A stretch of DNA of 43,058 nucleotides from positions 1-43,058 of IMG/VR virus record IMGVR_UViG_3300036791_001570; one strand, written 5' to 3'. This DNA comes from a virus. Below the pieces are notes generated by a model. The model did no database searches. It saw nothing but the letters and a program-made list of their open reading frames with translations, and had not been told where the DNA came from. Shown here in pieces: positions 1-43,058 of this stretch (its first letter is position 1; every line of letters starts with the position of its first letter). The position numbers and the translations under genes are program-made.

Positions 1-71
1 GGCGTATTCGTTGCAGCAGCCTTGCTGCTCGACGTAGCCTTGGACTTTGTGACAGGGACTGGATGGCTCAT
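1..71 (-). CDS. Overlapping Gly/Ser-rich small protein, partial left copy
   Basis: This is the 5' part of the 54-aa gene that is complete at 42729-42893. It starts at ATG 69-71 in a different frame inside the HiPIP-like gene and is cut by the window edge. See the complete copy for details. Confidence 0.55.
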   Translation of the reverse strand, partial: MSHPVPVTKSKATSSSKAAATNT

Positions 72-236
72 TGGGATTCCTCATGTATTCACAACTCATG
101 CAGTGCGAATCGCCTTCATCCGTATAACCCGCTTCTTCCTGCGACACTTGTTTGATCTTCCAGCGAAACGAATCCACGTCGTGATGCGGCATACCGTTCA
201 CGTACAGCCCGCAAACGCCACCGGCCAAGATCCTGC
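1..236. repeat. Terminal direct repeat, left copy
   Basis: The first 236 bases reappear as 42823-43058, with one difference: A at 109 here against G at 42931. The repeat falls inside coding sequence, and the reading frame crossing it continues correctly when the two ends are joined. This shows a circular or terminally redundant genome of about 42,822 bp. The difference is synonymous (Asp GAT/GAC) in the leftward gene, which fits population variation better than random error. Confidence 0.97.
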
Positions 237-363
237 CGGTCACTTCCACGCAGCCGCTCGACTGGGGAATAAATTTCCAGCAAGCGCCGCATCTCGCGCC
301 GCCTGCACGGCCAATGGAACGCGGCTTGAAATACAACACTGCGGCTTTGGAATCTTTTTCCAT
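1..363 (-). CDS. HiPIP-like two-module cysteine protein (continues across the circular junction)
   Basis: The frame starts at ATG 361-363, runs off the left edge, and on the circle ends at TAA 42814-42816, giving 123 aa. Two cysteine modules are visible: C25-x2-C28-x9-C38-x12-C51-xx-Y54 and C88-x2-C91-x12-C104-x12-C117-xx-Y120. The spacing and the aromatic after the last Cys resemble high-potential iron-sulfur proteins (CxxC...C...C), a fold also assigned to small phage proteins. The start follows the TGA of the upstream 65-aa gene (TGAATG), so translation is probably coupled. An Fe-S or structural-zinc role in the virion is inference. Zinc-knuckle-like binding is the main alternative. Confidence 0.8.
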   Translation of the reverse strand, partial: MEKDSKAAVLYFKPRSIGRAGGARCGACWKFIPQSSGCVEVTGRILAGGVCGLYVNGMPHHDVDSFRWKIKQVSQEEAGYTDEGDSHCMSCEYMRNPNEPSSPCHKVQGYVEQQGCCNEYA

Positions 364-561
364 TCAGTGAAACTCGTTCATAATCACCGGAATTCGCAGC
401 AGATGAGTTGCGTGGAAGTGCCACAGAATCGTCTGCAAAATCATCAGGCTTTCTTCCGGCACAATGAACACCATTTCCCATCCGCATTCGCAGCGATAAC
501 TGACCACCCCGGCATGTGCTACCGAGACAGGGTCGAAATCGTGCTGGTTCAGATCGAGCAT
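364..561 (-). CDS. Small putative zinc-binding protein, 65 aa
   Basis: The function is not recognised. The sequence has Cys-x-Cys near residues 24-26 and a later His-x-His-x2-His cluster (WHFHATH) about 20 residues on, which could form a single zinc site. Its start overlaps the TGA of the His-rich gene upstream (TGATG). Its own TGA is followed directly by the ATG of the HiPIP-like gene. It therefore sits in a translationally coupled chain downstream of terL, and similar position in other phages is occupied by small virion or tail-completion proteins. That role is inference. Confidence 0.7.
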   Translation of the reverse strand: MLDLNQHDFDPVSVAHAGVVSYRCECGWEMVFIVPEESLMILQTILWHFHATHLLRIPVIMNEFH

Positions 562-1052
562 CAGGACATAAAGCCAACGTTGCTGGTCCTACCGCCGGTA
601 TCTTCCGCGCGCTCGTCTTCGCGTGCCACTTGGTAGTCATCCTTGCCCATGTCGCCGAGGTGCCCGGTATCCTCGTGCGCGATGGCCGCGTGCGCGTGCG
701 CTTCTTCAAGATTATCGTGATCGGAATGCGCGACGTGCCCATCCTCGTGTTGCGTGGTCAGGTGATAGCGCCCATCGGGATGGCCTTCGCCACGATCATG
801 CACGGTGTGCGAAACAGCTCTGCCATGCTCGCCAACGATGCGCTTCATTTCGTCGCGACCATGCGGTTCACGACCTCCACCGGATTCCCCGCCGCGTTCA
901 CCGGGCCTTTGTGGCAAGCCCATGGCGGCAGCACCGCCGCGTTCGCCCAGCGTCTTGGATTTCTCTTTCTTTTTTCCTTTGGCCTCGTTGTAACGGTCCA
1001 CGAGTTGTCTATTGCCGGAAATCTTGCCGTCGAAACTGTCAGCTCCCCGCAT
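561..1052 (-). CDS. His-rich phage protein, 163 aa
   Basis: No enzyme motif is seen. Residues about 60-140 are rich in His, Asp, Glu and Gly, with phrases such as HTVHDRG and many HxH pairs. This composition could bind divalent metal. A comparable His-rich frame is common among small genes between terminase and portal in tailed phages, where the function is unknown. A strong ribosome site (GAAGGAGG) lies about 8 bases before ATG 1050-1052. The 5' end overlaps the preceding coiled-coil gene by 14 bases, and the 3' end overlaps the next ATG. Confidence 0.8.
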   Translation of the reverse strand: MRGADSFDGKISGNRQLVDRYNEAKGKKKEKSKTLGERGGAAAMGLPQRPGERGGESGGGREPHGRDEMKRIVGEHGRAVSHTVHDRGEGHPDGRYHLTTQHEDGHVAHSDHDNLEEAHAHAAIAHEDTGHLGDMGKDDYQVAREDERAEDTGGRTSNVGFMS

Positions 1053-1440
1053 CGGATTCCTCCTTCTCGTCTACCTTGAAACCCTGTTCCATGGCCCTCG
1101 CTTGTTCTTCTTCGCTGAGGGCCATCCACTTGCGCTTGATCTCCGAGAACGGCATGCGCGACGGTGCCAGCCCCACATGCAGTTGACTTTGCACTCCACT
1201 GAGCAGCGGCGCGGGTGGCCCTTGCTGCAACATGTTTGGTGTCGGCGCGCCAGCCGCCATCTGCGCGTACTGCTGCGCCGCTGCGCCGCCCAGCATCCCG
1301 GCATTCATCATGGAAAGTTCCAGCCGTTCCACTTTGCCGCGATAAAATTCCAGATCCGCGCGCGCCTCGCGCAGTTGCTGACGCAAAAATTCCACATCGC
1401 TTTCGAGCCTTTCAAGGTATCGCGTTGTGAGTGTCTTCAT
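1039..1440 (-). CDS. Coiled-coil phage protein, 133 aa
   Basis: The N-terminal 45 residues form a probable coiled coil (YLERLESDVEFLRQQLREAR), followed by an Ala/Pro/Met-rich linker and a Glu-rich C-terminus with a KWMALSEEEQARAM segment. The start was taken at ATG 1438-1440, which overlaps the TGA of the 41-aa gene upstream as ATGA. A longer frame from TTG 1552-1554 is rejected because it would overlap that coupled gene in another frame. The product is probably a small virion or terminase-associated protein. The function is unknown. Confidence 0.72.
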   Translation of the reverse strand: MKTLTTRYLERLESDVEFLRQQLREARADLEFYRGKVERLELSMMNAGMLGGAAAQQYAQMAAGAPTPNMLQQGPPAPLLSGVQSQLHVGLAPSRMPFSEIKRKWMALSEEEQARAMEQGFKVDEKEESDAGS

Positions 1441-1562
1441 CGGTGCCTCGGAATCAACGGTGGAATCTTTCGGTATACGCCGCACCATTGACAAGCTACG
1501 ATTTCCTTGGACGGTCCATCTTTGTCCACCACTGAAATCCAACGATGTGCGCAATCGCTCAT
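1437..1562 (-). CDS. 41-aa zinc-finger-type microprotein downstream of terL
   Basis: The frame starts at ATG 1560-1562, which overlaps the terL stop codon as ATGA. It ends at TGA 1437-1439, overlapping the ATG of the coiled-coil gene in the same way. Residues C4, H6, C24 and C27 form a plausible CxH...CxxC metal site. Double ATGA coupling and the metal-site pattern support a real gene despite its size. The role is unknown. Confidence 0.65.
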   Translation of the reverse strand: MSDCAHRWISVVDKDGPSKEIVACQWCGVYRKIPPLIPRHR

Positions 1563-3040
1563 CGGTGCCGCCTCAGCGTGAAAGCAATATCCGCTCCCGG
1601 CTTGATGGCCGCGAGCCGCAAATACTCCATGTACTTCTGCGTGGGATCTTCGATCTTCTGAATTCTGCGTTGCATTTCCACTTCGCGCGGGATGCGTTGC
1701 TCGGTGGCATAGCTCATCACGCCATATCTGAAACTTTCACAGACATCCAAGAACAGTTCGTTGCCCTTGGCCTGCGCGTCTTCGATGTTCTGCTCGTCGC
1801 GCATTAGCTCCGGTATGGACTCGATCACATCAGGGCAATTATCCAACACGGCGATTCCGTCTGTATCAAATAGCGTGTAACACAAACGCCAACCGTCGAC
1901 GCGCCGATTGTTTGCGCGGTCTGGACGGGGCAGATCATAACGCACAAAGACATCACCCATCTTGTCTGCGATGGAATGGTGCTGGTCGATGTGAGCAAAA
2001 CGATCAGGCGAAAGGTAGATTGCTCCAATGTGGTCCGCTTTGTCTCCGGTGTGGTTGGCTGACGCAATTTTTTCTGCCACCAGTTCTTCGTTCGTGTGCC
2101 GCAGAACCAGTTGCCGGTAGACTAACAGAATCGAGCGGCCCTGCTCTTCGTCCAGCTCCGTCTTCACGCGCACGCGCGTCCACCACAGCACTACGGTGGC
2201 GTGCTCAAATCCCCAGTCAATCGAGATCCAGCGCGGTTGCCACGGCTCGAAAATCACTTGCGAGAATTTCTTGACGTGCCGCTCGGGATCGAAATTCTGG
2301 AAGAATCTTCCGGCCAGTATTTGCCAGCTGCCGGGAATCCACGCCTGCCGCAGAATGGGATCGACAATGGAATTCAGCGAAGCAATGTAGTTCGCATCGT
2401 TCGCGTACACATAGTTGTCTTCAAACGTGGAATGCACCGCTTCGTATTCCCCGGGCTCGTAGTTCACTTTCATCTCGCCCACGGGATTCTTGGTGATCCA
2501 CAACGCTTTCACCCAGCCCGAGCCAATGCCATTGGGATTCGTCACTGCGCCCATGCGCGGCCTGACGGCATACTGCTTGCCGTCCAGCTCGTAGCTCTTG
2601 ATCGGACAACGGTTCGAGCCCTTCAGGAAGTCCCATTGCCGGTAGGTGAACTGCGTCAGTTCTTCCCAGCCGATGAAAAGAAATTCTGCGCCTTGATACT
2701 GCAGCAGGTCCGCATCGGTCTTGATGTGTCCAAAGAATAAATTGCTGCCGTTCGCGAATTTCACGACGTGACGCGAGGCGTTGTAGGTCAGGTACAAACG
2801 CTGCGGCACTTGCTTTAAGAACAGATCCTCGATGCCGCCCTTCTCCATGGCCGTGAGCGTTCTGCGCACCAGCAAACAGTTTGCGCCCGGGACGGCATTG
2901 CACTGCAGGATGGCTTCCCACATCAGCGCGGTAGTTTTGCCGCCGCCGCGACCGCCCTCGGCCAACGGATAGCGCGCAGGCGAATTGTGGAACAGCGCCT
3001 GCTTGGGCTGCGGCGTGTAGGCATCGGCAATGCGAATCAT
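1559..3040 (-). CDS. terL: Terminase large subunit (TerL)
   Basis: The protein has 493 aa, the usual TerL length. It powers DNA translocation into the procapsid and cuts the concatemer. Walker A is GGRGGGKT at residues 29-36, and Walker B is FLFIGWEE at 120-127 with the catalytic Glu pair. A coupling motif TNPNG lies at 167-171. The C-terminal RNase H-like nuclease begins with IDWG, D275 being the first metal ligand, and has a later acidic cluster DVCESFRYG. The start overlaps the stop of the TerS-like gene by ATGA. No homing endonuclease or intein interrupts it. The packaging mode cannot be read from sequence alone. Confidence 0.97.
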   Translation of the reverse strand: MIRIADAYTPQPKQALFHNSPARYPLAEGGRGGGKTTALMWEAILQCNAVPGANCLLVRRTLTAMEKGGIEDLFLKQVPQRLYLTYNASRHVVKFANGSNLFFGHIKTDADLLQYQGAEFLFIGWEELTQFTYRQWDFLKGSNRCPIKSYELDGKQYAVRPRMGAVTNPNGIGSGWVKALWITKNPVGEMKVNYEPGEYEAVHSTFEDNYVYANDANYIASLNSIVDPILRQAWIPGSWQILAGRFFQNFDPERHVKKFSQVIFEPWQPRWISIDWGFEHATVVLWWTRVRVKTELDEEQGRSILLVYRQLVLRHTNEELVAEKIASANHTGDKADHIGAIYLSPDRFAHIDQHHSIADKMGDVFVRYDLPRPDRANNRRVDGWRLCYTLFDTDGIAVLDNCPDVIESIPELMRDEQNIEDAQAKGNELFLDVCESFRYGVMSYATEQRIPREVEMQRRIQKIEDPTQKYMEYLRLAAIKPGADIAFTLRRHR

Positions 3041-3348
3041 TGCACGAGCGGAACGTGGCGCATCGGAAAGCCGCTCAGGTCAACCTGATTCATCAGCGCG
3101 ACTTCCTCGTCGTTCAGCGGACCCGGCCTGCCGAAACGATACTGCAGCGCCAGCTCAAACGTACGGTAGGCAATGAACGGGTTGCGGTGATGCAGATGTT
3201 TGTTCCACAGTTTTTCCAGCTGCGGTTCCGGCAGCATGCGGTCGAGCAGCATCTTCAAACTGTAGAACGCTTTGTTGGGTTGGCCCTTCACGCGGCCACC
3301 GTAGCGTGGGTGGCCTTTCGGAAAAACGGAATGCGGTAGTTTTCTCAT
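3037..3348 (-). CDS. Probable small terminase-like protein (DUF5681-like N-terminus), 103 aa
   Basis: The gene lies directly upstream of terL and its TGA overlaps the terL ATG. The N-terminus holds a basic Gly-rich motif (RYGGRVKGQPNKA) typical of DUF5681-type proteins that often precede terL. The rest is helical and basic. ATG 3346-3348 was preferred over ATG 3370-3372 because a purine-rich ribosome site (AAGAAGAGAA) precedes it and the upstream 35-aa gene ends there as ATGA. A DNA-recognition role in packaging is inferred from position and basic character. No helix-turn-helix was proven. Confidence 0.7.
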   Translation of the reverse strand: MRKLPHSVFPKGHPRYGGRVKGQPNKAFYSLKMLLDRMLPEPQLEKLWNKHLHHRNPFIAYRTFELALQYRFGRPGPLNDEEVALMNQVDLSGFPMRHVPLVQ

Positions 3349-3452
3349 GCGATTCTCTTCTTGTCTTTGCATTCACACTGTCGGCAGTGCGGATGCGCGA
3401 GGCCTTGCGTACAGCCGCCGCACTGCTTGCACCGTCCGCAAACGTCGTTCAT
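3345..3452 (-). CDS. 35-aa cysteine-rich microprotein
   Basis: The frame runs from ATG 3450-3452 to TGA 3345-3347. It overlaps the upstream gene and the TerS-like gene by ATGA at both ends. Seven cysteines occur in 35 residues: C5, C8, C11, C14, C23, C26 and C28, in CxxCxxCxxC and CxxCxC runs. This suggests a zinc or Fe-S cluster site. The function is unknown. The coupling and composition are what make it credible. Confidence 0.62.
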   Translation of the reverse strand: MNDVCGRCKQCGGCTQGLAHPHCRQCECKDKKRIA

Positions 3453-4123
3453 TTGCTGGCACTCTGGTAGATCTTCGCAATCATGGTCCCGCCGCCGGTG
3501 TTGATGGTCGTGTTCAGTCTAACGAAACGCGAGAGTTCCGGCACCGTGCCAATCGTCGTCGCCCCGCCAACCGTAGTGACTGCGGTGCCCACGATGGCGT
3601 ACTCCGCATCGTTGTCGTTGATGGCCGCTTCCAGTTGAATGCTGAGCGTTGCCGGATTCGTGGGGCAGGAATAACTCCACGTCACTCCGTAGCCTGCAGT
3701 GGGATCGAGCGCGAACTGCTGCAGCTTCGCGACGGCAATGTTCTCGGCGACTTCCGCGACATCGACCGTGACTTGCCCGCCGTCTGGCGTGGTCGCAAGG
3801 TTGCCGGTCGTCGCCGCATACGTGAGCGTGCCCACGCCACTCGCATTCAGCGAAACACCCGTAAGCGCCACGCGCGTCACGTTGACCGGCGCGCCGCCCG
3901 CAACGGTGCCCATGACCGTGATGAGATTGCCCACGATGGGCGCTTGACCTTCGGTTTGTTTTACGCCGAGCGTTACGACGTTTGCGGCCACCGCTACTGA
4001 GGTGACGAAAAACTTTCCCGGCGATTGTCCGTAGGCGAACGAGCCCGCGCAGTAGCACGGCAGACCGGCAGTGAATCCGCGTCGCGGCTGCAGGTTGGGC
4101 GGCAGGGTCATAAACGGCGGCAT
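3449..4123 (-). CDS. Beta-rich probable virion protein, 224 aa
   Basis: The sequence is rich in Val, Thr, Gly and Ala, with repeated strand-like stretches and few charged residues, as in phage decoration or tail-associated beta-sandwich proteins. No named domain was recognised. GAGGAGG lies 6 bases before ATG 4121-4123. It is followed by an ATGA overlap to the 35-aa Cys-rich gene. Its neighbour upstream is another beta-rich protein, so both are probably minor structural proteins. The exact role is unknown. Confidence 0.75.
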   Translation of the reverse strand: MPPFMTLPPNLQPRRGFTAGLPCYCAGSFAYGQSPGKFFVTSVAVAANVVTLGVKQTEGQAPIVGNLITVMGTVAGGAPVNVTRVALTGVSLNASGVGTLTYAATTGNLATTPDGGQVTVDVAEVAENIAVAKLQQFALDPTAGYGVTWSYSCPTNPATLSIQLEAAINDNDAEYAIVGTAVTTVGGATTIGTVPELSRFVRLNTTINTGGGTMIAKIYQSASK

Positions 4124-4133
4124 GTGCGCCTCC

Positions 4134-4661
4134 TCAGGTGGTGGGCTCAGTGGTGAAGTACGTGGTGACGTGCATGGTGCCGGTGCCCGCCGCCAGCGTG
4201 TTGGTGATCTTCGTCAACTGCAGCGGCGCATTGTCTTCCGTGGGCGGATTCGCAGCCGTGCCGGTGATGCCGGTGCCAGCCGCAGCCGCATAGAAGTCCA
4301 CGACCTGAATCCTGCGATTGGGCGAAACGGTCACGAGCACGATAGCGTTGCTGGCGAGCGCGACAGCCTGCGAGCCTAGCGTGAGTGAAATCGCGCCGCC
4401 CACATCGGTGTAAGCCACACCGCCGCCGATGAAACGCAGCACGACCTTTTCCGGCTTAAGGAAAAAGCCCACACCCGGGGCGCTCACGAGCGTAATAGGC
4501 GTTGCAAGAATCGCGAGCAATTGCGCCGAGGTGATAAAGACATCGGCGAACTGCAGCCCGGTGCAAGGCTGCGGTCCTACCGCGAAGCTTGGGCCCAGTT
4601 GCGTGCCAATGAAGGCGTTGCCAGTCTGCGGAGTTGCGGGAGGTGCAAACGGAGGTGCCAT
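4134..4661 (-). CDS. Beta-rich virion protein sharing a domain with the tail fibre, 175 aa
   Basis: Residues from about 44 to the end closely match the C-terminal 125 residues of the 449-aa tail protein at 31689-33038. Shared blocks include (A/S)AQ(L/I)LA(I/L), TPITLV(S/A)APGVGF, ALASNAI and VTV(S/T)PNRRIQ, in the same order. The domain is thus used twice in this genome, once free and once on a fibre. A strong ribosome site (GGAG) precedes ATG 4659-4661. It is probably a virion surface or capsid-decoration protein. The role is inferred from composition and the shared domain. Confidence 0.8.
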   Translation of the reverse strand: MAPPFAPPATPQTGNAFIGTQLGPSFAVGPQPCTGLQFADVFITSAQLLAILATPITLVSAPGVGFFLKPEKVVLRFIGGGVAYTDVGGAISLTLGSQAVALASNAIVLVTVSPNRRIQVVDFYAAAAGTGITGTAANPPTEDNAPLQLTKITNTLAAGTGTMHVTTYFTTEPTT

Positions 4662-4673
4662 TTCTTTTTTCTC

Positions 4674-4895
4674 CTATTTCGTGATGAGTTGAAGAACCAA
4701 ATACTTGTCTGACAAACGCGGCATCCAGATCTGCGAGGTGCGCGCGTACAGTTTCGCGCTCGTGAAGTGCCGCCTGCGCCCGGTGCCTCGCGCACGCACG
4801 TTGAGGTCGCGACCGTGCAAACGCAGTGCAGCCTCGATGGCTATAGTGCCGATACGGAATCCGTAAGCGTTATAAAGCGGGAGCGAGCACACCAC
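4674..4895 (-). CDS. Basic hypothetical protein, 73 aa
   Basis: The protein is unrecognised and basic (RARGTGRRRHF). The start is uncertain: GTG 4893-4895 or the preceding GTG, with no clear ribosome site. The same frame continues upstream through TAA (4917-4919) into another protein-like stretch and then TGA (5052-5054). This may therefore be the 3' part of one interrupted gene rather than an independent gene. Confidence 0.5.
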   Translation of the reverse strand: MVCSLPLYNAYGFRIGTIAIEAALRLHGRDLNVRARGTGRRRHFTSAKLYARTSQIWMPRLSDKYLVLQLITK

Positions 4896-4916
4896 GAGTG
4901 TCCAATCGTTCCCCAG

Positions 4917-5072
4917 TTAACGCACTGGGTTCCCCGTGGGGTTGCGCCTGATGACTTCCTGAAGAACTGCTACACCGGCTGGCGGTGCGTAAGCTGCACC
5001 AGCTTGCAGTGCCCTGATGGTCTGCGAGGTTACGCTGAAGGGAAATCTTTTTCAACCACCGATACTTTCCAT
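4917..5072 (-). pseudogene. Small frame with in-frame TGA (broken or misread gene)
   Basis: ATG 5070-5072 overlaps the TGA of the 69-aa gene (TGATG), the coupling used elsewhere in this genome. After six codons (MESIGG) an in-frame TGA occurs at 5052-5054. The frame then reads as clean protein for 43 residues (for example TIRALQAGAAYAPPAGVAVL) to TAA 4917-4919. No good start codon follows the TGA. This looks like a Trp codon turned to stop, a sequencing error, or a decayed gene. Recoding of TGA is unlikely because TGA ends many genes here. Confidence 0.45.
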
Positions 5073-5281
5073 CAGTTGATCATCCGCTTTTTCCATGGCG
5101 GCGCTAGGCATTTGCAGTAGCCAAACGGCGCGCCGCACGTCCAGCACTCGCAGATGTGAATACGCTTCCGCACTTCGGCGCAGTAGTCGCAGCGGCGGTC
5201 GTCCAGCTCGATCCAGTCATTCGGATCTTTGCAATCCGCCAATCGTTCGATGTTCGCGAGCACTTCACTTAAGTCTTTCAT
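5072..5281 (-). CDS. Cys-rich zinc-binding-type protein, 69 aa
   Basis: Several Cys pairs are visible after residue 30: CDYC, CECWTC and YCKC, with a nearby His. This suggests two zinc knuckles or one treble-clef-like fold. The N-terminal 30 residues are acidic and helical. AGGGGC precedes ATG 5279-5281. It belongs to the set of small metal-binding proteins scattered through the leftward array. The function is unknown. Confidence 0.72.
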   Translation of the reverse strand: MKDLSEVLANIERLADCKDPNDWIELDDRRCDYCAEVRKRIHICECWTCGAPFGYCKCLAPPWKKRMIN

Positions 5282-5355
5282 AGTAGAATGCCCCTGCTGC
5301 GGCTAGGCTTTCGCGGGCCGAAAAACACGCACTCCGAGCGTGTCTGCCGCATTTT

Positions 5356-5661
5356 TTATTCCTTGCGCTTGACGAACGTCAGCCATTCCCCGGTCACCGG
5401 ATCGCGCTCGTGACTGATTTCGTAATCGTTGGTGGCCACCAGTTTGCCAAGCAACTTTTCGTTCAGCGCTTTGCTGGGACTTTCATACCGCTCAGGAAGA
5501 ATAATCTTGCCCGCCTCGAGGCATTCAGGACACACCAACGCAGCGCGCACGACGGCGTCCTCTGGAACTTCACTGGAAACGGATTTGCCGCAGAAGGTGC
5601 AGTACAGTCGCATGAGAGTTGCGGGCCGAGATGCGCCCCAGATCTTTCGACCCTCTAGCAT
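5356..5661 (-). CDS. Zinc-ribbon protein, 85-101 aa
   Basis: A CTFC pair and a CPEC pair about 24 residues apart form a typical zinc ribbon at the start of the folded part. The C-terminus has a YEISHERDPVTGEW segment. Two starts are possible: ATG 5659-5661 with AGGG upstream, or ATG 5611-5613 (MRLYCTFC), which begins right at the ribbon and gives 85 aa. I could not decide between them. The role is unknown. It lies between structural and nuclease genes. Confidence 0.72.
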   Translation of the reverse strand: MLEGRKIWGASRPATLMRLYCTFCGKSVSSEVPEDAVVRAALVCPECLEAGKIILPERYESPSKALNEKLLGKLVATNDYEISHERDPVTGEWLTFVKRKE

Positions 5662-5706
5662 CCCGGCCCTGTGCGTCTCTGTAAACGCAAACGCGAGTGT
5701 ACTACT

Positions 5707-6033
5707 TTACTTTTTCTTATGCACCGCCACGGTCGTGCCGTAGGTGATCAGCATCGACGCGGGCGCAGTCACCTGCACGTTCAGCGTGTCGGTCTGCTGC
5801 ACTTCGCCTGCGGCATTGCTGGCCGAGTAGGTAACGTCCGCGCTCGATCCCGGCGTGTTGGCCGTGAAGGGAATGGTCGCGGGTGTGGTGGGATCGGGAG
5901 TGCCGATTTGAATCACCGTGGAATCGGTGGAGACTGCCGTGATGGTGCAGCTCCCCGTGATGTCCGCGCCGTTCGCATCGAGCACTTGCACCGTTGCGCT
6001 GTTTGCTCCAGTTGGGACTGTCAGAACGCTCAT
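5707..6033 (-). CDS. Ig-like beta-sandwich protein, 108 aa
   Basis: The alternating strand pattern, with VQVLDANGADITG, a single Cys and DVTYSASNAAGE, resembles bacterial Ig-like (BIG2-type) domains that decorate phage capsids and tails. A Lys-rich C-terminal tail (HKKK) follows. The start overlaps the stop of the 94-aa coiled-coil gene (ATGA). It is probably a virion surface protein. A Big2-type fold is inference from pattern. Confidence 0.7.
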   Translation of the reverse strand: MSVLTVPTGANSATVQVLDANGADITGSCTITAVSTDSTVIQIGTPDPTTPATIPFTANTPGSSADVTYSASNAAGEVQQTDTLNVQVTAPASMLITYGTTVAVHKKK

Positions 6034-6314
6034 TGATTAGCTCCTTTGAGAAGTTTGTTGTATTTAATTCGCAGCGCTGCTGGCGCAGTTTCGCTGCCCA
6101 ACAAAAGCTCGATGCGATGCGAAGATTCCAAGATGTGCCGCTCGACGGTGAGCGACTGCTTGCCAGTTTTCTCGATGACCAGCAACGTGCTGTTCGCGGC
6201 TTGCGCATTCTGCAACGCTTCTTGCGCCACCGCAAGCTGCTCGCGCGCGACGGCAATTAATTCCTCCAGCAGATGCGGAATGGATTCCTGCGGTTCAGGT
6301 TTGTGTTTTGCCAT
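6030..6314 (-). CDS. Helical coiled-coil protein, 94 aa
   Basis: The sequence is almost wholly helical, with heptad-like Leu/Ala spacing (LLEELIAVAREQLAVAQEAL). No catalytic motif is seen. It starts at ATG 6312-6314, without a clear ribosome site but inside a nested palindrome (6316-6340 upstream). It ends with an ATGA overlap into the Ig-like gene. The function is unknown. Confidence 0.7.
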   Translation of the reverse strand: MAKHKPEPQESIPHLLEELIAVAREQLAVAQEALQNAQAANSTLLVIEKTGKQSLTVERHILESSHRIELLLGSETAPAALRIKYNKLLKGANQ

Positions 6315-6315
6315 G

Positions 6316-6340
6316 ATCGGCGAGTGTACACCCAGCCGAT
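6316..6340. other. Nested inverted repeat before the coiled-coil gene
   Basis: The arms ATCGGC and GCCGAT enclose an 8-bp palindrome GTGTACAC (6324-6331). The element ends two bases before the ATG of the gene at 6030-6314, where a ribosome site would be expected. It may be an operator or a structure controlling initiation. The function is inferred only from position and symmetry. Confidence 0.45.
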
Positions 6341-6348
6341 ATTTCTTT

Positions 6349-6792
6349 TCAGTGAAAAGTTTGCAGGTATTTGAAACGGCCGTAGCTGATCAGGTACACC
6401 AGATCCGGCTTTTCGTCGCGCGTCCTGCTCCGCTGCCAGTGCGAGGGAAACGACGGCAGCATGCCGATTAGATTCAGCCAGCCGATGCCTGCGTCCGGCC
6501 ATTCGACAATCAGCAGCGCAGGCTTGCCCGCACGCTGGGCGCGCACACATAGCCGGTCCAGCTTGGCCTTGTCGATGGTGAGCCCGGGCGGATATTTCGC
6601 TTGCGGATCGCGCCTGCACTTCACCTCGGCCAGCGCGCGCCATTCGCGGTTGCGGTAGAAACGCAGGTCGTAATCGTCATCTACTTTCTGCCAGTGGACA
6701 CCGAAGCGCCGCGCGAAGATATCCGCAATGCGCACTTCGTTTTCCAAGTGTGTGCCGTTCTCCCACGTAACGTGTTCGTCTGGGAAGTTCAT
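6349..6792 (-). CDS. PD-(D/E)XK nuclease-like protein, 147 aa
   Basis: The fold signature is visible: an N-terminal helix with Glu (E17/E19), D42 in DYDLRF on a strand, and E56-x-K58 in LAEVKCR on the next strand, followed by a helix and hydrophobic strand (PALLIVEW). This is the usual arrangement of PD-(D/E)XK endonucleases, including phage resolvases and VSR-like enzymes. The gene follows an exported protein by ATGA overlap. The likely substrate is DNA (branched, packaging-related or host). The exact role is unknown. Confidence 0.72.
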   Translation of the reverse strand: MNFPDEHVTWENGTHLENEVRIADIFARRFGVHWQKVDDDYDLRFYRNREWRALAEVKCRRDPQAKYPPGLTIDKAKLDRLCVRAQRAGKPALLIVEWPDAGIGWLNLIGMLPSFPSHWQRSRTRDEKPDLVYLISYGRFKYLQTFH

Positions 6793-7364
6793 TGCACCGT
6801 GATCACGAGGCCGGTGGGCGCAGCCGGTGGCCCGGTCGAACCGGTCGAGCCACCGGCGGTGTTCGATGCCGAAGATTCCACGCTGGTCACTTGCCAGAAT
6901 GCTGGCGACGTGGGCGGCGGCTGATTCAAATTCGCAGTGGCGTTGTTAAGCGCCACGTAGATTGCACCAGTCGTATACGTTACCATCTGTCCACCAGTGT
7001 AGGTTACCGTCGCACTCCATGCAGCCGGGGTGGCCAGCGATGCGGTCACGTAATAGCAGTACGTCGTCAAAGCCGCGAGGCCGCTGTCGGTGTACGCGCG
7101 AATCGTGCCACCAAGTGTGACGAGTTTGGTGAACTGCGTGGTCGGCGCAGAACAGGTGCCCACGATTTTGTACACGGTAATCGCCACGGGCGTGCAGGGC
7201 GAGCCGTCGGTGCAAGTTGTCGGCAGTGTCCATGTAAGCACCGCTTGGTGCGTGGTAGCCGTCGCGCCGGGTTGATCACGCGGTGTAGTGATCTGCTTCT
7301 TGCTAACGTTCTGCGTTTCTTGAGCGCTGGCCAACAGCAAAAACAGCATGGCGATCTTTGTCAT
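6789..7364 (-). CDS. Exported FN3 plus carbohydrate-binding-like protein, 191 aa
   Basis: A short Sec signal (MTKIAMLFLLLASAQ) precedes a fibronectin-III-like domain (LTWTLP ... Y-x-YYVTASL). The next segment, AWSATVTYTGGQMVTYTTGA, has the look of a CBM5/12 chitin-binding type module, ending in an aromatic-rich piece and a Gly/Ser/Pro linker. ATG 7362-7364 has AAGGAAAAG upstream and overlaps the stop of the previous FN3 gene (TGATG). It is predicted to be secreted or periplasmic and could bind surface polysaccharide. Alternatives are a virion surface protein with a fortuitous leader. Confidence 0.72.
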   Translation of the reverse strand: MTKIAMLFLLLASAQETQNVSKKQITTPRDQPGATATTHQAVLTWTLPTTCTDGSPCTPVAITVYKIVGTCSAPTTQFTKLVTLGGTIRAYTDSGLAALTTYCYYVTASLATPAAWSATVTYTGGQMVTYTTGAIYVALNNATANLNQPPPTSPAFWQVTSVESSASNTAGGSTGSTGPPAAPTGLVITVQ

Positions 7365-7720
7365 CACTTTTCCTTCTCCTTCGCTTTCGCATTCGGCGGA
7401 AGCCGCGCACCGGCCAGATTCGATGGCGCAGATTCTACTCCACTTTGCACTTGCGTCACGTAGTAACACCACGGTCCCGGCGTTACGTTCGTGTCCGTGT
7501 AGCTGAGCGCAGTAGTCGAGCTGACTTTGCTCCAGCTGATCGTAGTCGGATCTGCAGGGCAAGTGGCTTTCACGCGATAGACGTTGTAGGAAGTACCGGC
7601 GACCGCATCTACCGGCGCAGCCCAGTTGAGCAGAAAGCTATGTTTGCCGGGAACCAGCGTGACTGGACCTTGCGCACGCGCGGGCACGAGCAGCAGCAAA
7701 ATGAGCAGCGAACGTTTCAT
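7364..7720 (-). CDS. Exported FN3-domain protein, 118 aa
   Basis: The N-terminus MKRSLLILLLLVPARAQ is a classic signal peptide with an Ala-x-Ala cleavage site. One fibronectin-III-like domain follows (FLLNWAAP, YNVYRVK, CYYVTQVQSG, ESAPSNLAGA), and then a Lys/Glu-rich tail. It is a paralogue of the proteins at 6789-7364 and 8097-8558. ATG 7718-7720 lacks a strong ribosome site and its start overlaps the end of the RusA-like gene, so coupling is likely. It is predicted to act outside the cytoplasm. The role is unknown. Confidence 0.75.
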   Translation of the reverse strand: MKRSLLILLLLVPARAQGPVTLVPGKHSFLLNWAAPVDAVAGTSYNVYRVKATCPADPTTISWSKVSSTTALSYTDTNVTPGPWCYYVTQVQSGVESAPSNLAGARLPPNAKAKEKEK

Positions 7721-7737
7721 TGGGCCGGGATTATAAA

Positions 7738-8100
7738 TCATTCCAGCCGGTAGATCACCAAGTGGATCTTGGGCCCGCTCGCGTAAACTTTTTTCCACGA
7801 GCCTTCGTCGACTTGCTCGTCGTTCTCCCACACAATGCCGGTCAGTGCATCGAGCAGTAGATTCTCGTAGCGGTCCCCGTCGCCGCCGCGTATGCGCGGA
7901 ATGTGGAATGCCACGCGAAAGCCGAAACGATCCGTTGCCGAGCAGCGCAGTTGCGGCGCGTGGATCTTCACCTCCCACGCCACGGCATCCTTCGCGTTCT
8001 GCATAGCCTTGGGATTGAAGCGCCGGGTGCCGAAAGAATCGGGCCGCTTCCAAGTGACGGGTGGAACGTGCATCTCGTGATCGAAAATGATTTCACTCAT
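7738..8100 (-). CDS. rusA: RusA-like Holliday junction resolvase, 120 aa
   Basis: The length and pattern fit RusA endonucleases, which cut branched DNA before packaging or during recombination. The core reads GDGDRYENLLLDAL, giving acidic residues D74, D76 and D84, and then WENDEQV with D94. In RusA the position six residues after the first Asp is a catalytic-site Lys; here it is N80, so activity may be altered. ATG 8098-8100 overlaps the FN3 gene stop (ATGA). It fits with RecT and the exonuclease encoded upstream as a recombination set. Confidence 0.82.
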   Translation of the reverse strand: MSEIIFDHEMHVPPVTWKRPDSFGTRRFNPKAMQNAKDAVAWEVKIHAPQLRCSATDRFGFRVAFHIPRIRGGDGDRYENLLLDALTGIVWENDEQVDEGSWKKVYASGPKIHLVIYRLE

Positions 8101-8558
8101 GTGACCATGCCCCGTAGCACCGGCGGGGAAAGTATTGGAAGCGGAATCATTGCCGCAAAATGATTCGACGGCGCGCCTTCCCATCCCGTCCAGCAAAAGT
8201 ACCTGACATACCAAACATAATTGTTCCCGGGTATGGCCGTGCTGTCGGCGAACATGACTGTGGGCACCGATACATTCGCAATGCTCGTGAAGACCAACGC
8301 TCCGTTGTCGGTCGAGCAGACCTCGGCGCTGATCGTGCCGGTGCAGATAGCACGGTAGACGTTCACGCTCGCTATTCCTGCAGCCGTCGAAGGCGTCCAC
8401 GTCAGAATGGCGCAATGGGTTGCGCCTTCGCAGGACGATTGCGGCGGATCAGGCAAAGATCCAGTAAGCACTTGTGCCAGCGACGTGGCGCAGAACATGT
8501 GCAGCGCAAGGATGTAAAGTGAAACGCTTGTATGAAATCGAAATCGCCAATAAAACAC
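8097..8558 (-). CDS. Exported FN3-domain protein, 153 aa
   Basis: A start at GTG 8556-8558 gives a basic n-region, the hydrophobic stretch VSLYILALHMFCATSLA and a cleavage site before Gln, with GAGAA upstream. The mature part is an FN3-like domain (ILTWTPST, VNVYRA, YVWYVRYF, GAPSNHFAAM) with several Cys that could form disulfides. It is a paralogue of the two exported proteins downstream. It probably acts in the periplasm or at the surface. Receptor masking or host-surface modification is speculation. Confidence 0.7.
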   Translation of the reverse strand: MFYWRFRFHTSVSLYILALHMFCATSLAQVLTGSLPDPPQSSCEGATHCAILTWTPSTAAGIASVNVYRAICTGTISAEVCSTDNGALVFTSIANVSVPTVMFADSTAIPGNNYVWYVRYFCWTGWEGAPSNHFAAMIPLPILSPPVLRGMVT

Positions 8559-8606
8559 AGGGGATTTCTCGTTGCCGGCGCAAATACGCGGTGTGCGAGC
8601 TCGAGC

Positions 8607-8630
8607 TAAGTGAAACAAATGTTTCACTTA
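8607..8630. promoter_or_regulatory. Perfect 10-bp inverted repeat, operator or hairpin
   Basis: The arms TAAGTGAAAC and GTTTCACTTA flank a 4-base AAAT centre. The palindrome overlaps the stop codon of the C2HC gene (8624-8785) and lies 50 bases before the exported FN3 start. A further AAGTGAAAC copy lies at 8517-8525. There is no T-run on the leftward strand, so an operator or processing hairpin is more likely than a terminator. Confidence 0.55.
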
Positions 8631-8785
8631 GTTTTCTCCGGGTCACTACTTTTGTGCGGTCGCGCTTCGCGCATGACACGCGCCAGCCAGCGTGGCCGGG
8701 GAGCGCACGGGCAGTTCTTCACATGAATCTTGGCGCGTGGCCAAGTGGCGAAGGCTTTGTGGCACCATGGGCAAATCGGATTCAT
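8624..8785 (-). CDS. C2HC zinc-finger protein, 53 aa
   Basis: The finger is C-x2-C-x12-H-x4-C (CPWCHKAF ... HVKNC), near residues 5-26, followed by a basic tail. ATG 8783-8785 lies only 12 bases from the ATG of the rightward gene at 8798, so the promoter of each must sit inside the other. The role may be nucleic-acid binding. The start has a weak ribosome site. Confidence 0.65.
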   Translation of the reverse strand: MNPICPWCHKAFATWPRAKIHVKNCPCAPRPRWLARVMREARPHKSSDPEKTK

Positions 8786-8797
8786 AGTGAGGTGCCT

Positions 8798-9061
8798 ATG
8801 ATGTTTGGACCGGGCAAGTACGAGAAAGACGCGGAGCGGCTGATGCGGCGCGACGGTGCCAGTGCGGTGCTGCTGATCGTGATGGGCAGCAAGCGAAGCA
8901 GCAACGAAGTATCGTTGAGCCAGACGTTCAGCGCGGATTGGAATGTAGCGGCAGCGGCGCAATTCGTCATCCGGCTTCCCCAGCGGTTGCGTGAGCTAGC
9001 GCGGCAGGTGGAGCAGGATCTGCACCCTACGAGGCCACCCAGTGGCGCTTCCGAGCGATGA
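8798..9061 (+). CDS. Conserved-type phage hypothetical, lone rightward gene, 87 aa
   Basis: The N-terminus MMFGPGKYEKDAERLMRRDG leads into a hydrophobic strand (AVLLIVMG) and a C-terminal helix (RLRELARQVEQDL), a pattern seen in small phage proteins of unknown role. GAGG lies 6 bases before ATG 8798. It is the only rightward gene in this stretch. It diverges from the C2HC gene and runs 35 bases into the 3' end of the PEP-CTERM gene on the other strand. It may have its own promoter. The function is unknown. Confidence 0.72.
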   Translation: MMFGPGKYEKDAERLMRRDGASAVLLIVMGSKRSSNEVSLSQTFSADWNVAAAAQFVIRLPQRLRELARQVEQDLHPTRPPSGASER

Positions 9062-9686
9062 AAATGCCGAAGAGCATGCCGACACCGGTGAGGGCCATGA
9101 CGGCGGTATCGATTTCGGGTGTAGGAGTGGTGACCGGGATGGTGACATCGACGCTATCGAGCAGCACGGTAGCCGAGGGCGCAGACTCCATGCCGGGAGC
9201 GGTTACGCTGATGAACTGATTAGTACCGATAGCGTTCGTGATATCAAACGTCGAGCCGGTCTGATTGCTGGCGAGCAAGGTGCCCAGTTGTCCTTGGGTA
9301 TTCGAGCCCCAGACGGAATAAGTATCGCTGCCCACGCTGGAGACTTGAATGCTGTTGAGGCCCAGCGTGACCTGCGAGGGTTTAAGTCCCTCGATGGCTT
9401 TGAAGTTTAGCTGGATGAAGAAATTGCCAGAGATTTCATTGTCGGGGCCACCGGCGAGTCCGAGGCCGAATTCAGTCGGACTCTGATTTTTTTCAAACAG
9501 CGGGCTGAGGACGGCGGGAGTATCGTAACCGGAGACGACGAGTGAAGCGCGACCGGCGGTGAAAGTATCGACCGGGCCGATATTTCCGGCGGCAAGGTTG
9601 AAAACAAAACTGATGGGATCAGCCTTGGTGGCGGAAACGCAAACAAGAAGCAGAAAGCAAGCGAGCAGCAGTTTTTTGACGGACAC
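9027..9686 (-). CDS. PEP-CTERM-like exported protein, 219 aa
   Basis: It has a Sec signal peptide (KKLLLACFLLLVCVSATKA) and a beta-rich mature region. The C-terminus reads TPTPEIDT, then a hydrophobic helix (AVMALTGVGMLFGIFIA), then RKR. This is the tripartite PEP-CTERM sorting tail recognised by exosortases in Gram-negative bacteria, in a PTPE variant. No exosortase gene is seen here, so processing would depend on the host. It lies between replication genes and the FN3 cluster. A surface or exopolysaccharide-linked role is inferred from the family. Confidence 0.82.
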   Translation of the reverse strand: MSVKKLLLACFLLLVCVSATKADPISFVFNLAAGNIGPVDTFTAGRASLVVSGYDTPAVLSPLFEKNQSPTEFGLGLAGGPDNEISGNFFIQLNFKAIEGLKPSQVTLGLNSIQVSSVGSDTYSVWGSNTQGQLGTLLASNQTGSTFDITNAIGTNQFISVTAPGMESAPSATVLLDSVDVTIPVTTPTPEIDTAVMALTGVGMLFGIFIARKRHWVAS

Positions 9687-9713
9687 GGTAATTCTCCTTT
9701 GCCGGGGAGTCTA

Positions 9714-9980
9714 TCACAGCTCTTCGATGTAGTCGGCCAGCTGTGGGGCTTTCGAGGCAAGGATGAGGCGCTCGACTTCCTCGATGCAATGCTCGCACCA
9801 CAGGCCAGCGTACCAGAATTTCAGATCGGGGCTTCCGCAGCCCAAGCACAACGGAGGTTTCCTTTCGCGTGGTCGCAACTTTTCGCCGTGTTTGACGAAT
9901 CCGCAATTGCAAGCTGCGCCCTCGATGTGCAGGAGGTTTGGTCCCGCAGGGCAGTCGCAAGCGTGGCTTTTTCTTTTCAT
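9714..9980 (-). CDS. Double zinc-ribbon protein, 88 aa
   Basis: The Cys sets are CDC ... CNC in the first half and CLGC ... CEHC in the second, which would give one or two zinc ribbons. The C-terminus is helical and acidic (VERLILASKAPQLADYIEEL). ATG 9978-9980 overlaps the TGA of the helicase-loader-like gene (ATGA), so it is translated with the replication genes. The function is unknown. A DNA- or protein-binding adaptor is likely. Confidence 0.74.
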   Translation of the reverse strand: MKRKSHACDCPAGPNLLHIEGAACNCGFVKHGEKLRPRERKPPLCLGCGSPDLKFWYAGLWCEHCIEEVERLILASKAPQLADYIEEL

Positions 9981-10684
9981 GTGCGCGGTGCGAGGCCTTT
10001 GCCCACGAGGTGCGGCCAGCGTGGAGGTTTTGCTTTGCCTTCTTCTGTGAGCCCATGTTCCTTGCGATACCACTCGGGAAGCGGATAGGGTTTGTGGGCG
10101 CTTTCCGGCAGACCGGTAAGTTCGTACCACGTTCGTTGTTTGCTTGCAGCCAAGGCTTTCAATTGTGCCCAAGAGGTTTCGATGCCGACGAACTGGTGAT
10201 CTTTGCCGTGCCAGATTTCGGGATCGCGGCCCATGCGGAAGTAGCGCACGAGGTTAGCGCAGTGGCACATCTGCGCAACGAGTCGCGCGTCCGTTTCCAT
10301 TTTGAGTTCTGCGAAATTGCGACCGCAAAGTGCCGGTGAGATTTCCCGTGCGATTTCGGAATTGATGCCGGGAACGCGGGGCTGATCGACAAGCGGTAGA
10401 AGTTGCAGGAAGCCTTTGTAGTCCTGATGCTGGCGATCTTCCGGCATGCGTTGCAGGATTTCGGCGGCGCGCGGCATGAACATGCATTCGGTCAGGCAGC
10501 GCGTGCAGCCGGTCGAGATCTGATATTCGGAGTAGCGCGACAGTACGTCGATATAGATCTCGGCTTGTTCCTCGCCGAGCACGACGTCGAAATGCTTGGC
10601 GAATTTATCGACCCAGCTGCCGATCAGCTCGGCGATGTTTTCTGACTGCTTTGGCGATAGCTTCTTGCGTTTGCGTTTGGCCAT
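9977..10684 (-). CDS. Helicase-loader-like replication protein, 235 aa
   Basis: The N-terminal half has the helical pattern of phage loader/inhibitor proteins (G39P-like): ELIGSWVDKFAKHFDVV, IYIDVLSRYSEYQI and CTECMFMPRAAEILQRMP. The C-terminal half is basic and Trp/Pro-rich. A strong ribosome site (AAAGGAG) lies before ATG 10682-10684. The gene overlaps the DUF1376 initiator-like gene by 80 bases. Together they would recruit the host replicative helicase to phage DNA. Assignment rests on pattern and neighbour only. Confidence 0.6.
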   Translation of the reverse strand: MAKRKRKKLSPKQSENIAELIGSWVDKFAKHFDVVLGEEQAEIYIDVLSRYSEYQISTGCTRCLTECMFMPRAAEILQRMPEDRQHQDYKGFLQLLPLVDQPRVPGINSEIAREISPALCGRNFAELKMETDARLVAQMCHCANLVRYFRMGRDPEIWHGKDHQFVGIETSWAQLKALAASKQRTWYELTGLPESAHKPYPLPEWYRKEHGLTEEGKAKPPRWPHLVGKGLAPRT

Positions 10685-11396
10685 CCGTTTCTCCTTTTGG
10701 TGGTGCTTTTGTCCAGCGGTGATCGCTCAGGAATTTTCCTGCGCTCGGGACGTAGCGTGGCTGGGACCAGCGACCGGAATTTTTCCAGCGATTGAGGCCG
10801 ACCAGAATTTTCCTGAATTTCCGATCCGCCTCGGGAATCTCGCACCATGCCGCCCACGCGGCGCTGGCATCGAGATGATTGGGATACAGTCGCCAGAATT
10901 TATCGAACGCGGGGCTCACACACACACTTCCGGTTTTGCTCGGTGGCGTGTTAGTAGGAAGAATTATGTGTGTGTCACCCCCCGTGTTACGAGTGGGTTT
11001 TTCTGGATTTGGCTCTGGATTTGGATTTGGATTTGGGAATGCTGAGCTATAGCTGAGCTGTAGCTGAGCTTGTGCTGCTTGTTTAGCCCTTTGTTTTCCT
11101 CCTTTTACGTGCAATGCCCTAAGCTTCTCGTACTTTCTTACCTCAATCGAGGCCCTTGAGTTGACCATTTTCTGGTGGTGCTTGTAGAAGTATTGTGAGA
11201 GCACCGATTCGACGGCTATTTTTTCCTCATCTGCGACCGCGCGGAGCTGCCGGTAAAGCTTCTGCCGGTCAGTTGTGAGCGACTTGCCGGTGGAGTAGTA
11301 CAAGTCCAGCATGCGCCGGTAAGCACAGTCTTCCAGCCACGTGAGGTGGATGGTGTCGCGGAGGTAGTCGCCCATGAACCAATTAACGAAGATCAT
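10605..11396 (-). CDS. DUF1376 (YdaU-like) replication-initiator-type protein, 263 aa
   Basis: The N-terminus NWFMGDYLRDTIHLTWLED with YRRMLDLYYSTG is the DUF1376 signature found in phage replication proteins. A low-complexity linker (NPNPNPEPNPEKP) joins a C-terminal domain with FWRLYPNHLDASAAW, typical of initiator/primosome C-domains. The start was taken at ATG 11394-11396 because the 34-aa gene upstream ends there as ATGA. The linker DNA holds 11-bp repeats and an inverted repeat that may form the origin. The 3' end overlaps the loader-like gene by 80 bases. Confidence 0.82.
   Translation of the reverse strand: MIFVNWFMGDYLRDTIHLTWLEDCAYRRMLDLYYSTGKSLTTDRQKLYRQLRAVADEEKIAVESVLSQYFYKHHQKMVNSRASIEVRKYEKLRALHVKGGKQRAKQAAQAQLQLSYSSAFPNPNPNPEPNPEKPTRNTGGDTHIILPTNTPPSKTGSVCVSPAFDKFWRLYPNHLDASAAWAAWCEIPEADRKFRKILVGLNRWKNSGRWSQPRYVPSAGKFLSDHRWTKAPPKGETDGQTQTQEAIAKAVRKHRRADRQLGR
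11004..11073. repeat. Hexamer and 11-bp tandem repeats in the initiator gene (possible origin)
   Basis: A GGATTT-type hexamer recurs at 11004-11037. Three near-identical 11-bp units beginning GCTGAGCT follow at 11041-11051, 11052-11062 and 11063-11073. An 11-bp period is not a codon multiple, so it is not explained by a repeated peptide. An inverted repeat of CA/TG runs lies nearby (10918-10926 with 10967-10975). Iterons inside the initiator gene are known from lambdoid phages, so this may be an origin. That is inference. Confidence 0.55.
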
Positions 11397-11497
11397 TGGG
11401 CACACTCGCAAAAGACTTGTCTCGGGGGCGGGATTTGTGCTTGAATAAAAAACGGTAGTAGCATCAGTTCACCTTCAACGTGAATTGGTAGCTGCAT
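11393..11497 (-). CDS. 34-aa small protein before the initiator gene
   Basis: The frame runs from ATG 11495-11497, with GGAG 9 bases upstream, to TGA 11393-11395, which overlaps the DUF1376 ATG (ATGA). The peptide is hydrophobic in the middle (LMLLPFFIQAQ) and ends with a CEC motif. Coupling to the initiator is the main support. It may be a leader peptide or a small partner. Confidence 0.5.
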   Translation of the reverse strand: MQLPIHVEGELMLLPFFIQAQIPPPRQVFCECAQ

Positions 11498-11586
11498 TTC
11501 GGTTCACTCCAAATGGTTAGGGCCGGATGTTATGCGCATCCGGCCCAAATTTTATCTCCCCCCATCGGGCATGTCTAGGCGAAAGC
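11498..11586. other. Intercistronic region with strong hairpin (11520-11546)
   Basis: A perfect 10-bp inverted repeat (GGGCCGGATG and CATCCGGCCC, 7-base loop) sits between the 65-aa gene and the 34-aa gene. On the leftward strand no T-run follows, so it is probably a processing or attenuation hairpin. On the rightward strand a short A/T-rich run follows, so a rightward terminator is possible. No other gene was found here. Confidence 0.6.
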
Positions 11587-11784
11587 CTACGGCGAATCAG
11601 GCTGTGGAAAAGTTGTGGGTTGCGTGGAAAGTTCCGCACCGGCAGCATCGAGCAGCAAGGCGGCGAGGCGCGCAGCCATCTCTTTGGTCATCAGCAAAGT
11701 CTGAATCTGCCGGTTGAACTTCATGGTGACCGTCTGGGTGTCAGGCAGTTGATACACGGTGATTTCCAGTTTGTCGGCGCTCAT
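11587..11784 (-). CDS. Small hypothetical protein, 65 aa
   Basis: The sequence begins with beta strands (KLEITVYQL, TVTMKFNRQI) and continues with a helix (MTKEMAARLAALLLDAAGA), a regular alpha/beta pattern. GAGGAC precedes ATG 11782-11784, and the start overlaps the preceding gene's stop as ATGA. It belongs to the recombination/replication block. The function is unknown. Confidence 0.7.
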   Translation of the reverse strand: MSADKLEITVYQLPDTQTVTMKFNRQIQTLLMTKEMAARLAALLLDAAGAELSTQPTTFPQPDSP

Positions 11785-11954
11785 ATGTCCTCGTCACACC
11801 GGTCAACCAATGGGGCTTCGTAACCGCTGAGCCAGTCTTCGATGGCGGTCTGGATGGTTTGCGCGAGATCCGCGAGCTGTTGTTCAGTGTACGGTTGCTT
11901 GTCGGAATCGTCCAAGAAATCCTTGGCCAAGTCGTAGCATTTGGTGTCATACAT
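11781..11954 (-). CDS. Acidic small protein, 57 aa
   Basis: The frame runs from ATG 11952-11954 to TGA 11781-11783. It overlaps the upstream gene by 8 bases and the downstream ATG by ATGA. The peptide is acidic and helical (YDLAKDFLDDSD, LADLAQTIQTAIEDWL). Its size, charge and location in an early block are what a DNA mimic or inhibitor would show, but there is no direct evidence. The coding sequence is well coupled, so I consider it real. Confidence 0.65.
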   Translation of the reverse strand: MYDTKCYDLAKDFLDDSDKQPYTEQQLADLAQTIQTAIEDWLSGYEAPLVDRCDEDI

Positions 11955-12123
11955 TTGGTTTGGTTGTCTCCCATAGCGCGGGATCTTGTCTGCGAATTTC
12001 CTTGATCAGCTCCAGCGCATCGGCGACTGCGCTTTTGTAGGAACTGCAGGTCATACCCTCGTCGTCATGCAGCCCACCGTAGATGATCGCGGCCATCAAG
12101 CCCAGCAACTCTTGAAAGTTCAT
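11947..12123 (-). CDS. Small hypothetical protein, 58 aa
   Basis: The N-terminus is helical (MNFQELLGLMAAIIYGGL), followed by an acidic segment and a second helix (ADALELIKEIRRQ). ATG 12121-12123 was chosen because AAGGAG lies 8 bases upstream and the previous gene's stop overlaps it (ATGA). It lies between the coiled-coil recombination partner and the acidic 57-aa gene. The role is unknown. Confidence 0.68.
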   Translation of the reverse strand: MNFQELLGLMAAIIYGGLHDDEGMTCSSYKSAVADALELIKEIRRQDPALWETTKPNV

Positions 12124-12809
12124 GGCGCGCTCCTTGAATGTTCCTTGGTTTCCTTCCAAGCGCGCACCCCGGGAATGTTGATGGTCACGCCGAAAGCCTC
12201 GACCGCTTGGCGGATCTTTTTTTGGTCCGGTGAGCAGTACTCGCGGGGCACCAAGGCTTCGTTCTCCACGAGAAAGTGATAGTAGTCGCGCGTGTACACG
12301 CCTTCCTGTTTCGGCACCGCAGGCCCACTCGACACATAGGGCAGCGGCACGGTTTCCTTCTGTTCGCGCAGGGCTACTGCGGTTTCCTTGTCGCCTTGTT
12401 TCGCCGCGAGCTTCGCAGCCTTCTCCAGTTCCGCTTTCTGCTGCTGCTGCAGCAGCGCGGCGGCTTTCGCGTCCAGCTTGCGCTTCGCGGCTTCCTGCTC
12501 TTGCCGGTAAGCCACGCGCCGGTCCATGAGCTTCGATTTGGCCTGCTCCAGCGGTTTGAGGAACCTGTCGCGCAGTTCACAGGCCGCGAGGTGCATCTTG
12601 CGCAGTCCGGTGCAAAACGGGTTAAAGGTATCGCCGACCGTGGTGATGGCGCGATCCAACTGCTGCACCACCGTCAGGCTGGCCGTGTAGTGATCCTCGC
12701 TCGTGATGTCGAAGCTCGCGGCACGATCCAGCAGCGGCTGGGTCTGTTTCTCAATCGCTGCCTGATTCGGTTGCGGCGGCAGCATCCACTTGTTCACTTC
12801 TTCTTTCAT
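12120..12809 (-). CDS. Coiled-coil recombination-associated protein, 229 aa
   Basis: The protein is mostly helical, with a long charged coiled coil at about residues 75-155 (KPLEQAKSKLMDRRVAYRQE, LLQQQQKAELEKAAKLAAKQ). The C-terminus ends FGVTINIPGVRAWKE, a motif seen in phage proteins encoded beside Erf/RecT-type annealases. It overlaps the exonuclease gene by ATGA at its start and the 58-aa gene at its end. It is probably an accessory to the RecT/exonuclease pair. The activity is unknown. Confidence 0.7.
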   Translation of the reverse strand: MKEEVNKWMLPPQPNQAAIEKQTQPLLDRAASFDITSEDHYTASLTVVQQLDRAITTVGDTFNPFCTGLRKMHLAACELRDRFLKPLEQAKSKLMDRRVAYRQEQEAAKRKLDAKAAALLQQQQKAELEKAAKLAAKQGDKETAVALREQKETVPLPYVSSGPAVPKQEGVYTRDYYHFLVENEALVPREYCSPDQKKIRQAVEAFGVTINIPGVRAWKETKEHSRSAP

Positions 12810-13447
12810 CGGTTGTTCTCCCTGTAACTGGATTCAAAGCGGCGTTTCCACGTCGCGATGTGTAACGCACTGCAGAAAACATCGTAGTCGGACCTGTCGT
12901 CGAACTCGTGGACTTTGGGTTTGCCTGAGGCGCGCAGTTCCACGACGATTCTTTTGCGCGCCACGAAGCGGGCCAATGGATTGGTGAAACGCGGATGCGG
13001 TGTGCCTGCAGCATAGCCAGCGAGTTGCACGCCATGGTGGGCATAAACCTTGCCAATCTTCAGTTCGACAATGGTGTTCGATCCGTTGATCAGCGCGTTG
13101 CAGTCCGACTGCATGCCGTAGTGCATGCCGCCGATGTCCGCGACCGTCTGGTACTCAGACGAGAGCAGCTTGAACTTGCAGGTTTGTTTGAAGGTGATCC
13201 AAGCGTCCAGATGCGGCGCGACGCGCTCGTCGCAGCGGATCAGCTTGTCGAGGTTGTGGTAGTGGCAGGCCTTGTGGACTTCGCGGCCCAACTCGCCTTT
13301 GCGTTCCAGCACATCGGCATTCACAAAACTGAACTGCACCAGCCCGCTCGACGCCAGCACCGAGGTGCAGCCCGGGATCACTTGCGAGCCCAGCCGGTAC
13401 TCGTGCGTGCTGGCATCGAAGGAAAAACTTGCAGGGGCTTCCGTCAT
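12806..13447 (-). CDS. PD-(D/E)XK exonuclease (RecB/Cas4-like), RecT partner, 213 aa
   Basis: RecB-family motifs are visible in order: GREVHKA with H58, SDCNAL with D115, VELKIGK with E128 and K130, and VQLAGY with Q141. This is the arrangement of phage 5'-3' exonucleases that resect ends for annealing. The start overlaps the RecT stop by ATGA, giving the usual annealase-exonuclease pair. It would act on phage DNA ends in the cytoplasm, making single strands for RecT. The length is typical for the family. Confidence 0.87.
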   Translation of the reverse strand: MTEAPASFSFDASTHEYRLGSQVIPGCTSVLASSGLVQFSFVNADVLERKGELGREVHKACHYHNLDKLIRCDERVAPHLDAWITFKQTCKFKLLSSEYQTVADIGGMHYGMQSDCNALINGSNTIVELKIGKVYAHHGVQLAGYAAGTPHPRFTNPLARFVARKRIVVELRASGKPKVHEFDDRSDYDVFCSALHIATWKRRFESSYRENNR

Positions 13448-14586
13448 GTACCACTCCTGATCAGCTGCAGGATGTCTGCGAGCTGCGAGACACGCACCTG
13501 CACGACGGACTTCAATTTGTAGTGGCGCGTGAGGAATTGCGCAACCTCCTCGGGAACCTTCCAGCCCATGACCGCAGCAGTGTTGTAAATTTCGGTCTGC
13601 TGCTTGGTCGAGATCAGCGCATCGTTAACTTCCCTGACCGGCGGGATGGTGGCTTTTGAAGGTTTTGTAGGTTTTGTAGGTTCGTTCTTGCTCTTCGCAA
13701 TGAGGGGATCGACAAGATCCTTGATCGGTTTTTTCTCCGACTGCTTGCCCTTTCTCGCATCCACGATATCGATGGACTCTTGCAACTGCTGCTCCATGGT
13801 GGGCTCGATGGGCTCGCCGTGGTAATCGTTGTTCACTTGGAAACCTTCGGGCGTGGCTTTCAGCAGCCCGGGCTTCTCCGCGTATTCATCCACGGTCACG
13901 GCACGCAACAGCCGGTCGCGCTGATCGGTCGTGGACTTTTGCAGCAGCTTGCAGAGTTTGCGAATGACACTTTTCCGCCACATTTCCTCAGGGTCAGTGC
14001 TCCAAGGAGTGGCCTTGCCGTCTCGTTTGAAGGAACGCCAAGATGGACTGCGGTCGCGCAACGCGAGAATCTGCGAGGCTTCCAAGTACTCGAAAGTGGT
14101 TTTGCCGGTCAGCAATTCGGCCACGGCATACGCGCCCAGCCAGTTGTCTTCTTTGTCAGGATTCGGAATCGGCGCGGGCTCGTGGTACAAGCCGCGATTG
14201 GTTCCCAAGATTCTTTTGAAGCGGTCTTTGCTTCGCACGATTTCAGCAGAGATGGCCGCGACCGTGCCGGTCTGATAAACCAAATGCATAAAGCCGCGAT
14301 ACCCGATGATGGGCACGGCGGTGTTTTTGAACGGGACCATATAAAAGTGTCCCAGCGTGTTGTTCAGTTCAAGACCCAACTCTGCAGCCTCCATTACGCA
14401 GCACAGCAGGGAATCACGGGTGCAAGCCATCAAGGCCGGGGAAGCTTTGATCATGGTAATTGCCAGTTGAATCATGCGTGCGACGCCCAGCTGATTCGGG
14501 ATTGCCGCCAGCAGCCGGTCGCGCAGTTCCTTGTTGCGGAAATAATCATCCACATCCTTGGACTTCATCACCATAGCTTCGGACAT
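13444..14586 (-). CDS. recT: RecT-family single-strand annealing protein
   Basis: The N-terminal 270 residues match RecT: helices ARMIQLAITMIKASPALMAC and VMEAAELGLELN, then GHFYMVPFKN, IIGYRGFMHLVYQTG and the late motif EEMWRKSVIRKL. The C-terminal 110 residues are a Lys/Pro linker and a helical tail (VPEEVAQFLTRHYKLK), giving 380 aa, longer than lambdoid RecT. It promotes annealing of single strands during recombination-dependent replication. A strong ribosome site (AAAGGAG) precedes ATG 14584-14586. Confidence 0.93.
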   Translation of the reverse strand: MSEAMVMKSKDVDDYFRNKELRDRLLAAIPNQLGVARMIQLAITMIKASPALMACTRDSLLCCVMEAAELGLELNNTLGHFYMVPFKNTAVPIIGYRGFMHLVYQTGTVAAISAEIVRSKDRFKRILGTNRGLYHEPAPIPNPDKEDNWLGAYAVAELLTGKTTFEYLEASQILALRDRSPSWRSFKRDGKATPWSTDPEEMWRKSVIRKLCKLLQKSTTDQRDRLLRAVTVDEYAEKPGLLKATPEGFQVNNDYHGEPIEPTMEQQLQESIDIVDARKGKQSEKKPIKDLVDPLIAKSKNEPTKPTKPSKATIPPVREVNDALISTKQQTEIYNTAAVMGWKVPEEVAQFLTRHYKLKSVVQVRVSQLADILQLIRSGT

Positions 14587-14602
14587 TCGTTTCTCCTTTT
14601 TG

Positions 14603-14701
14603 TTATCTAGTTAGGAACGCTAACAGAACCATACCCAGCAGCACGGCGCAGAGTGCGCCCAGCGCAATCCACGGGAGCTGCCGCCACACCCACTCAAGCA
14701 A
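14603..14701 (-). CDS. 32-aa single-pass membrane microprotein
   Basis: The frame runs from TTG 14699-14701 to TAA 14603-14605 and overlaps the end of the 68-aa gene by 8 bases. It holds one hydrophobic span (IALGALCAVLLGMVLLAFL) flanked by Trp/Arg on one side and Arg on the other. A GTG a few codons later is an alternative start. It is first in line after the DNA-binding gene, so it is expressed early. The role could be membrane signalling or exclusion. That is speculation. Confidence 0.5.
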   Translation of the reverse strand: MLEWVWRQLPWIALGALCAVLLGMVLLAFLTR

Positions 14702-14900
14702 CCGGCTGTAGTGGCGCGACACTGGCTTCCTCCTTCCTAGCATCTTGGGCTGCAAAGTACTCCAGCAGGATCTCCAGCACGGTTGGTCCCACCTTGCGTC
14801 TACGTTTGGTCCCTTCGCGCTTTAGGCGCGCTAGGAGCGGCTTTGGCGCGTAGACGGCTATCTGGACTACCCTGCTCCGGTAAAGGCTCTTGTTGGCCAT
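14694..14900 (-). CDS. Small basic DNA-binding-type protein (RHH-like), 68 aa, possible repressor
   Basis: The core SRVVQIAVYAPKPLLARLKR followed by a basic GTKRRRKVGPTV and the helix LEILLEYFAAQD resembles a ribbon-helix-helix protein: one strand, then two helices. AGGAGG precedes ATG 14898-14900. It is the first leftward gene beside the divergent promoters and an inverted repeat at 14976-14992, so it may regulate both directions. No CI-type repressor is present. The fold assignment is inference. Confidence 0.65.
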   Translation of the reverse strand: MANKSLYRSRVVQIAVYAPKPLLARLKREGTKRRRKVGPTVLEILLEYFAAQDARKEEASVAPLQPVA

Positions 14901-15032
14901 TGCAGCACCTCCTGCGGTAGCCTACCATGTTTCGCCTGTTATTCGCCACAAAATAATATACTTAACCATTGACAGTACCACAAATTCTGGTAACCTTAAT
15001 GAAGGCGGCGCAGCCGCCCAAAGGAGAATGAC
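14901..15032. promoter_or_regulatory. Divergent early control region
   Basis: Rightward, TTGACA (14969-14974) is followed by an A/T-rich -10 region near 14991-15000. Leftward, TTGTGG with a 17-base spacer and TATATT lies between about 14985 and 14955. An inverted repeat (TACCA ... TGGTA, 14976-14992, 7-base centre) overlaps both and is a candidate operator. A stem-loop (GGCGGC/GCCGCC, 15004-15018) in the rightward leader lies directly before AAAGGAG. Promoter strength is not tested. Confidence 0.65.
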
Positions 15033-15236
15033 ATGAAAAACGAATTCACGATCCACACGGCAGCGAATCCTTTCCCGGTGAAGACTCCCAAGGGCACTTT
15101 CATCATCGATGAAGAATGCCAGTGCGGAGGCCTGCGGTCCCAGCACAAGGACACCATTTCTTACGGCCACGGCTCGATGGGCACCTGCCCCAAGTTCACT
15201 TGGAAGCGATTTCTGATTGGCGAGCCGATTCGCTAG
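15033..15236 (+). CDS. First rightward early gene, small Cys/His protein, 67 aa
   Basis: AAAGGAG precedes ATG 15033 by 6 bases. The sequence holds Cys-x-Cys (ECQCGG) with nearby His and a later Cys (GTCPKFTW), which could form one metal site. It opens the rightward operon directly under the divergent promoter. The function is unknown. Early small proteins of this kind often act on host machinery, but nothing here shows it. Confidence 0.75.
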   Translation: MKNEFTIHTAANPFPVKTPKGTFIIDEECQCGGLRSQHKDTISYGHGSMGTCPKFTWKRFLIGEPIR

Positions 15237-15307
15237 TTGCGCGAGTGTCCGCGTTCGCCCTGTCCGAGCAGGGCGACCGGGAGACATTCCCACAAAGGAG
15301 AACCGAG
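15237..15307 (+). other. Intercistronic hairpin in the early operon
   Basis: A 7-bp perfect stem (CGCCCTG and CAGGGCG, 15256-15275, 6-base loop) lies between the first and second rightward genes. No T-run follows. An mRNA-processing or stability element is possible. Confidence 0.5.
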
Positions 15308-15502
15308 ATGGTACACGCACCGTTTGAAGTGGAATTCAGCAAGAGGCCAAACGCAAAGTTGCAAGTGGTTTACGTGCGCGCTTGCCGCATCCGCCGGTGC
15401 TTTCACCGCACCGCAGACGGCAACTATAAAGATGGACCCGTCACGCTGCGCGATTGGACCGAGCAGATCCTTGTGTGGAAGCCGTTCAAGGGCGTGCGCT
15501 AG
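15308..15502 (+). CDS. Small basic protein, 64 aa
   Basis: AAAGGAG precedes ATG 15308. The sequence is basic, with two Cys and strand-like repeats (LQVVYVRACRI, EQILVWKPFKGV). No motif was recognised. It is the second gene of the rightward operon. The function is unknown. Confidence 0.7.
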   Translation: MVHAPFEVEFSKRPNAKLQVVYVRACRIRRCFHRTADGNYKDGPVTLRDWTEQILVWKPFKGVR

Positions 15503-15573
15503 ATACCCGCGCTGCTCGCGCGTGACAGGTGAGCGGCACGATGTACCTAGTCCGAGTAGCGAGAGGAGAATCA

Positions 15574-15804
15574 ATGACCGTCCGAAAGTCAGAAAGGAAT
15601 CCGTTCCAAGGCGTCCGCACCTTTTTCGTCACGTCTGAAACGGAGCCAGAGAAGGAGTACATCGTGCAAGAAATCAAGCGCGATGGGACCGTTTATTACT
15701 GCAACTGCAGCGACTTTTTCTATCGTCGTCTGCCCCACGTTCACACCAATCTGTTCAGCCTGTGCAAGCACGGCGCAGCGGTTCGCGAGGCCGTCAATGC
15801 GTAA
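15574..15804 (+). CDS. SWIM-type zinc-finger protein, 76 aa
   Basis: The pattern C43-x-C45 ... C64-x-H66 (CNC ... CKH) after paired strands (EYIVQEIKRDGTVYYC) is the SWIM zinc finger (CxC...CxH), found in proteins that bind DNA or partner proteins. GAGAGGAG precedes ATG 15574. Its stop overlaps the next gene's start region by 8 bases. In a phage early operon it could bind DNA or a host factor. The target is unknown. Confidence 0.8.
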   Translation: MTVRKSERNPFQGVRTFFVTSETEPEKEYIVQEIKRDGTVYYCNCSDFFYRRLPHVHTNLFSLCKHGAAVREAVNA

Positions 15805-16096
15805 ACCCAAACTCACTCCACCGTTCGTTGCCTACGATCCCACCGTGATGCCGGGATTTCGTCGTCCCACCGGCATCAACCTCAAAGGCAAGGTCTGCAT
15901 CGTCCGCAAGACTTTTTTCAAGGACGAATTGCAGAAGACACTGACGCTGGAAGACCAGAAGTTTCTTGCCGAGGGTGGCTTCGGCTGTGATCCAGTCGCT
16001 TCGGGAACCAAAGTGTTTGGCACATGGGTAAAAGACCACACCGAGGATTGGGTGCGGCGCGGCGATGTTGAATTCGTGGAGGTGGATCGTGGCTAA
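15797..16096 (+). CDS. Hypothetical early protein, 99 aa
   Basis: The sequence has a strand (KGKVCIVRKTFF), a helix (EDQKFLAEGGF) and a Gly-rich end (ASGTKVFGTWV ... DWVRRGDVEFVEV), suggesting a compact alpha/beta or SH3-like fold. ATG 15797 lies inside the end of the SWIM gene, with GAGG upstream. The stop codon overlaps the GTG start of the next gene. The function is unknown. Confidence 0.72.
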   Translation: MRKPKLTPPFVAYDPTVMPGFRRPTGINLKGKVCIVRKTFFKDELQKTLTLEDQKFLAEGGFGCDPVASGTKVFGTWVKDHTEDWVRRGDVEFVEVDRG

Positions 16097-16310
16097 GCTG
16101 CACCGTTCCATCACCCTTCGCCGCGTGATGCGCGCCGTGGAAGCCGATGATTCTATCGGCTTCTGCAAGGCGTGCGGTTGCGAGGCCTTCAACGTTGAAC
16201 CTGATGCCGAGCGCTACGTTTGCGAGGCCTGCGGCAAGCGCGCCGTCTACGGGGCCGAGCAGATCTTCATCAGCACGCCATGGCCGGATGCGGAGGTGGA
16301 CCGTGGCTAA
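16089..16310 (+). CDS. Zinc-ribbon protein, 73 aa
   Basis: The motif CKACGCEAF ... YVCEACG gives a zinc ribbon (CxxC ... CxxC). GTG 16089 is preceded by GGAGGTG and overlaps the stop of the previous gene. The last codons (EVDRG) and the next start repeat the same 21-base junction found at the previous gene, which suggests local duplication of a gene end. It probably binds nucleic acid or protein. The target is unknown. Confidence 0.75.
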   Translation: MAKLHRSITLRRVMRAVEADDSIGFCKACGCEAFNVEPDAERYVCEACGKRAVYGAEQIFISTPWPDAEVDRG

Positions 16311-16524
16311 CATCCAAGCGCAAGTCGCCATGGATAAGGAAAAACACCCGGAACGTTTCTGCCCGGTTCACCGTTGCCTGTGGCGTGTTGCTTCACTCGA
16401 TCACGCCACGCAAACCTACCGCTTGCGCGCCGACTGCCCCGGGGGCTTCTGCCCCCGGCACCAGCAGATGCGCGTGACCGTCACCGCAGCAGGTCTCGCG
16501 GCCCTCGCCGAGGAGGAACAATGA
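16303..16524 (+). CDS. Cys/His-rich small protein, 73 aa
   Basis: CPVHRC and CPGGFCPRH provide Cys and His ligands for one or two zinc sites. GTG 16303 overlaps the stop of the zinc-ribbon gene, with GGAGGTGG upstream. The C-terminus is an Ala/Glu helix (AAGLAALAEEEQ). It ends with ATGA into the next gene. The function is unknown. Confidence 0.72.
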   Translation: MANIQAQVAMDKEKHPERFCPVHRCLWRVASLDHATQTYRLRADCPGGFCPRHQQMRVTVTAAGLAALAEEEQ

Positions 16525-16760
16525 GGTACTCGCAATATCTCGACGCCTATCTCGACCACAACGCACATCGCCTCGCCACCGGTGATCTTCCGATCACCAT
16601 TGGCACCTTCCTGAATTACCGGCTTCGCGGATCGGCGAAAGATTACATGAGCAAGTACATCCGAGCCCTGCACCGCAGCTGCCTTGCCGTGGGTGCAGTC
16701 GAGATGACATCGAAGAACGGCAGGACCGCGTACGTGCGACCGAAGGACGGTGCCCAATGA
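16521..16760 (+). CDS. Small basic protein, possible DNA-binding, 79 aa
   Basis: The protein is basic and helical (MRYSQYLDAYLDHN, LNYRLRGSAKDYMSKYIRAL), ending with a strand-like RTAYVRPKDG. The helical and basic character could suit a DNA-binding fold, but no signature was proven. AGGAGGA precedes ATG 16521, and both ends are ATGA-coupled. The function is unknown. Confidence 0.7.
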   Translation: MRYSQYLDAYLDHNAHRLATGDLPITIGTFLNYRLRGSAKDYMSKYIRALHRSCLAVGAVEMTSKNGRTAYVRPKDGAQ

Positions 16761-16954
16761 GCAAAACCTTCTGGTGTGACGGCTGCGGGAAACCCACCGA
16801 GCACACCTTGTCGCGCTATTGCGGCGCATGGTTGTGCGATGAGTGCGATCACCACCGAGGCCTCTGCCGCTGCTTCTGCGGCTGGTCCCTGAGCGGCGCG
16901 GATGGCCGGAAGGAACTGGAAGACATGGGCGAGCGGATCGAGGAGGACTACTAG
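16757..16954 (+). CDS. Zinc-binding phage protein, 65 aa
   Basis: It is dense in Cys: WCDGCGKPTEH, YCGAWLCDECDHHRGLCRC and FCGWSLSG, allowing two zinc sites. The motif CFCGWSLSGADGRKELEDMG recalls a small phage family of unknown role. The start overlaps the previous stop (ATGA). A regulatory or scaffold role is possible. No direct evidence. Confidence 0.76.
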   Translation: MSKTFWCDGCGKPTEHTLSRYCGAWLCDECDHHRGLCRCFCGWSLSGADGRKELEDMGERIEEDY

Positions 16955-16956
16955 CC

Positions 16957-17205
16957 ATGAGGCGAACCAAACATGCCGTGCGCAAATGGTACGGCGAAAT
17001 CTTCCGCATCCCGGCGCGCGAGGGTGGCGCAATGGGCAACTGCATGTTCTGCAAGTTTTCCCAGTGGGTGCCTGACCGCAAGCGCAAACGTTGGAATGCC
17101 GTGGACCGCGCCGCCGCCATGGTGCGGGCGCACGTCAGGAAAGCGCACCCCGATAAAATCCTAAAAATTTGGCGAGCCAACGATTCAACAAAGGAGAACC
17201 AATGA
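16957..17205 (+). CDS. C2H2-type zinc-finger protein, 82 aa
   Basis: CMFCKFSQWV supplies two Cys, and VRAHVRKAH supplies two His about 28 residues later, a Cys2His2 spacing wider than classical fingers. The N-terminus is basic (RRTKHAVRKWYGE). ATG 16957 has AGGAGG upstream, 12 bases away. The end overlaps the next ATG (ATGA). Nucleic-acid binding is likely by composition. Confidence 0.72.
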   Translation: MRRTKHAVRKWYGEIFRIPAREGGAMGNCMFCKFSQWVPDRKRKRWNAVDRAAAMVRAHVRKAHPDKILKIWRANDSTKENQ

Positions 17206-17450
17206 AAAAAGTACCGTGTTCCGGCTGTGGCAAGAAATACGATCCGAGGGGGCTGCATCGCCACGTCAAAGTTTGTCCTGACTATTGGAAGACGCTGCCA
17301 AACCAGCCAGTAGTGGCGGCGCAACCTCCGCAAGTTGCCGTGCCAATGTTTGCGCTGGAGCTTGCGGAAAATTTCGACGCCATCCGCATGGCCTTCGATG
17401 AGTTTGCCGCAACGTTCAAGAGGATCTTCGCTCCGGTCAACAAGAAGTAG
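17202..17450 (+). CDS. C2HC zinc-finger protein, 82 aa
   Basis: CSGCGKKY ... LHRHVKVC gives C-x2-C plus His and Cys ligands near the N-terminus, like BED or C2HC fingers. A Pro/Ala/Val linker follows, then a helix (FALELAENFDAIRMAFDEFA). AAAGGAG precedes ATG 17202. It may recognise DNA or a partner. The function is unknown. Confidence 0.74.
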   Translation: MKKVPCSGCGKKYDPRGLHRHVKVCPDYWKTLPNQPVVAAQPPQVAVPMFALELAENFDAIRMAFDEFAATFKRIFAPVNKK

Positions 17451-17513
17451 GCCTCGCAGGCCTCGCCTAGTGACAGTGGCGGGGCCCGCGCAACCTGCGC
17501 GAAAGGAGAACCG

Positions 17514-17624
17514 ATGGCCGACTTATTGTTTAAAGGGATCGTTGGTTTCGCAATTTTGGAGTTCCTCTGCTTCATGTTTTTCGGATCTGATGTATGGGGT
17601 CTGATCAAGAAAGGATTGCGCTGA
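17514..17624 (+). CDS. 36-aa membrane microprotein
   Basis: AAAGGAG precedes ATG 17514. One hydrophobic span (IVGFAILEFLCFMFF) lies in the middle, with a basic C-terminus (LIKKGLR). TGA 17622-17624 overlaps the next ATG (TGATG). It is encoded in the same operon as zinc proteins, so it would be made early. It may be a membrane anchor or exclusion peptide, which is speculation. Confidence 0.6.
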   Translation: MADLLFKGIVGFAILEFLCFMFFGSDVWGLIKKGLR

Positions 17625-18409
17625 TGGCCGTAGAAAAAAAACGCGGCTGTGGTTACCGCAAAGTGGGAGGAACCTACTTGGTGAGTTCAGGCGAGGGCAT
17701 GCCGTGCGACCGGATACCGATCCGGCTGGACGTTTGCCCGGTGTGTTCGCATGGTTTCAAACAATCACGCGGCTGGACTTGGGTGGACCTGTGCGGTCTG
17801 ATCGGCGGCGAACATGAAGAATGCGAATGCTGGGTGGCGTGCCCACTCTGCAAGAATCCGAAAAAAATCGGCAAGGCCGGTCTGCTCTGGATCGGCGAGA
17901 AATTCTACAAGACTCCGCAGGACTTTTCACGCGAGGGCCGCGACATGGGATTTTGCAAACGCATCCATGCGGTGCCTCGCCACTTCAAAGTCGGGGAAAC
18001 ATGGATATTACTGGCCCATCCGAAAGTCATTCGGGACGATGAGATCGTCATCACTGAACTGGGCACAGCTGAGACGCGCGAGAAATGGTTCCCGGGCATC
18101 TTCACACTGTGGCGTCCAACCAAGATCGAGAAAATTCTGAAGGAGTCGCAGCGCAATTCCGAGGAAGTCGATTCGCTGTTAGAGCGCGGGATCACTCCGG
18201 TGTTTGTGCCGGACGACGACAAGGATCATCAAGGCTCAGCCTACGACAAAGAGGAGGAAGCAATTTTGGACTTGTCGGACGACATCGGGCTGCATGATCA
18301 CACTTGCCAGCAGTGCGGCAAGCTGATCGTCCGCGACTGCGAGTGCGACAAAGGCGACACCGTGAACATGTGGTGCAGCGCGAATTGCAAAGCCGCATAC
18401 GACCTGTAA
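17624..18409 (+). CDS. Conserved-type phage multi-zinc protein, 261 aa
   Basis: The N-terminal part has CGYRKVGGTYLV, CPVCSHGFKQSRGWTWVD, and CECWVACPLC, giving several Cys for zinc sites. The segment GKAGLLWIGEKFYKTPQDF ... FKVGETWILLAHPK and GIFTLWRP forms a compact domain known to me as a recurring phage gene of unknown role. The C-terminus has CQQCG and CSANC pairs. ATG 17624 overlaps the microprotein stop. It closes the rightward operon before the terminator. The function is unknown. Confidence 0.8.
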   Translation: MAVEKKRGCGYRKVGGTYLVSSGEGMPCDRIPIRLDVCPVCSHGFKQSRGWTWVDLCGLIGGEHEECECWVACPLCKNPKKIGKAGLLWIGEKFYKTPQDFSREGRDMGFCKRIHAVPRHFKVGETWILLAHPKVIRDDEIVITELGTAETREKWFPGIFTLWRPTKIEKILKESQRNSEEVDSLLERGITPVFVPDDDKDHQGSAYDKEEEAILDLSDDIGLHDHTCQQCGKLIVRDCECDKGDTVNMWCSANCKAAYDL

Positions 18410-18414
18410 AACGA

Positions 18415-18466
18415 AAGGGCCGCGACGCTTAAGTGAGAGAGAGCGAGATCGCGGCCCTTCGTGTTT
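18415..18466. terminator. Bidirectional rho-independent terminator
   Basis: An 11-bp perfect stem (AAGGGCCGCGA with TCGCGGCCCTT) encloses a 23-base loop. Rightward, GTGTTTT follows; leftward, the opposite side gives TTTCGTTTT. It lies between the ends of the two converging transcription units and would stop both. Confidence 0.85.
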
Positions 18467-18497
18467 TAGGATCTGCGCTTTGCTTGCCGGGATACTA

Positions 18498-18740
18498 TCA
18501 CTTCTTCGCCGTGTGCGTGGCCTCGTGCGAAGACCCGTGCGTGGATATGGTTTCATGCACCGTGGGTGACGGCGCGGGAGTCTTCGCCGTTTCCGCCGCC
18601 GTGGGCACCGGCTGCTCCGAAACATTCTTGCTCAGAATCCAATACTCACGCGAGTCATCGCAGACCATCAGCGTCGAATCGCCCACGATGTCTTTCACAA
18701 CTCCCAAAACTTGCACCTTGTCTCCAACTTGCATTTTCAT
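18498..18740 (-). CDS. Small SH3/OB-like domain protein, 80 aa
   Basis: The N-terminal 40 residues (VGDKVQVLGVVKDIVGDSTL) resemble a small beta-barrel, then a Pro/Thr/His-rich tail. ATG 18738-18740 has AAAGGA close upstream. A longer frame adds a hydrophobic stretch (LAVLFVVLLSA) that could be a signal peptide, but no start with a ribosome site was found. It is the last leftward gene before the terminator. The function is unknown. Confidence 0.6.
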   Translation of the reverse strand: MKMQVGDKVQVLGVVKDIVGDSTLMVCDDSREYWILSKNVSEQPVPTAAETAKTPAPSPTVHETISTHGSSHEATHTAKK

Positions 18741-18821
18741 TTTCCTTTCTGTAGGGGGCAGGAGGTCCGAGTTCCCGCCCCCATCCTGCGTGGCTGAAAG
18801 GAGAACAACGAACAGAACAGC

Positions 18822-18851
18822 CAAAAAAACGTTACGGCTTTTTGCCGCCGT
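18822..18851 (-). terminator. Possible leftward intrinsic terminator
   Basis: On the leftward strand a short stem (ACGGC/GCCGT) with an A-rich loop is followed by AACG and a run of seven T. It follows the 63-aa membrane gene. The stem is short, so it may be only a partial terminator. Confidence 0.45.
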
Positions 18852-18863
18852 TCGCAATGGGCT

Positions 18864-19055
18864 TTATGGATGGTTGTTGCGCTGCCCCAACTTTGCAAGC
18901 AGCAAAGTCACCAACGAAGTGAAGGCACTCACAAAAACAAGCCGTGTGCCTTCTGACACCGGCTGGTGCGTCAGATGCACGATCAGAACGAGTATCGAAA
19001 TCCAAACCAGCAGCCCCACGATCAATTGGATTTTGCGCGTTTCGCTCATTGTCAT
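18864..19055 (-). CDS. Two-span membrane protein, holin-like, 63 aa
   Basis: The two hydrophobic spans are about residues 9-28 (IQLIVGLLVWISILVLIVHL) and 38-55 (RLVFVSAFTSLVTLLLAKL), joined by a short polar turn (THQPVSEG), with a basic C-terminus (LGQRNNHP). This size and topology fits a class II holin. No endolysin was found beside it, so lysis is only one option. ATG 19053-19055 has no clear ribosome site, and ATG 19047-19049 is an alternative. It follows the internal virion genes. Confidence 0.65.
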   Translation of the reverse strand: MTMSETRKIQLIVGLLVWISILVLIVHLTHQPVSEGTRLVFVSAFTSLVTLLLAKLGQRNNHP

Positions 19056-19088
19056 TGTTCTAGTAAAGTATGAGAAAGGGGAACGTTT

Positions 19089-19250
19089 ATGGCTGATGAA
19101 AAAATTTCGCCATCTGATCTGCAGAAAGAAGCCGAGCGGCTCGTGAAGGAAGGCAAGATGCCCGATATCAAAACCGTGCTCACCGCCGTCGCGAAGGCGC
19201 GGAAGAAGTACGCCCCGCAGATCGAGCGGGCGCGCCGCGAGCGCCAGTAG
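19089..19250 (+). CDS. Lone rightward helical protein, 53 aa
   Basis: AAAGGGGA precedes ATG 19089. The peptide is helical and basic (SDLQKEAERLVKEGKMPD, TVLTAVAKARKKYAPQIER). It starts 33 bases from the divergent membrane gene and its last 71 bases run antisense to the 3' end of the 1186-aa gene. It has a clean protein-like composition. The role is unknown; antisense expression could affect the long gene. Confidence 0.65.
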   Translation: MADEKISPSDLQKEAERLVKEGKMPDIKTVLTAVAKARKKYAPQIERARRERQ

Positions 19251-22200
19251 CCTTCTCTTCCATCATCAAGCGCGCCGCAGCTCCCGAGAAAGTGCCGGTG
19301 CGCTTGGCAATTCCCTGCGCCGTGTAGAGCGCCTGCTCGTAGTACCACATCACCGCTTGCAGTGAAGCGGTAGTCAGTCCCAGATCTTCGGCCACCTCGG
19401 AAAAAGACTTCGTCATCAGGGCGCGTTCCTTGTCGTTTCGCGTTCCCGTATCAGTTTTTAATTTACCTTCTTCGTCCCACTCCAGCGTGCCCATCCAGCG
19501 ATTCCATGTGCGGCTCACCCAGCGGTCAATCGTGAAGGCTGCTTCCATGCCGTGCAGATTCAAGGCGAATGGTCCGCGCTTGTCTCCAAAAATCATCGTC
19601 CCGGGCTGCATCTCATCCGCTTCGCCAGCGACACCGTCGTTGTACATACGGAGTTCACTCACCGGATGATCAGCGAGCAGCCATTCGCTCGCACCTTTTT
19701 CCCCGTGCTTCTCGATCAACTCGTTTAATGAATTGAAAGCATCACCCCAGCCACTGATTGAACCCGGCCCCCACGGCTTGGCCTCTCTGTAATTCAAATT
19801 GGTGGGCGAAAACTTTCCCGTTTGTTCATAGTGATCCCAGTTCTGAATCGCCTTGCCCACATTCGGATAAGGCTCGGCGCTCAGACTCATAATGGCTTCG
19901 GCCATCTTGAAGATCGAAAGCTTCACGGGATCTTTCAGCGACGGACGCATCTGGCCGACAATCGCGTCATGCTTCGCAATGTCCACTTTGTAAAAGTCGC
20001 TACCACTGTCTTTCTGCGCCATTTGATATTTTACTTCTTCCAGCAGCGCGGCCTTGGCGCGCGCCACCATCGCTGCCGGTTCTGCTTTCGCAAGCGACAG
20101 TGCTCCCACCATGGATCGCGTGAAACGATTCAGCGCCTTGGCCACGTCGAGCGTGGTTATGTTTCCGCGCGGGCCGGTGCCTTTCACGTTCAGCGGATCT
20201 TCCATCAAGCGAACGCTGGAAGCAGTTTTGCGCATGAACGGATGGGGCACAGGCTGTACTGCGCCCAGCACTTGGAAGCTCTGCGTGTTGGGATATTTTT
20301 TTAGCAGTTCCTGCTGGGCTTTTTTGTAATCGGTCACTTCGATGGTGACTGGACGCAGTCCTTGGCCTTCATCGATCAATACTCGAAATTCTATTTTCCC
20401 GGGGCGGAAAGGTTTTAGGGGCGGAGCTTTAGCAGTCGCTGCCGCGCCTTCTCCCGCAGCTCCGGCGGCGCTTGGCGCAGCGCTTCCGCCGCGTTGTGCA
20501 GCATTTGCCCCACGGTCACCAAATAAGGACTGCTGTCCGGTGGCTTCCAACTTTCTTTGTCCGATGCCTTCACGTTTCGCTCTCTCGACGATTTCATTAA
20601 CGCGGCCCTCACTTGCATGCAATGTTAGCGCCAAATTTTCTTCGCGTCGACCAGCTTCTTCTCTGATGATGTCGGCGACTGGACGGAGATCCTGTACGTT
20701 GCGCTCGACGGCTTCGTTCCACAATCTCCACCGCTGATCCGGTGGAACGTTGGCGGCATTCATCAGCTCATCGGCACCTCTAAGGTCGCCGCCCATGCCG
20801 GGATTCAGGTGCCTCGGAATCCCATCGACCACTTCGTTGGCCGCGACTCCACCAGCGGCGACATCGAGCAGAGCCTCAAGATTGTCCACAACTTTCTCAG
20901 GGATGTATTTACCATTGGCACCGCGAAACGCAGCCTCATCAGTCATCAGTCCCGCCGCAGCGTTCGCATAGGGGCCACCGCTAGAAAGTTGCGGGTGATG
21001 ATGGCTGACGATTCCGCGTTGCGGGAAGAGATCACGCAGACCGTTGATAATCCCGTGGCCCAGTTCATGGTGGAGTACAACCATGAAGGAATCTGCTAAG
21101 TTGGCGGGAAGCTTCATGTGCCGCATCCACTGCCACAGCTTCCCCGGTGGCTGCGCGAGGCGTGGAATGTCTTCCGGCTTCGCACCTCGCCTGATCATTT
21201 CATCCAGCAAAGCCTGCCGGGTAATTTGTTCTCCTCCGAGTGCGAGTCGCGAGCCTACATGTTTGGTGCCGACATCGATGCCGAAATTTATGGCCGCTTG
21301 GCGCACCTCCCAGTTTTTCAGATCGTGGATCGGCTGCAGCACAGCATGATCACCTTTCGCTGCATCGACCACACCTTCGCCATTCGCGTGGACGAAGTAT
21401 CTTGTTTTGTCGTCAGGGTATTTTTCTTTCAGGTGTGCGGCTTCGGCGGCAATCGGCGGGGGTCTTTCAGTCGCGCTGGGTTGTCCCGGGAGTGGCCTAA
21501 GCGGTTCGCCCGGTCTGGCGCGCTGCGGCTCCGGCTGGCCGGTCATCTTGCGCAGGACTTCATCGATGGTGGCTGGTGTAGTGGCTTCTGGCTGGGCCTG
21601 CGGGGCAGCTACAGCGGGTTTCGCCTCAGGGGTGGTGGGTAGGGTGCCGGGAGTTGCGAGGCGCTCCTGCGCCTTCGGCACTCCTGTGCGCTGAAGTGCT
21701 TGCTTTTGTGCAACATAGGCTGGAATGTCAGCCTCAGACATCTTTGCCGAAATCGAAATAGGAGGCACTGCCGGGTCCGTGGACTGCGCCCAGCGCATGC
21801 CGTACTCATCGGGCGCTGAAAGCGTGTAGCTGGGCGCGCCGGTGACCGCCTGTGGCGCTACTCTGGGTAGTGGCATCTGTCCTGCGCGCTGTTCGATGGT
21901 GGGCGCGGCACCTTGCACTACGCGGCGCTCCACTCCTTCGGGAGCGCGCGTGCCGGTGTTGCGCGCGACGACCAGTTGATGCTCGTGGTCCAGCTTGTCG
22001 TAGTCTCCCCACCCCATGGAGTGCGCAGTAGCATTCAGCTCCGCATCGGCAGAAGGAGTTCGCGGCAGCGTTTCCGGCCTCGGCCCGATTGGTTCCCCTA
22101 CGAATGGCGGCGGCGGGCCCGGGCGCGGCGGAAGCTCCGGTGCCGGTGGCCGAGGTGGCGTTTCCGGCGGCACAGTTGGCGCAGTTTCTTTTGGAATTCG

Positions 22201-22740
22201 CCCCTTTGGCGCGCGCTCCTCAAAGGCTTTCGCGAGTGCTAATTGTTCAGCGATTCCCGTGAGGCTACCAGCCGCAGCAGGATAATTCTTCTCGCGAATG
22301 TAACGCGAAAGACTTTCGATGGGAGCCCCAATGAATGGCGCGCCTTCGACGGCACCGTGATACACGCCATAAGCCGCTTTGCCGAGATTGGAAAGAATCG
22401 GACTAATGGTGGAAAGGCCAGTCCCTTGGTTCCTAGTGTGTAGAATGTCGCGAATGTTTTGTGCTGCCTCGCCCACCTCACGCGCGCCTTCACCCCAGTG
22501 CATGCCCACTTCTTTGGCCCCGGGCAGCGGATTCCAAGAGCTGCGATAAATTTCTTGCGCTTCTTTCAAGCTACGAGGGTGAGGAATAGGCGAAGTTTCT
22601 GCTTCGGCGCGAAAAAAGCCTGCGCGTGGCGGCGGCGCAGCTGCAGCAGCTTTCTCTTCATATTTCGCCAGATCATCAGGCGCAGGCTCCGCATATTTTT
22701 TAAGCTCATCATCGTCATCATCATCTTTGAACGGGGGCAT
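19180..22740 (-). CDS. Giant internal/ejection-type protein with HELGH metallopeptidase motif, 1186 aa
   Basis: The N-terminus is very acidic (KDDDDDDELKKY), followed by Pro/Ala-rich linkers. A zinc-metallopeptidase motif lies at H558-E559-L-G-H562 (VLHHELGHGI). The C-terminal region (EAKPWGPGSISGWGDAF, then DRWVSRTWNRWMG and SLQAVMWYYEQALY) resembles the large polyvalent proteins that phages inject with their DNA. GGAGAA precedes ATG 22738-22740. It could cleave host proteins or peptidoglycan-linked targets at entry. The substrate is unknown. Confidence 0.75.
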   Translation of the reverse strand: MPPFKDDDDDDELKKYAEPAPDDLAKYEEKAAAAAPPPRAGFFRAEAETSPIPHPRSLKEAQEIYRSSWNPLPGAKEVGMHWGEGAREVGEAAQNIRDILHTRNQGTGLSTISPILSNLGKAAYGVYHGAVEGAPFIGAPIESLSRYIREKNYPAAAGSLTGIAEQLALAKAFEERAPKGRIPKETAPTVPPETPPRPPAPELPPRPGPPPPFVGEPIGPRPETLPRTPSADAELNATAHSMGWGDYDKLDHEHQLVVARNTGTRAPEGVERRVVQGAAPTIEQRAGQMPLPRVAPQAVTGAPSYTLSAPDEYGMRWAQSTDPAVPPISISAKMSEADIPAYVAQKQALQRTGVPKAQERLATPGTLPTTPEAKPAVAAPQAQPEATTPATIDEVLRKMTGQPEPQRARPGEPLRPLPGQPSATERPPPIAAEAAHLKEKYPDDKTRYFVHANGEGVVDAAKGDHAVLQPIHDLKNWEVRQAAINFGIDVGTKHVGSRLALGGEQITRQALLDEMIRRGAKPEDIPRLAQPPGKLWQWMRHMKLPANLADSFMVVLHHELGHGIINGLRDLFPQRGIVSHHHPQLSSGGPYANAAAGLMTDEAAFRGANGKYIPEKVVDNLEALLDVAAGGVAANEVVDGIPRHLNPGMGGDLRGADELMNAANVPPDQRWRLWNEAVERNVQDLRPVADIIREEAGRREENLALTLHASEGRVNEIVERAKREGIGQRKLEATGQQSLFGDRGANAAQRGGSAAPSAAGAAGEGAAATAKAPPLKPFRPGKIEFRVLIDEGQGLRPVTIEVTDYKKAQQELLKKYPNTQSFQVLGAVQPVPHPFMRKTASSVRLMEDPLNVKGTGPRGNITTLDVAKALNRFTRSMVGALSLAKAEPAAMVARAKAALLEEVKYQMAQKDSGSDFYKVDIAKHDAIVGQMRPSLKDPVKLSIFKMAEAIMSLSAEPYPNVGKAIQNWDHYEQTGKFSPTNLNYREAKPWGPGSISGWGDAFNSLNELIEKHGEKGASEWLLADHPVSELRMYNDGVAGEADEMQPGTMIFGDKRGPFALNLHGMEAAFTIDRWVSRTWNRWMGTLEWDEEGKLKTDTGTRNDKERALMTKSFSEVAEDLGLTTASLQAVMWYYEQALYTAQGIAKRTGTFSGAAARLMMEEKATGARGAPARSAGRTSSAPSRRR

Positions 22741-22742
22741 AA

Positions 22743-24668
22743 TTATTTCTCCGCGAATCCCGGCTTGCCTTTGTATTTTTTGTAAACTTCATCAGGAACG
22801 TTCTTGAAGTTTCTGCCGTTGTAGCTGAAATTGTGACCACCCTGCGGAGCTGCAGTTGCTGCTGCAGCCGCCGCCCCTTGTGCTTCGACTTCTTTTTTCA
22901 CTTCAGAGGGATGTGGGGCTCCCGGCAAGTTGTGCGGGAAACGGCGACTCGCAAGATTGATGTTCTCCTGCCAAGCATCAAATCTTTTGTTCGCAACACT
23001 CGCGCCTACGTAAGGTTCCGGCAGGTTGTTGATCTCCAAGTGGATCATGGATTCCGGTAGCCGGGTGATCGCTCCGATGGCTCGCTGGTACATCATGGCC
23101 GCTGTTCGCGCGGCGATGTAGTCGTTCAGGACGTTTTGTTCTTTATCGGTAAGGGCATTCCACATTCTGGCTTTGTCAGTTGTTTTCAAGATGTCGGCTA
23201 TGTAATTAGCGCCCGGGACCACCCCAAAAAGCATTCCAGCTTGGATCTTCTCGTCATTCAGGATAGTAGCCATGTCCTGCGCATGGATCGTGGAGATAGC
23301 TCCCGGCAATGCATTGGTGGAATTCCGATAGCGCGAGGTTTTCAGCTGAATGTCGTTCAGTTGGGTAATCGCCGTGCGGTCTTTCTCGATATCGGCGGGA
23401 GTGATTTCCGAAAAAATAAAATTTTGTTGTTGGGCGGCATACCGGTTGGTCTTGATCAAGACGCCATTTTTGTCTTCAGCGTACACAGGCGTCTGTTTGT
23501 CCTTGATGTCCTCACGAACATACGGAGCTTGGTTCATGCGGTAGTTATTGGCCTCGTGCTGGGCCTGCATGAATTTGTCGCGCGCAAAATCCCTTGGTGT
23601 GTCTTCGTTCACGAAATAGTTCTTTGAATCTAGCGGCGTGTCTCGGAGCGCGTCCTTGATGGTTTCATTCATTGCGGTTGCGTCCGCGCCCATCGGACCA
23701 CCATGCTTGTAAAGATCCCGCGCTCTTTCACGATTCTCAAAAGTGTTTGGAAGCTTGTGTTGCTGCAGATACAGATCGATGGCTTTTTCGGTTTCATCCG
23801 GCTTCGTTGGCTTGCCGTAGACTGTTCCCGGCGGCAATTGCCCCCGGGCTGGAGGCGCAGCAGGCGTGGGTGCAGCCATCGGTGGCGGCGCTGCTGCGCT
23901 TGGTGTTGGTGGTGTGGGCGTGACCGGCTTGATCGTGCCGGGAGCTGCAGGCGCTTGCGGCTGTGTGCCGGGAATTGACGGCATTCCGGCTTCTGCGCCT
24001 CTCGTGGGTTGTTCTGTCGGCCCTAACGGGAACCATGCTGTTCTAGGCGCTCCTGTCGCCGGGTCTATCTCCCCCGGTTTCTCGAAAGCCGCCCATACTT
24101 TTGAAGGATCATTGGGATCGGTCTGACGATCCTCCAACATTTTCCAGCCGCCGCGCGCCGCAGCTTCACTGAGCAGATTCTTTGCTTGCGCGCCTTTCAA
24201 TATACCTTCGCTTTTCCGCGATTCCTCTTCACCCAGCATGGTCAGGACATTGTGCAGTGCCGCTCGGCGATATGCGTCAGAGCCGGGAATGCTCCGCATG
24301 ACTCCCGGCGCAATGGCCGTGCCGATGTCTTGTCCAACCGTGCCCAGAGTGCGCAGGATTTTTCCCTTGGTCGTCGTCGCCGGTGGCCGCTCAAACAATT
24401 GCTTTTCCAGCGTGCCCGCGCGCCCACGCAAAAATTCTTCTTCATTGAACGGCGGCTTGGTTGGTGGCGCGGAAGCAGCACCGAGAATGGGTGCTATTGT
24501 CCCGCTGCGCGTTTCGACATTCGGCAGAGGAGGCGCTTCGCCCGGTGCAGGCGCTGCCGCAGGAACATTGGGCCGCGAAAGCATTCCGCGACGGCGCATT
24601 TCCTCGCGTGCTGTTGCCTCAAGTTCAGGATCACGAGGTGGATCACGAACTAAATCGTTGTCGGCCAT
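22743..24668 (-). CDS. Large internal virion protein, 641 aa
   Basis: The sequence has charged helical blocks and long Pro/Ala/Thr linkers (PTPPTPSAAAPPPMAAPTPA), as in ejection or pilot proteins of podoviruses. The C-terminal 200 residues are helical (MWNALTDKEQNVLNDYIAAR), with a GHNFSYNGRNFKNVPDEVYK end. AAGAGGA precedes ATG 24666-24668. It stands between two other putative internal proteins. A role in DNA ejection is inferred from composition and position. Confidence 0.65.
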   Translation of the reverse strand: MADNDLVRDPPRDPELEATAREEMRRRGMLSRPNVPAAAPAPGEAPPLPNVETRSGTIAPILGAASAPPTKPPFNEEEFLRGRAGTLEKQLFERPPATTTKGKILRTLGTVGQDIGTAIAPGVMRSIPGSDAYRRAALHNVLTMLGEEESRKSEGILKGAQAKNLLSEAAARGGWKMLEDRQTDPNDPSKVWAAFEKPGEIDPATGAPRTAWFPLGPTEQPTRGAEAGMPSIPGTQPQAPAAPGTIKPVTPTPPTPSAAAPPPMAAPTPAAPPARGQLPPGTVYGKPTKPDETEKAIDLYLQQHKLPNTFENRERARDLYKHGGPMGADATAMNETIKDALRDTPLDSKNYFVNEDTPRDFARDKFMQAQHEANNYRMNQAPYVREDIKDKQTPVYAEDKNGVLIKTNRYAAQQQNFIFSEITPADIEKDRTAITQLNDIQLKTSRYRNSTNALPGAISTIHAQDMATILNDEKIQAGMLFGVVPGANYIADILKTTDKARMWNALTDKEQNVLNDYIAARTAAMMYQRAIGAITRLPESMIHLEINNLPEPYVGASVANKRFDAWQENINLASRRFPHNLPGAPHPSEVKKEVEAQGAAAAAATAAPQGGHNFSYNGRNFKNVPDEVYKKYKGKPGFAEK

Positions 24669-24677
24669 AAGATCCTC

Positions 24678-25289
24678 TTAGAATGCCGGTGGTGCGCCTG
24701 CGGGTTTGAGCGCGGTAAGTGTCTGATCGACGTTTTGCAACCAGCCGGTCTTGCTGGCTTCCGCCCATGCATTGATATCGGACGGCACCAAACCTTGCGC
24801 CTTCAGACCTGCCTCCACGTTTGTGCCGTACATGCCCTGCATTTGCTTTAGTGCTTGTTCGCGTTGCTGCTGCTGCAGCATGGCGTTTTTCGTGGCCACA
24901 TCCAAGCCAACACCAGCGGAGGTTCTCATTTTTTCGCGTGCTGCTTCATCGAGCACGCCAGCCTGCCCACCGACATTGCGCGAGCGCGCTGCGGCGAGGC
25001 CTGCCTGACCGGCAATGCCGCTGGCCGCGCCACCCGCTCCTTCCAGCCCTTGCACCAGCATCGCGTTCTGCTGCGCTGGGGTTAATCCCGGCGCGTTGGT
25101 GATGTCTGCTTGTAACTGCGGCACCAGCATTCCGCCGATGCCCTGCGCTTCCGCGCCATATTGCGCGCCGGTCGCCGCTGCAGTTCCTGCCGCACGTTGT
25201 GCGGCATTTTCCGCCGCGCGGATTCCCGCGACTGGCTGCGAGCCGTACAATGGGTCGCTAAGCACGCGCCGTGATGTGTGGTTGAACAT
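24678..25289 (-). CDS. Ala/Gln-rich internal virion protein, 203 aa
   Basis: The sequence is rich in Ala, Gly and Gln with long helices (AAENAAQRAAGTAAATGAQYG, NAMLQQQQREQALKQMQGM), like podovirus core or pilot proteins. AGGGG precedes ATG 25287-25289. It is the first of three likely ejection-type proteins in the array. The function is inferred. Confidence 0.65.
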   Translation of the reverse strand: MFNHTSRRVLSDPLYGSQPVAGIRAAENAAQRAAGTAAATGAQYGAEAQGIGGMLVPQLQADITNAPGLTPAQQNAMLVQGLEGAGGAASGIAGQAGLAAARSRNVGGQAGVLDEAAREKMRTSAGVGLDVATKNAMLQQQQREQALKQMQGMYGTNVEAGLKAQGLVPSDINAWAEASKTGWLQNVDQTLTALKPAGAPPAF

Positions 25290-25298
25290 AAGTTACCC

Positions 25299-25895
25299 CT
25301 AGGAAATCTTTGGCGGCGGCGAACGCTTGGCCGCTACCGGAGCACGACTCACCACGTAGCCCAGACCAGCCCCGCCCTGCGTGCCGTCAGCTCGCCCCGT
25401 GCCGCTGCCCTGCGACGGCAGCAAACTCAACTGGCTCGATCCCGTGAGCGTGACTCCGGTGGGCGCGCCGGTTTGCCCAAAATAAATTTGTTTGTGCTGC
25501 GGATCGGAGCCCAGATATTGGCTGTACGCGCGAAAGTAATAAGTCTGCGTGGCACCCAAGCCGTCCTTTGCTGGCAAGGCGAGCACACGCCCGCGCGATG
25601 CGCCCAAATGCTCGACGTGCGGTTGCGCGAAAGTCGGATCGTTCACCGAATATTCCACCATGTACTGCACGTTTTTCTGGATCTGGCTCGCGTCATTGAT
25701 GGTTACGTGAACGTGGTCGGAGCCCGCCGCGACATTCAAGCCAGCAATTGGCGGCGGCGGCTGGCGCTTGCCTTTGATATCCACGCCCACGTGATGCAAC
25801 GCCACGTTCACGGCATCGAACCAACTCTCAAGCAAATTCCCCAAGTGCGGATTTTCGTTTTTTATTTTCTTGAGAAACTGCGATGAGTCGATCAT
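25299..25895 (-). CDS. Probable tail-associated protein, 198 aa
   Basis: An N-terminal helical part (MIDSSQFLKKIKNENPH) precedes a beta-rich domain (DHVHVTINDASQIQKNVQYM, TQTYYFRAYSQYLGSD) that resembles an FN3-like tail module. ATG 25893-25895 overlaps the stop of the giant tail gene (ATGA), so it is coupled to it. It probably belongs to the tail complex. A role as a stopper or adaptor is possible. Confidence 0.65.
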   Translation of the reverse strand: MIDSSQFLKKIKNENPHLGNLLESWFDAVNVALHHVGVDIKGKRQPPPPIAGLNVAAGSDHVHVTINDASQIQKNVQYMVEYSVNDPTFAQPHVEHLGASRGRVLALPAKDGLGATQTYYFRAYSQYLGSDPQHKQIYFGQTGAPTGVTLTGSSQLSLLPSQGSGTGRADGTQGGAGLGYVVSRAPVAAKRSPPPKIS

Positions 25896-28800
25896 GCCGT
25901 CACCAAATTCGAACCGCGGATTGGCGACCACGGATCAGGCACAAGCGGCACCACCATTTTCGAGCAGCGGAATCCTGCACCCACTGCATTGGTTCCCACG
26001 CGGATGAAAAACCGCTGCCCCTTGATGTTCACGCCGATTTCCAAGTCGCCCTGCGAGATGGTGGGCAACGTTTGCGGATCTAAGACATACGGACGATTCT
26101 GCGGCGATTCAGGGTAGACGTAGGAATTCAGCGTGCCTGAGCCGGTCGCGAGCACCGTGAAGTAGGGAACTTCCATACGGAAAAGTCCGAGGCCTTTGGC
26201 GTCCTGCGTTTCCGGTTTGACGAAGCCGTAGGAAATCCAGAAAGAATTTATGGCCGTGCCGTCATCGTTGAGCTGCGTGGCCTGCAACTGGAAAATTTTG
26301 TTGTCGCTATATCCCGTGGTCAGCCATTGCGGCCACTGATTATTCGCGCGGTCGATGAAATCAGAGTACGGGCAGGCAATGTTCCAAAACGACCATTTCC
26401 TCGCGGGTTCCGGCGACATCAAACGGCCAGTGAAAGTACTGCGAATTGGACCCGTCTGTGCAATGGCAGCTCCGGTGTTCAACTCGCGATAGTTGCACAT
26501 CAGAATGACGTTGGGAGAAGTAGGATTTGCATTCGCCGGGAATTCCGGCATGTAAATATTCGGTGTCGCAATCGGCACACCCACGGTGAAACGCCGCTGC
26601 TCGGGATCGTTTCTCACCCACATGCTGTAGCCGTAGGTCCAGTTGATGAGATCCCATAGCGGTTGAATCTCCTGCGAAACTTTGATGGGCTCGCCGCCTT
26701 CGAAAAAGAAAACTCCTTCGCGGTTGCCGGTGAGCCCCCAGCCCTCGCCCCAGTCGTAGGAATGAATTCCGATAGTGCCGACTTTCGGCGAGACTTCTTT
26801 CCAAGTCCACTGATTCGGCTCGGTCACGCCATTGTCGAACGTGCTGTACCAAGATCTTTCCTTCAGCGCGTACAGCAAATCAAAAAGCACCATGCCGCCG
26901 TTAATTGGCTGCTGATTTTGTGCTGGGCCACAGACGCCGGTCACCAGATCGAAAGCTTCTTGGTTGTTCACGTACGAAGCCTTGAACGCGGTAGTCAATA
27001 TCGGCGCGATCGTAGGAAAGGGTTCGATGCGGTCGACCTGAATGTTCGCGAGGTTCAAAACGTTTTGCGCCCAGATGCGAATCACCAGATCGTTGCCTGT
27101 AGGTGGCGGCGGTAGAAACACAGTGAGGAGCGTGCCGGTATAAATCTGCATGTTGGAAGACATGCTCGCGAGGGGAATGGAGAACGAGCCGAGTACCGTG
27201 TTGTTCATGCTCGCGGAAAAAAGATCGACGACGAGGTTGCCCGAGGCCTGCACCGGACTCACGCTGGCCGTGATGCGTACACTGTAGAGCGTGGAAGTCT
27301 GGATGATAGGCACACCGAATTCATCTTTGTAGGCTGGCTGCGTGAGCATGCCCCACATAGCTTGCGTGCTGCCGCTGGAGTTTAAAATTTGATAGCTCCA
27401 GCCGAAAACCGTCGAGGTAAGGTTCAGTGAGCCGCCGGTGCCGTTCGTTTGATCGAGGGTCCAGCCCAGCGGATTTTGTGCGGTCAACAATCTCCCGCCA
27501 TCAAAACTCAAGTTCCGCAGATTGGTGACCTTGGCTTGTTCGCTGATCGCGAAGATTCGGCTTGAGTAGGTGAGCAGCCCTCGGCAACTGCCCAGCTCGA
27601 TGGTATTGAATAAATTGTTTCCTTGGATGTCGATGGCCGTCGCGGAGAGCAACACCGTGTCGGAAAACGAAAACGTTTGTGTGGTCGTAGTGTTGTCGTT
27701 GATGATCGTGGTGTTGTTGGTGACCTTCGGTTGGCCGGGCACTTGCACGATGACGTCTTGGGGAATATAGAAAAAGTTTCCACCGTTCGCGCCGGTGAAA
27801 CAAACAATTCTCGCAACCACGTTCGCCGGTCCAACTGGAATGTTGGACACTTGAATCGAACCTGATCCGCTGGTGACGTTGAAATTCGCAATCGGCGAAG
27901 GCTGCGTAATGTAGCCGCTGCGTGTGAGGAAGCAGACACAGCATTTGCGCGCGCCAGTGCCCACTAGCCCTTGTTGCACGATAGTTCCACCGGTGTGCGT
28001 GCCGCCGGTAACAAGTTGCCCCGCATCGAAGGTGAACTGCGTGCCGCCAATACTCGCCGTAGCCGCTGGATTCAGTAGTGCTTGCGAGACAGGTGGCTGC
28101 ATATCCGGCGCACTGGAAAGATTGATGGAAAAGGAGTTGCCGCTCACCGAAGTGATTGCTGACTGTGAGACGTTGAAAAAGCCGGGGGCACCCACGCTGC
28201 CTACCACGTTTTGAATGCTGACAAATTGGCCGATTACCGGCGCGGGACCAACAAGGCTTCCGTAGGTATAAGTGACCGTGGAGGTAGCGGCAACGGAAGC
28301 AACGGTGAGGATGTTCATGGAGCTGGCATTCGGCGCGGATAGCACCAGCCAGCTGCCGTCGTAACCATTTGGAGGTGATCCTCCACCGCTCCCGGTGATT
28401 TGAATTGTTGAGCCCGCATTGATGAACGGTATGGGTTGTTGCGTGGTGATCGTCGCAATGCAGGATTGATAGAACCAGCCGGATGTTGGAGGAGGGCCAC
28501 CAGAACCAAAATCGGAGGAGTATCCATAGGTGGTCGTTGGCGACGGGATGGCAAACAGCGGACAGGATTCGTTGCCACCCACGATGCCAGTCGTGACTTG
28601 GTTGATCAGGTAGCTGCCGTTGATGTTGTAGTTGATGAAACCGGAATCTTTTTTCGGGAACGGATTCGGAATACCACTCAAGACCACGTTGGTGTTGGGA
28701 CCGTAAGTGGGCGTGTACGGTGCCAAACTTTGGTAGGTGTTGCCGCCGGTGCGGCCTTCGCCAAACACGATCAGTAAATTTCCGGGCGTCGAATCGTTCA

Positions 28801-31279
28801 TCACGTTGGAACCACTGCCCCACGCGATGCGGCGGATCTGCACTTGCGGCGACGGCTGAATGGTCTGTATCCCCGTGATGTTGCTGCCGCTGGCACCACC
28901 GGCAGAGCCAGCCTGCGGAGCTGCGCCGGGACCAACCATGGAAATTCTGTCGAGGTTTGTCCCGTTCCATTGGCGCGGCACATCGCTCCCGGTGACCAAG
29001 TTTGAAAATGCGATGTATTCGATATCTTGAAACGTCACGCTCTTTGCGAAAGTGTTGGGCAAAATATTTGTGGTGATGGAATTCAGTACGCTGGGATTCG
29101 TGTCCACGTCTTCGTCCCAAAGAACTCCATTCGCGTCGAGCACTAGAGTGTCCACTTCACCGTTGGTTTGCTCATAGGTTTTGATCCAGTTGATGTTCGT
29201 AGCAGGCGAAGGAGCCACGAACACGCGCAAGCCAACTTTGTAGAGAAAGAAATTCGCGGGCACGGCCAGCGGCGCAGAGGCCTGCACGTTCACTTGCAAG
29301 GTTTGATTGATGAAGGCAGGCGTGAGCTGCACACCCCACTGCGTGAGCGGGGTGCCGACAAGGATGGTGCCGTCCACGGCAGGGAGTTGCACGGGGATGG
29401 GCGCGAAGGTGGATTGTCCCGGCACACTCACGGTCAGCACCGCGTTGGGGTTGGTGTTGAAAGTCTGGTGGCCGCTAAGTTCAATTTCCATGCCCAGCAC
29501 TACAGGATTGGTGATCGGCGGGATGAACGCGGAACCCTGCAGGATATCGGACACAGGCAGTGCGGAGACGGTCGAAAGGCCGAAAGGAAGTTCCCAGCAT
29601 TCGATTTGCGTGCTGGAAGTAAGGCCAGAAAAGGCGATGTGTACATCCGTATTTCCGCCCACGGTATTGGTGGCGAGGAACACGGACATCATCATGGTCG
29701 TGCCTGCGCCACCGGTGCCCACCTGACCCGTTGTGTACACCAACTGCGCGAACAAATCGCCGGTGGAATCGGTCACGGCGACAGTCGGCACGGTAACGAT
29801 GTTGGGAGTCGCGACGTACACCATGACGGCGTTGCCTGCGGTCAGTGCCGCTGAGAAATTTACCGTCGTGGCCGTGAACGCTCCGCTGGTGCCGACTCGT
29901 TGCCACGGTGGAGGCACGCTTCCGTAAACCGCTAGGGTGATGGCGGCGGCAAGGTAATTCGTCGAGCCGCTTAAATTTATTTGCGCCGTCACCGGGGTTC
30001 CTCCGGTCAGCAGTTGCGCCTGCAGGGACTGCTGGCTGGTGAGTTCTTGGCTGTTCCCCCAGTTGAGCAGCGGGAAAACCGGCGTGGTGGTTTCGCTAAC
30101 GGAGGTAAGGCTGAAACAAAACAGCACTTCGGCGGGCGAACTGGGCGTGACGGTTGGAAAGGTAATGGAAGTCACACCGCTGCCTTGTGCGACCAGCGCT
30201 TGATCGGTGCCAATCACGCCGGGATGCGCGAGCGTTGGACCAACCGACATCTTCAAGGTAAAGCCGATGTCGGCAGCATGCGCGGAAGTCGTTACGCCGG
30301 TCGATGCGAAGGTAATCTGCGCGGCCGGGTTCGCAGGGATGATTTGACCGCCGAGTGCGACGGCGCGAAATTCTCCTGACCCTGCGGTGGATTGATTGAA
30401 CACCACGCCTACGGGATGCGGCGGGACTACCTGCGTATTCGGCATGAACGAACTGCTGGTGGTGGTCGAGTTGTTCTGCACGCACGCCCAGATGAGCAAC
30501 TCATTCGCCTGCGTGGTGACCACGTTCGTAGCGCTGGCCCAGTTCTGGGTGTTGCCAAGGTTCCCGTTAATGACTTTGTAGTCGGTCGGGTCTGCGCCAG
30601 CCGCGTTGTTCGTGCCCACCACTTCCATAACCGTCATTGCATATGGCGACGCAGTAATATTTCCGCCGGCATTTTTTGCCAATGTGCAGGTGTACGTCTG
30701 GGCCCCACCGGCCACGCTTTTGTAGTACGCCGTGAATCCGGCAAATTGTACGTTGGCTGCGCCGGTCGCGATGACATCGGCGGAAACGCCCAAGTTATCC
30801 TTCGCGCCGCTGATGACCACGTTGTCGGCCACGCCATTCGCGTCCGTAACGAATAGAAAGATGGCCACGTAGCTTCCGGCAGTGACGGGATTCGGCAGCG
30901 TGGTGGTGAAGTTCGTGGCCGTAGGGGTGTTCTGAATTTGGATTACGTTCTGGAAGATGCTGGCGAAGTTCAGGTTTTGATTGAGGTTGATTTGCGCGTA
31001 GTTACCCGGCGTATTGTGGGTGATCCCGCCGGGATTGATCCACGGCGTGCCGTTGGGCACGTGGATGTCCGCAGCCTGACTAGCGATTTCTTCCACGGTT
31101 AAATTCGCATAGGTGATTTGATTCGCGCGGCCCCCGCGCGTGAAAACGGAACCGGGGTTGAAATCGCAGTCTTGGTTGAACGGACTGGCCCCTTCGGGAA
31201 GATCCTCGGGCGCTAATTCGGGAACGGCACCACCAAACACGGTTAGCGGAACGCCGTTTGTTCCTTCGACGTTGTCCAT
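25892..31279 (-). CDS. Giant tail/spike protein, 1795 aa
   Basis: The N-terminus (GGAVPELAPEDLPEGASPF, FNPGSVFTRGGR) looks like a tail-attachment domain. The middle holds at least two related beta modules of about 150 residues (GSYVAIFLFVTDANGVAD and GNAVMVYVATPN) and many further beta-rich repeats. The C-terminal third has aromatic-rich segments (WYSTFDNGVTEPNQWTWKEV, SYDWGEGWGLTGN). No catalytic motif is certain. It is the main candidate for receptor binding or polysaccharide contact. The start has a weak ribosome site and follows the TAA of the 131-aa gene. Confidence 0.8.
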   Translation of the reverse strand: MDNVEGTNGVPLTVFGGAVPELAPEDLPEGASPFNQDCDFNPGSVFTRGGRANQITYANLTVEEIASQAADIHVPNGTPWINPGGITHNTPGNYAQINLNQNLNFASIFQNVIQIQNTPTATNFTTTLPNPVTAGSYVAIFLFVTDANGVADNVVISGAKDNLGVSADVIATGAANVQFAGFTAYYKSVAGGAQTYTCTLAKNAGGNITASPYAMTVMEVVGTNNAAGADPTDYKVINGNLGNTQNWASATNVVTTQANELLIWACVQNNSTTTSSSFMPNTQVVPPHPVGVVFNQSTAGSGEFRAVALGGQIIPANPAAQITFASTGVTTSAHAADIGFTLKMSVGPTLAHPGVIGTDQALVAQGSGVTSITFPTVTPSSPAEVLFCFSLTSVSETTTPVFPLLNWGNSQELTSQQSLQAQLLTGGTPVTAQINLSGSTNYLAAAITLAVYGSVPPPWQRVGTSGAFTATTVNFSAALTAGNAVMVYVATPNIVTVPTVAVTDSTGDLFAQLVYTTGQVGTGGAGTTMMMSVFLATNTVGGNTDVHIAFSGLTSSTQIECWELPFGLSTVSALPVSDILQGSAFIPPITNPVVLGMEIELSGHQTFNTNPNAVLTVSVPGQSTFAPIPVQLPAVDGTILVGTPLTQWGVQLTPAFINQTLQVNVQASAPLAVPANFFLYKVGLRVFVAPSPATNINWIKTYEQTNGEVDTLVLDANGVLWDEDVDTNPSVLNSITTNILPNTFAKSVTFQDIEYIAFSNLVTGSDVPRQWNGTNLDRISMVGPGAAPQAGSAGGASGSNITGIQTIQPSPQVQIRRIAWGSGSNVMNDSTPGNLLIVFGEGRTGGNTYQSLAPYTPTYGPNTNVVLSGIPNPFPKKDSGFINYNINGSYLINQVTTGIVGGNESCPLFAIPSPTTTYGYSSDFGSGGPPPTSGWFYQSCIATITTQQPIPFINAGSTIQITGSGGGSPPNGYDGSWLVLSAPNASSMNILTVASVAATSTVTYTYGSLVGPAPVIGQFVSIQNVVGSVGAPGFFNVSQSAITSVSGNSFSINLSSAPDMQPPVSQALLNPAATASIGGTQFTFDAGQLVTGGTHTGGTIVQQGLVGTGARKCCVCFLTRSGYITQPSPIANFNVTSGSGSIQVSNIPVGPANVVARIVCFTGANGGNFFYIPQDVIVQVPGQPKVTNNTTIINDNTTTTQTFSFSDTVLLSATAIDIQGNNLFNTIELGSCRGLLTYSSRIFAISEQAKVTNLRNLSFDGGRLLTAQNPLGWTLDQTNGTGGSLNLTSTVFGWSYQILNSSGSTQAMWGMLTQPAYKDEFGVPIIQTSTLYSVRITASVSPVQASGNLVVDLFSASMNNTVLGSFSIPLASMSSNMQIYTGTLLTVFLPPPPTGNDLVIRIWAQNVLNLANIQVDRIEPFPTIAPILTTAFKASYVNNQEAFDLVTGVCGPAQNQQPINGGMVLFDLLYALKERSWYSTFDNGVTEPNQWTWKEVSPKVGTIGIHSYDWGEGWGLTGNREGVFFFEGGEPIKVSQEIQPLWDLINWTYGYSMWVRNDPEQRRFTVGVPIATPNIYMPEFPANANPTSPNVILMCNYRELNTGAAIAQTGPIRSTFTGRLMSPEPARKWSFWNIACPYSDFIDRANNQWPQWLTTGYSDNKIFQLQATQLNDDGTAINSFWISYGFVKPETQDAKGLGLFRMEVPYFTVLATGSGTLNSYVYPESPQNRPYVLDPQTLPTISQGDLEIGVNIKGQRFFIRVGTNAVGAGFRCSKMVVPLVPDPWSPIRGSNLVTA

Positions 31280-31675
31280 TTATTTGCGCGGGAAGACCGC
31301 CACGAAGTTAATCACATCGGCAAAGATCGAAGGCGTGGTGGCGTTCAGCGCCGTGGCCGTAGTGAGTTCTGCCGGTGCCGTGGCCGAGCCGCCGCCGCCA
31401 AAGATTTGCAGCTTGCCGGTCCCAACGTTAAAGCCATACTGAAAGCCGCTGCCGGATTGCGAGAACAGATCGATGATCAGCGGCGTGCGGTCAGCATACG
31501 GGCCCATGTTGAGCAGCGCGTTGCCCGCCAGCGGCAGCAAACCTCCGGTCAGGTAGGTGTCGGTAGCGGCAGAGAAGCTGATCGAGCCGTAATAGGCGAC
31601 GGTCAGTTGATCGGTTGAGCCCTTGCCGGTCACGAGCGCCGGGTTGGGAACGAATTTCATTGTGGCTGTAGGCAT
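31280..31675 (-). CDS. Beta-rich virion protein, 131 aa
   Basis: The sequence is uncharged and strand-rich (DQLTVAYYGSISFSAATD, PLIIDLFSQSGSGFQYGFNV), with Gly/Ser turns, as in minor structural proteins. AAGGAG precedes ATG 31673-31675. It lies between the fibre and giant tail genes. No known domain was recognised. A tail-decoration role is inferred. Confidence 0.72.
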   Translation of the reverse strand: MPTATMKFVPNPALVTGKGSTDQLTVAYYGSISFSAATDTYLTGGLLPLAGNALLNMGPYADRTPLIIDLFSQSGSGFQYGFNVGTGKLQIFGGGGSATAPAELTTATALNATTPSIFADVINFVAVFPRK

Positions 31676-31688
31676 ATTGCTCTGCTCC

Positions 31689-33038
31689 TTAGGTCGTTGG
31701 AATGATGTAGTACCAAGTCAAAACCGTTGCGGTGCCGGTGCCAGCGGTGAAGTTTCCCGTGGCTTTGCCGATGGTCAATGCCGCATTGTCATCGCTGGGT
31801 GGGTTGCCTGCTGTGTCAGTCGCCCCGGGCCAGAAAAAGGTCTGGATTCTGCGATTCGGAGTGACGGTCACGAGGAAGATGGCGTTGCTCGCGAGTGTTG
31901 CGCTCATCGAACCATTCGCGAAAGTTATCGCGCCGCCCCCGCCATCGAGGTATGCCACACCAGCGCCGAAAAATTTGATCACGATCAAGATCGGCACAAT
32001 CGTAAAGCCAACTCCCGGCGCTGCCACTAGCGTTATGGGCGTGGTGAAGAGCGCCAGAATTTGTGCAGAACTGAGTGCAGTGCTCGTAAACGGAAAGTCC
32101 TGCGCCGTCAATAAGCGGAAGGTGGGCAACGTAGCGGCACCGGAGCTGGGGCCCGCCCAGACGGTGTTCACGTTTTCATTCGCGAGCAGAATGGTGTCTG
32201 CGAGGGTGCCGCTAGCGGTGATCGGCGAACCGGTGACCGTGGAACTGAAGATGGGTGGAACGGTAAGCGTATGTGCGACGGAGCTTACCGTGCCGCTGCC
32301 ACCGGGCAGGTCCGCAGCGACCAACGCTCGAAAAGTCGGCGCAGTTGCGGCTCCCGTAGTGGGACCGGCCCAAACAGTGTTGGCCGATTCGGTGGCTTTG
32401 CTGGCCGTGAGCGTTCCTGAACCAACGACAGGTGATCCACTGATCGTGAATTCTGCGGGCATAGCAAGTGCTACGCTGGTCACAGATCCAGATCCGCCGC
32501 CAGCAACTACGTTCTGATCCGCGAGCACCAGCGGATTGATGCGGTTCAGCGTGTCGTAGAGCTGAACCGTATAGACTCCCGCCGTGGCATAGAAAAAGAA
32601 ATTTCCCAGCGTGTCGGTAAAGAACGGATTCGGCAGATACGAGGTGGTGATTGTGCCGACAACGGAAACGGTGCCGGGATTCGCGATGGCTGCGAGCGTG
32701 AATGGTGTGGTGACAACCACGGCTGTGCCGGTGACACTGACTACCTGCCAGATGCCGTTGTAACCGGTGGGCGTGTATCCGGCAGCGAGCAAATAGCTGC
32801 CAGCTATCACATCGGCGGGAGGCGTGGCCGTGAAAGTGAAAGTAATCTGCGCAGTGAGAGCACTCCATGAAGCGGTCGTTTGCGCTGGAGTATTCTGCAC
32901 GGCAGCATTGAAGATGGTGGCGAGCGGCGAGCCCGGTTGCGTGGTGGTATTCGCAGGTTGCGTGAGCACGGCAATGGACGCGCCCGCGATGGCATTGCCG
33001 ACAATATCCTGCACGCGCCCATCGTAGCGGTTGCTCAT
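31689..33038 (-). CDS. Tail fibre-like protein with duplicated modules, 449 aa
   Basis: Residues about 185-315 hold two copies of a fibre motif (NTVWAGPTTGAATAPTFR and NTVWAGPSSGAATLPTFR) preceded by GSGSVTSVA or GSGTVSSVA, a repeat common in phage tail fibres. The C-terminal 125 residues match the small protein at 4134-4661. The N-terminal part is beta-rich with a FFTDTLGNFFFYATAGVY strand block. The start has GGAG upstream and overlaps the adaptor stop (ATGA). Host adsorption is its likely role. Confidence 0.8.
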   Translation of the reverse strand: MSNRYDGRVQDIVGNAIAGASIAVLTQPANTTTQPGSPLATIFNAAVQNTPAQTTASWSALTAQITFTFTATPPADVIAGSYLLAAGYTPTGYNGIWQVVSVTGTAVVVTTPFTLAAIANPGTVSVVGTITTSYLPNPFFTDTLGNFFFYATAGVYTVQLYDTLNRINPLVLADQNVVAGGGSGSVTSVALAMPAEFTISGSPVVGSGTLTASKATESANTVWAGPTTGAATAPTFRALVAADLPGGSGTVSSVAHTLTVPPIFSSTVTGSPITASGTLADTILLANENVNTVWAGPSSGAATLPTFRLLTAQDFPFTSTALSSAQILALFTTPITLVAAPGVGFTIVPILIVIKFFGAGVAYLDGGGGAITFANGSMSATLASNAIFLVTVTPNRRIQTFFWPGATDTAGNPPSDDNAALTIGKATGNFTAGTGTATVLTWYYIIPTT

Positions 33039-33826
33039 CGGTAGTCTCCGCTGAGCGCGCCGTCAATTGTTCCACCCCCGGCAGCGTAACCTTGGAAGCG
33101 AATTGCGATGCGCTGATCACGCCGCACGTAACGGTTCACCAGCTCGTCGCACTCCTCTTTCCAGATCAGCTTGGCCTCGGCGCGCTGGCCAGCTCCGCGA
33201 CTGAAGGCATAGATCATCACCATGCCCATGGCCAGCGCATCTTCGCCGTCGCGAATGTTGATCGTGGTGTTCGCAAGGTTTGCCGTGAGCGAGATGCGCG
33301 GCAGGCGACCTTCGTAGCGAATGCGGATGTCCATGGAATTGGTGCAGCCCACGAGGTTGATGGCGTCATTGCGCCATTCCCACTCGCCAAAGTACGGGCC
33401 GGGAATGCGCGACATCAGCGGACCTTTTGCAGGCGTGAGCGGCACGTATTGCGCGCCGGAATTGGTCTGCCGCGCCATGAGTGAAAGCGGCAGGATCAGA
33501 TCCGGCGGGAGCACCGGCTGGGAAAGCACATTGGTGCCGTTGAAGTAGCCGAGCGCGGAAATAAAAACCTGCGTGCCGGGATCGGCATTCGCTACCGGCG
33601 TGATCGGCGTTAACACGGCATTGTCCACGACGTTGGAGAGCAGTCCGTTGTTCGCCAGATAGCGCTGCGTCTTCCGCGTCGCAATATTGAGCATCGGAAT
33701 GGAAAACGGCGCAGTGTCGGTCAGGATCGAGCCGCCGGTGGCCCTGATCATGTCATTGATCAAGGCTCGGGCGTCGTTCATTACGTCCTCAGCCACCGGG
33801 AAAGTTCCTTCGGCTACAGTTGTCAT
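33035..33826 (-). CDS. Head-tail adaptor/connector-type protein, 263 aa
   Basis: The sequence has an N-terminal helical part (DVMNDARALINDMIRATGG), a middle section with FSIPMLNIATRKTQRYLANN, and a basic C-terminus (RRDQRIAIRFQGYAAGGG), a layout like podovirus head-completion proteins. ATG 33824-33826 was chosen over the longer frame because GGAA lies before it and a structured RNA region sits upstream. The position after portal, coat and connector genes supports an adaptor role. The exact family is uncertain. Confidence 0.7.
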   Translation of the reverse strand: MTTVAEGTFPVAEDVMNDARALINDMIRATGGSILTDTAPFSIPMLNIATRKTQRYLANNGLLSNVVDNAVLTPITPVANADPGTQVFISALGYFNGTNVLSQPVLPPDLILPLSLMARQTNSGAQYVPLTPAKGPLMSRIPGPYFGEWEWRNDAINLVGCTNSMDIRIRYEGRLPRISLTANLANTTINIRDGEDALAMGMVMIYAFSRGAGQRAEAKLIWKEECDELVNRYVRRDQRIAIRFQGYAAGGGTIDGALSGDYR

Positions 33827-33862
33827 AGGCTGTTCCGTTACCCTGACCAAAAATTAGAGAAA

Positions 33863-33913
33863 GAGTTTTTGTGCAATTTCGTACAGGGCTGGGTTTTTGC
33901 ACGTTTTCGTACA
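33863..33913 (-). repeat. Two tandem 23-nt hairpin-forming repeats
   Basis: Two units at 33863-33885 and 33891-33913 match at 18 of 23 bases with a 28-base period. On the leftward strand the first-transcribed unit folds into a 7-bp stem with an AAAA loop (UUGUACG/CGUGCAA, one wobble pair), and the second folds more weakly. They lie between the three-way-junction RNA and the adaptor gene. They may be protein-binding RNA sites or operators. Confidence 0.6.
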
Positions 33914-33920
33914 AATGCAT

Positions 33921-34003
33921 GGGGAAGCAGAAGAGCTGCGAACCAACACAACTCCGGTGCCATGCTGAGATCAGGTACTCAGATGGCGAACCGCTGCTTC
34001 CCC
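33921..34003 (-). ncRNA. Predicted three-way-junction structured RNA, 83 nt
   Basis: On the leftward strand, P1 is a perfect 10-bp stem (GGGGAAGCAG/CTGCTTCCCC) closing the whole element. P2 is CGGT/ACCG, then GCCAT/ATGGC, then CTGAG/CTCAG with small bulges and an 8-base loop. P3 is a 6-bp stem (GAGUUG/CAGCUC) with one U-G wobble and a 10-base loop. The wobble pairs only on this strand, giving direction. It is not a tRNA: it has only two arms and no T-loop. No known family was recognised. It lies in a 221-base non-coding gap of the structural operon. Confidence 0.7.
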
Positions 34004-34017
34004 AAGACTGTTAGAGC

Positions 34018-34041
34018 ACAAATTCCTGTACAAGAATTTGT
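34018..34041. other. Inverted repeat with TGTACA core
   Basis: The arms ACAAATTC and GAATTTGT (8 bp) enclose CTGTACAA. It lies just after the stop codon of the 257-aa gene and before the structured RNA. It could be a leftward hairpin that separates the RNA from the upstream message, or an operator. It has no T-run. Confidence 0.5.
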
Positions 34042-34047
34042 TGACTT

Positions 34048-34821
34048 TTATCGCTTGCGTTTTGGCTTCGCTTCCACGCCCGCTTCTTCGCTGAGGTGAC
34101 GCACCATGGCGGTGTGAATTTCCTCACTGATCATTCCGGCCAGCAGCGCACGATCAGGATCGAACACATACCCGCACGGGTGCCGGATGATGCCCTGCTT
34201 CGCGGGCTCGCCGCAGCCCGGGCACTCCATGGTCTTTTTGTAGATCCTGTTCCACGCGCGGTCTTCGCCGAAATAAGACGCGGCAATGCGCATCAGCGGT
34301 GTGATGTCGTCGATGCGCCCCGCTGCCTCGATGGACGTGGCCATGTTCAGCAGTTTGCGATAGGTGACTTCCATCTTGGTGCGTGCGGCTGTAATCTCCA
34401 CACCGAGTGGCGGATTGTTGCGCGTCCAGAACACGCCCAGATCGTCCAGATTCGCGCCCATCGACCACCAGCTTTTGCCTGCGCCGTAGCTGGCCGTGAC
34501 GGGATGCACGATATCGACGGCCATGAATTCGCCGCTAACCGAATGCGTTTTCATTTCCTGCTCGACAAAATACGAATCCCTCCAGACCGACGGCAGCACG
34601 AGCGGCTCGCTGAATGGTTGGTTGTCGAGACACGGGTTAATGACGAACGTGCCTGCGGAGCCTTTTTCCACGCGGTGCTGCATGGGGCCGAGGTTGTAGA
34701 CGTACACTTTGTAACTTGGATCGCTGGACGCCGTGGTGTCTGGCGTGTAGATCAGCGGGCCGTTCAAGTCCTGCTCGCGTGCGCGCGCCGAGGCAATCGC
34801 GCCCGGTGTATCACTAGGCAT
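34048..34821 (-). CDS. Virion-module protein with C-terminal zinc ribbon, 257 aa
   Basis: The middle region is conserved-looking (SYKVYVYNLGPMQHRVEKGS, YFVEQEMKTHSVSGEFMAVD, YGAGKSWWSMGANLDDLGVF). The C-terminus holds CPGC and HPCG, a zinc-ribbon pattern, then a basic tail (EAKPKRKR). GGGAGG precedes ATG 34819-34821. It lies between head genes and the structured RNA. It is probably a capsid or connector-associated protein. The function is unknown. Confidence 0.75.
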   Translation of the reverse strand: MPSDTPGAIASARAREQDLNGPLIYTPDTTASSDPSYKVYVYNLGPMQHRVEKGSAGTFVINPCLDNQPFSEPLVLPSVWRDSYFVEQEMKTHSVSGEFMAVDIVHPVTASYGAGKSWWSMGANLDDLGVFWTRNNPPLGVEITAARTKMEVTYRKLLNMATSIEAAGRIDDITPLMRIAASYFGEDRAWNRIYKKTMECPGCGEPAKQGIIRHPCGYVFDPDRALLAGMISEEIHTAMVRHLSEEAGVEAKPKRKR

Positions 34822-34862
34822 CTTATCCTCCCGATTAAGGAACATTAAATGGTGGTTTGTTG

Positions 34863-35567
34863 TTACCCGATAAGGCGACGGCGCTGCACGTGGCCGAGTC
34901 CCATTCGCCGCACAACCTCGTCGCGCGAAATCTTCATGCCTGCTTGCTTTTCGGCGATACGCGACAGCCACGCTTCACGGTTGCTTTCATAAGATCCGGC
35001 AGCACCACCAAAAGCAGGCCCAGCTTCCATGTAGGCATCGTACGCAATTCTTGCTGATCGTTCGCGCTCCATGCGCATGCGGTTTTCGATGGCGGCTTTC
35101 TTTTGCGCATAGGTCACGTCTTGCTCTTTCAGCAGATTCGGGATGGTCAGGTCGAGAATGTAATGGTTCAGCGGCATGGCGTCGAACGTGACGAAGCCGC
35201 AGATGACGTTCTTCACGTACAGGTTGAACGGCACCGGCTCGTACAAGCCGCGATGCGGATAGTCCCCTATCGTGGGCGCATCCGTTTCCGCGTTCCACGT
35301 CAGGGCGTACCACAGCTCCGGGGTGCCGAAACATTCCGGCGGCTTCCAAGCTTCGATGACCCACGCGGGCACGTCATGTTTCAAGATGACATGTTGCCCG
35401 CATCGGCCATTGGCATCCTCGCCCCAGACCAGATCGGTTTCGTTCTGGCCCCACACAATTCTGAAATTCGGCTCATCGTAGCGGTTCATGCCGCCAATGG
35501 AATTGAGGTGCGCGACGTATTCGGGCGGCGTCTCGCGCCGTTCGCGGTCAGGGATTAGCCACGTCAT
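34863..35567 (-). CDS. Conserved-type structural-module protein, 234 aa
   Basis: The sequence starts MTWLIPDRERRETPPEYVAH and has aromatic-rich segments (FRIVWGQNETDLVWGE, GTPELWYALTWNAETDAP) followed by a long charged helix (NLLKEQDVTYAQKKAAIENR). The start overlaps the GroES stop (ATGA). It resembles conserved hypothetical proteins found with phage coat genes. The role is unknown. It may be a minor head protein. Confidence 0.72.
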   Translation of the reverse strand: MTWLIPDRERRETPPEYVAHLNSIGGMNRYDEPNFRIVWGQNETDLVWGEDANGRCGQHVILKHDVPAWVIEAWKPPECFGTPELWYALTWNAETDAPTIGDYPHRGLYEPVPFNLYVKNVICGFVTFDAMPLNHYILDLTIPNLLKEQDVTYAQKKAAIENRMRMERERSARIAYDAYMEAGPAFGGAAGSYESNREAWLSRIAEKQAGMKISRDEVVRRMGLGHVQRRRLIG

Positions 35568-35881
35568 TTGCTGTCAGCTTTCCAGCCGTCATATTTTTGC
35601 CGCAGGTAAATTTCATCGAAGCGCATCAGCAGGTAATCCTCGCCATCGATAGTGATTTCCGTTGCGCCATATTTCGTGAACATCACGATGTCGCCAACAT
35701 TTAACGGCAGCGGCTCGATTTTTCCGTTGATCAGTCGGCCTGCGCCCACGGCAACCACCGTACCTTTGGAGGATTTTACGCGAGCAATTTCTGGAATGAT
35801 CAAGCCGCGCTTCACTTCCGCATCTTCGTCGATGCGCTTGACGATTACGCGGTCACTGAACGGTTCAAGATTCTGCAGCAT
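35564..35881 (-). CDS. groES: GroES-like co-chaperonin (phage Cpn10)
   Basis: The protein has 105 aa and the full GroES pattern: LEPFSDRVIVKRIDED at the N-terminus, the mobile loop (KRGLIIPEIARVKSSKG), the roof and strand region GTVVAVGAGRLINGKIEPLP with LNVGDIVMFTKYGATEI, and DGEDYLLMRFDEIYL. It would cap host GroEL to fold the large phage coat protein, as T4 gp31 does. It is encoded directly after the coat gene. GGGGG precedes the start. A short C-terminal extension (RQKYDGWKADSK) is beyond usual length. Confidence 0.94.
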   Translation of the reverse strand: MLQNLEPFSDRVIVKRIDEDAEVKRGLIIPEIARVKSSKGTVVAVGAGRLINGKIEPLPLNVGDIVMFTKYGATEITIDGEDYLLMRFDEIYLRQKYDGWKADSK

Positions 35882-35945
35882 GGCGACCCCCTTCGATTAA
35901 TTCGCCCAATTTTCCGAAGGTCACCATGCTAGCAGGGTTGAAAGT
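35882..35945 (-). other. Short intergenic region between coat and groES
   Basis: No strong stem or T-run was seen in these 64 bases. A tiny 20-codon frame (35865-35927) reaches into groES and was not counted. The region may carry a processing site or a weak promoter for groES, but nothing clear is visible. Confidence 0.4.
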
Positions 35946-37274
35946 TTAACTGAAATAGCCCGTAGGAATTTGCGCGTTCTGGATGAATGCACCAGCACGT
36001 ACGTTACTATTGAATACATTAAAGGAAATTACAAAATAGAACACTGTCGAAGCGTTAATACCGCCGCTCGCGCCGATGGTTGGGAACACTGTTTGCCCGT
36101 TCACGTCGTACAAATCGGAAGCCTTGAGTTCGCCGAGCCCCCAATACTTCAGGCAAAGCGCCTCCGCGCGTCCCGGTAAAGCGTGAACTGACTTGACAAT
36201 GTCATAACCAACGAATGTCGAGGGAGTGAATTTCTTCAACATGTCTTGTGAGGAGTCGCCCTTGATTTCCTGCTGATTCGTTACGGCGACCTGAATGGCG
36301 AGGTTCTCAATCGCTGCCGCCTGATCCACGTTCATGTACCAGATCAGATCGGCGAGCGCGGGAGTTTCGTTGCCCAATGCCAAGGCAATCTTACTGACCA
36401 CCAAACGTCCTATCGGAATGGTAATCGCCGCACCGGCAAGGTTCACCGTGGGCGTGGAGAGTCGGCCCGGGAAATTTGAACGCGCTAAGCCGTTCAGCGT
36501 TCCCGCGTTGCCGTTCACCTGATAGCCGCGAATCCCCATGATGGAAGTATTCGCGCCACCCGAGGCTCCGTTCACCATCAGCAGGTCGTTGGCGGTTGTC
36601 CCAGCAGGCAGAGCTTGCGACGAAAAAATCGTGTTAACGACTCCATCGACGAAAGAGATTTGGAAACTGCCGCGCGAGACTCCTCCAACGCTTGGAAACA
36701 CCTGCACTACTTGGTTGTCGTAAAACTGATTGGCGTTGTTGACGATGATGTTGGAAAAGGATGCCCCAGCGGGTCCACTCGCGCTATTCGGAGTAGTTAC
36801 AGTCGCCAGCACTCCCGAGCCGTCGCCCTGAAGGTCCGCGTCTAAATTACTCTTAAATTGCTCTAACGTATGAGTAAACTCTGATGCCTTAACTTGCACT
36901 CTGCTCTTCTTGCCAGTCTCAGTAGACCAAAGTGCCTGAGCAGTAATCTCACACGCTTCGCTGAACGATATCGGCGTAAGGAATTGCGCGGCATAGAGAC
37001 TACCCGTGCCGCGTCCCATGTCGCCGCCATCGGCGCTGAACTGCTGGTGCGTACTGCCAGCCGCCACGCGCATAGGTATGCGCAACGACGGTCTGCCAGT
37101 GGGATCGAACGTACTACCGGAGCCCCCGCCTGTCGATGTACTCATCGGCAGGACTCGGCCCGCTTTTTTCAGCCGCGCGTAGAAGGTGTCTTCTGTCAAC
37201 ATCAAATCGGGAATTTCTTCCCTGACTGTTTCCAGTTCGACGGCCTGAACCGCAGCCTCGTTTAGAGCTGCCAT
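35946..37274 (-). CDS. Major capsid protein
   Basis: The protein has 442 aa and lies after the scaffold, the usual place for the coat gene. It shows a helical N-terminus (ETVREEIPDLMLTEDTFYAR), beta-rich segments (SGPAGASFSNIIVNNANQFY, TPTVNLAGAAITIPIGRLVV) and a C-terminal NASTVFYFVISFNVFNSNV stretch. It forms the icosahedral shell and may need the GroES encoded next to it. The start has only a weak ribosome site, despite an expected high expression level. The HK97 fold is expected for tailed phages, not seen directly. Confidence 0.85.
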   Translation of the reverse strand: MAALNEAAVQAVELETVREEIPDLMLTEDTFYARLKKAGRVLPMSTSTGGGSGSTFDPTGRPSLRIPMRVAAGSTHQQFSADGGDMGRGTGSLYAAQFLTPISFSEACEITAQALWSTETGKKSRVQVKASEFTHTLEQFKSNLDADLQGDGSGVLATVTTPNSASGPAGASFSNIIVNNANQFYDNQVVQVFPSVGGVSRGSFQISFVDGVVNTIFSSQALPAGTTANDLLMVNGASGGANTSIMGIRGYQVNGNAGTLNGLARSNFPGRLSTPTVNLAGAAITIPIGRLVVSKIALALGNETPALADLIWYMNVDQAAAIENLAIQVAVTNQQEIKGDSSQDMLKKFTPSTFVGYDIVKSVHALPGRAEALCLKYWGLGELKASDLYDVNGQTVFPTIGASGGINASTVFYFVISFNVFNSNVRAGAFIQNAQIPTGYFS

Positions 37275-37494
37275 TTGGCTGCTCGCTAGGTGGACTTACC
37301 GCGTGCGATTGCGCTGCCTGAATCAGCCAGCTTCGCCCCTGCTGTGTGTGGTTGCGTGGTAGTGGCACTCCGTAGAGTGCTTGCTGCATTGTCCTGCTCA
37401 GACTTGAGTTATCAGTTTTACGAGACTCAGACTCGATCAAGCTTCCTGAGAGAACAAAACTTTTGTACCGGAATGGGCCTCTTTTGGTACAAAT
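37275..37494 (-). promoter_or_regulatory. Leader region of the coat gene with two hairpins
   Basis: The region holds a wide inverted repeat (TTTGTACC at 37462-37469 with GGTACAAA at 37486-37493, 16-base centre) right after the scaffold stop. A 6-bp hairpin with a UACG tetraloop (37365-37380), an unusually stable class, also lies here. No independent gene was supported. A long leader before coat could hold a promoter, a processing site or a translation control. The GTAC element resembles that at 34018-34041. Confidence 0.5.
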
Positions 37495-38784
37495 TCACCA
37501 TTTGGCCTGTTTGCCGTTTTTAAGATAAGCCGTGCCATGCCGTCCAATCGAGGAGAGATACGTGGCCTTGTCGGTGCGCGTGAAATCGACTTCGGAAGTT
37601 CGCGGTCTGCCAGCAACGGTCGAGGAAGATCCCCGTTCCCCGCCGCTGCCAGCAGTGCGGCGCAATGTGGTCCCCCCACCGTTGCGGCCAGCAATATTGA
37701 AATCGCGCAGAACTTTTTTTACCACCAGCGGAAGTTTGGCTCGCGCTGCGGAGGTGATGAACTTCACCGCATGGTCAGGATCAGCCTGCGCCATCACGGC
37801 ATTGTATTTGGCCGTATAGCCGTCTGCCGTGTTCACTGCGTGGGCCAAGTCTTCGTTGATCTGCTTGCGCACGCGATTCGCCGTGCCCACGGTCAGCTTG
37901 CGACCGGCCAGCTCTTGGCGCAGCAAGCGGTTGGTGTAGCCCATCACTTCGTTGCTCACTTGCGAGCGCACGCCACCGTAAAACGTGCTGGTGCGTTCCT
38001 TCTGCACCTCGCTGCGTTCCTGCTGCAACTTTTCGCGGTCGGCTTTGAGGGGATCAGGCGCATGGGCCTGCGTCGCAAAGCTGCGCAGTTCGCGGAAGAA
38101 CTGCTTCAGCGCGCCTTGATGTTTGACGATGTCTTCAAAGCGCTCGCCCGCGATGGCCGTTTCCAGATCCGCGAGCGTGCCATACACACCGCAACGTTCC
38201 ATGGTGCGCACGATGGCAGGCGAAATCGCGCGGTCGTGCGCAGCCAGATCCATGGACTCCAGCTTGGCGATGGCCGGTCCAACGATCAGCTTGAAACCAT
38301 CGGGATATTGTTCTGCTATGGTCGAGACGAGGACGGGATCGCCGTCGCGGAAACCCTGATCCATCAGCCGCGAGGCTTCCACCTCCTCGGCCATCTCCGC
38401 AATAGCCTGCGGCCCGCCGTGCTGCTCTACTGTCTCAGCAGCAGCGCGCAGCGTCTGCAAGCCCCCATATCTATCGGTTTGTTGAGATTTGAATAAGGCG
38501 GCACTGAGTTGTCGTTCAAGTCTGGGGTTGGCTTTTCCGAATTCGGGATTTCCGGCAATGAATTCTCGGAGGGCTTTGCGGAGCTGGGTGGGAAGAGATC
38601 TTGCTGCTGCTCGGTCGTCTTCCCTCGGGCCTTGCTCTTCCGTTTCTTCTGCGCCTTCGGTTTCTTCCGCAGGGGTTTCAGCTGGTGATTCTTCTTCGAT
38701 TTCATCTGGGCCCGGTCCTTCTTCGGGTTCGCCACTTATACCACTGTCGTCTTCAAGCAGACCTAGATCCTCTGCATCACCCAT
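37495..38784 (-). CDS. Capsid scaffold protein, 429 aa
   Basis: The N-terminal 60 residues are very acidic (GEPEEGPGPDEIEEESPAET) and the middle is helical with a coiled-coil segment (ADREKLQQERSEVQKERTST). The C-terminus is basic, as in scaffold proteins that contact coat. The place between portal and coat is classical. AGGAGG precedes ATG 38782-38784. It would guide procapsid assembly and then leave or be cut. No protease is encoded nearby. Confidence 0.82.
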   Translation of the reverse strand: MGDAEDLGLLEDDSGISGEPEEGPGPDEIEEESPAETPAEETEGAEETEEQGPREDDRAAARSLPTQLRKALREFIAGNPEFGKANPRLERQLSAALFKSQQTDRYGGLQTLRAAAETVEQHGGPQAIAEMAEEVEASRLMDQGFRDGDPVLVSTIAEQYPDGFKLIVGPAIAKLESMDLAAHDRAISPAIVRTMERCGVYGTLADLETAIAGERFEDIVKHQGALKQFFRELRSFATQAHAPDPLKADREKLQQERSEVQKERTSTFYGGVRSQVSNEVMGYTNRLLRQELAGRKLTVGTANRVRKQINEDLAHAVNTADGYTAKYNAVMAQADPDHAVKFITSAARAKLPLVVKKVLRDFNIAGRNGGGTTLRRTAGSGGERGSSSTVAGRPRTSEVDFTRTDKATYLSSIGRHGTAYLKNGKQAKW

Positions 38785-38802
38785 GACTGCCTCCTGATTG
38801 TT

Positions 38803-41328
38803 TTATTGCTGCGGCGGCGCAGGCGCACTGGACGTTGGTGCGCCCATGGCCCCGGGAACCTGCGGTTTGCCCATCGGCCCTGCCGCCGCTACCTGATCTT
38901 TCAAATTTTCTTGTGCCAGCACGGCAGGATTCAGTTTGATTCCGTCCTGCGCGGCCAACTGCAGCTGGCCATCCGGCGGCAAATCCTTGAAGTTAATGCT
39001 CGCGCTCACCGGCTTCTGCTGCGGGGGCTGCTGTGCCTGCTGCTGCGCCAGCAAACGCTGCATGGCGCGCTGGTGTTCGTCGTAGTGCAGACGAACGTTG
39101 GCCCAGCCATTCGGATTCGTCGCGCGTGCCTTGATGCCCTCGGGCGTGTTCGCAAAGGTTTTAATCTCGCCCATCTCGTGCGCGTGGTCGTCCATCACTT
39201 CATCGACCGGCACACTCGATACCATCGGAGGAATCTGCGCCACGGCAGCTTTCATCTTCATCTGCTGCTGCATCACGGTCTGCTGATCGACGCCCGGGGG
39301 CGGCGCAAGTTGATTCAAGGCCTGCTGCGCCTGCTGCAGCGCGGGATTCGGCACCGGCTGACCCTGTAGCAGCACCATGGTTTCAGCAGCCTGCTTGATC
39401 GCGGCTTCGGCAGCGGGCACCACCAATTCCGGCAACCCGGTTTTGTCTTTGGCGATTGCGAGGTTGCGCGGCACCGCGAGTATCTGCTGCAGGATGGGAT
39501 TGGTTGCCGCACTAGCCATCATCCCGGTCCACACCGCCCGCTGCGCCACCCAAGACTCAGGAAAATTTTCATCGGTGTCTGGGTAGCACCGGATGTTGCC
39601 TTTCAAATCTTCGGGATCGATGTGGATGTGTTCTTTCTTGCCGCCTGCGCCTCGCACCTCTCCAGACATCACCGAATTGCGAAACTTCGCCGCCGCCGCG
39701 ACGCCTTGGCGAATCATCTTCGCGTATCCGGCCTTGATGTTGCGCCACGTCAAGCCGATGCGCCCCAGCGCCTGATCCCGCTGCGAGGCAATGCCCTGCG
39801 CGGTGTCGTTGGCTCCGGTGTTGCCGCCAAACAGCGCAGGAAACGCGCCGCAGAGGAACTGCGAGAATTCGCCAAACAAATTGGTGATGTACACCAGCAG
39901 GCCTTCGGCGAGCTGGATCTGCGGTTCGACAAACATGTTTTCCGCAAGCGCCTTATCCGGCTTGCGTTTCATCTTGAGATACATCCCCGGTTTGATTTCG
40001 ATCTGCGCCAGCGCTTCCACGTCCACGGCTTCGTTATCGACCCACTTGATGGGAATCAAGTGCATGTAAGCATCATGCATGTAGTTCATGCAGTCGTTCA
40101 ATTTTTCCTGCAGTGGAATGACCGGCGAACCCAGCGCCGGACGATGCGCGCCGTCTCCCGGCCTCGCATGAAACAAAGTCCAGTGATCATCCATCGAACT
40201 GCGTCGCGCTTCGCACACGGTCTTGCCCACCATGGCCACCATCGCGCCTTTGGGAAAGGTGTCGTAGAGCCAGTTCCTCTTTTCTTCGTTTTCGATTTCG
40301 CGGTAGAACGCGGGCCGCAACCACGTCAACTGTTCCGTGCCGTTATACGTCATCGCATCTTGCGTCATGTTCGATGGACGCATGCCGGTCATAATCGCGG
40401 TGCGCGCCAGCCGCGCGAATTCCATGTTCGCCGTGGGCGTCTGAAACGGTTTCAACTCCTCGGCCTTGTCGGGATATTTTGTTTTGAGGCGCGTGATGTC
40501 GAACTCGCGCGACAGGGTCAGGTAATCGCAGTCGTTCAGATCCTTCGACTGGATCGGGATTTTGGTTTCGAGCGCACCAAACATCTCGATCACTTCCTGC
40601 CCGCGCGGATCGCCACGGTCGAATTTTTCTTCTTCGTCTTCGCCTTTCCCGGCCAGTTCCGGCAGATATGCCAGTTCGTCCGCAACGTCCGATTTCGTTT
40701 CGTAGCCGAATTGCTGGCCGTCCAGTACAAAGTGCGTGTAGCCCAGCGCACGGCCATCGGTCCACAAGAACCGCGCCAGATCCTCCTGCAACACCACCAT
40801 GTTGTTGGCGCGCTCGATCAAACGGCGCGCGCCGTCAGCATTTTCTGCGGCATTCTGGTCCGCAGGGTTGGCCGGATCATCCGGCTCAAACCGCACGCTG
40901 GGTGTACCCGCTGTTAACGCAGCAGTAATGGTGTCAGAAAATGCAAGATATATATTGGTTTCCTGATTGTGGTCGTCGTAGCTCTGACCGCCCACAAGGA
41001 TCAGCTGTGGCAAAACCCATGCGCCGTTTTTTCCCGGCAGCAAATACTGGTTGCCGCGATAGAAGTACCGCGCCTTCCAAGCGTCGCGGATCTCCAGCCG
41101 GTAACTCGTCAGGTCACGCTGGCAGGCTTTGTTGCACAGATCCGAGAGAATGCCTTCTTTTTCCTCCTCCGACATCCCACTCTCGTCGTCTTCGGAGAGG
41201 TCGACCTGATCATCCTCGGCGACCGCATCGACCGCGCACAACTCCCCGGGCTTAAATTCTTCTTGCTCCTCTTCGCTGGTCTCTTCTTGTTCGTGCGCTG
41301 GATTGCGCTCTTCTACGTCTTCAGCCAT
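38803..41328 (-). CDS. Portal protein, 841 aa
   Basis: The protein is large like podovirus (P22-type) portals. It has an acidic N-terminus, then a core with ETNIYLAFSDTITAALTAGTP, PSNMTQDAMTYNGTEQ, an ARPGDGAHRPALGSPVIPLQ segment and a long helical region rich in Gln (LQQAQQALNQL). It forms the dodecameric DNA gate and docks TerL. Its start lies 16 bases inside the preceding 53-aa gene. The Gln/Pro-rich C-terminus may face the capsid interior. The family assignment is by pattern and position. Confidence 0.9.
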   Translation of the reverse strand: MAEDVEERNPAHEQEETSEEEQEEFKPGELCAVDAVAEDDQVDLSEDDESGMSEEEKEGILSDLCNKACQRDLTSYRLEIRDAWKARYFYRGNQYLLPGKNGAWVLPQLILVGGQSYDDHNQETNIYLAFSDTITAALTAGTPSVRFEPDDPANPADQNAAENADGARRLIERANNMVVLQEDLARFLWTDGRALGYTHFVLDGQQFGYETKSDVADELAYLPELAGKGEDEEEKFDRGDPRGQEVIEMFGALETKIPIQSKDLNDCDYLTLSREFDITRLKTKYPDKAEELKPFQTPTANMEFARLARTAIMTGMRPSNMTQDAMTYNGTEQLTWLRPAFYREIENEEKRNWLYDTFPKGAMVAMVGKTVCEARRSSMDDHWTLFHARPGDGAHRPALGSPVIPLQEKLNDCMNYMHDAYMHLIPIKWVDNEAVDVEALAQIEIKPGMYLKMKRKPDKALAENMFVEPQIQLAEGLLVYITNLFGEFSQFLCGAFPALFGGNTGANDTAQGIASQRDQALGRIGLTWRNIKAGYAKMIRQGVAAAAKFRNSVMSGEVRGAGGKKEHIHIDPEDLKGNIRCYPDTDENFPESWVAQRAVWTGMMASAATNPILQQILAVPRNLAIAKDKTGLPELVVPAAEAAIKQAAETMVLLQGQPVPNPALQQAQQALNQLAPPPGVDQQTVMQQQMKMKAAVAQIPPMVSSVPVDEVMDDHAHEMGEIKTFANTPEGIKARATNPNGWANVRLHYDEHQRAMQRLLAQQQAQQPPQQKPVSASINFKDLPPDGQLQLAAQDGIKLNPAVLAQENLKDQVAAAGPMGKPQVPGAMGAPTSSAPAPPQQ

Positions 41329-41474
41329 TTTTCTTTAATTTGCCACGTCGCTTCTTTCAATAAATCTTCCAGCGTGTCGCCGTGACCGGTGGCGAGGCCC
41401 ATTCGAATCATCCAGCGAGCTACTATTTCGCGATCCTTCGCTTCCTGCTCGCGCACTGCGTCTACGTCAGCCAT
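41313..41474 (-). CDS. 53-aa helical protein before portal
   Basis: The frame runs from ATG 41472-41474 to TAG 41313-41315 and overlaps the portal start by 16 bases. The sequence is helical and charged (EQEAKDREIVARWMIRMG, LEDLLKEATWQIKEKWL). GGAAAA lies upstream and the previous TAA abuts the ATG. Its composition and tight packing support a real gene. The role is unknown. Confidence 0.65.
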   Translation of the reverse strand: MADVDAVREQEAKDREIVARWMIRMGLATGHGDTLEDLLKEATWQIKEKWLKT

Positions 41475-41681
41475 TTATTTTCCGCGCGCCGCCGCGTAAC
41501 GCAGCGCCATGTTGGAACGTTGCTTGGTCAGTGTGGAAACACCTTCGGGATGGGCCTTGACGTGATGCGCGTAAGCCGTCGCCGTCGAGAAGCCTGCGCG
41601 ATGTGCCGCGCGCGTTAGACTGCCTTTGGTGCCCGCTTTCTTTTCGCGTCTGCCTTCCGCAGCCATCCAGCCTTTAGCCAT
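41475..41681 (-). CDS. Basic small protein, 68 aa
   Basis: It starts MAKGWMAAEGRREKKAG and has a helical part (GSLTRAAHRAGFSTATAYAHH), ending STLTKQRSNMALRYAAARGK. This resembles small basic proteins next to portal genes in other phages, of unknown role. It overlaps the 122-aa gene by 8 bases. DNA or procapsid binding is possible by charge. Confidence 0.72.
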   Translation of the reverse strand: MAKGWMAAEGRREKKAGTKGSLTRAAHRAGFSTATAYAHHVKAHPEGVSTLTKQRSNMALRYAAARGK

Positions 41682-42042
41682 GTTTCTTCTCCCGGTAGCG
41701 GCCCGCTACGCTTTTGGGCATGACTTGTTCGCCTTTGTGCAGCCGGTACAGCCCGCTCACGCGCACCGCCCCTCCGCGCTTCATGCTGGGAGCAGGCAAT
41801 CCTTTTTCGACGGGATAAGTTCCCGGCGGAAGTTTCGGTGCAAGTTCGACCTCACGCGGCGGCGTCCTTTGTTTTTCGAGCGCAGGTGGACGATCAAACA
41901 AGCCCAGCCTTACGGTTGGAACCCGCACATCTTCCACATCAGGACTCGCGTAGTCCTTAGGGATATTGCGGAATCCCTCGGGCCTCCAAGTTTCCAGATC
42001 GGGAGCAACGTCTTTCTTTTTCTTGTCGTCGCCGTTACTCAC
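41674..42042 (-). CDS. Hypothetical protein, 122 aa
   Basis: The first half is charged and Pro-rich (KKKKDVAPDLETWRPEGF, PPALEKQRTPPREVE). The C-terminus holds a SGLYRLHKGEQVMPKS motif, seen in small phage proteins of unknown role, then a basic end (YREKKHG). It overlaps the genes on both sides by 8 bases. No enzymatic motif is seen. It is probably expressed with the portal block. Confidence 0.72.
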   Translation of the reverse strand: MSNGDDKKKKDVAPDLETWRPEGFRNIPKDYASPDVEDVRVPTVRLGLFDRPPALEKQRTPPREVELAPKLPPGTYPVEKGLPAPSMKRGGAVRVSGLYRLHKGEQVMPKSVAGRYREKKHG

Positions 42043-42220
42043 GTTTGGCCTCGCGGTAGCGATGCGCCGCCGACTTCGGCTTGGGAATGTCGTGGCCTTC
42101 CTTGCGCGCCATGGAAATTTGAATGGCTATAGCTTGCGATTTCTTTTTGACGATGGGCCCGCCCGGGCCGCTATGCAACTTGTGCTCGCGGTATAACCGC
42201 TGAACTTCCGATGCTGGCAT
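42035..42220 (-). CDS. DUF6496-like basic protein, 61 aa
   Basis: The core HKLHSGPGGPIVKKKSQAIA followed by IQISMARKEG matches the pattern of DUF6496-type phage proteins, with the LHSG turn and a QAIAI helix. It is strongly basic. It overlaps the 122-aa gene by 8 bases. The function is unknown; the charge suggests DNA or capsid contact. Confidence 0.72.
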   Translation of the reverse strand: MPASEVQRLYREHKLHSGPGGPIVKKKSQAIAIQISMARKEGHDIPKPKSAAHRYREAKRE

Positions 42221-42229
42221 GGGATTTTT

Positions 42230-42439
42230 CTAACGGCGCGGGTAATCCAGTGGTGGCACGTTGGCACCTACGAAATGCCACAAAGCAAAAAGCAAAATGA
42301 TAAACAGAATGATCCCCAAGATCAGTGCCAGTTCGCGCGGGATGGCCACGCCTGCAAGTCCCAGAAGCCACTTACCGGCAATGATGACAATCGCAAACAC
42401 CGCAATGGTGATCAAAAACCAAAACAGAAAAGCGATCAT
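42230..42439 (-). CDS. Two-span membrane protein, 69 aa
   Basis: There are two hydrophobic spans, about residues 2-22 (IAFLFWFLITIAVFAIVII) and 36-57 (LALILGIILFIILLFALW), with Lys between them and a short polar C-terminus (PLDYPRR). This is holin-like in size and topology, but no lysis gene lies beside it. GGAGGA precedes ATG 42437-42439. It is a second candidate holin or an envelope protein. Confidence 0.72.
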   Translation of the reverse strand: MIAFLFWFLITIAVFAIVIIAGKWLLGLAGVAIPRELALILGIILFIILLFALWHFVGANVPPLDYPRR

Positions 42440-42447
42440 CGCTCCTC

Positions 42448-42732
42448 CTATCTCATGTCATGCGGCCCGCCACCGGGGGCAGCTTTCAGATTCACCACGC
42501 GACCGAGCAGCCGCAATTGCCCGTCCATGAACCAGATTTCGGTGATGGGCACCGCGACATCCGCGACCGACTTCCACGGGTACTCTTTGGTGATCAGCAG
42601 TGGAGCTATCTGCGCGTACATGCTGGGACTCATGTGTACGATGGTCGACGAGGGAAAGCGCTGGAAGCCTTTGCGCAGAATGTCTGCAGTGACGGGTTGT
42701 CCGTCGGCATTGAAATTTTCACCGGTGCTCAT
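42448..42732 (-). CDS. Hypothetical protein, 94 aa
   Basis: The sequence is alpha/beta (TADILRKGFQRFPSSTIVHM, PWKSVADVAVPITEIWFMDG) with a C-terminal RLLGRVVNLKAAPGGG. No motif was recognised. The start overlaps the TGA of the Gly-rich 54-aa gene (ATGA). It is part of the coupled block upstream of portal. Confidence 0.7.
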   Translation of the reverse strand: MSTGENFNADGQPVTADILRKGFQRFPSSTIVHMSPSMYAQIAPLLITKEYPWKSVADVAVPITEIWFMDGQLRLLGRVVNLKAAPGGGPHDMR

Positions 42733-42893
42733 CGCATGTGAAACCCGTGCGCCATTTGCGAGCCGCTGCTGCCACCTGAACCGTGCCCGCCGCCCCCACC
42801 TTTCGGCGCAAGCTTAACGGTGGGCGTATTCGTTGCAGCAGCCTTGCTGCTCGACGTAGCCTTGGACTTTGTGACAGGGACTGGATGGCTCAT
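42729..42893 (-). CDS. Overlapping Gly/Ser-rich small protein, 54 aa
   Basis: The frame runs from ATG 42891-42893 to TGA 42729-42731. It starts within the 3' end of the HiPIP-like gene in another frame (about 80 bases of overlap) and ends as ATGA with the 94-aa gene. GAGGAA lies 6 bases before its ATG. The peptide has a Ser/Thr/Lys/Ala-rich first half and a Gly/Ser-rich end (PKGGGGGHGSGGSSGS). The ribosome site and coupling are the main support. The function is unknown. Confidence 0.6.
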   Translation of the reverse strand: MSHPVPVTKSKATSSSKAAATNTPTVKLAPKGGGGGHGSGGSSGSQMAHGFHMR

Positions 42894-43058
42894 TGGGATT
42901 CCTCATGTATTCACAACTCATGCAGTGCGAGTCGCCTTCATCCGTATAACCCGCTTCTTCCTGCGACACTTGTTTGATCTTCCAGCGAAACGAATCCACG
43001 TCGTGATGCGGCATACCGTTCACGTACAGCCCGCAAACGCCACCGGCCAAGATCCTGC
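42814..43058 (-). CDS. HiPIP-like protein, right partial copy
   Basis: This holds the C-terminal part of the 123-aa gene, including C51 and the second four-Cys module, up to TAA 42814-42816. The N-terminus lies beyond the right edge and is seen at 1-363. One synonymous base (42931) differs between copies. Confidence 0.85.
   Translation of the reverse strand, partial: RILAGGVCGLYVNGMPHHDVDSFRWKIKQVSQEEAGYTDEGDSHCMSCEYMRNPNEPSSPCHKVQGYVEQQGCCNEYAHR
42823..43058. repeat. Terminal direct repeat, right copy
   Basis: This is the second copy of the 236-base end repeat. It holds the 3' two thirds of the HiPIP-like gene and the 5' part of an overlapping 54-codon gene. Its true length in virions cannot be told from one contig: it may be an assembly overlap of a circular map or a real terminal redundancy. 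Confidence 0.97.

Follow-up and report, generated by a model that had tools for sequence, protein, structure and literature searches.

CopA, RNAI, Sok, and the trans-acting small RNAs are antisense or base-pairing RNAs that use a hairpin loop to block ribosome-binding sites. How the scaffold and coat proteins encoded in one phage operon are kept in balance is an old question, and the usual answers are protein feedback or the strength of the ribosome-binding sites. In phage P22, scaffold synthesis is under a post-transcriptional control that has been attributed to the scaffold protein itself. Phage-derived small RNAs, including PreS and the lambda aQ RNA, regulate by base pairing, and a word search of the review that covers them finds neither scaffold nor capsid genes named among the targets (PMC12197685).

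The element described here is encoded in a 43,058-nt stretch of viral DNA (IMG/VR record IMGVR_UViG_3300036791_001570), the whole of which is referred to below as the window. Like CopA, RNAI, Sok, and the trans-acting small RNAs, it is a structured hairpin offering a short complementary loop to ribosome-binding sites. Unlike them, it is flanked by two structural genes and shares a strand with its proposed targets, and its candidate pairing sites are repeated in several genes of its own operon. With PreS and the lambda aQ RNA it shares a phage origin and a proposed function in regulation by base pairing. As in P22, scaffold output would be adjusted within the structural operon, except that the regulator would be an RNA and not the scaffold protein. 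We consider it probable, at roughly 0.7, that the element is a conserved intercistronic regulator of the antisense type that competes with the ribosome for sites at the assembly genes.

Location and fold of the element

The element is located in an intergenic gap of 221 bases (positions 33827 to 34047), the size given in the preliminary description, with the gene for a Zn-ribbon protein (34048 to 34821, minus strand) on one side and that for an adaptor-like protein (33035 to 33826, minus strand) on the other. The whole conserved RNA, including its 5′ UCUU and 3′ GC flanks, is delimited by a covariance-model match at positions 33917 to 34008 of the minus strand. The model, R1, scores the window element at 21.8 bits (E value of 7e-6 in its own record), this element being among the sequences used to build the model.

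The 83 nt at positions 33921 to 34003 of the minus strand fold with a minimum free energy of −46.9 kcal/mol (z score of −6.6), and none of 200 shuffled sequences folds as well. RNAfold predicts a closing stem, P1, of 10 bp, a bulged P2 arm of 14 bp (4+5+5), and a second arm of 8 bp. The stem and the bulged arm are those of the preliminary description, which had given the remaining arm 6 bp. The plus strand of the same segment has a weaker fold (−38.2; z score of −5.5), so the earlier argument for the leftward strand holds. Both strands of P1, the 5′ strand GGGGAAGCAG (33994 to 34003, minus strand) and the 3′ strand CUGCUUCCCC (33921 to 33930, minus strand), are supported by the minimum-free-energy fold and by compensatory changes. 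P2 (33955 to 33993, minus strand) is supported by the minimum-free-energy fold, by the same plan in relatives, and by covariation on a structure-fitted alignment. It consists of a lower helix, a UC bulge, a middle helix, a 1-nt bulge on the 3′ side (position 33964), an upper helix, and the apical loop UACCUGAU (33970 to 33977, minus strand), in which CCUG is invariant in all carriers. The segment CCUGAU of this loop (33970 to 33975, minus strand) is the one proposed to pair with targets. The P3 arm (33933 to 33954, minus strand) is found only in the clade of the window phage.

ARAGORN finds no tRNA at the element, which is not assigned to the tRNAs or tmRNAs, and no Rfam family matches it at the gathering score, in line with the earlier statement that it belongs to neither the tRNAs nor a known RNA family. 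At E values of up to 10, Rfam searches of the window give only two sub-threshold matches, both outside the element, and searches of the window with two relatives give a few, located elsewhere or on the other strand. Judged from these sequence comparisons, the element is a conserved RNA family absent from Rfam. Far from the structural operon, at positions 5296 to 5368 of the plus strand, the window contains a match to the int-alpA RNA (RF02996) that narrowly exceeds the gathering score.

A U-rich stretch follows the element in 9 of the 20 carriers and may cause partial termination. A search for promoter-like sites around the RNA of the window found none. In the window phage only, the RNA is flanked by partly palindromic near-repeats (33875 to 33915 and 34010 to 34031; TTGTACGAAAACGTGCAAAA, CTGTACGAAATTGCACAAAA, and CTTGTACAGGAATTTGTGC). 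Other sequences were noted next to the RNA in relatives, namely, TGAAACAAATGTTTCA and TGAAACAGGCGTTTCA after the RNA of L007 and AACTTAAGTT nearby in L010 and L047.

Carriers and conservation of structure

The element is found in a single copy, in the same gene gap, in 20 related phage records (the window and 19 further ones); its equivalent place in all 19 indicates more than chance. No record contains a second convincing copy, and the weaker matches score far below the carriers. The relatives are metagenome contigs, several of them presumably from soil samples, found among viral contigs by using the adaptor, head, and scaffold-like proteins as queries. Similarity searches at the DNA level against named phages and plasmids give nothing useful, and an exact 20-mer scan gives nothing. 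Head-protein and adaptor searches of 50,697 named phage records return no matches, and an adaptor scan of bacterial genomes reveals no relatives. Scanning viral contigs with a loosely defined motif yields 93 stretches, with strong matches only to the carriers already known; those in L080, L082, and L132 proved false on refolding.

The covariance model, which is based on a trimmed structure-fitted alignment, recovers three sequences from outside its training set: L050 (47 bits; E value of 7e-15), L228 (28 bits), and L225 (23 bits). According to the model, the element is absent from the whole records of four relatives, and inspection of the gap shows it to be absent from a few more. The RNA-less L020 has, in the same gap (approximately 4910 to 5000), a long stem of its own (TGCCGGGGC/GCCCCGGCA) around smaller hairpins, without the conserved sequence of the element. 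L016 has a weak match to the model (positions 1453 to 1526; 13.2 bits; E value of 0.21) directly ahead of the adaptor gene and in part within the end of the Zn-ribbon gene, possibly a diverged copy without CCUG.

When folded singly, the relatives share a common plan, in which P1 is followed by three P2 helices (lower, short middle, and upper). The lower and middle helices are separated by an asymmetric internal loop (mostly 3 to 4 nt versus about 1), the middle and upper ones usually by a single bulged nucleotide on the 3′ strand or by a 1×1 mismatch, and CCUG is located in the apical loop. The invariant parts of the element are the 5′ CUU, the P1-P2 hairpin, the apical CCUG, and the 3′ GC. 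L002, where the minimum free energy favors another fold, and L225, with a larger loop, fit this plan less well, and L047 is weakly more stable than its shuffled versions (z score of −1.35). P3 is present in the window phage, L002, L006, L008, L030, L032, L047, and L228 and is missing from the other lineages. Since the third arm is confined to one clade, the three-way junction is not the essence of the element.

A plain MAFFT alignment of 8 sequences shows 6 of the 10 P1 pairs changed on both sides with pairing kept and the innermost pair broken in three of the sequences. In a hand alignment of 16 sequences, which was fitted to the structure, padded with N's, and stripped of P3 and one bulged base, 98% of the cells pair. 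Changes on both sides affect 26 of its 27 pairs (14.5 in shuffled controls and 6 to 10 in slid ones), a figure biased toward the structure by the way in which the alignment was constructed. The analysis of compensatory changes covers P1 and P2; P3 is lineage-specific and too variable to align. A lack of such changes in related phages had been named in the preliminary description as grounds for rejecting the element; P1 and P2 both covary.

Complementarity of the apical loop to ribosome-binding sites

The main proposed target is p429 (37495 to 38784, minus strand), encoded between the portal and the major head protein. Composition and structure prediction indicate an acidic, disordered N terminus and a helical body, which, together with the position of the gene, suggest that p429 is a scaffold protein. 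The second proposed target, on the evidence of its site, is the Zn-ribbon protein of the virion operon, recognized by its conserved cysteines and its structural model; the cysteines are invariant, and the gene ends just upstream of the RNA. For neither p429 nor the Zn-ribbon protein does the model have a PDB match at an E value of up to 0.001, so no RNA-binding partner is named. At the start of the adaptor-like gene, directly downstream of the RNA, none of the carriers shows loop complementarity reaching 6 nt. In L045 (9897), L046 (9895), and L049 (10422), the adaptor gene apparently starts with ATC, 5 nt past an AAGGAG Shine-Dalgarno sequence, and has no in-frame ATG, GTG, or TTG at the conserved N terminus.

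The match between loop and sites was first noticed on inspection of Shine-Dalgarno sequences. Sites resembling AATCAGG-AGG, the complement of the loop, are present at the starts of the p429 and Zn-ribbon genes, and often there are two or three of them. The window phage has 6-bp matches only. One proposed site, AUCAGG (38793 to 38798, minus strand), is part of the ribosome-binding site (AAUCAGGAGGCAGUC-AUG) of the scaffold-like gene, and the other, AUCGGG (34830 to 34835, minus strand), is part of that of the Zn-ribbon gene and would pair with one G-U wobble.

Matches of at least 6 nt to a phage's own loop are found at p429 in 17 of 17 carriers, at the Zn-ribbon gene in 14 of 18, at GroES in 6 of 13, at p203 in 4 of 13, and at exo213 in 2 of 6, against a background rate of 5 to 8%. 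In the carriers scored, there are none at the genes for the portal, MCP, p234, adaptor, p449, and p131. The GroES-like co-chaperonin is encoded by the phage within the structural operon (35564 to 35881, minus strand; Cpn10, E value of 4e-23), and a loop-complementary motif is seen at its start in about half of the carriers, the window not being among them. The exonuclease gene that ends the RecT cluster of the window starts after GATCAGGAG (13456 to 13461, minus strand), 7 nt of which are complementary to the loop region; such complementarity at the exonuclease start is found in only 2 of 6 carriers.

Loops with UUCCCUG or UCCCUGU are accompanied by sites with CAGGGAA or ACAGGGA, and the loop CCUGAGUU of G017 is accompanied by sites with AACUCAGG. 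The heptamer AATCAGG occurs 22 times before genes of the carriers (2.3 expected), where it is strand-biased and close to start codons; it is not so placed in RNA-less relatives, and the sites are absent from four of these. In G003, the motif is present 7 times on the strand of the RNA, 6 of them before a start, and not at all on the opposite strand. The nearest CAGG copies are about 9 to 16 nt before the start codon and are thus part of the Shine-Dalgarno sequence. The CAGG match is in part common to any Shine-Dalgarno sequence that contains AGG, and flank-shuffled loops that retain CCUG still average 5.1 nt. The Zn-ribbon site is absent from G013, G014, and G016, and in these and G018 the base after CCUG is mostly unpaired with the site. 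In the majority of carriers the loop contains CUGA, which conforms to the YUNR motif of antisense RNAs.

Loop and sites also change together. In the first 16 carriers, which were both the source and the first test of the loop-site idea, the own loop matches the own sites over 6.75 nt, compared with 5.66 nt for the loops of others (loop-swap permutation, P = 5e-5). With L225 and L228 added, the values are 6.92 and 5.64 nt (permutation, P = 2e-5), and an exact permutation of seven clades places the observed arrangement at 2 of 5,040 by match length and 6 of 5,040 by energy. Because the idea came from the first 16 genomes, those added later carry the most weight. L225, identified only after this idea had arisen, combines the loop UUCUCCUGGUUU with sites AAACCAGGAG before p429, a small open reading frame, and the Zn-ribbon gene, giving perfect matches of 10 nt at p429 and 11 nt at the Zn-ribbon gene with bases changed on both partners. 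In L228, the other later addition, the matches at both genes are 6 nt long and would be weak when taken alone. Thus, the element has two features of base-pairing regulatory RNAs, an exposed loop that is complementary to ribosome-binding sites of the proposed targets and co-variation with these targets, the latter with few independent changes (perhaps four to six, because the genomes are related). Pairing of the loop to the ribosome-binding sites of assembly genes is strongly supported at the sequence level.

Proposed mode of action and its alternatives

In the proposed mechanism, the apical loop of P2 (CCUG and its flanks) would pair with CAGG-containing repeats at or just before the Shine-Dalgarno sequences of the scaffold-like and Zn-ribbon genes and, in many phages, also of the GroES gene or a small open reading frame in the same operon. 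Such pairing would compete with 16S rRNA and lower the translation of these genes, so that the output of assembly proteins would track the amount of structural-operon transcript. Being complementary to the ribosome-binding sites and having changed along with them, the loop probably tunes the output of p429 and its neighbors, which supports translational control among the three earlier guesses, the others being packaging and host-factor binding. The predicted unpaired state of the sites (0.57) is similar to that of their surroundings (0.56), which fits direct occlusion and not unmasking. The effect on the targets would be repression, and the RNA would act in trans, as a free molecule. P1 and the conserved flanks might bind a protein, stabilize the RNA, or serve in its processing. 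Pairing does not account for the CUU and GC flanks or for the internal loop, which suggest a further partner, e.g., a processing enzyme or a chaperone.

The same pairing might take place in cis, with the loop binding an upstream ribosome-binding site of the same polycistronic mRNA and no separate RNA involved. The RNA and its targets share a strand and a gene cluster, with the Zn-ribbon site about 0.8 kb and the p429 site about 4.5 to 6 kb upstream, and the lack of a detected promoter-like site near the RNA in the window fits as well. However, with two or three target genes and as many as three copies of the site at each, a single loop cannot occupy all of them at once, which favors action in trans, and translating ribosomes would disrupt pairing over 4 to 5 kb; cis control is a tentative possibility. 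Since the sign of the effect cannot be read from complementarity alone, the RNA might instead keep the ribosome-binding sites open or stabilize the mRNA. A positive effect is unlikely, since the nearest site copy is the Shine-Dalgarno sequence itself and the accessibility of the sites reveals no obvious block to be relieved. It is also rather improbable that the element is a protein-binding or processing site (an operator, an RNase III or RNase E site, or a chaperone site) that influences the adaptor gene or mRNA decay, with the complementarity as a by-product. Its flanks, internal loop, and bulge do resemble a recognized surface, it is tightly fitted between a stop and a start codon, and several adaptor genes have no clear Shine-Dalgarno sequence, but this reading leaves the matches in all 17 carriers, the specificity for certain genes, and the co-variation unexplained.

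Since the loop and the sites correspond to a single double-stranded sequence read in opposite directions, the motif might instead be bound by a regulator at the DNA level, with one copy in the RNA region and several ahead of genes. The strand bias of the motif and its position at the Shine-Dalgarno sequences of carriers (7 copies versus 0 in G003) make this very doubtful, as does the constant placement of the RNA copy within the unpaired loop of a covarying hairpin. The preliminary description had emphasized the three-way junction, compared it with that of the phi29 packaging RNA (pRNA), and suggested a function in packaging. A junction of this kind does exist in one clade, and the element is located among head genes. 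Unlike that of the pRNA, the junction is not conserved, being missing from most lineages; the large terminase (1559 to 3040) is of another type, Terminase_3; and no match to the pRNA was detected in Rfam. Packaging thus appears a most improbable function.

Several other readings were rejected. Translational bypassing of the T4 gene 60 type was discarded when inspection by eye showed mismatched take-off and landing codons in L038 and L044. Readthrough of a stop codon is at odds with L012, where the frame is closed within the element. The CUGA sequence prompted a consideration of hammerhead-type self-cleavage, but the rest of the core, as generally defined for hammerheads, is missing.

Under the preferred reading, i.e., a free antisense-type RNA that competes with the ribosome, it is on balance likely that an RNA circuit sets the levels of the scaffold, Zn-ribbon, and chaperonin proteins by antisense pairing and, through them, the stoichiometry of capsid assembly. 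The element adds an RNA family that is lacking in Rfam, and the loop-site predictions are specific enough for reporter plasmids, with no need to cultivate the phages. If true, the proposed mechanism would be an RNA-based answer to the question of scaffold/coat balance, conserved across a group of uncultivated phages.
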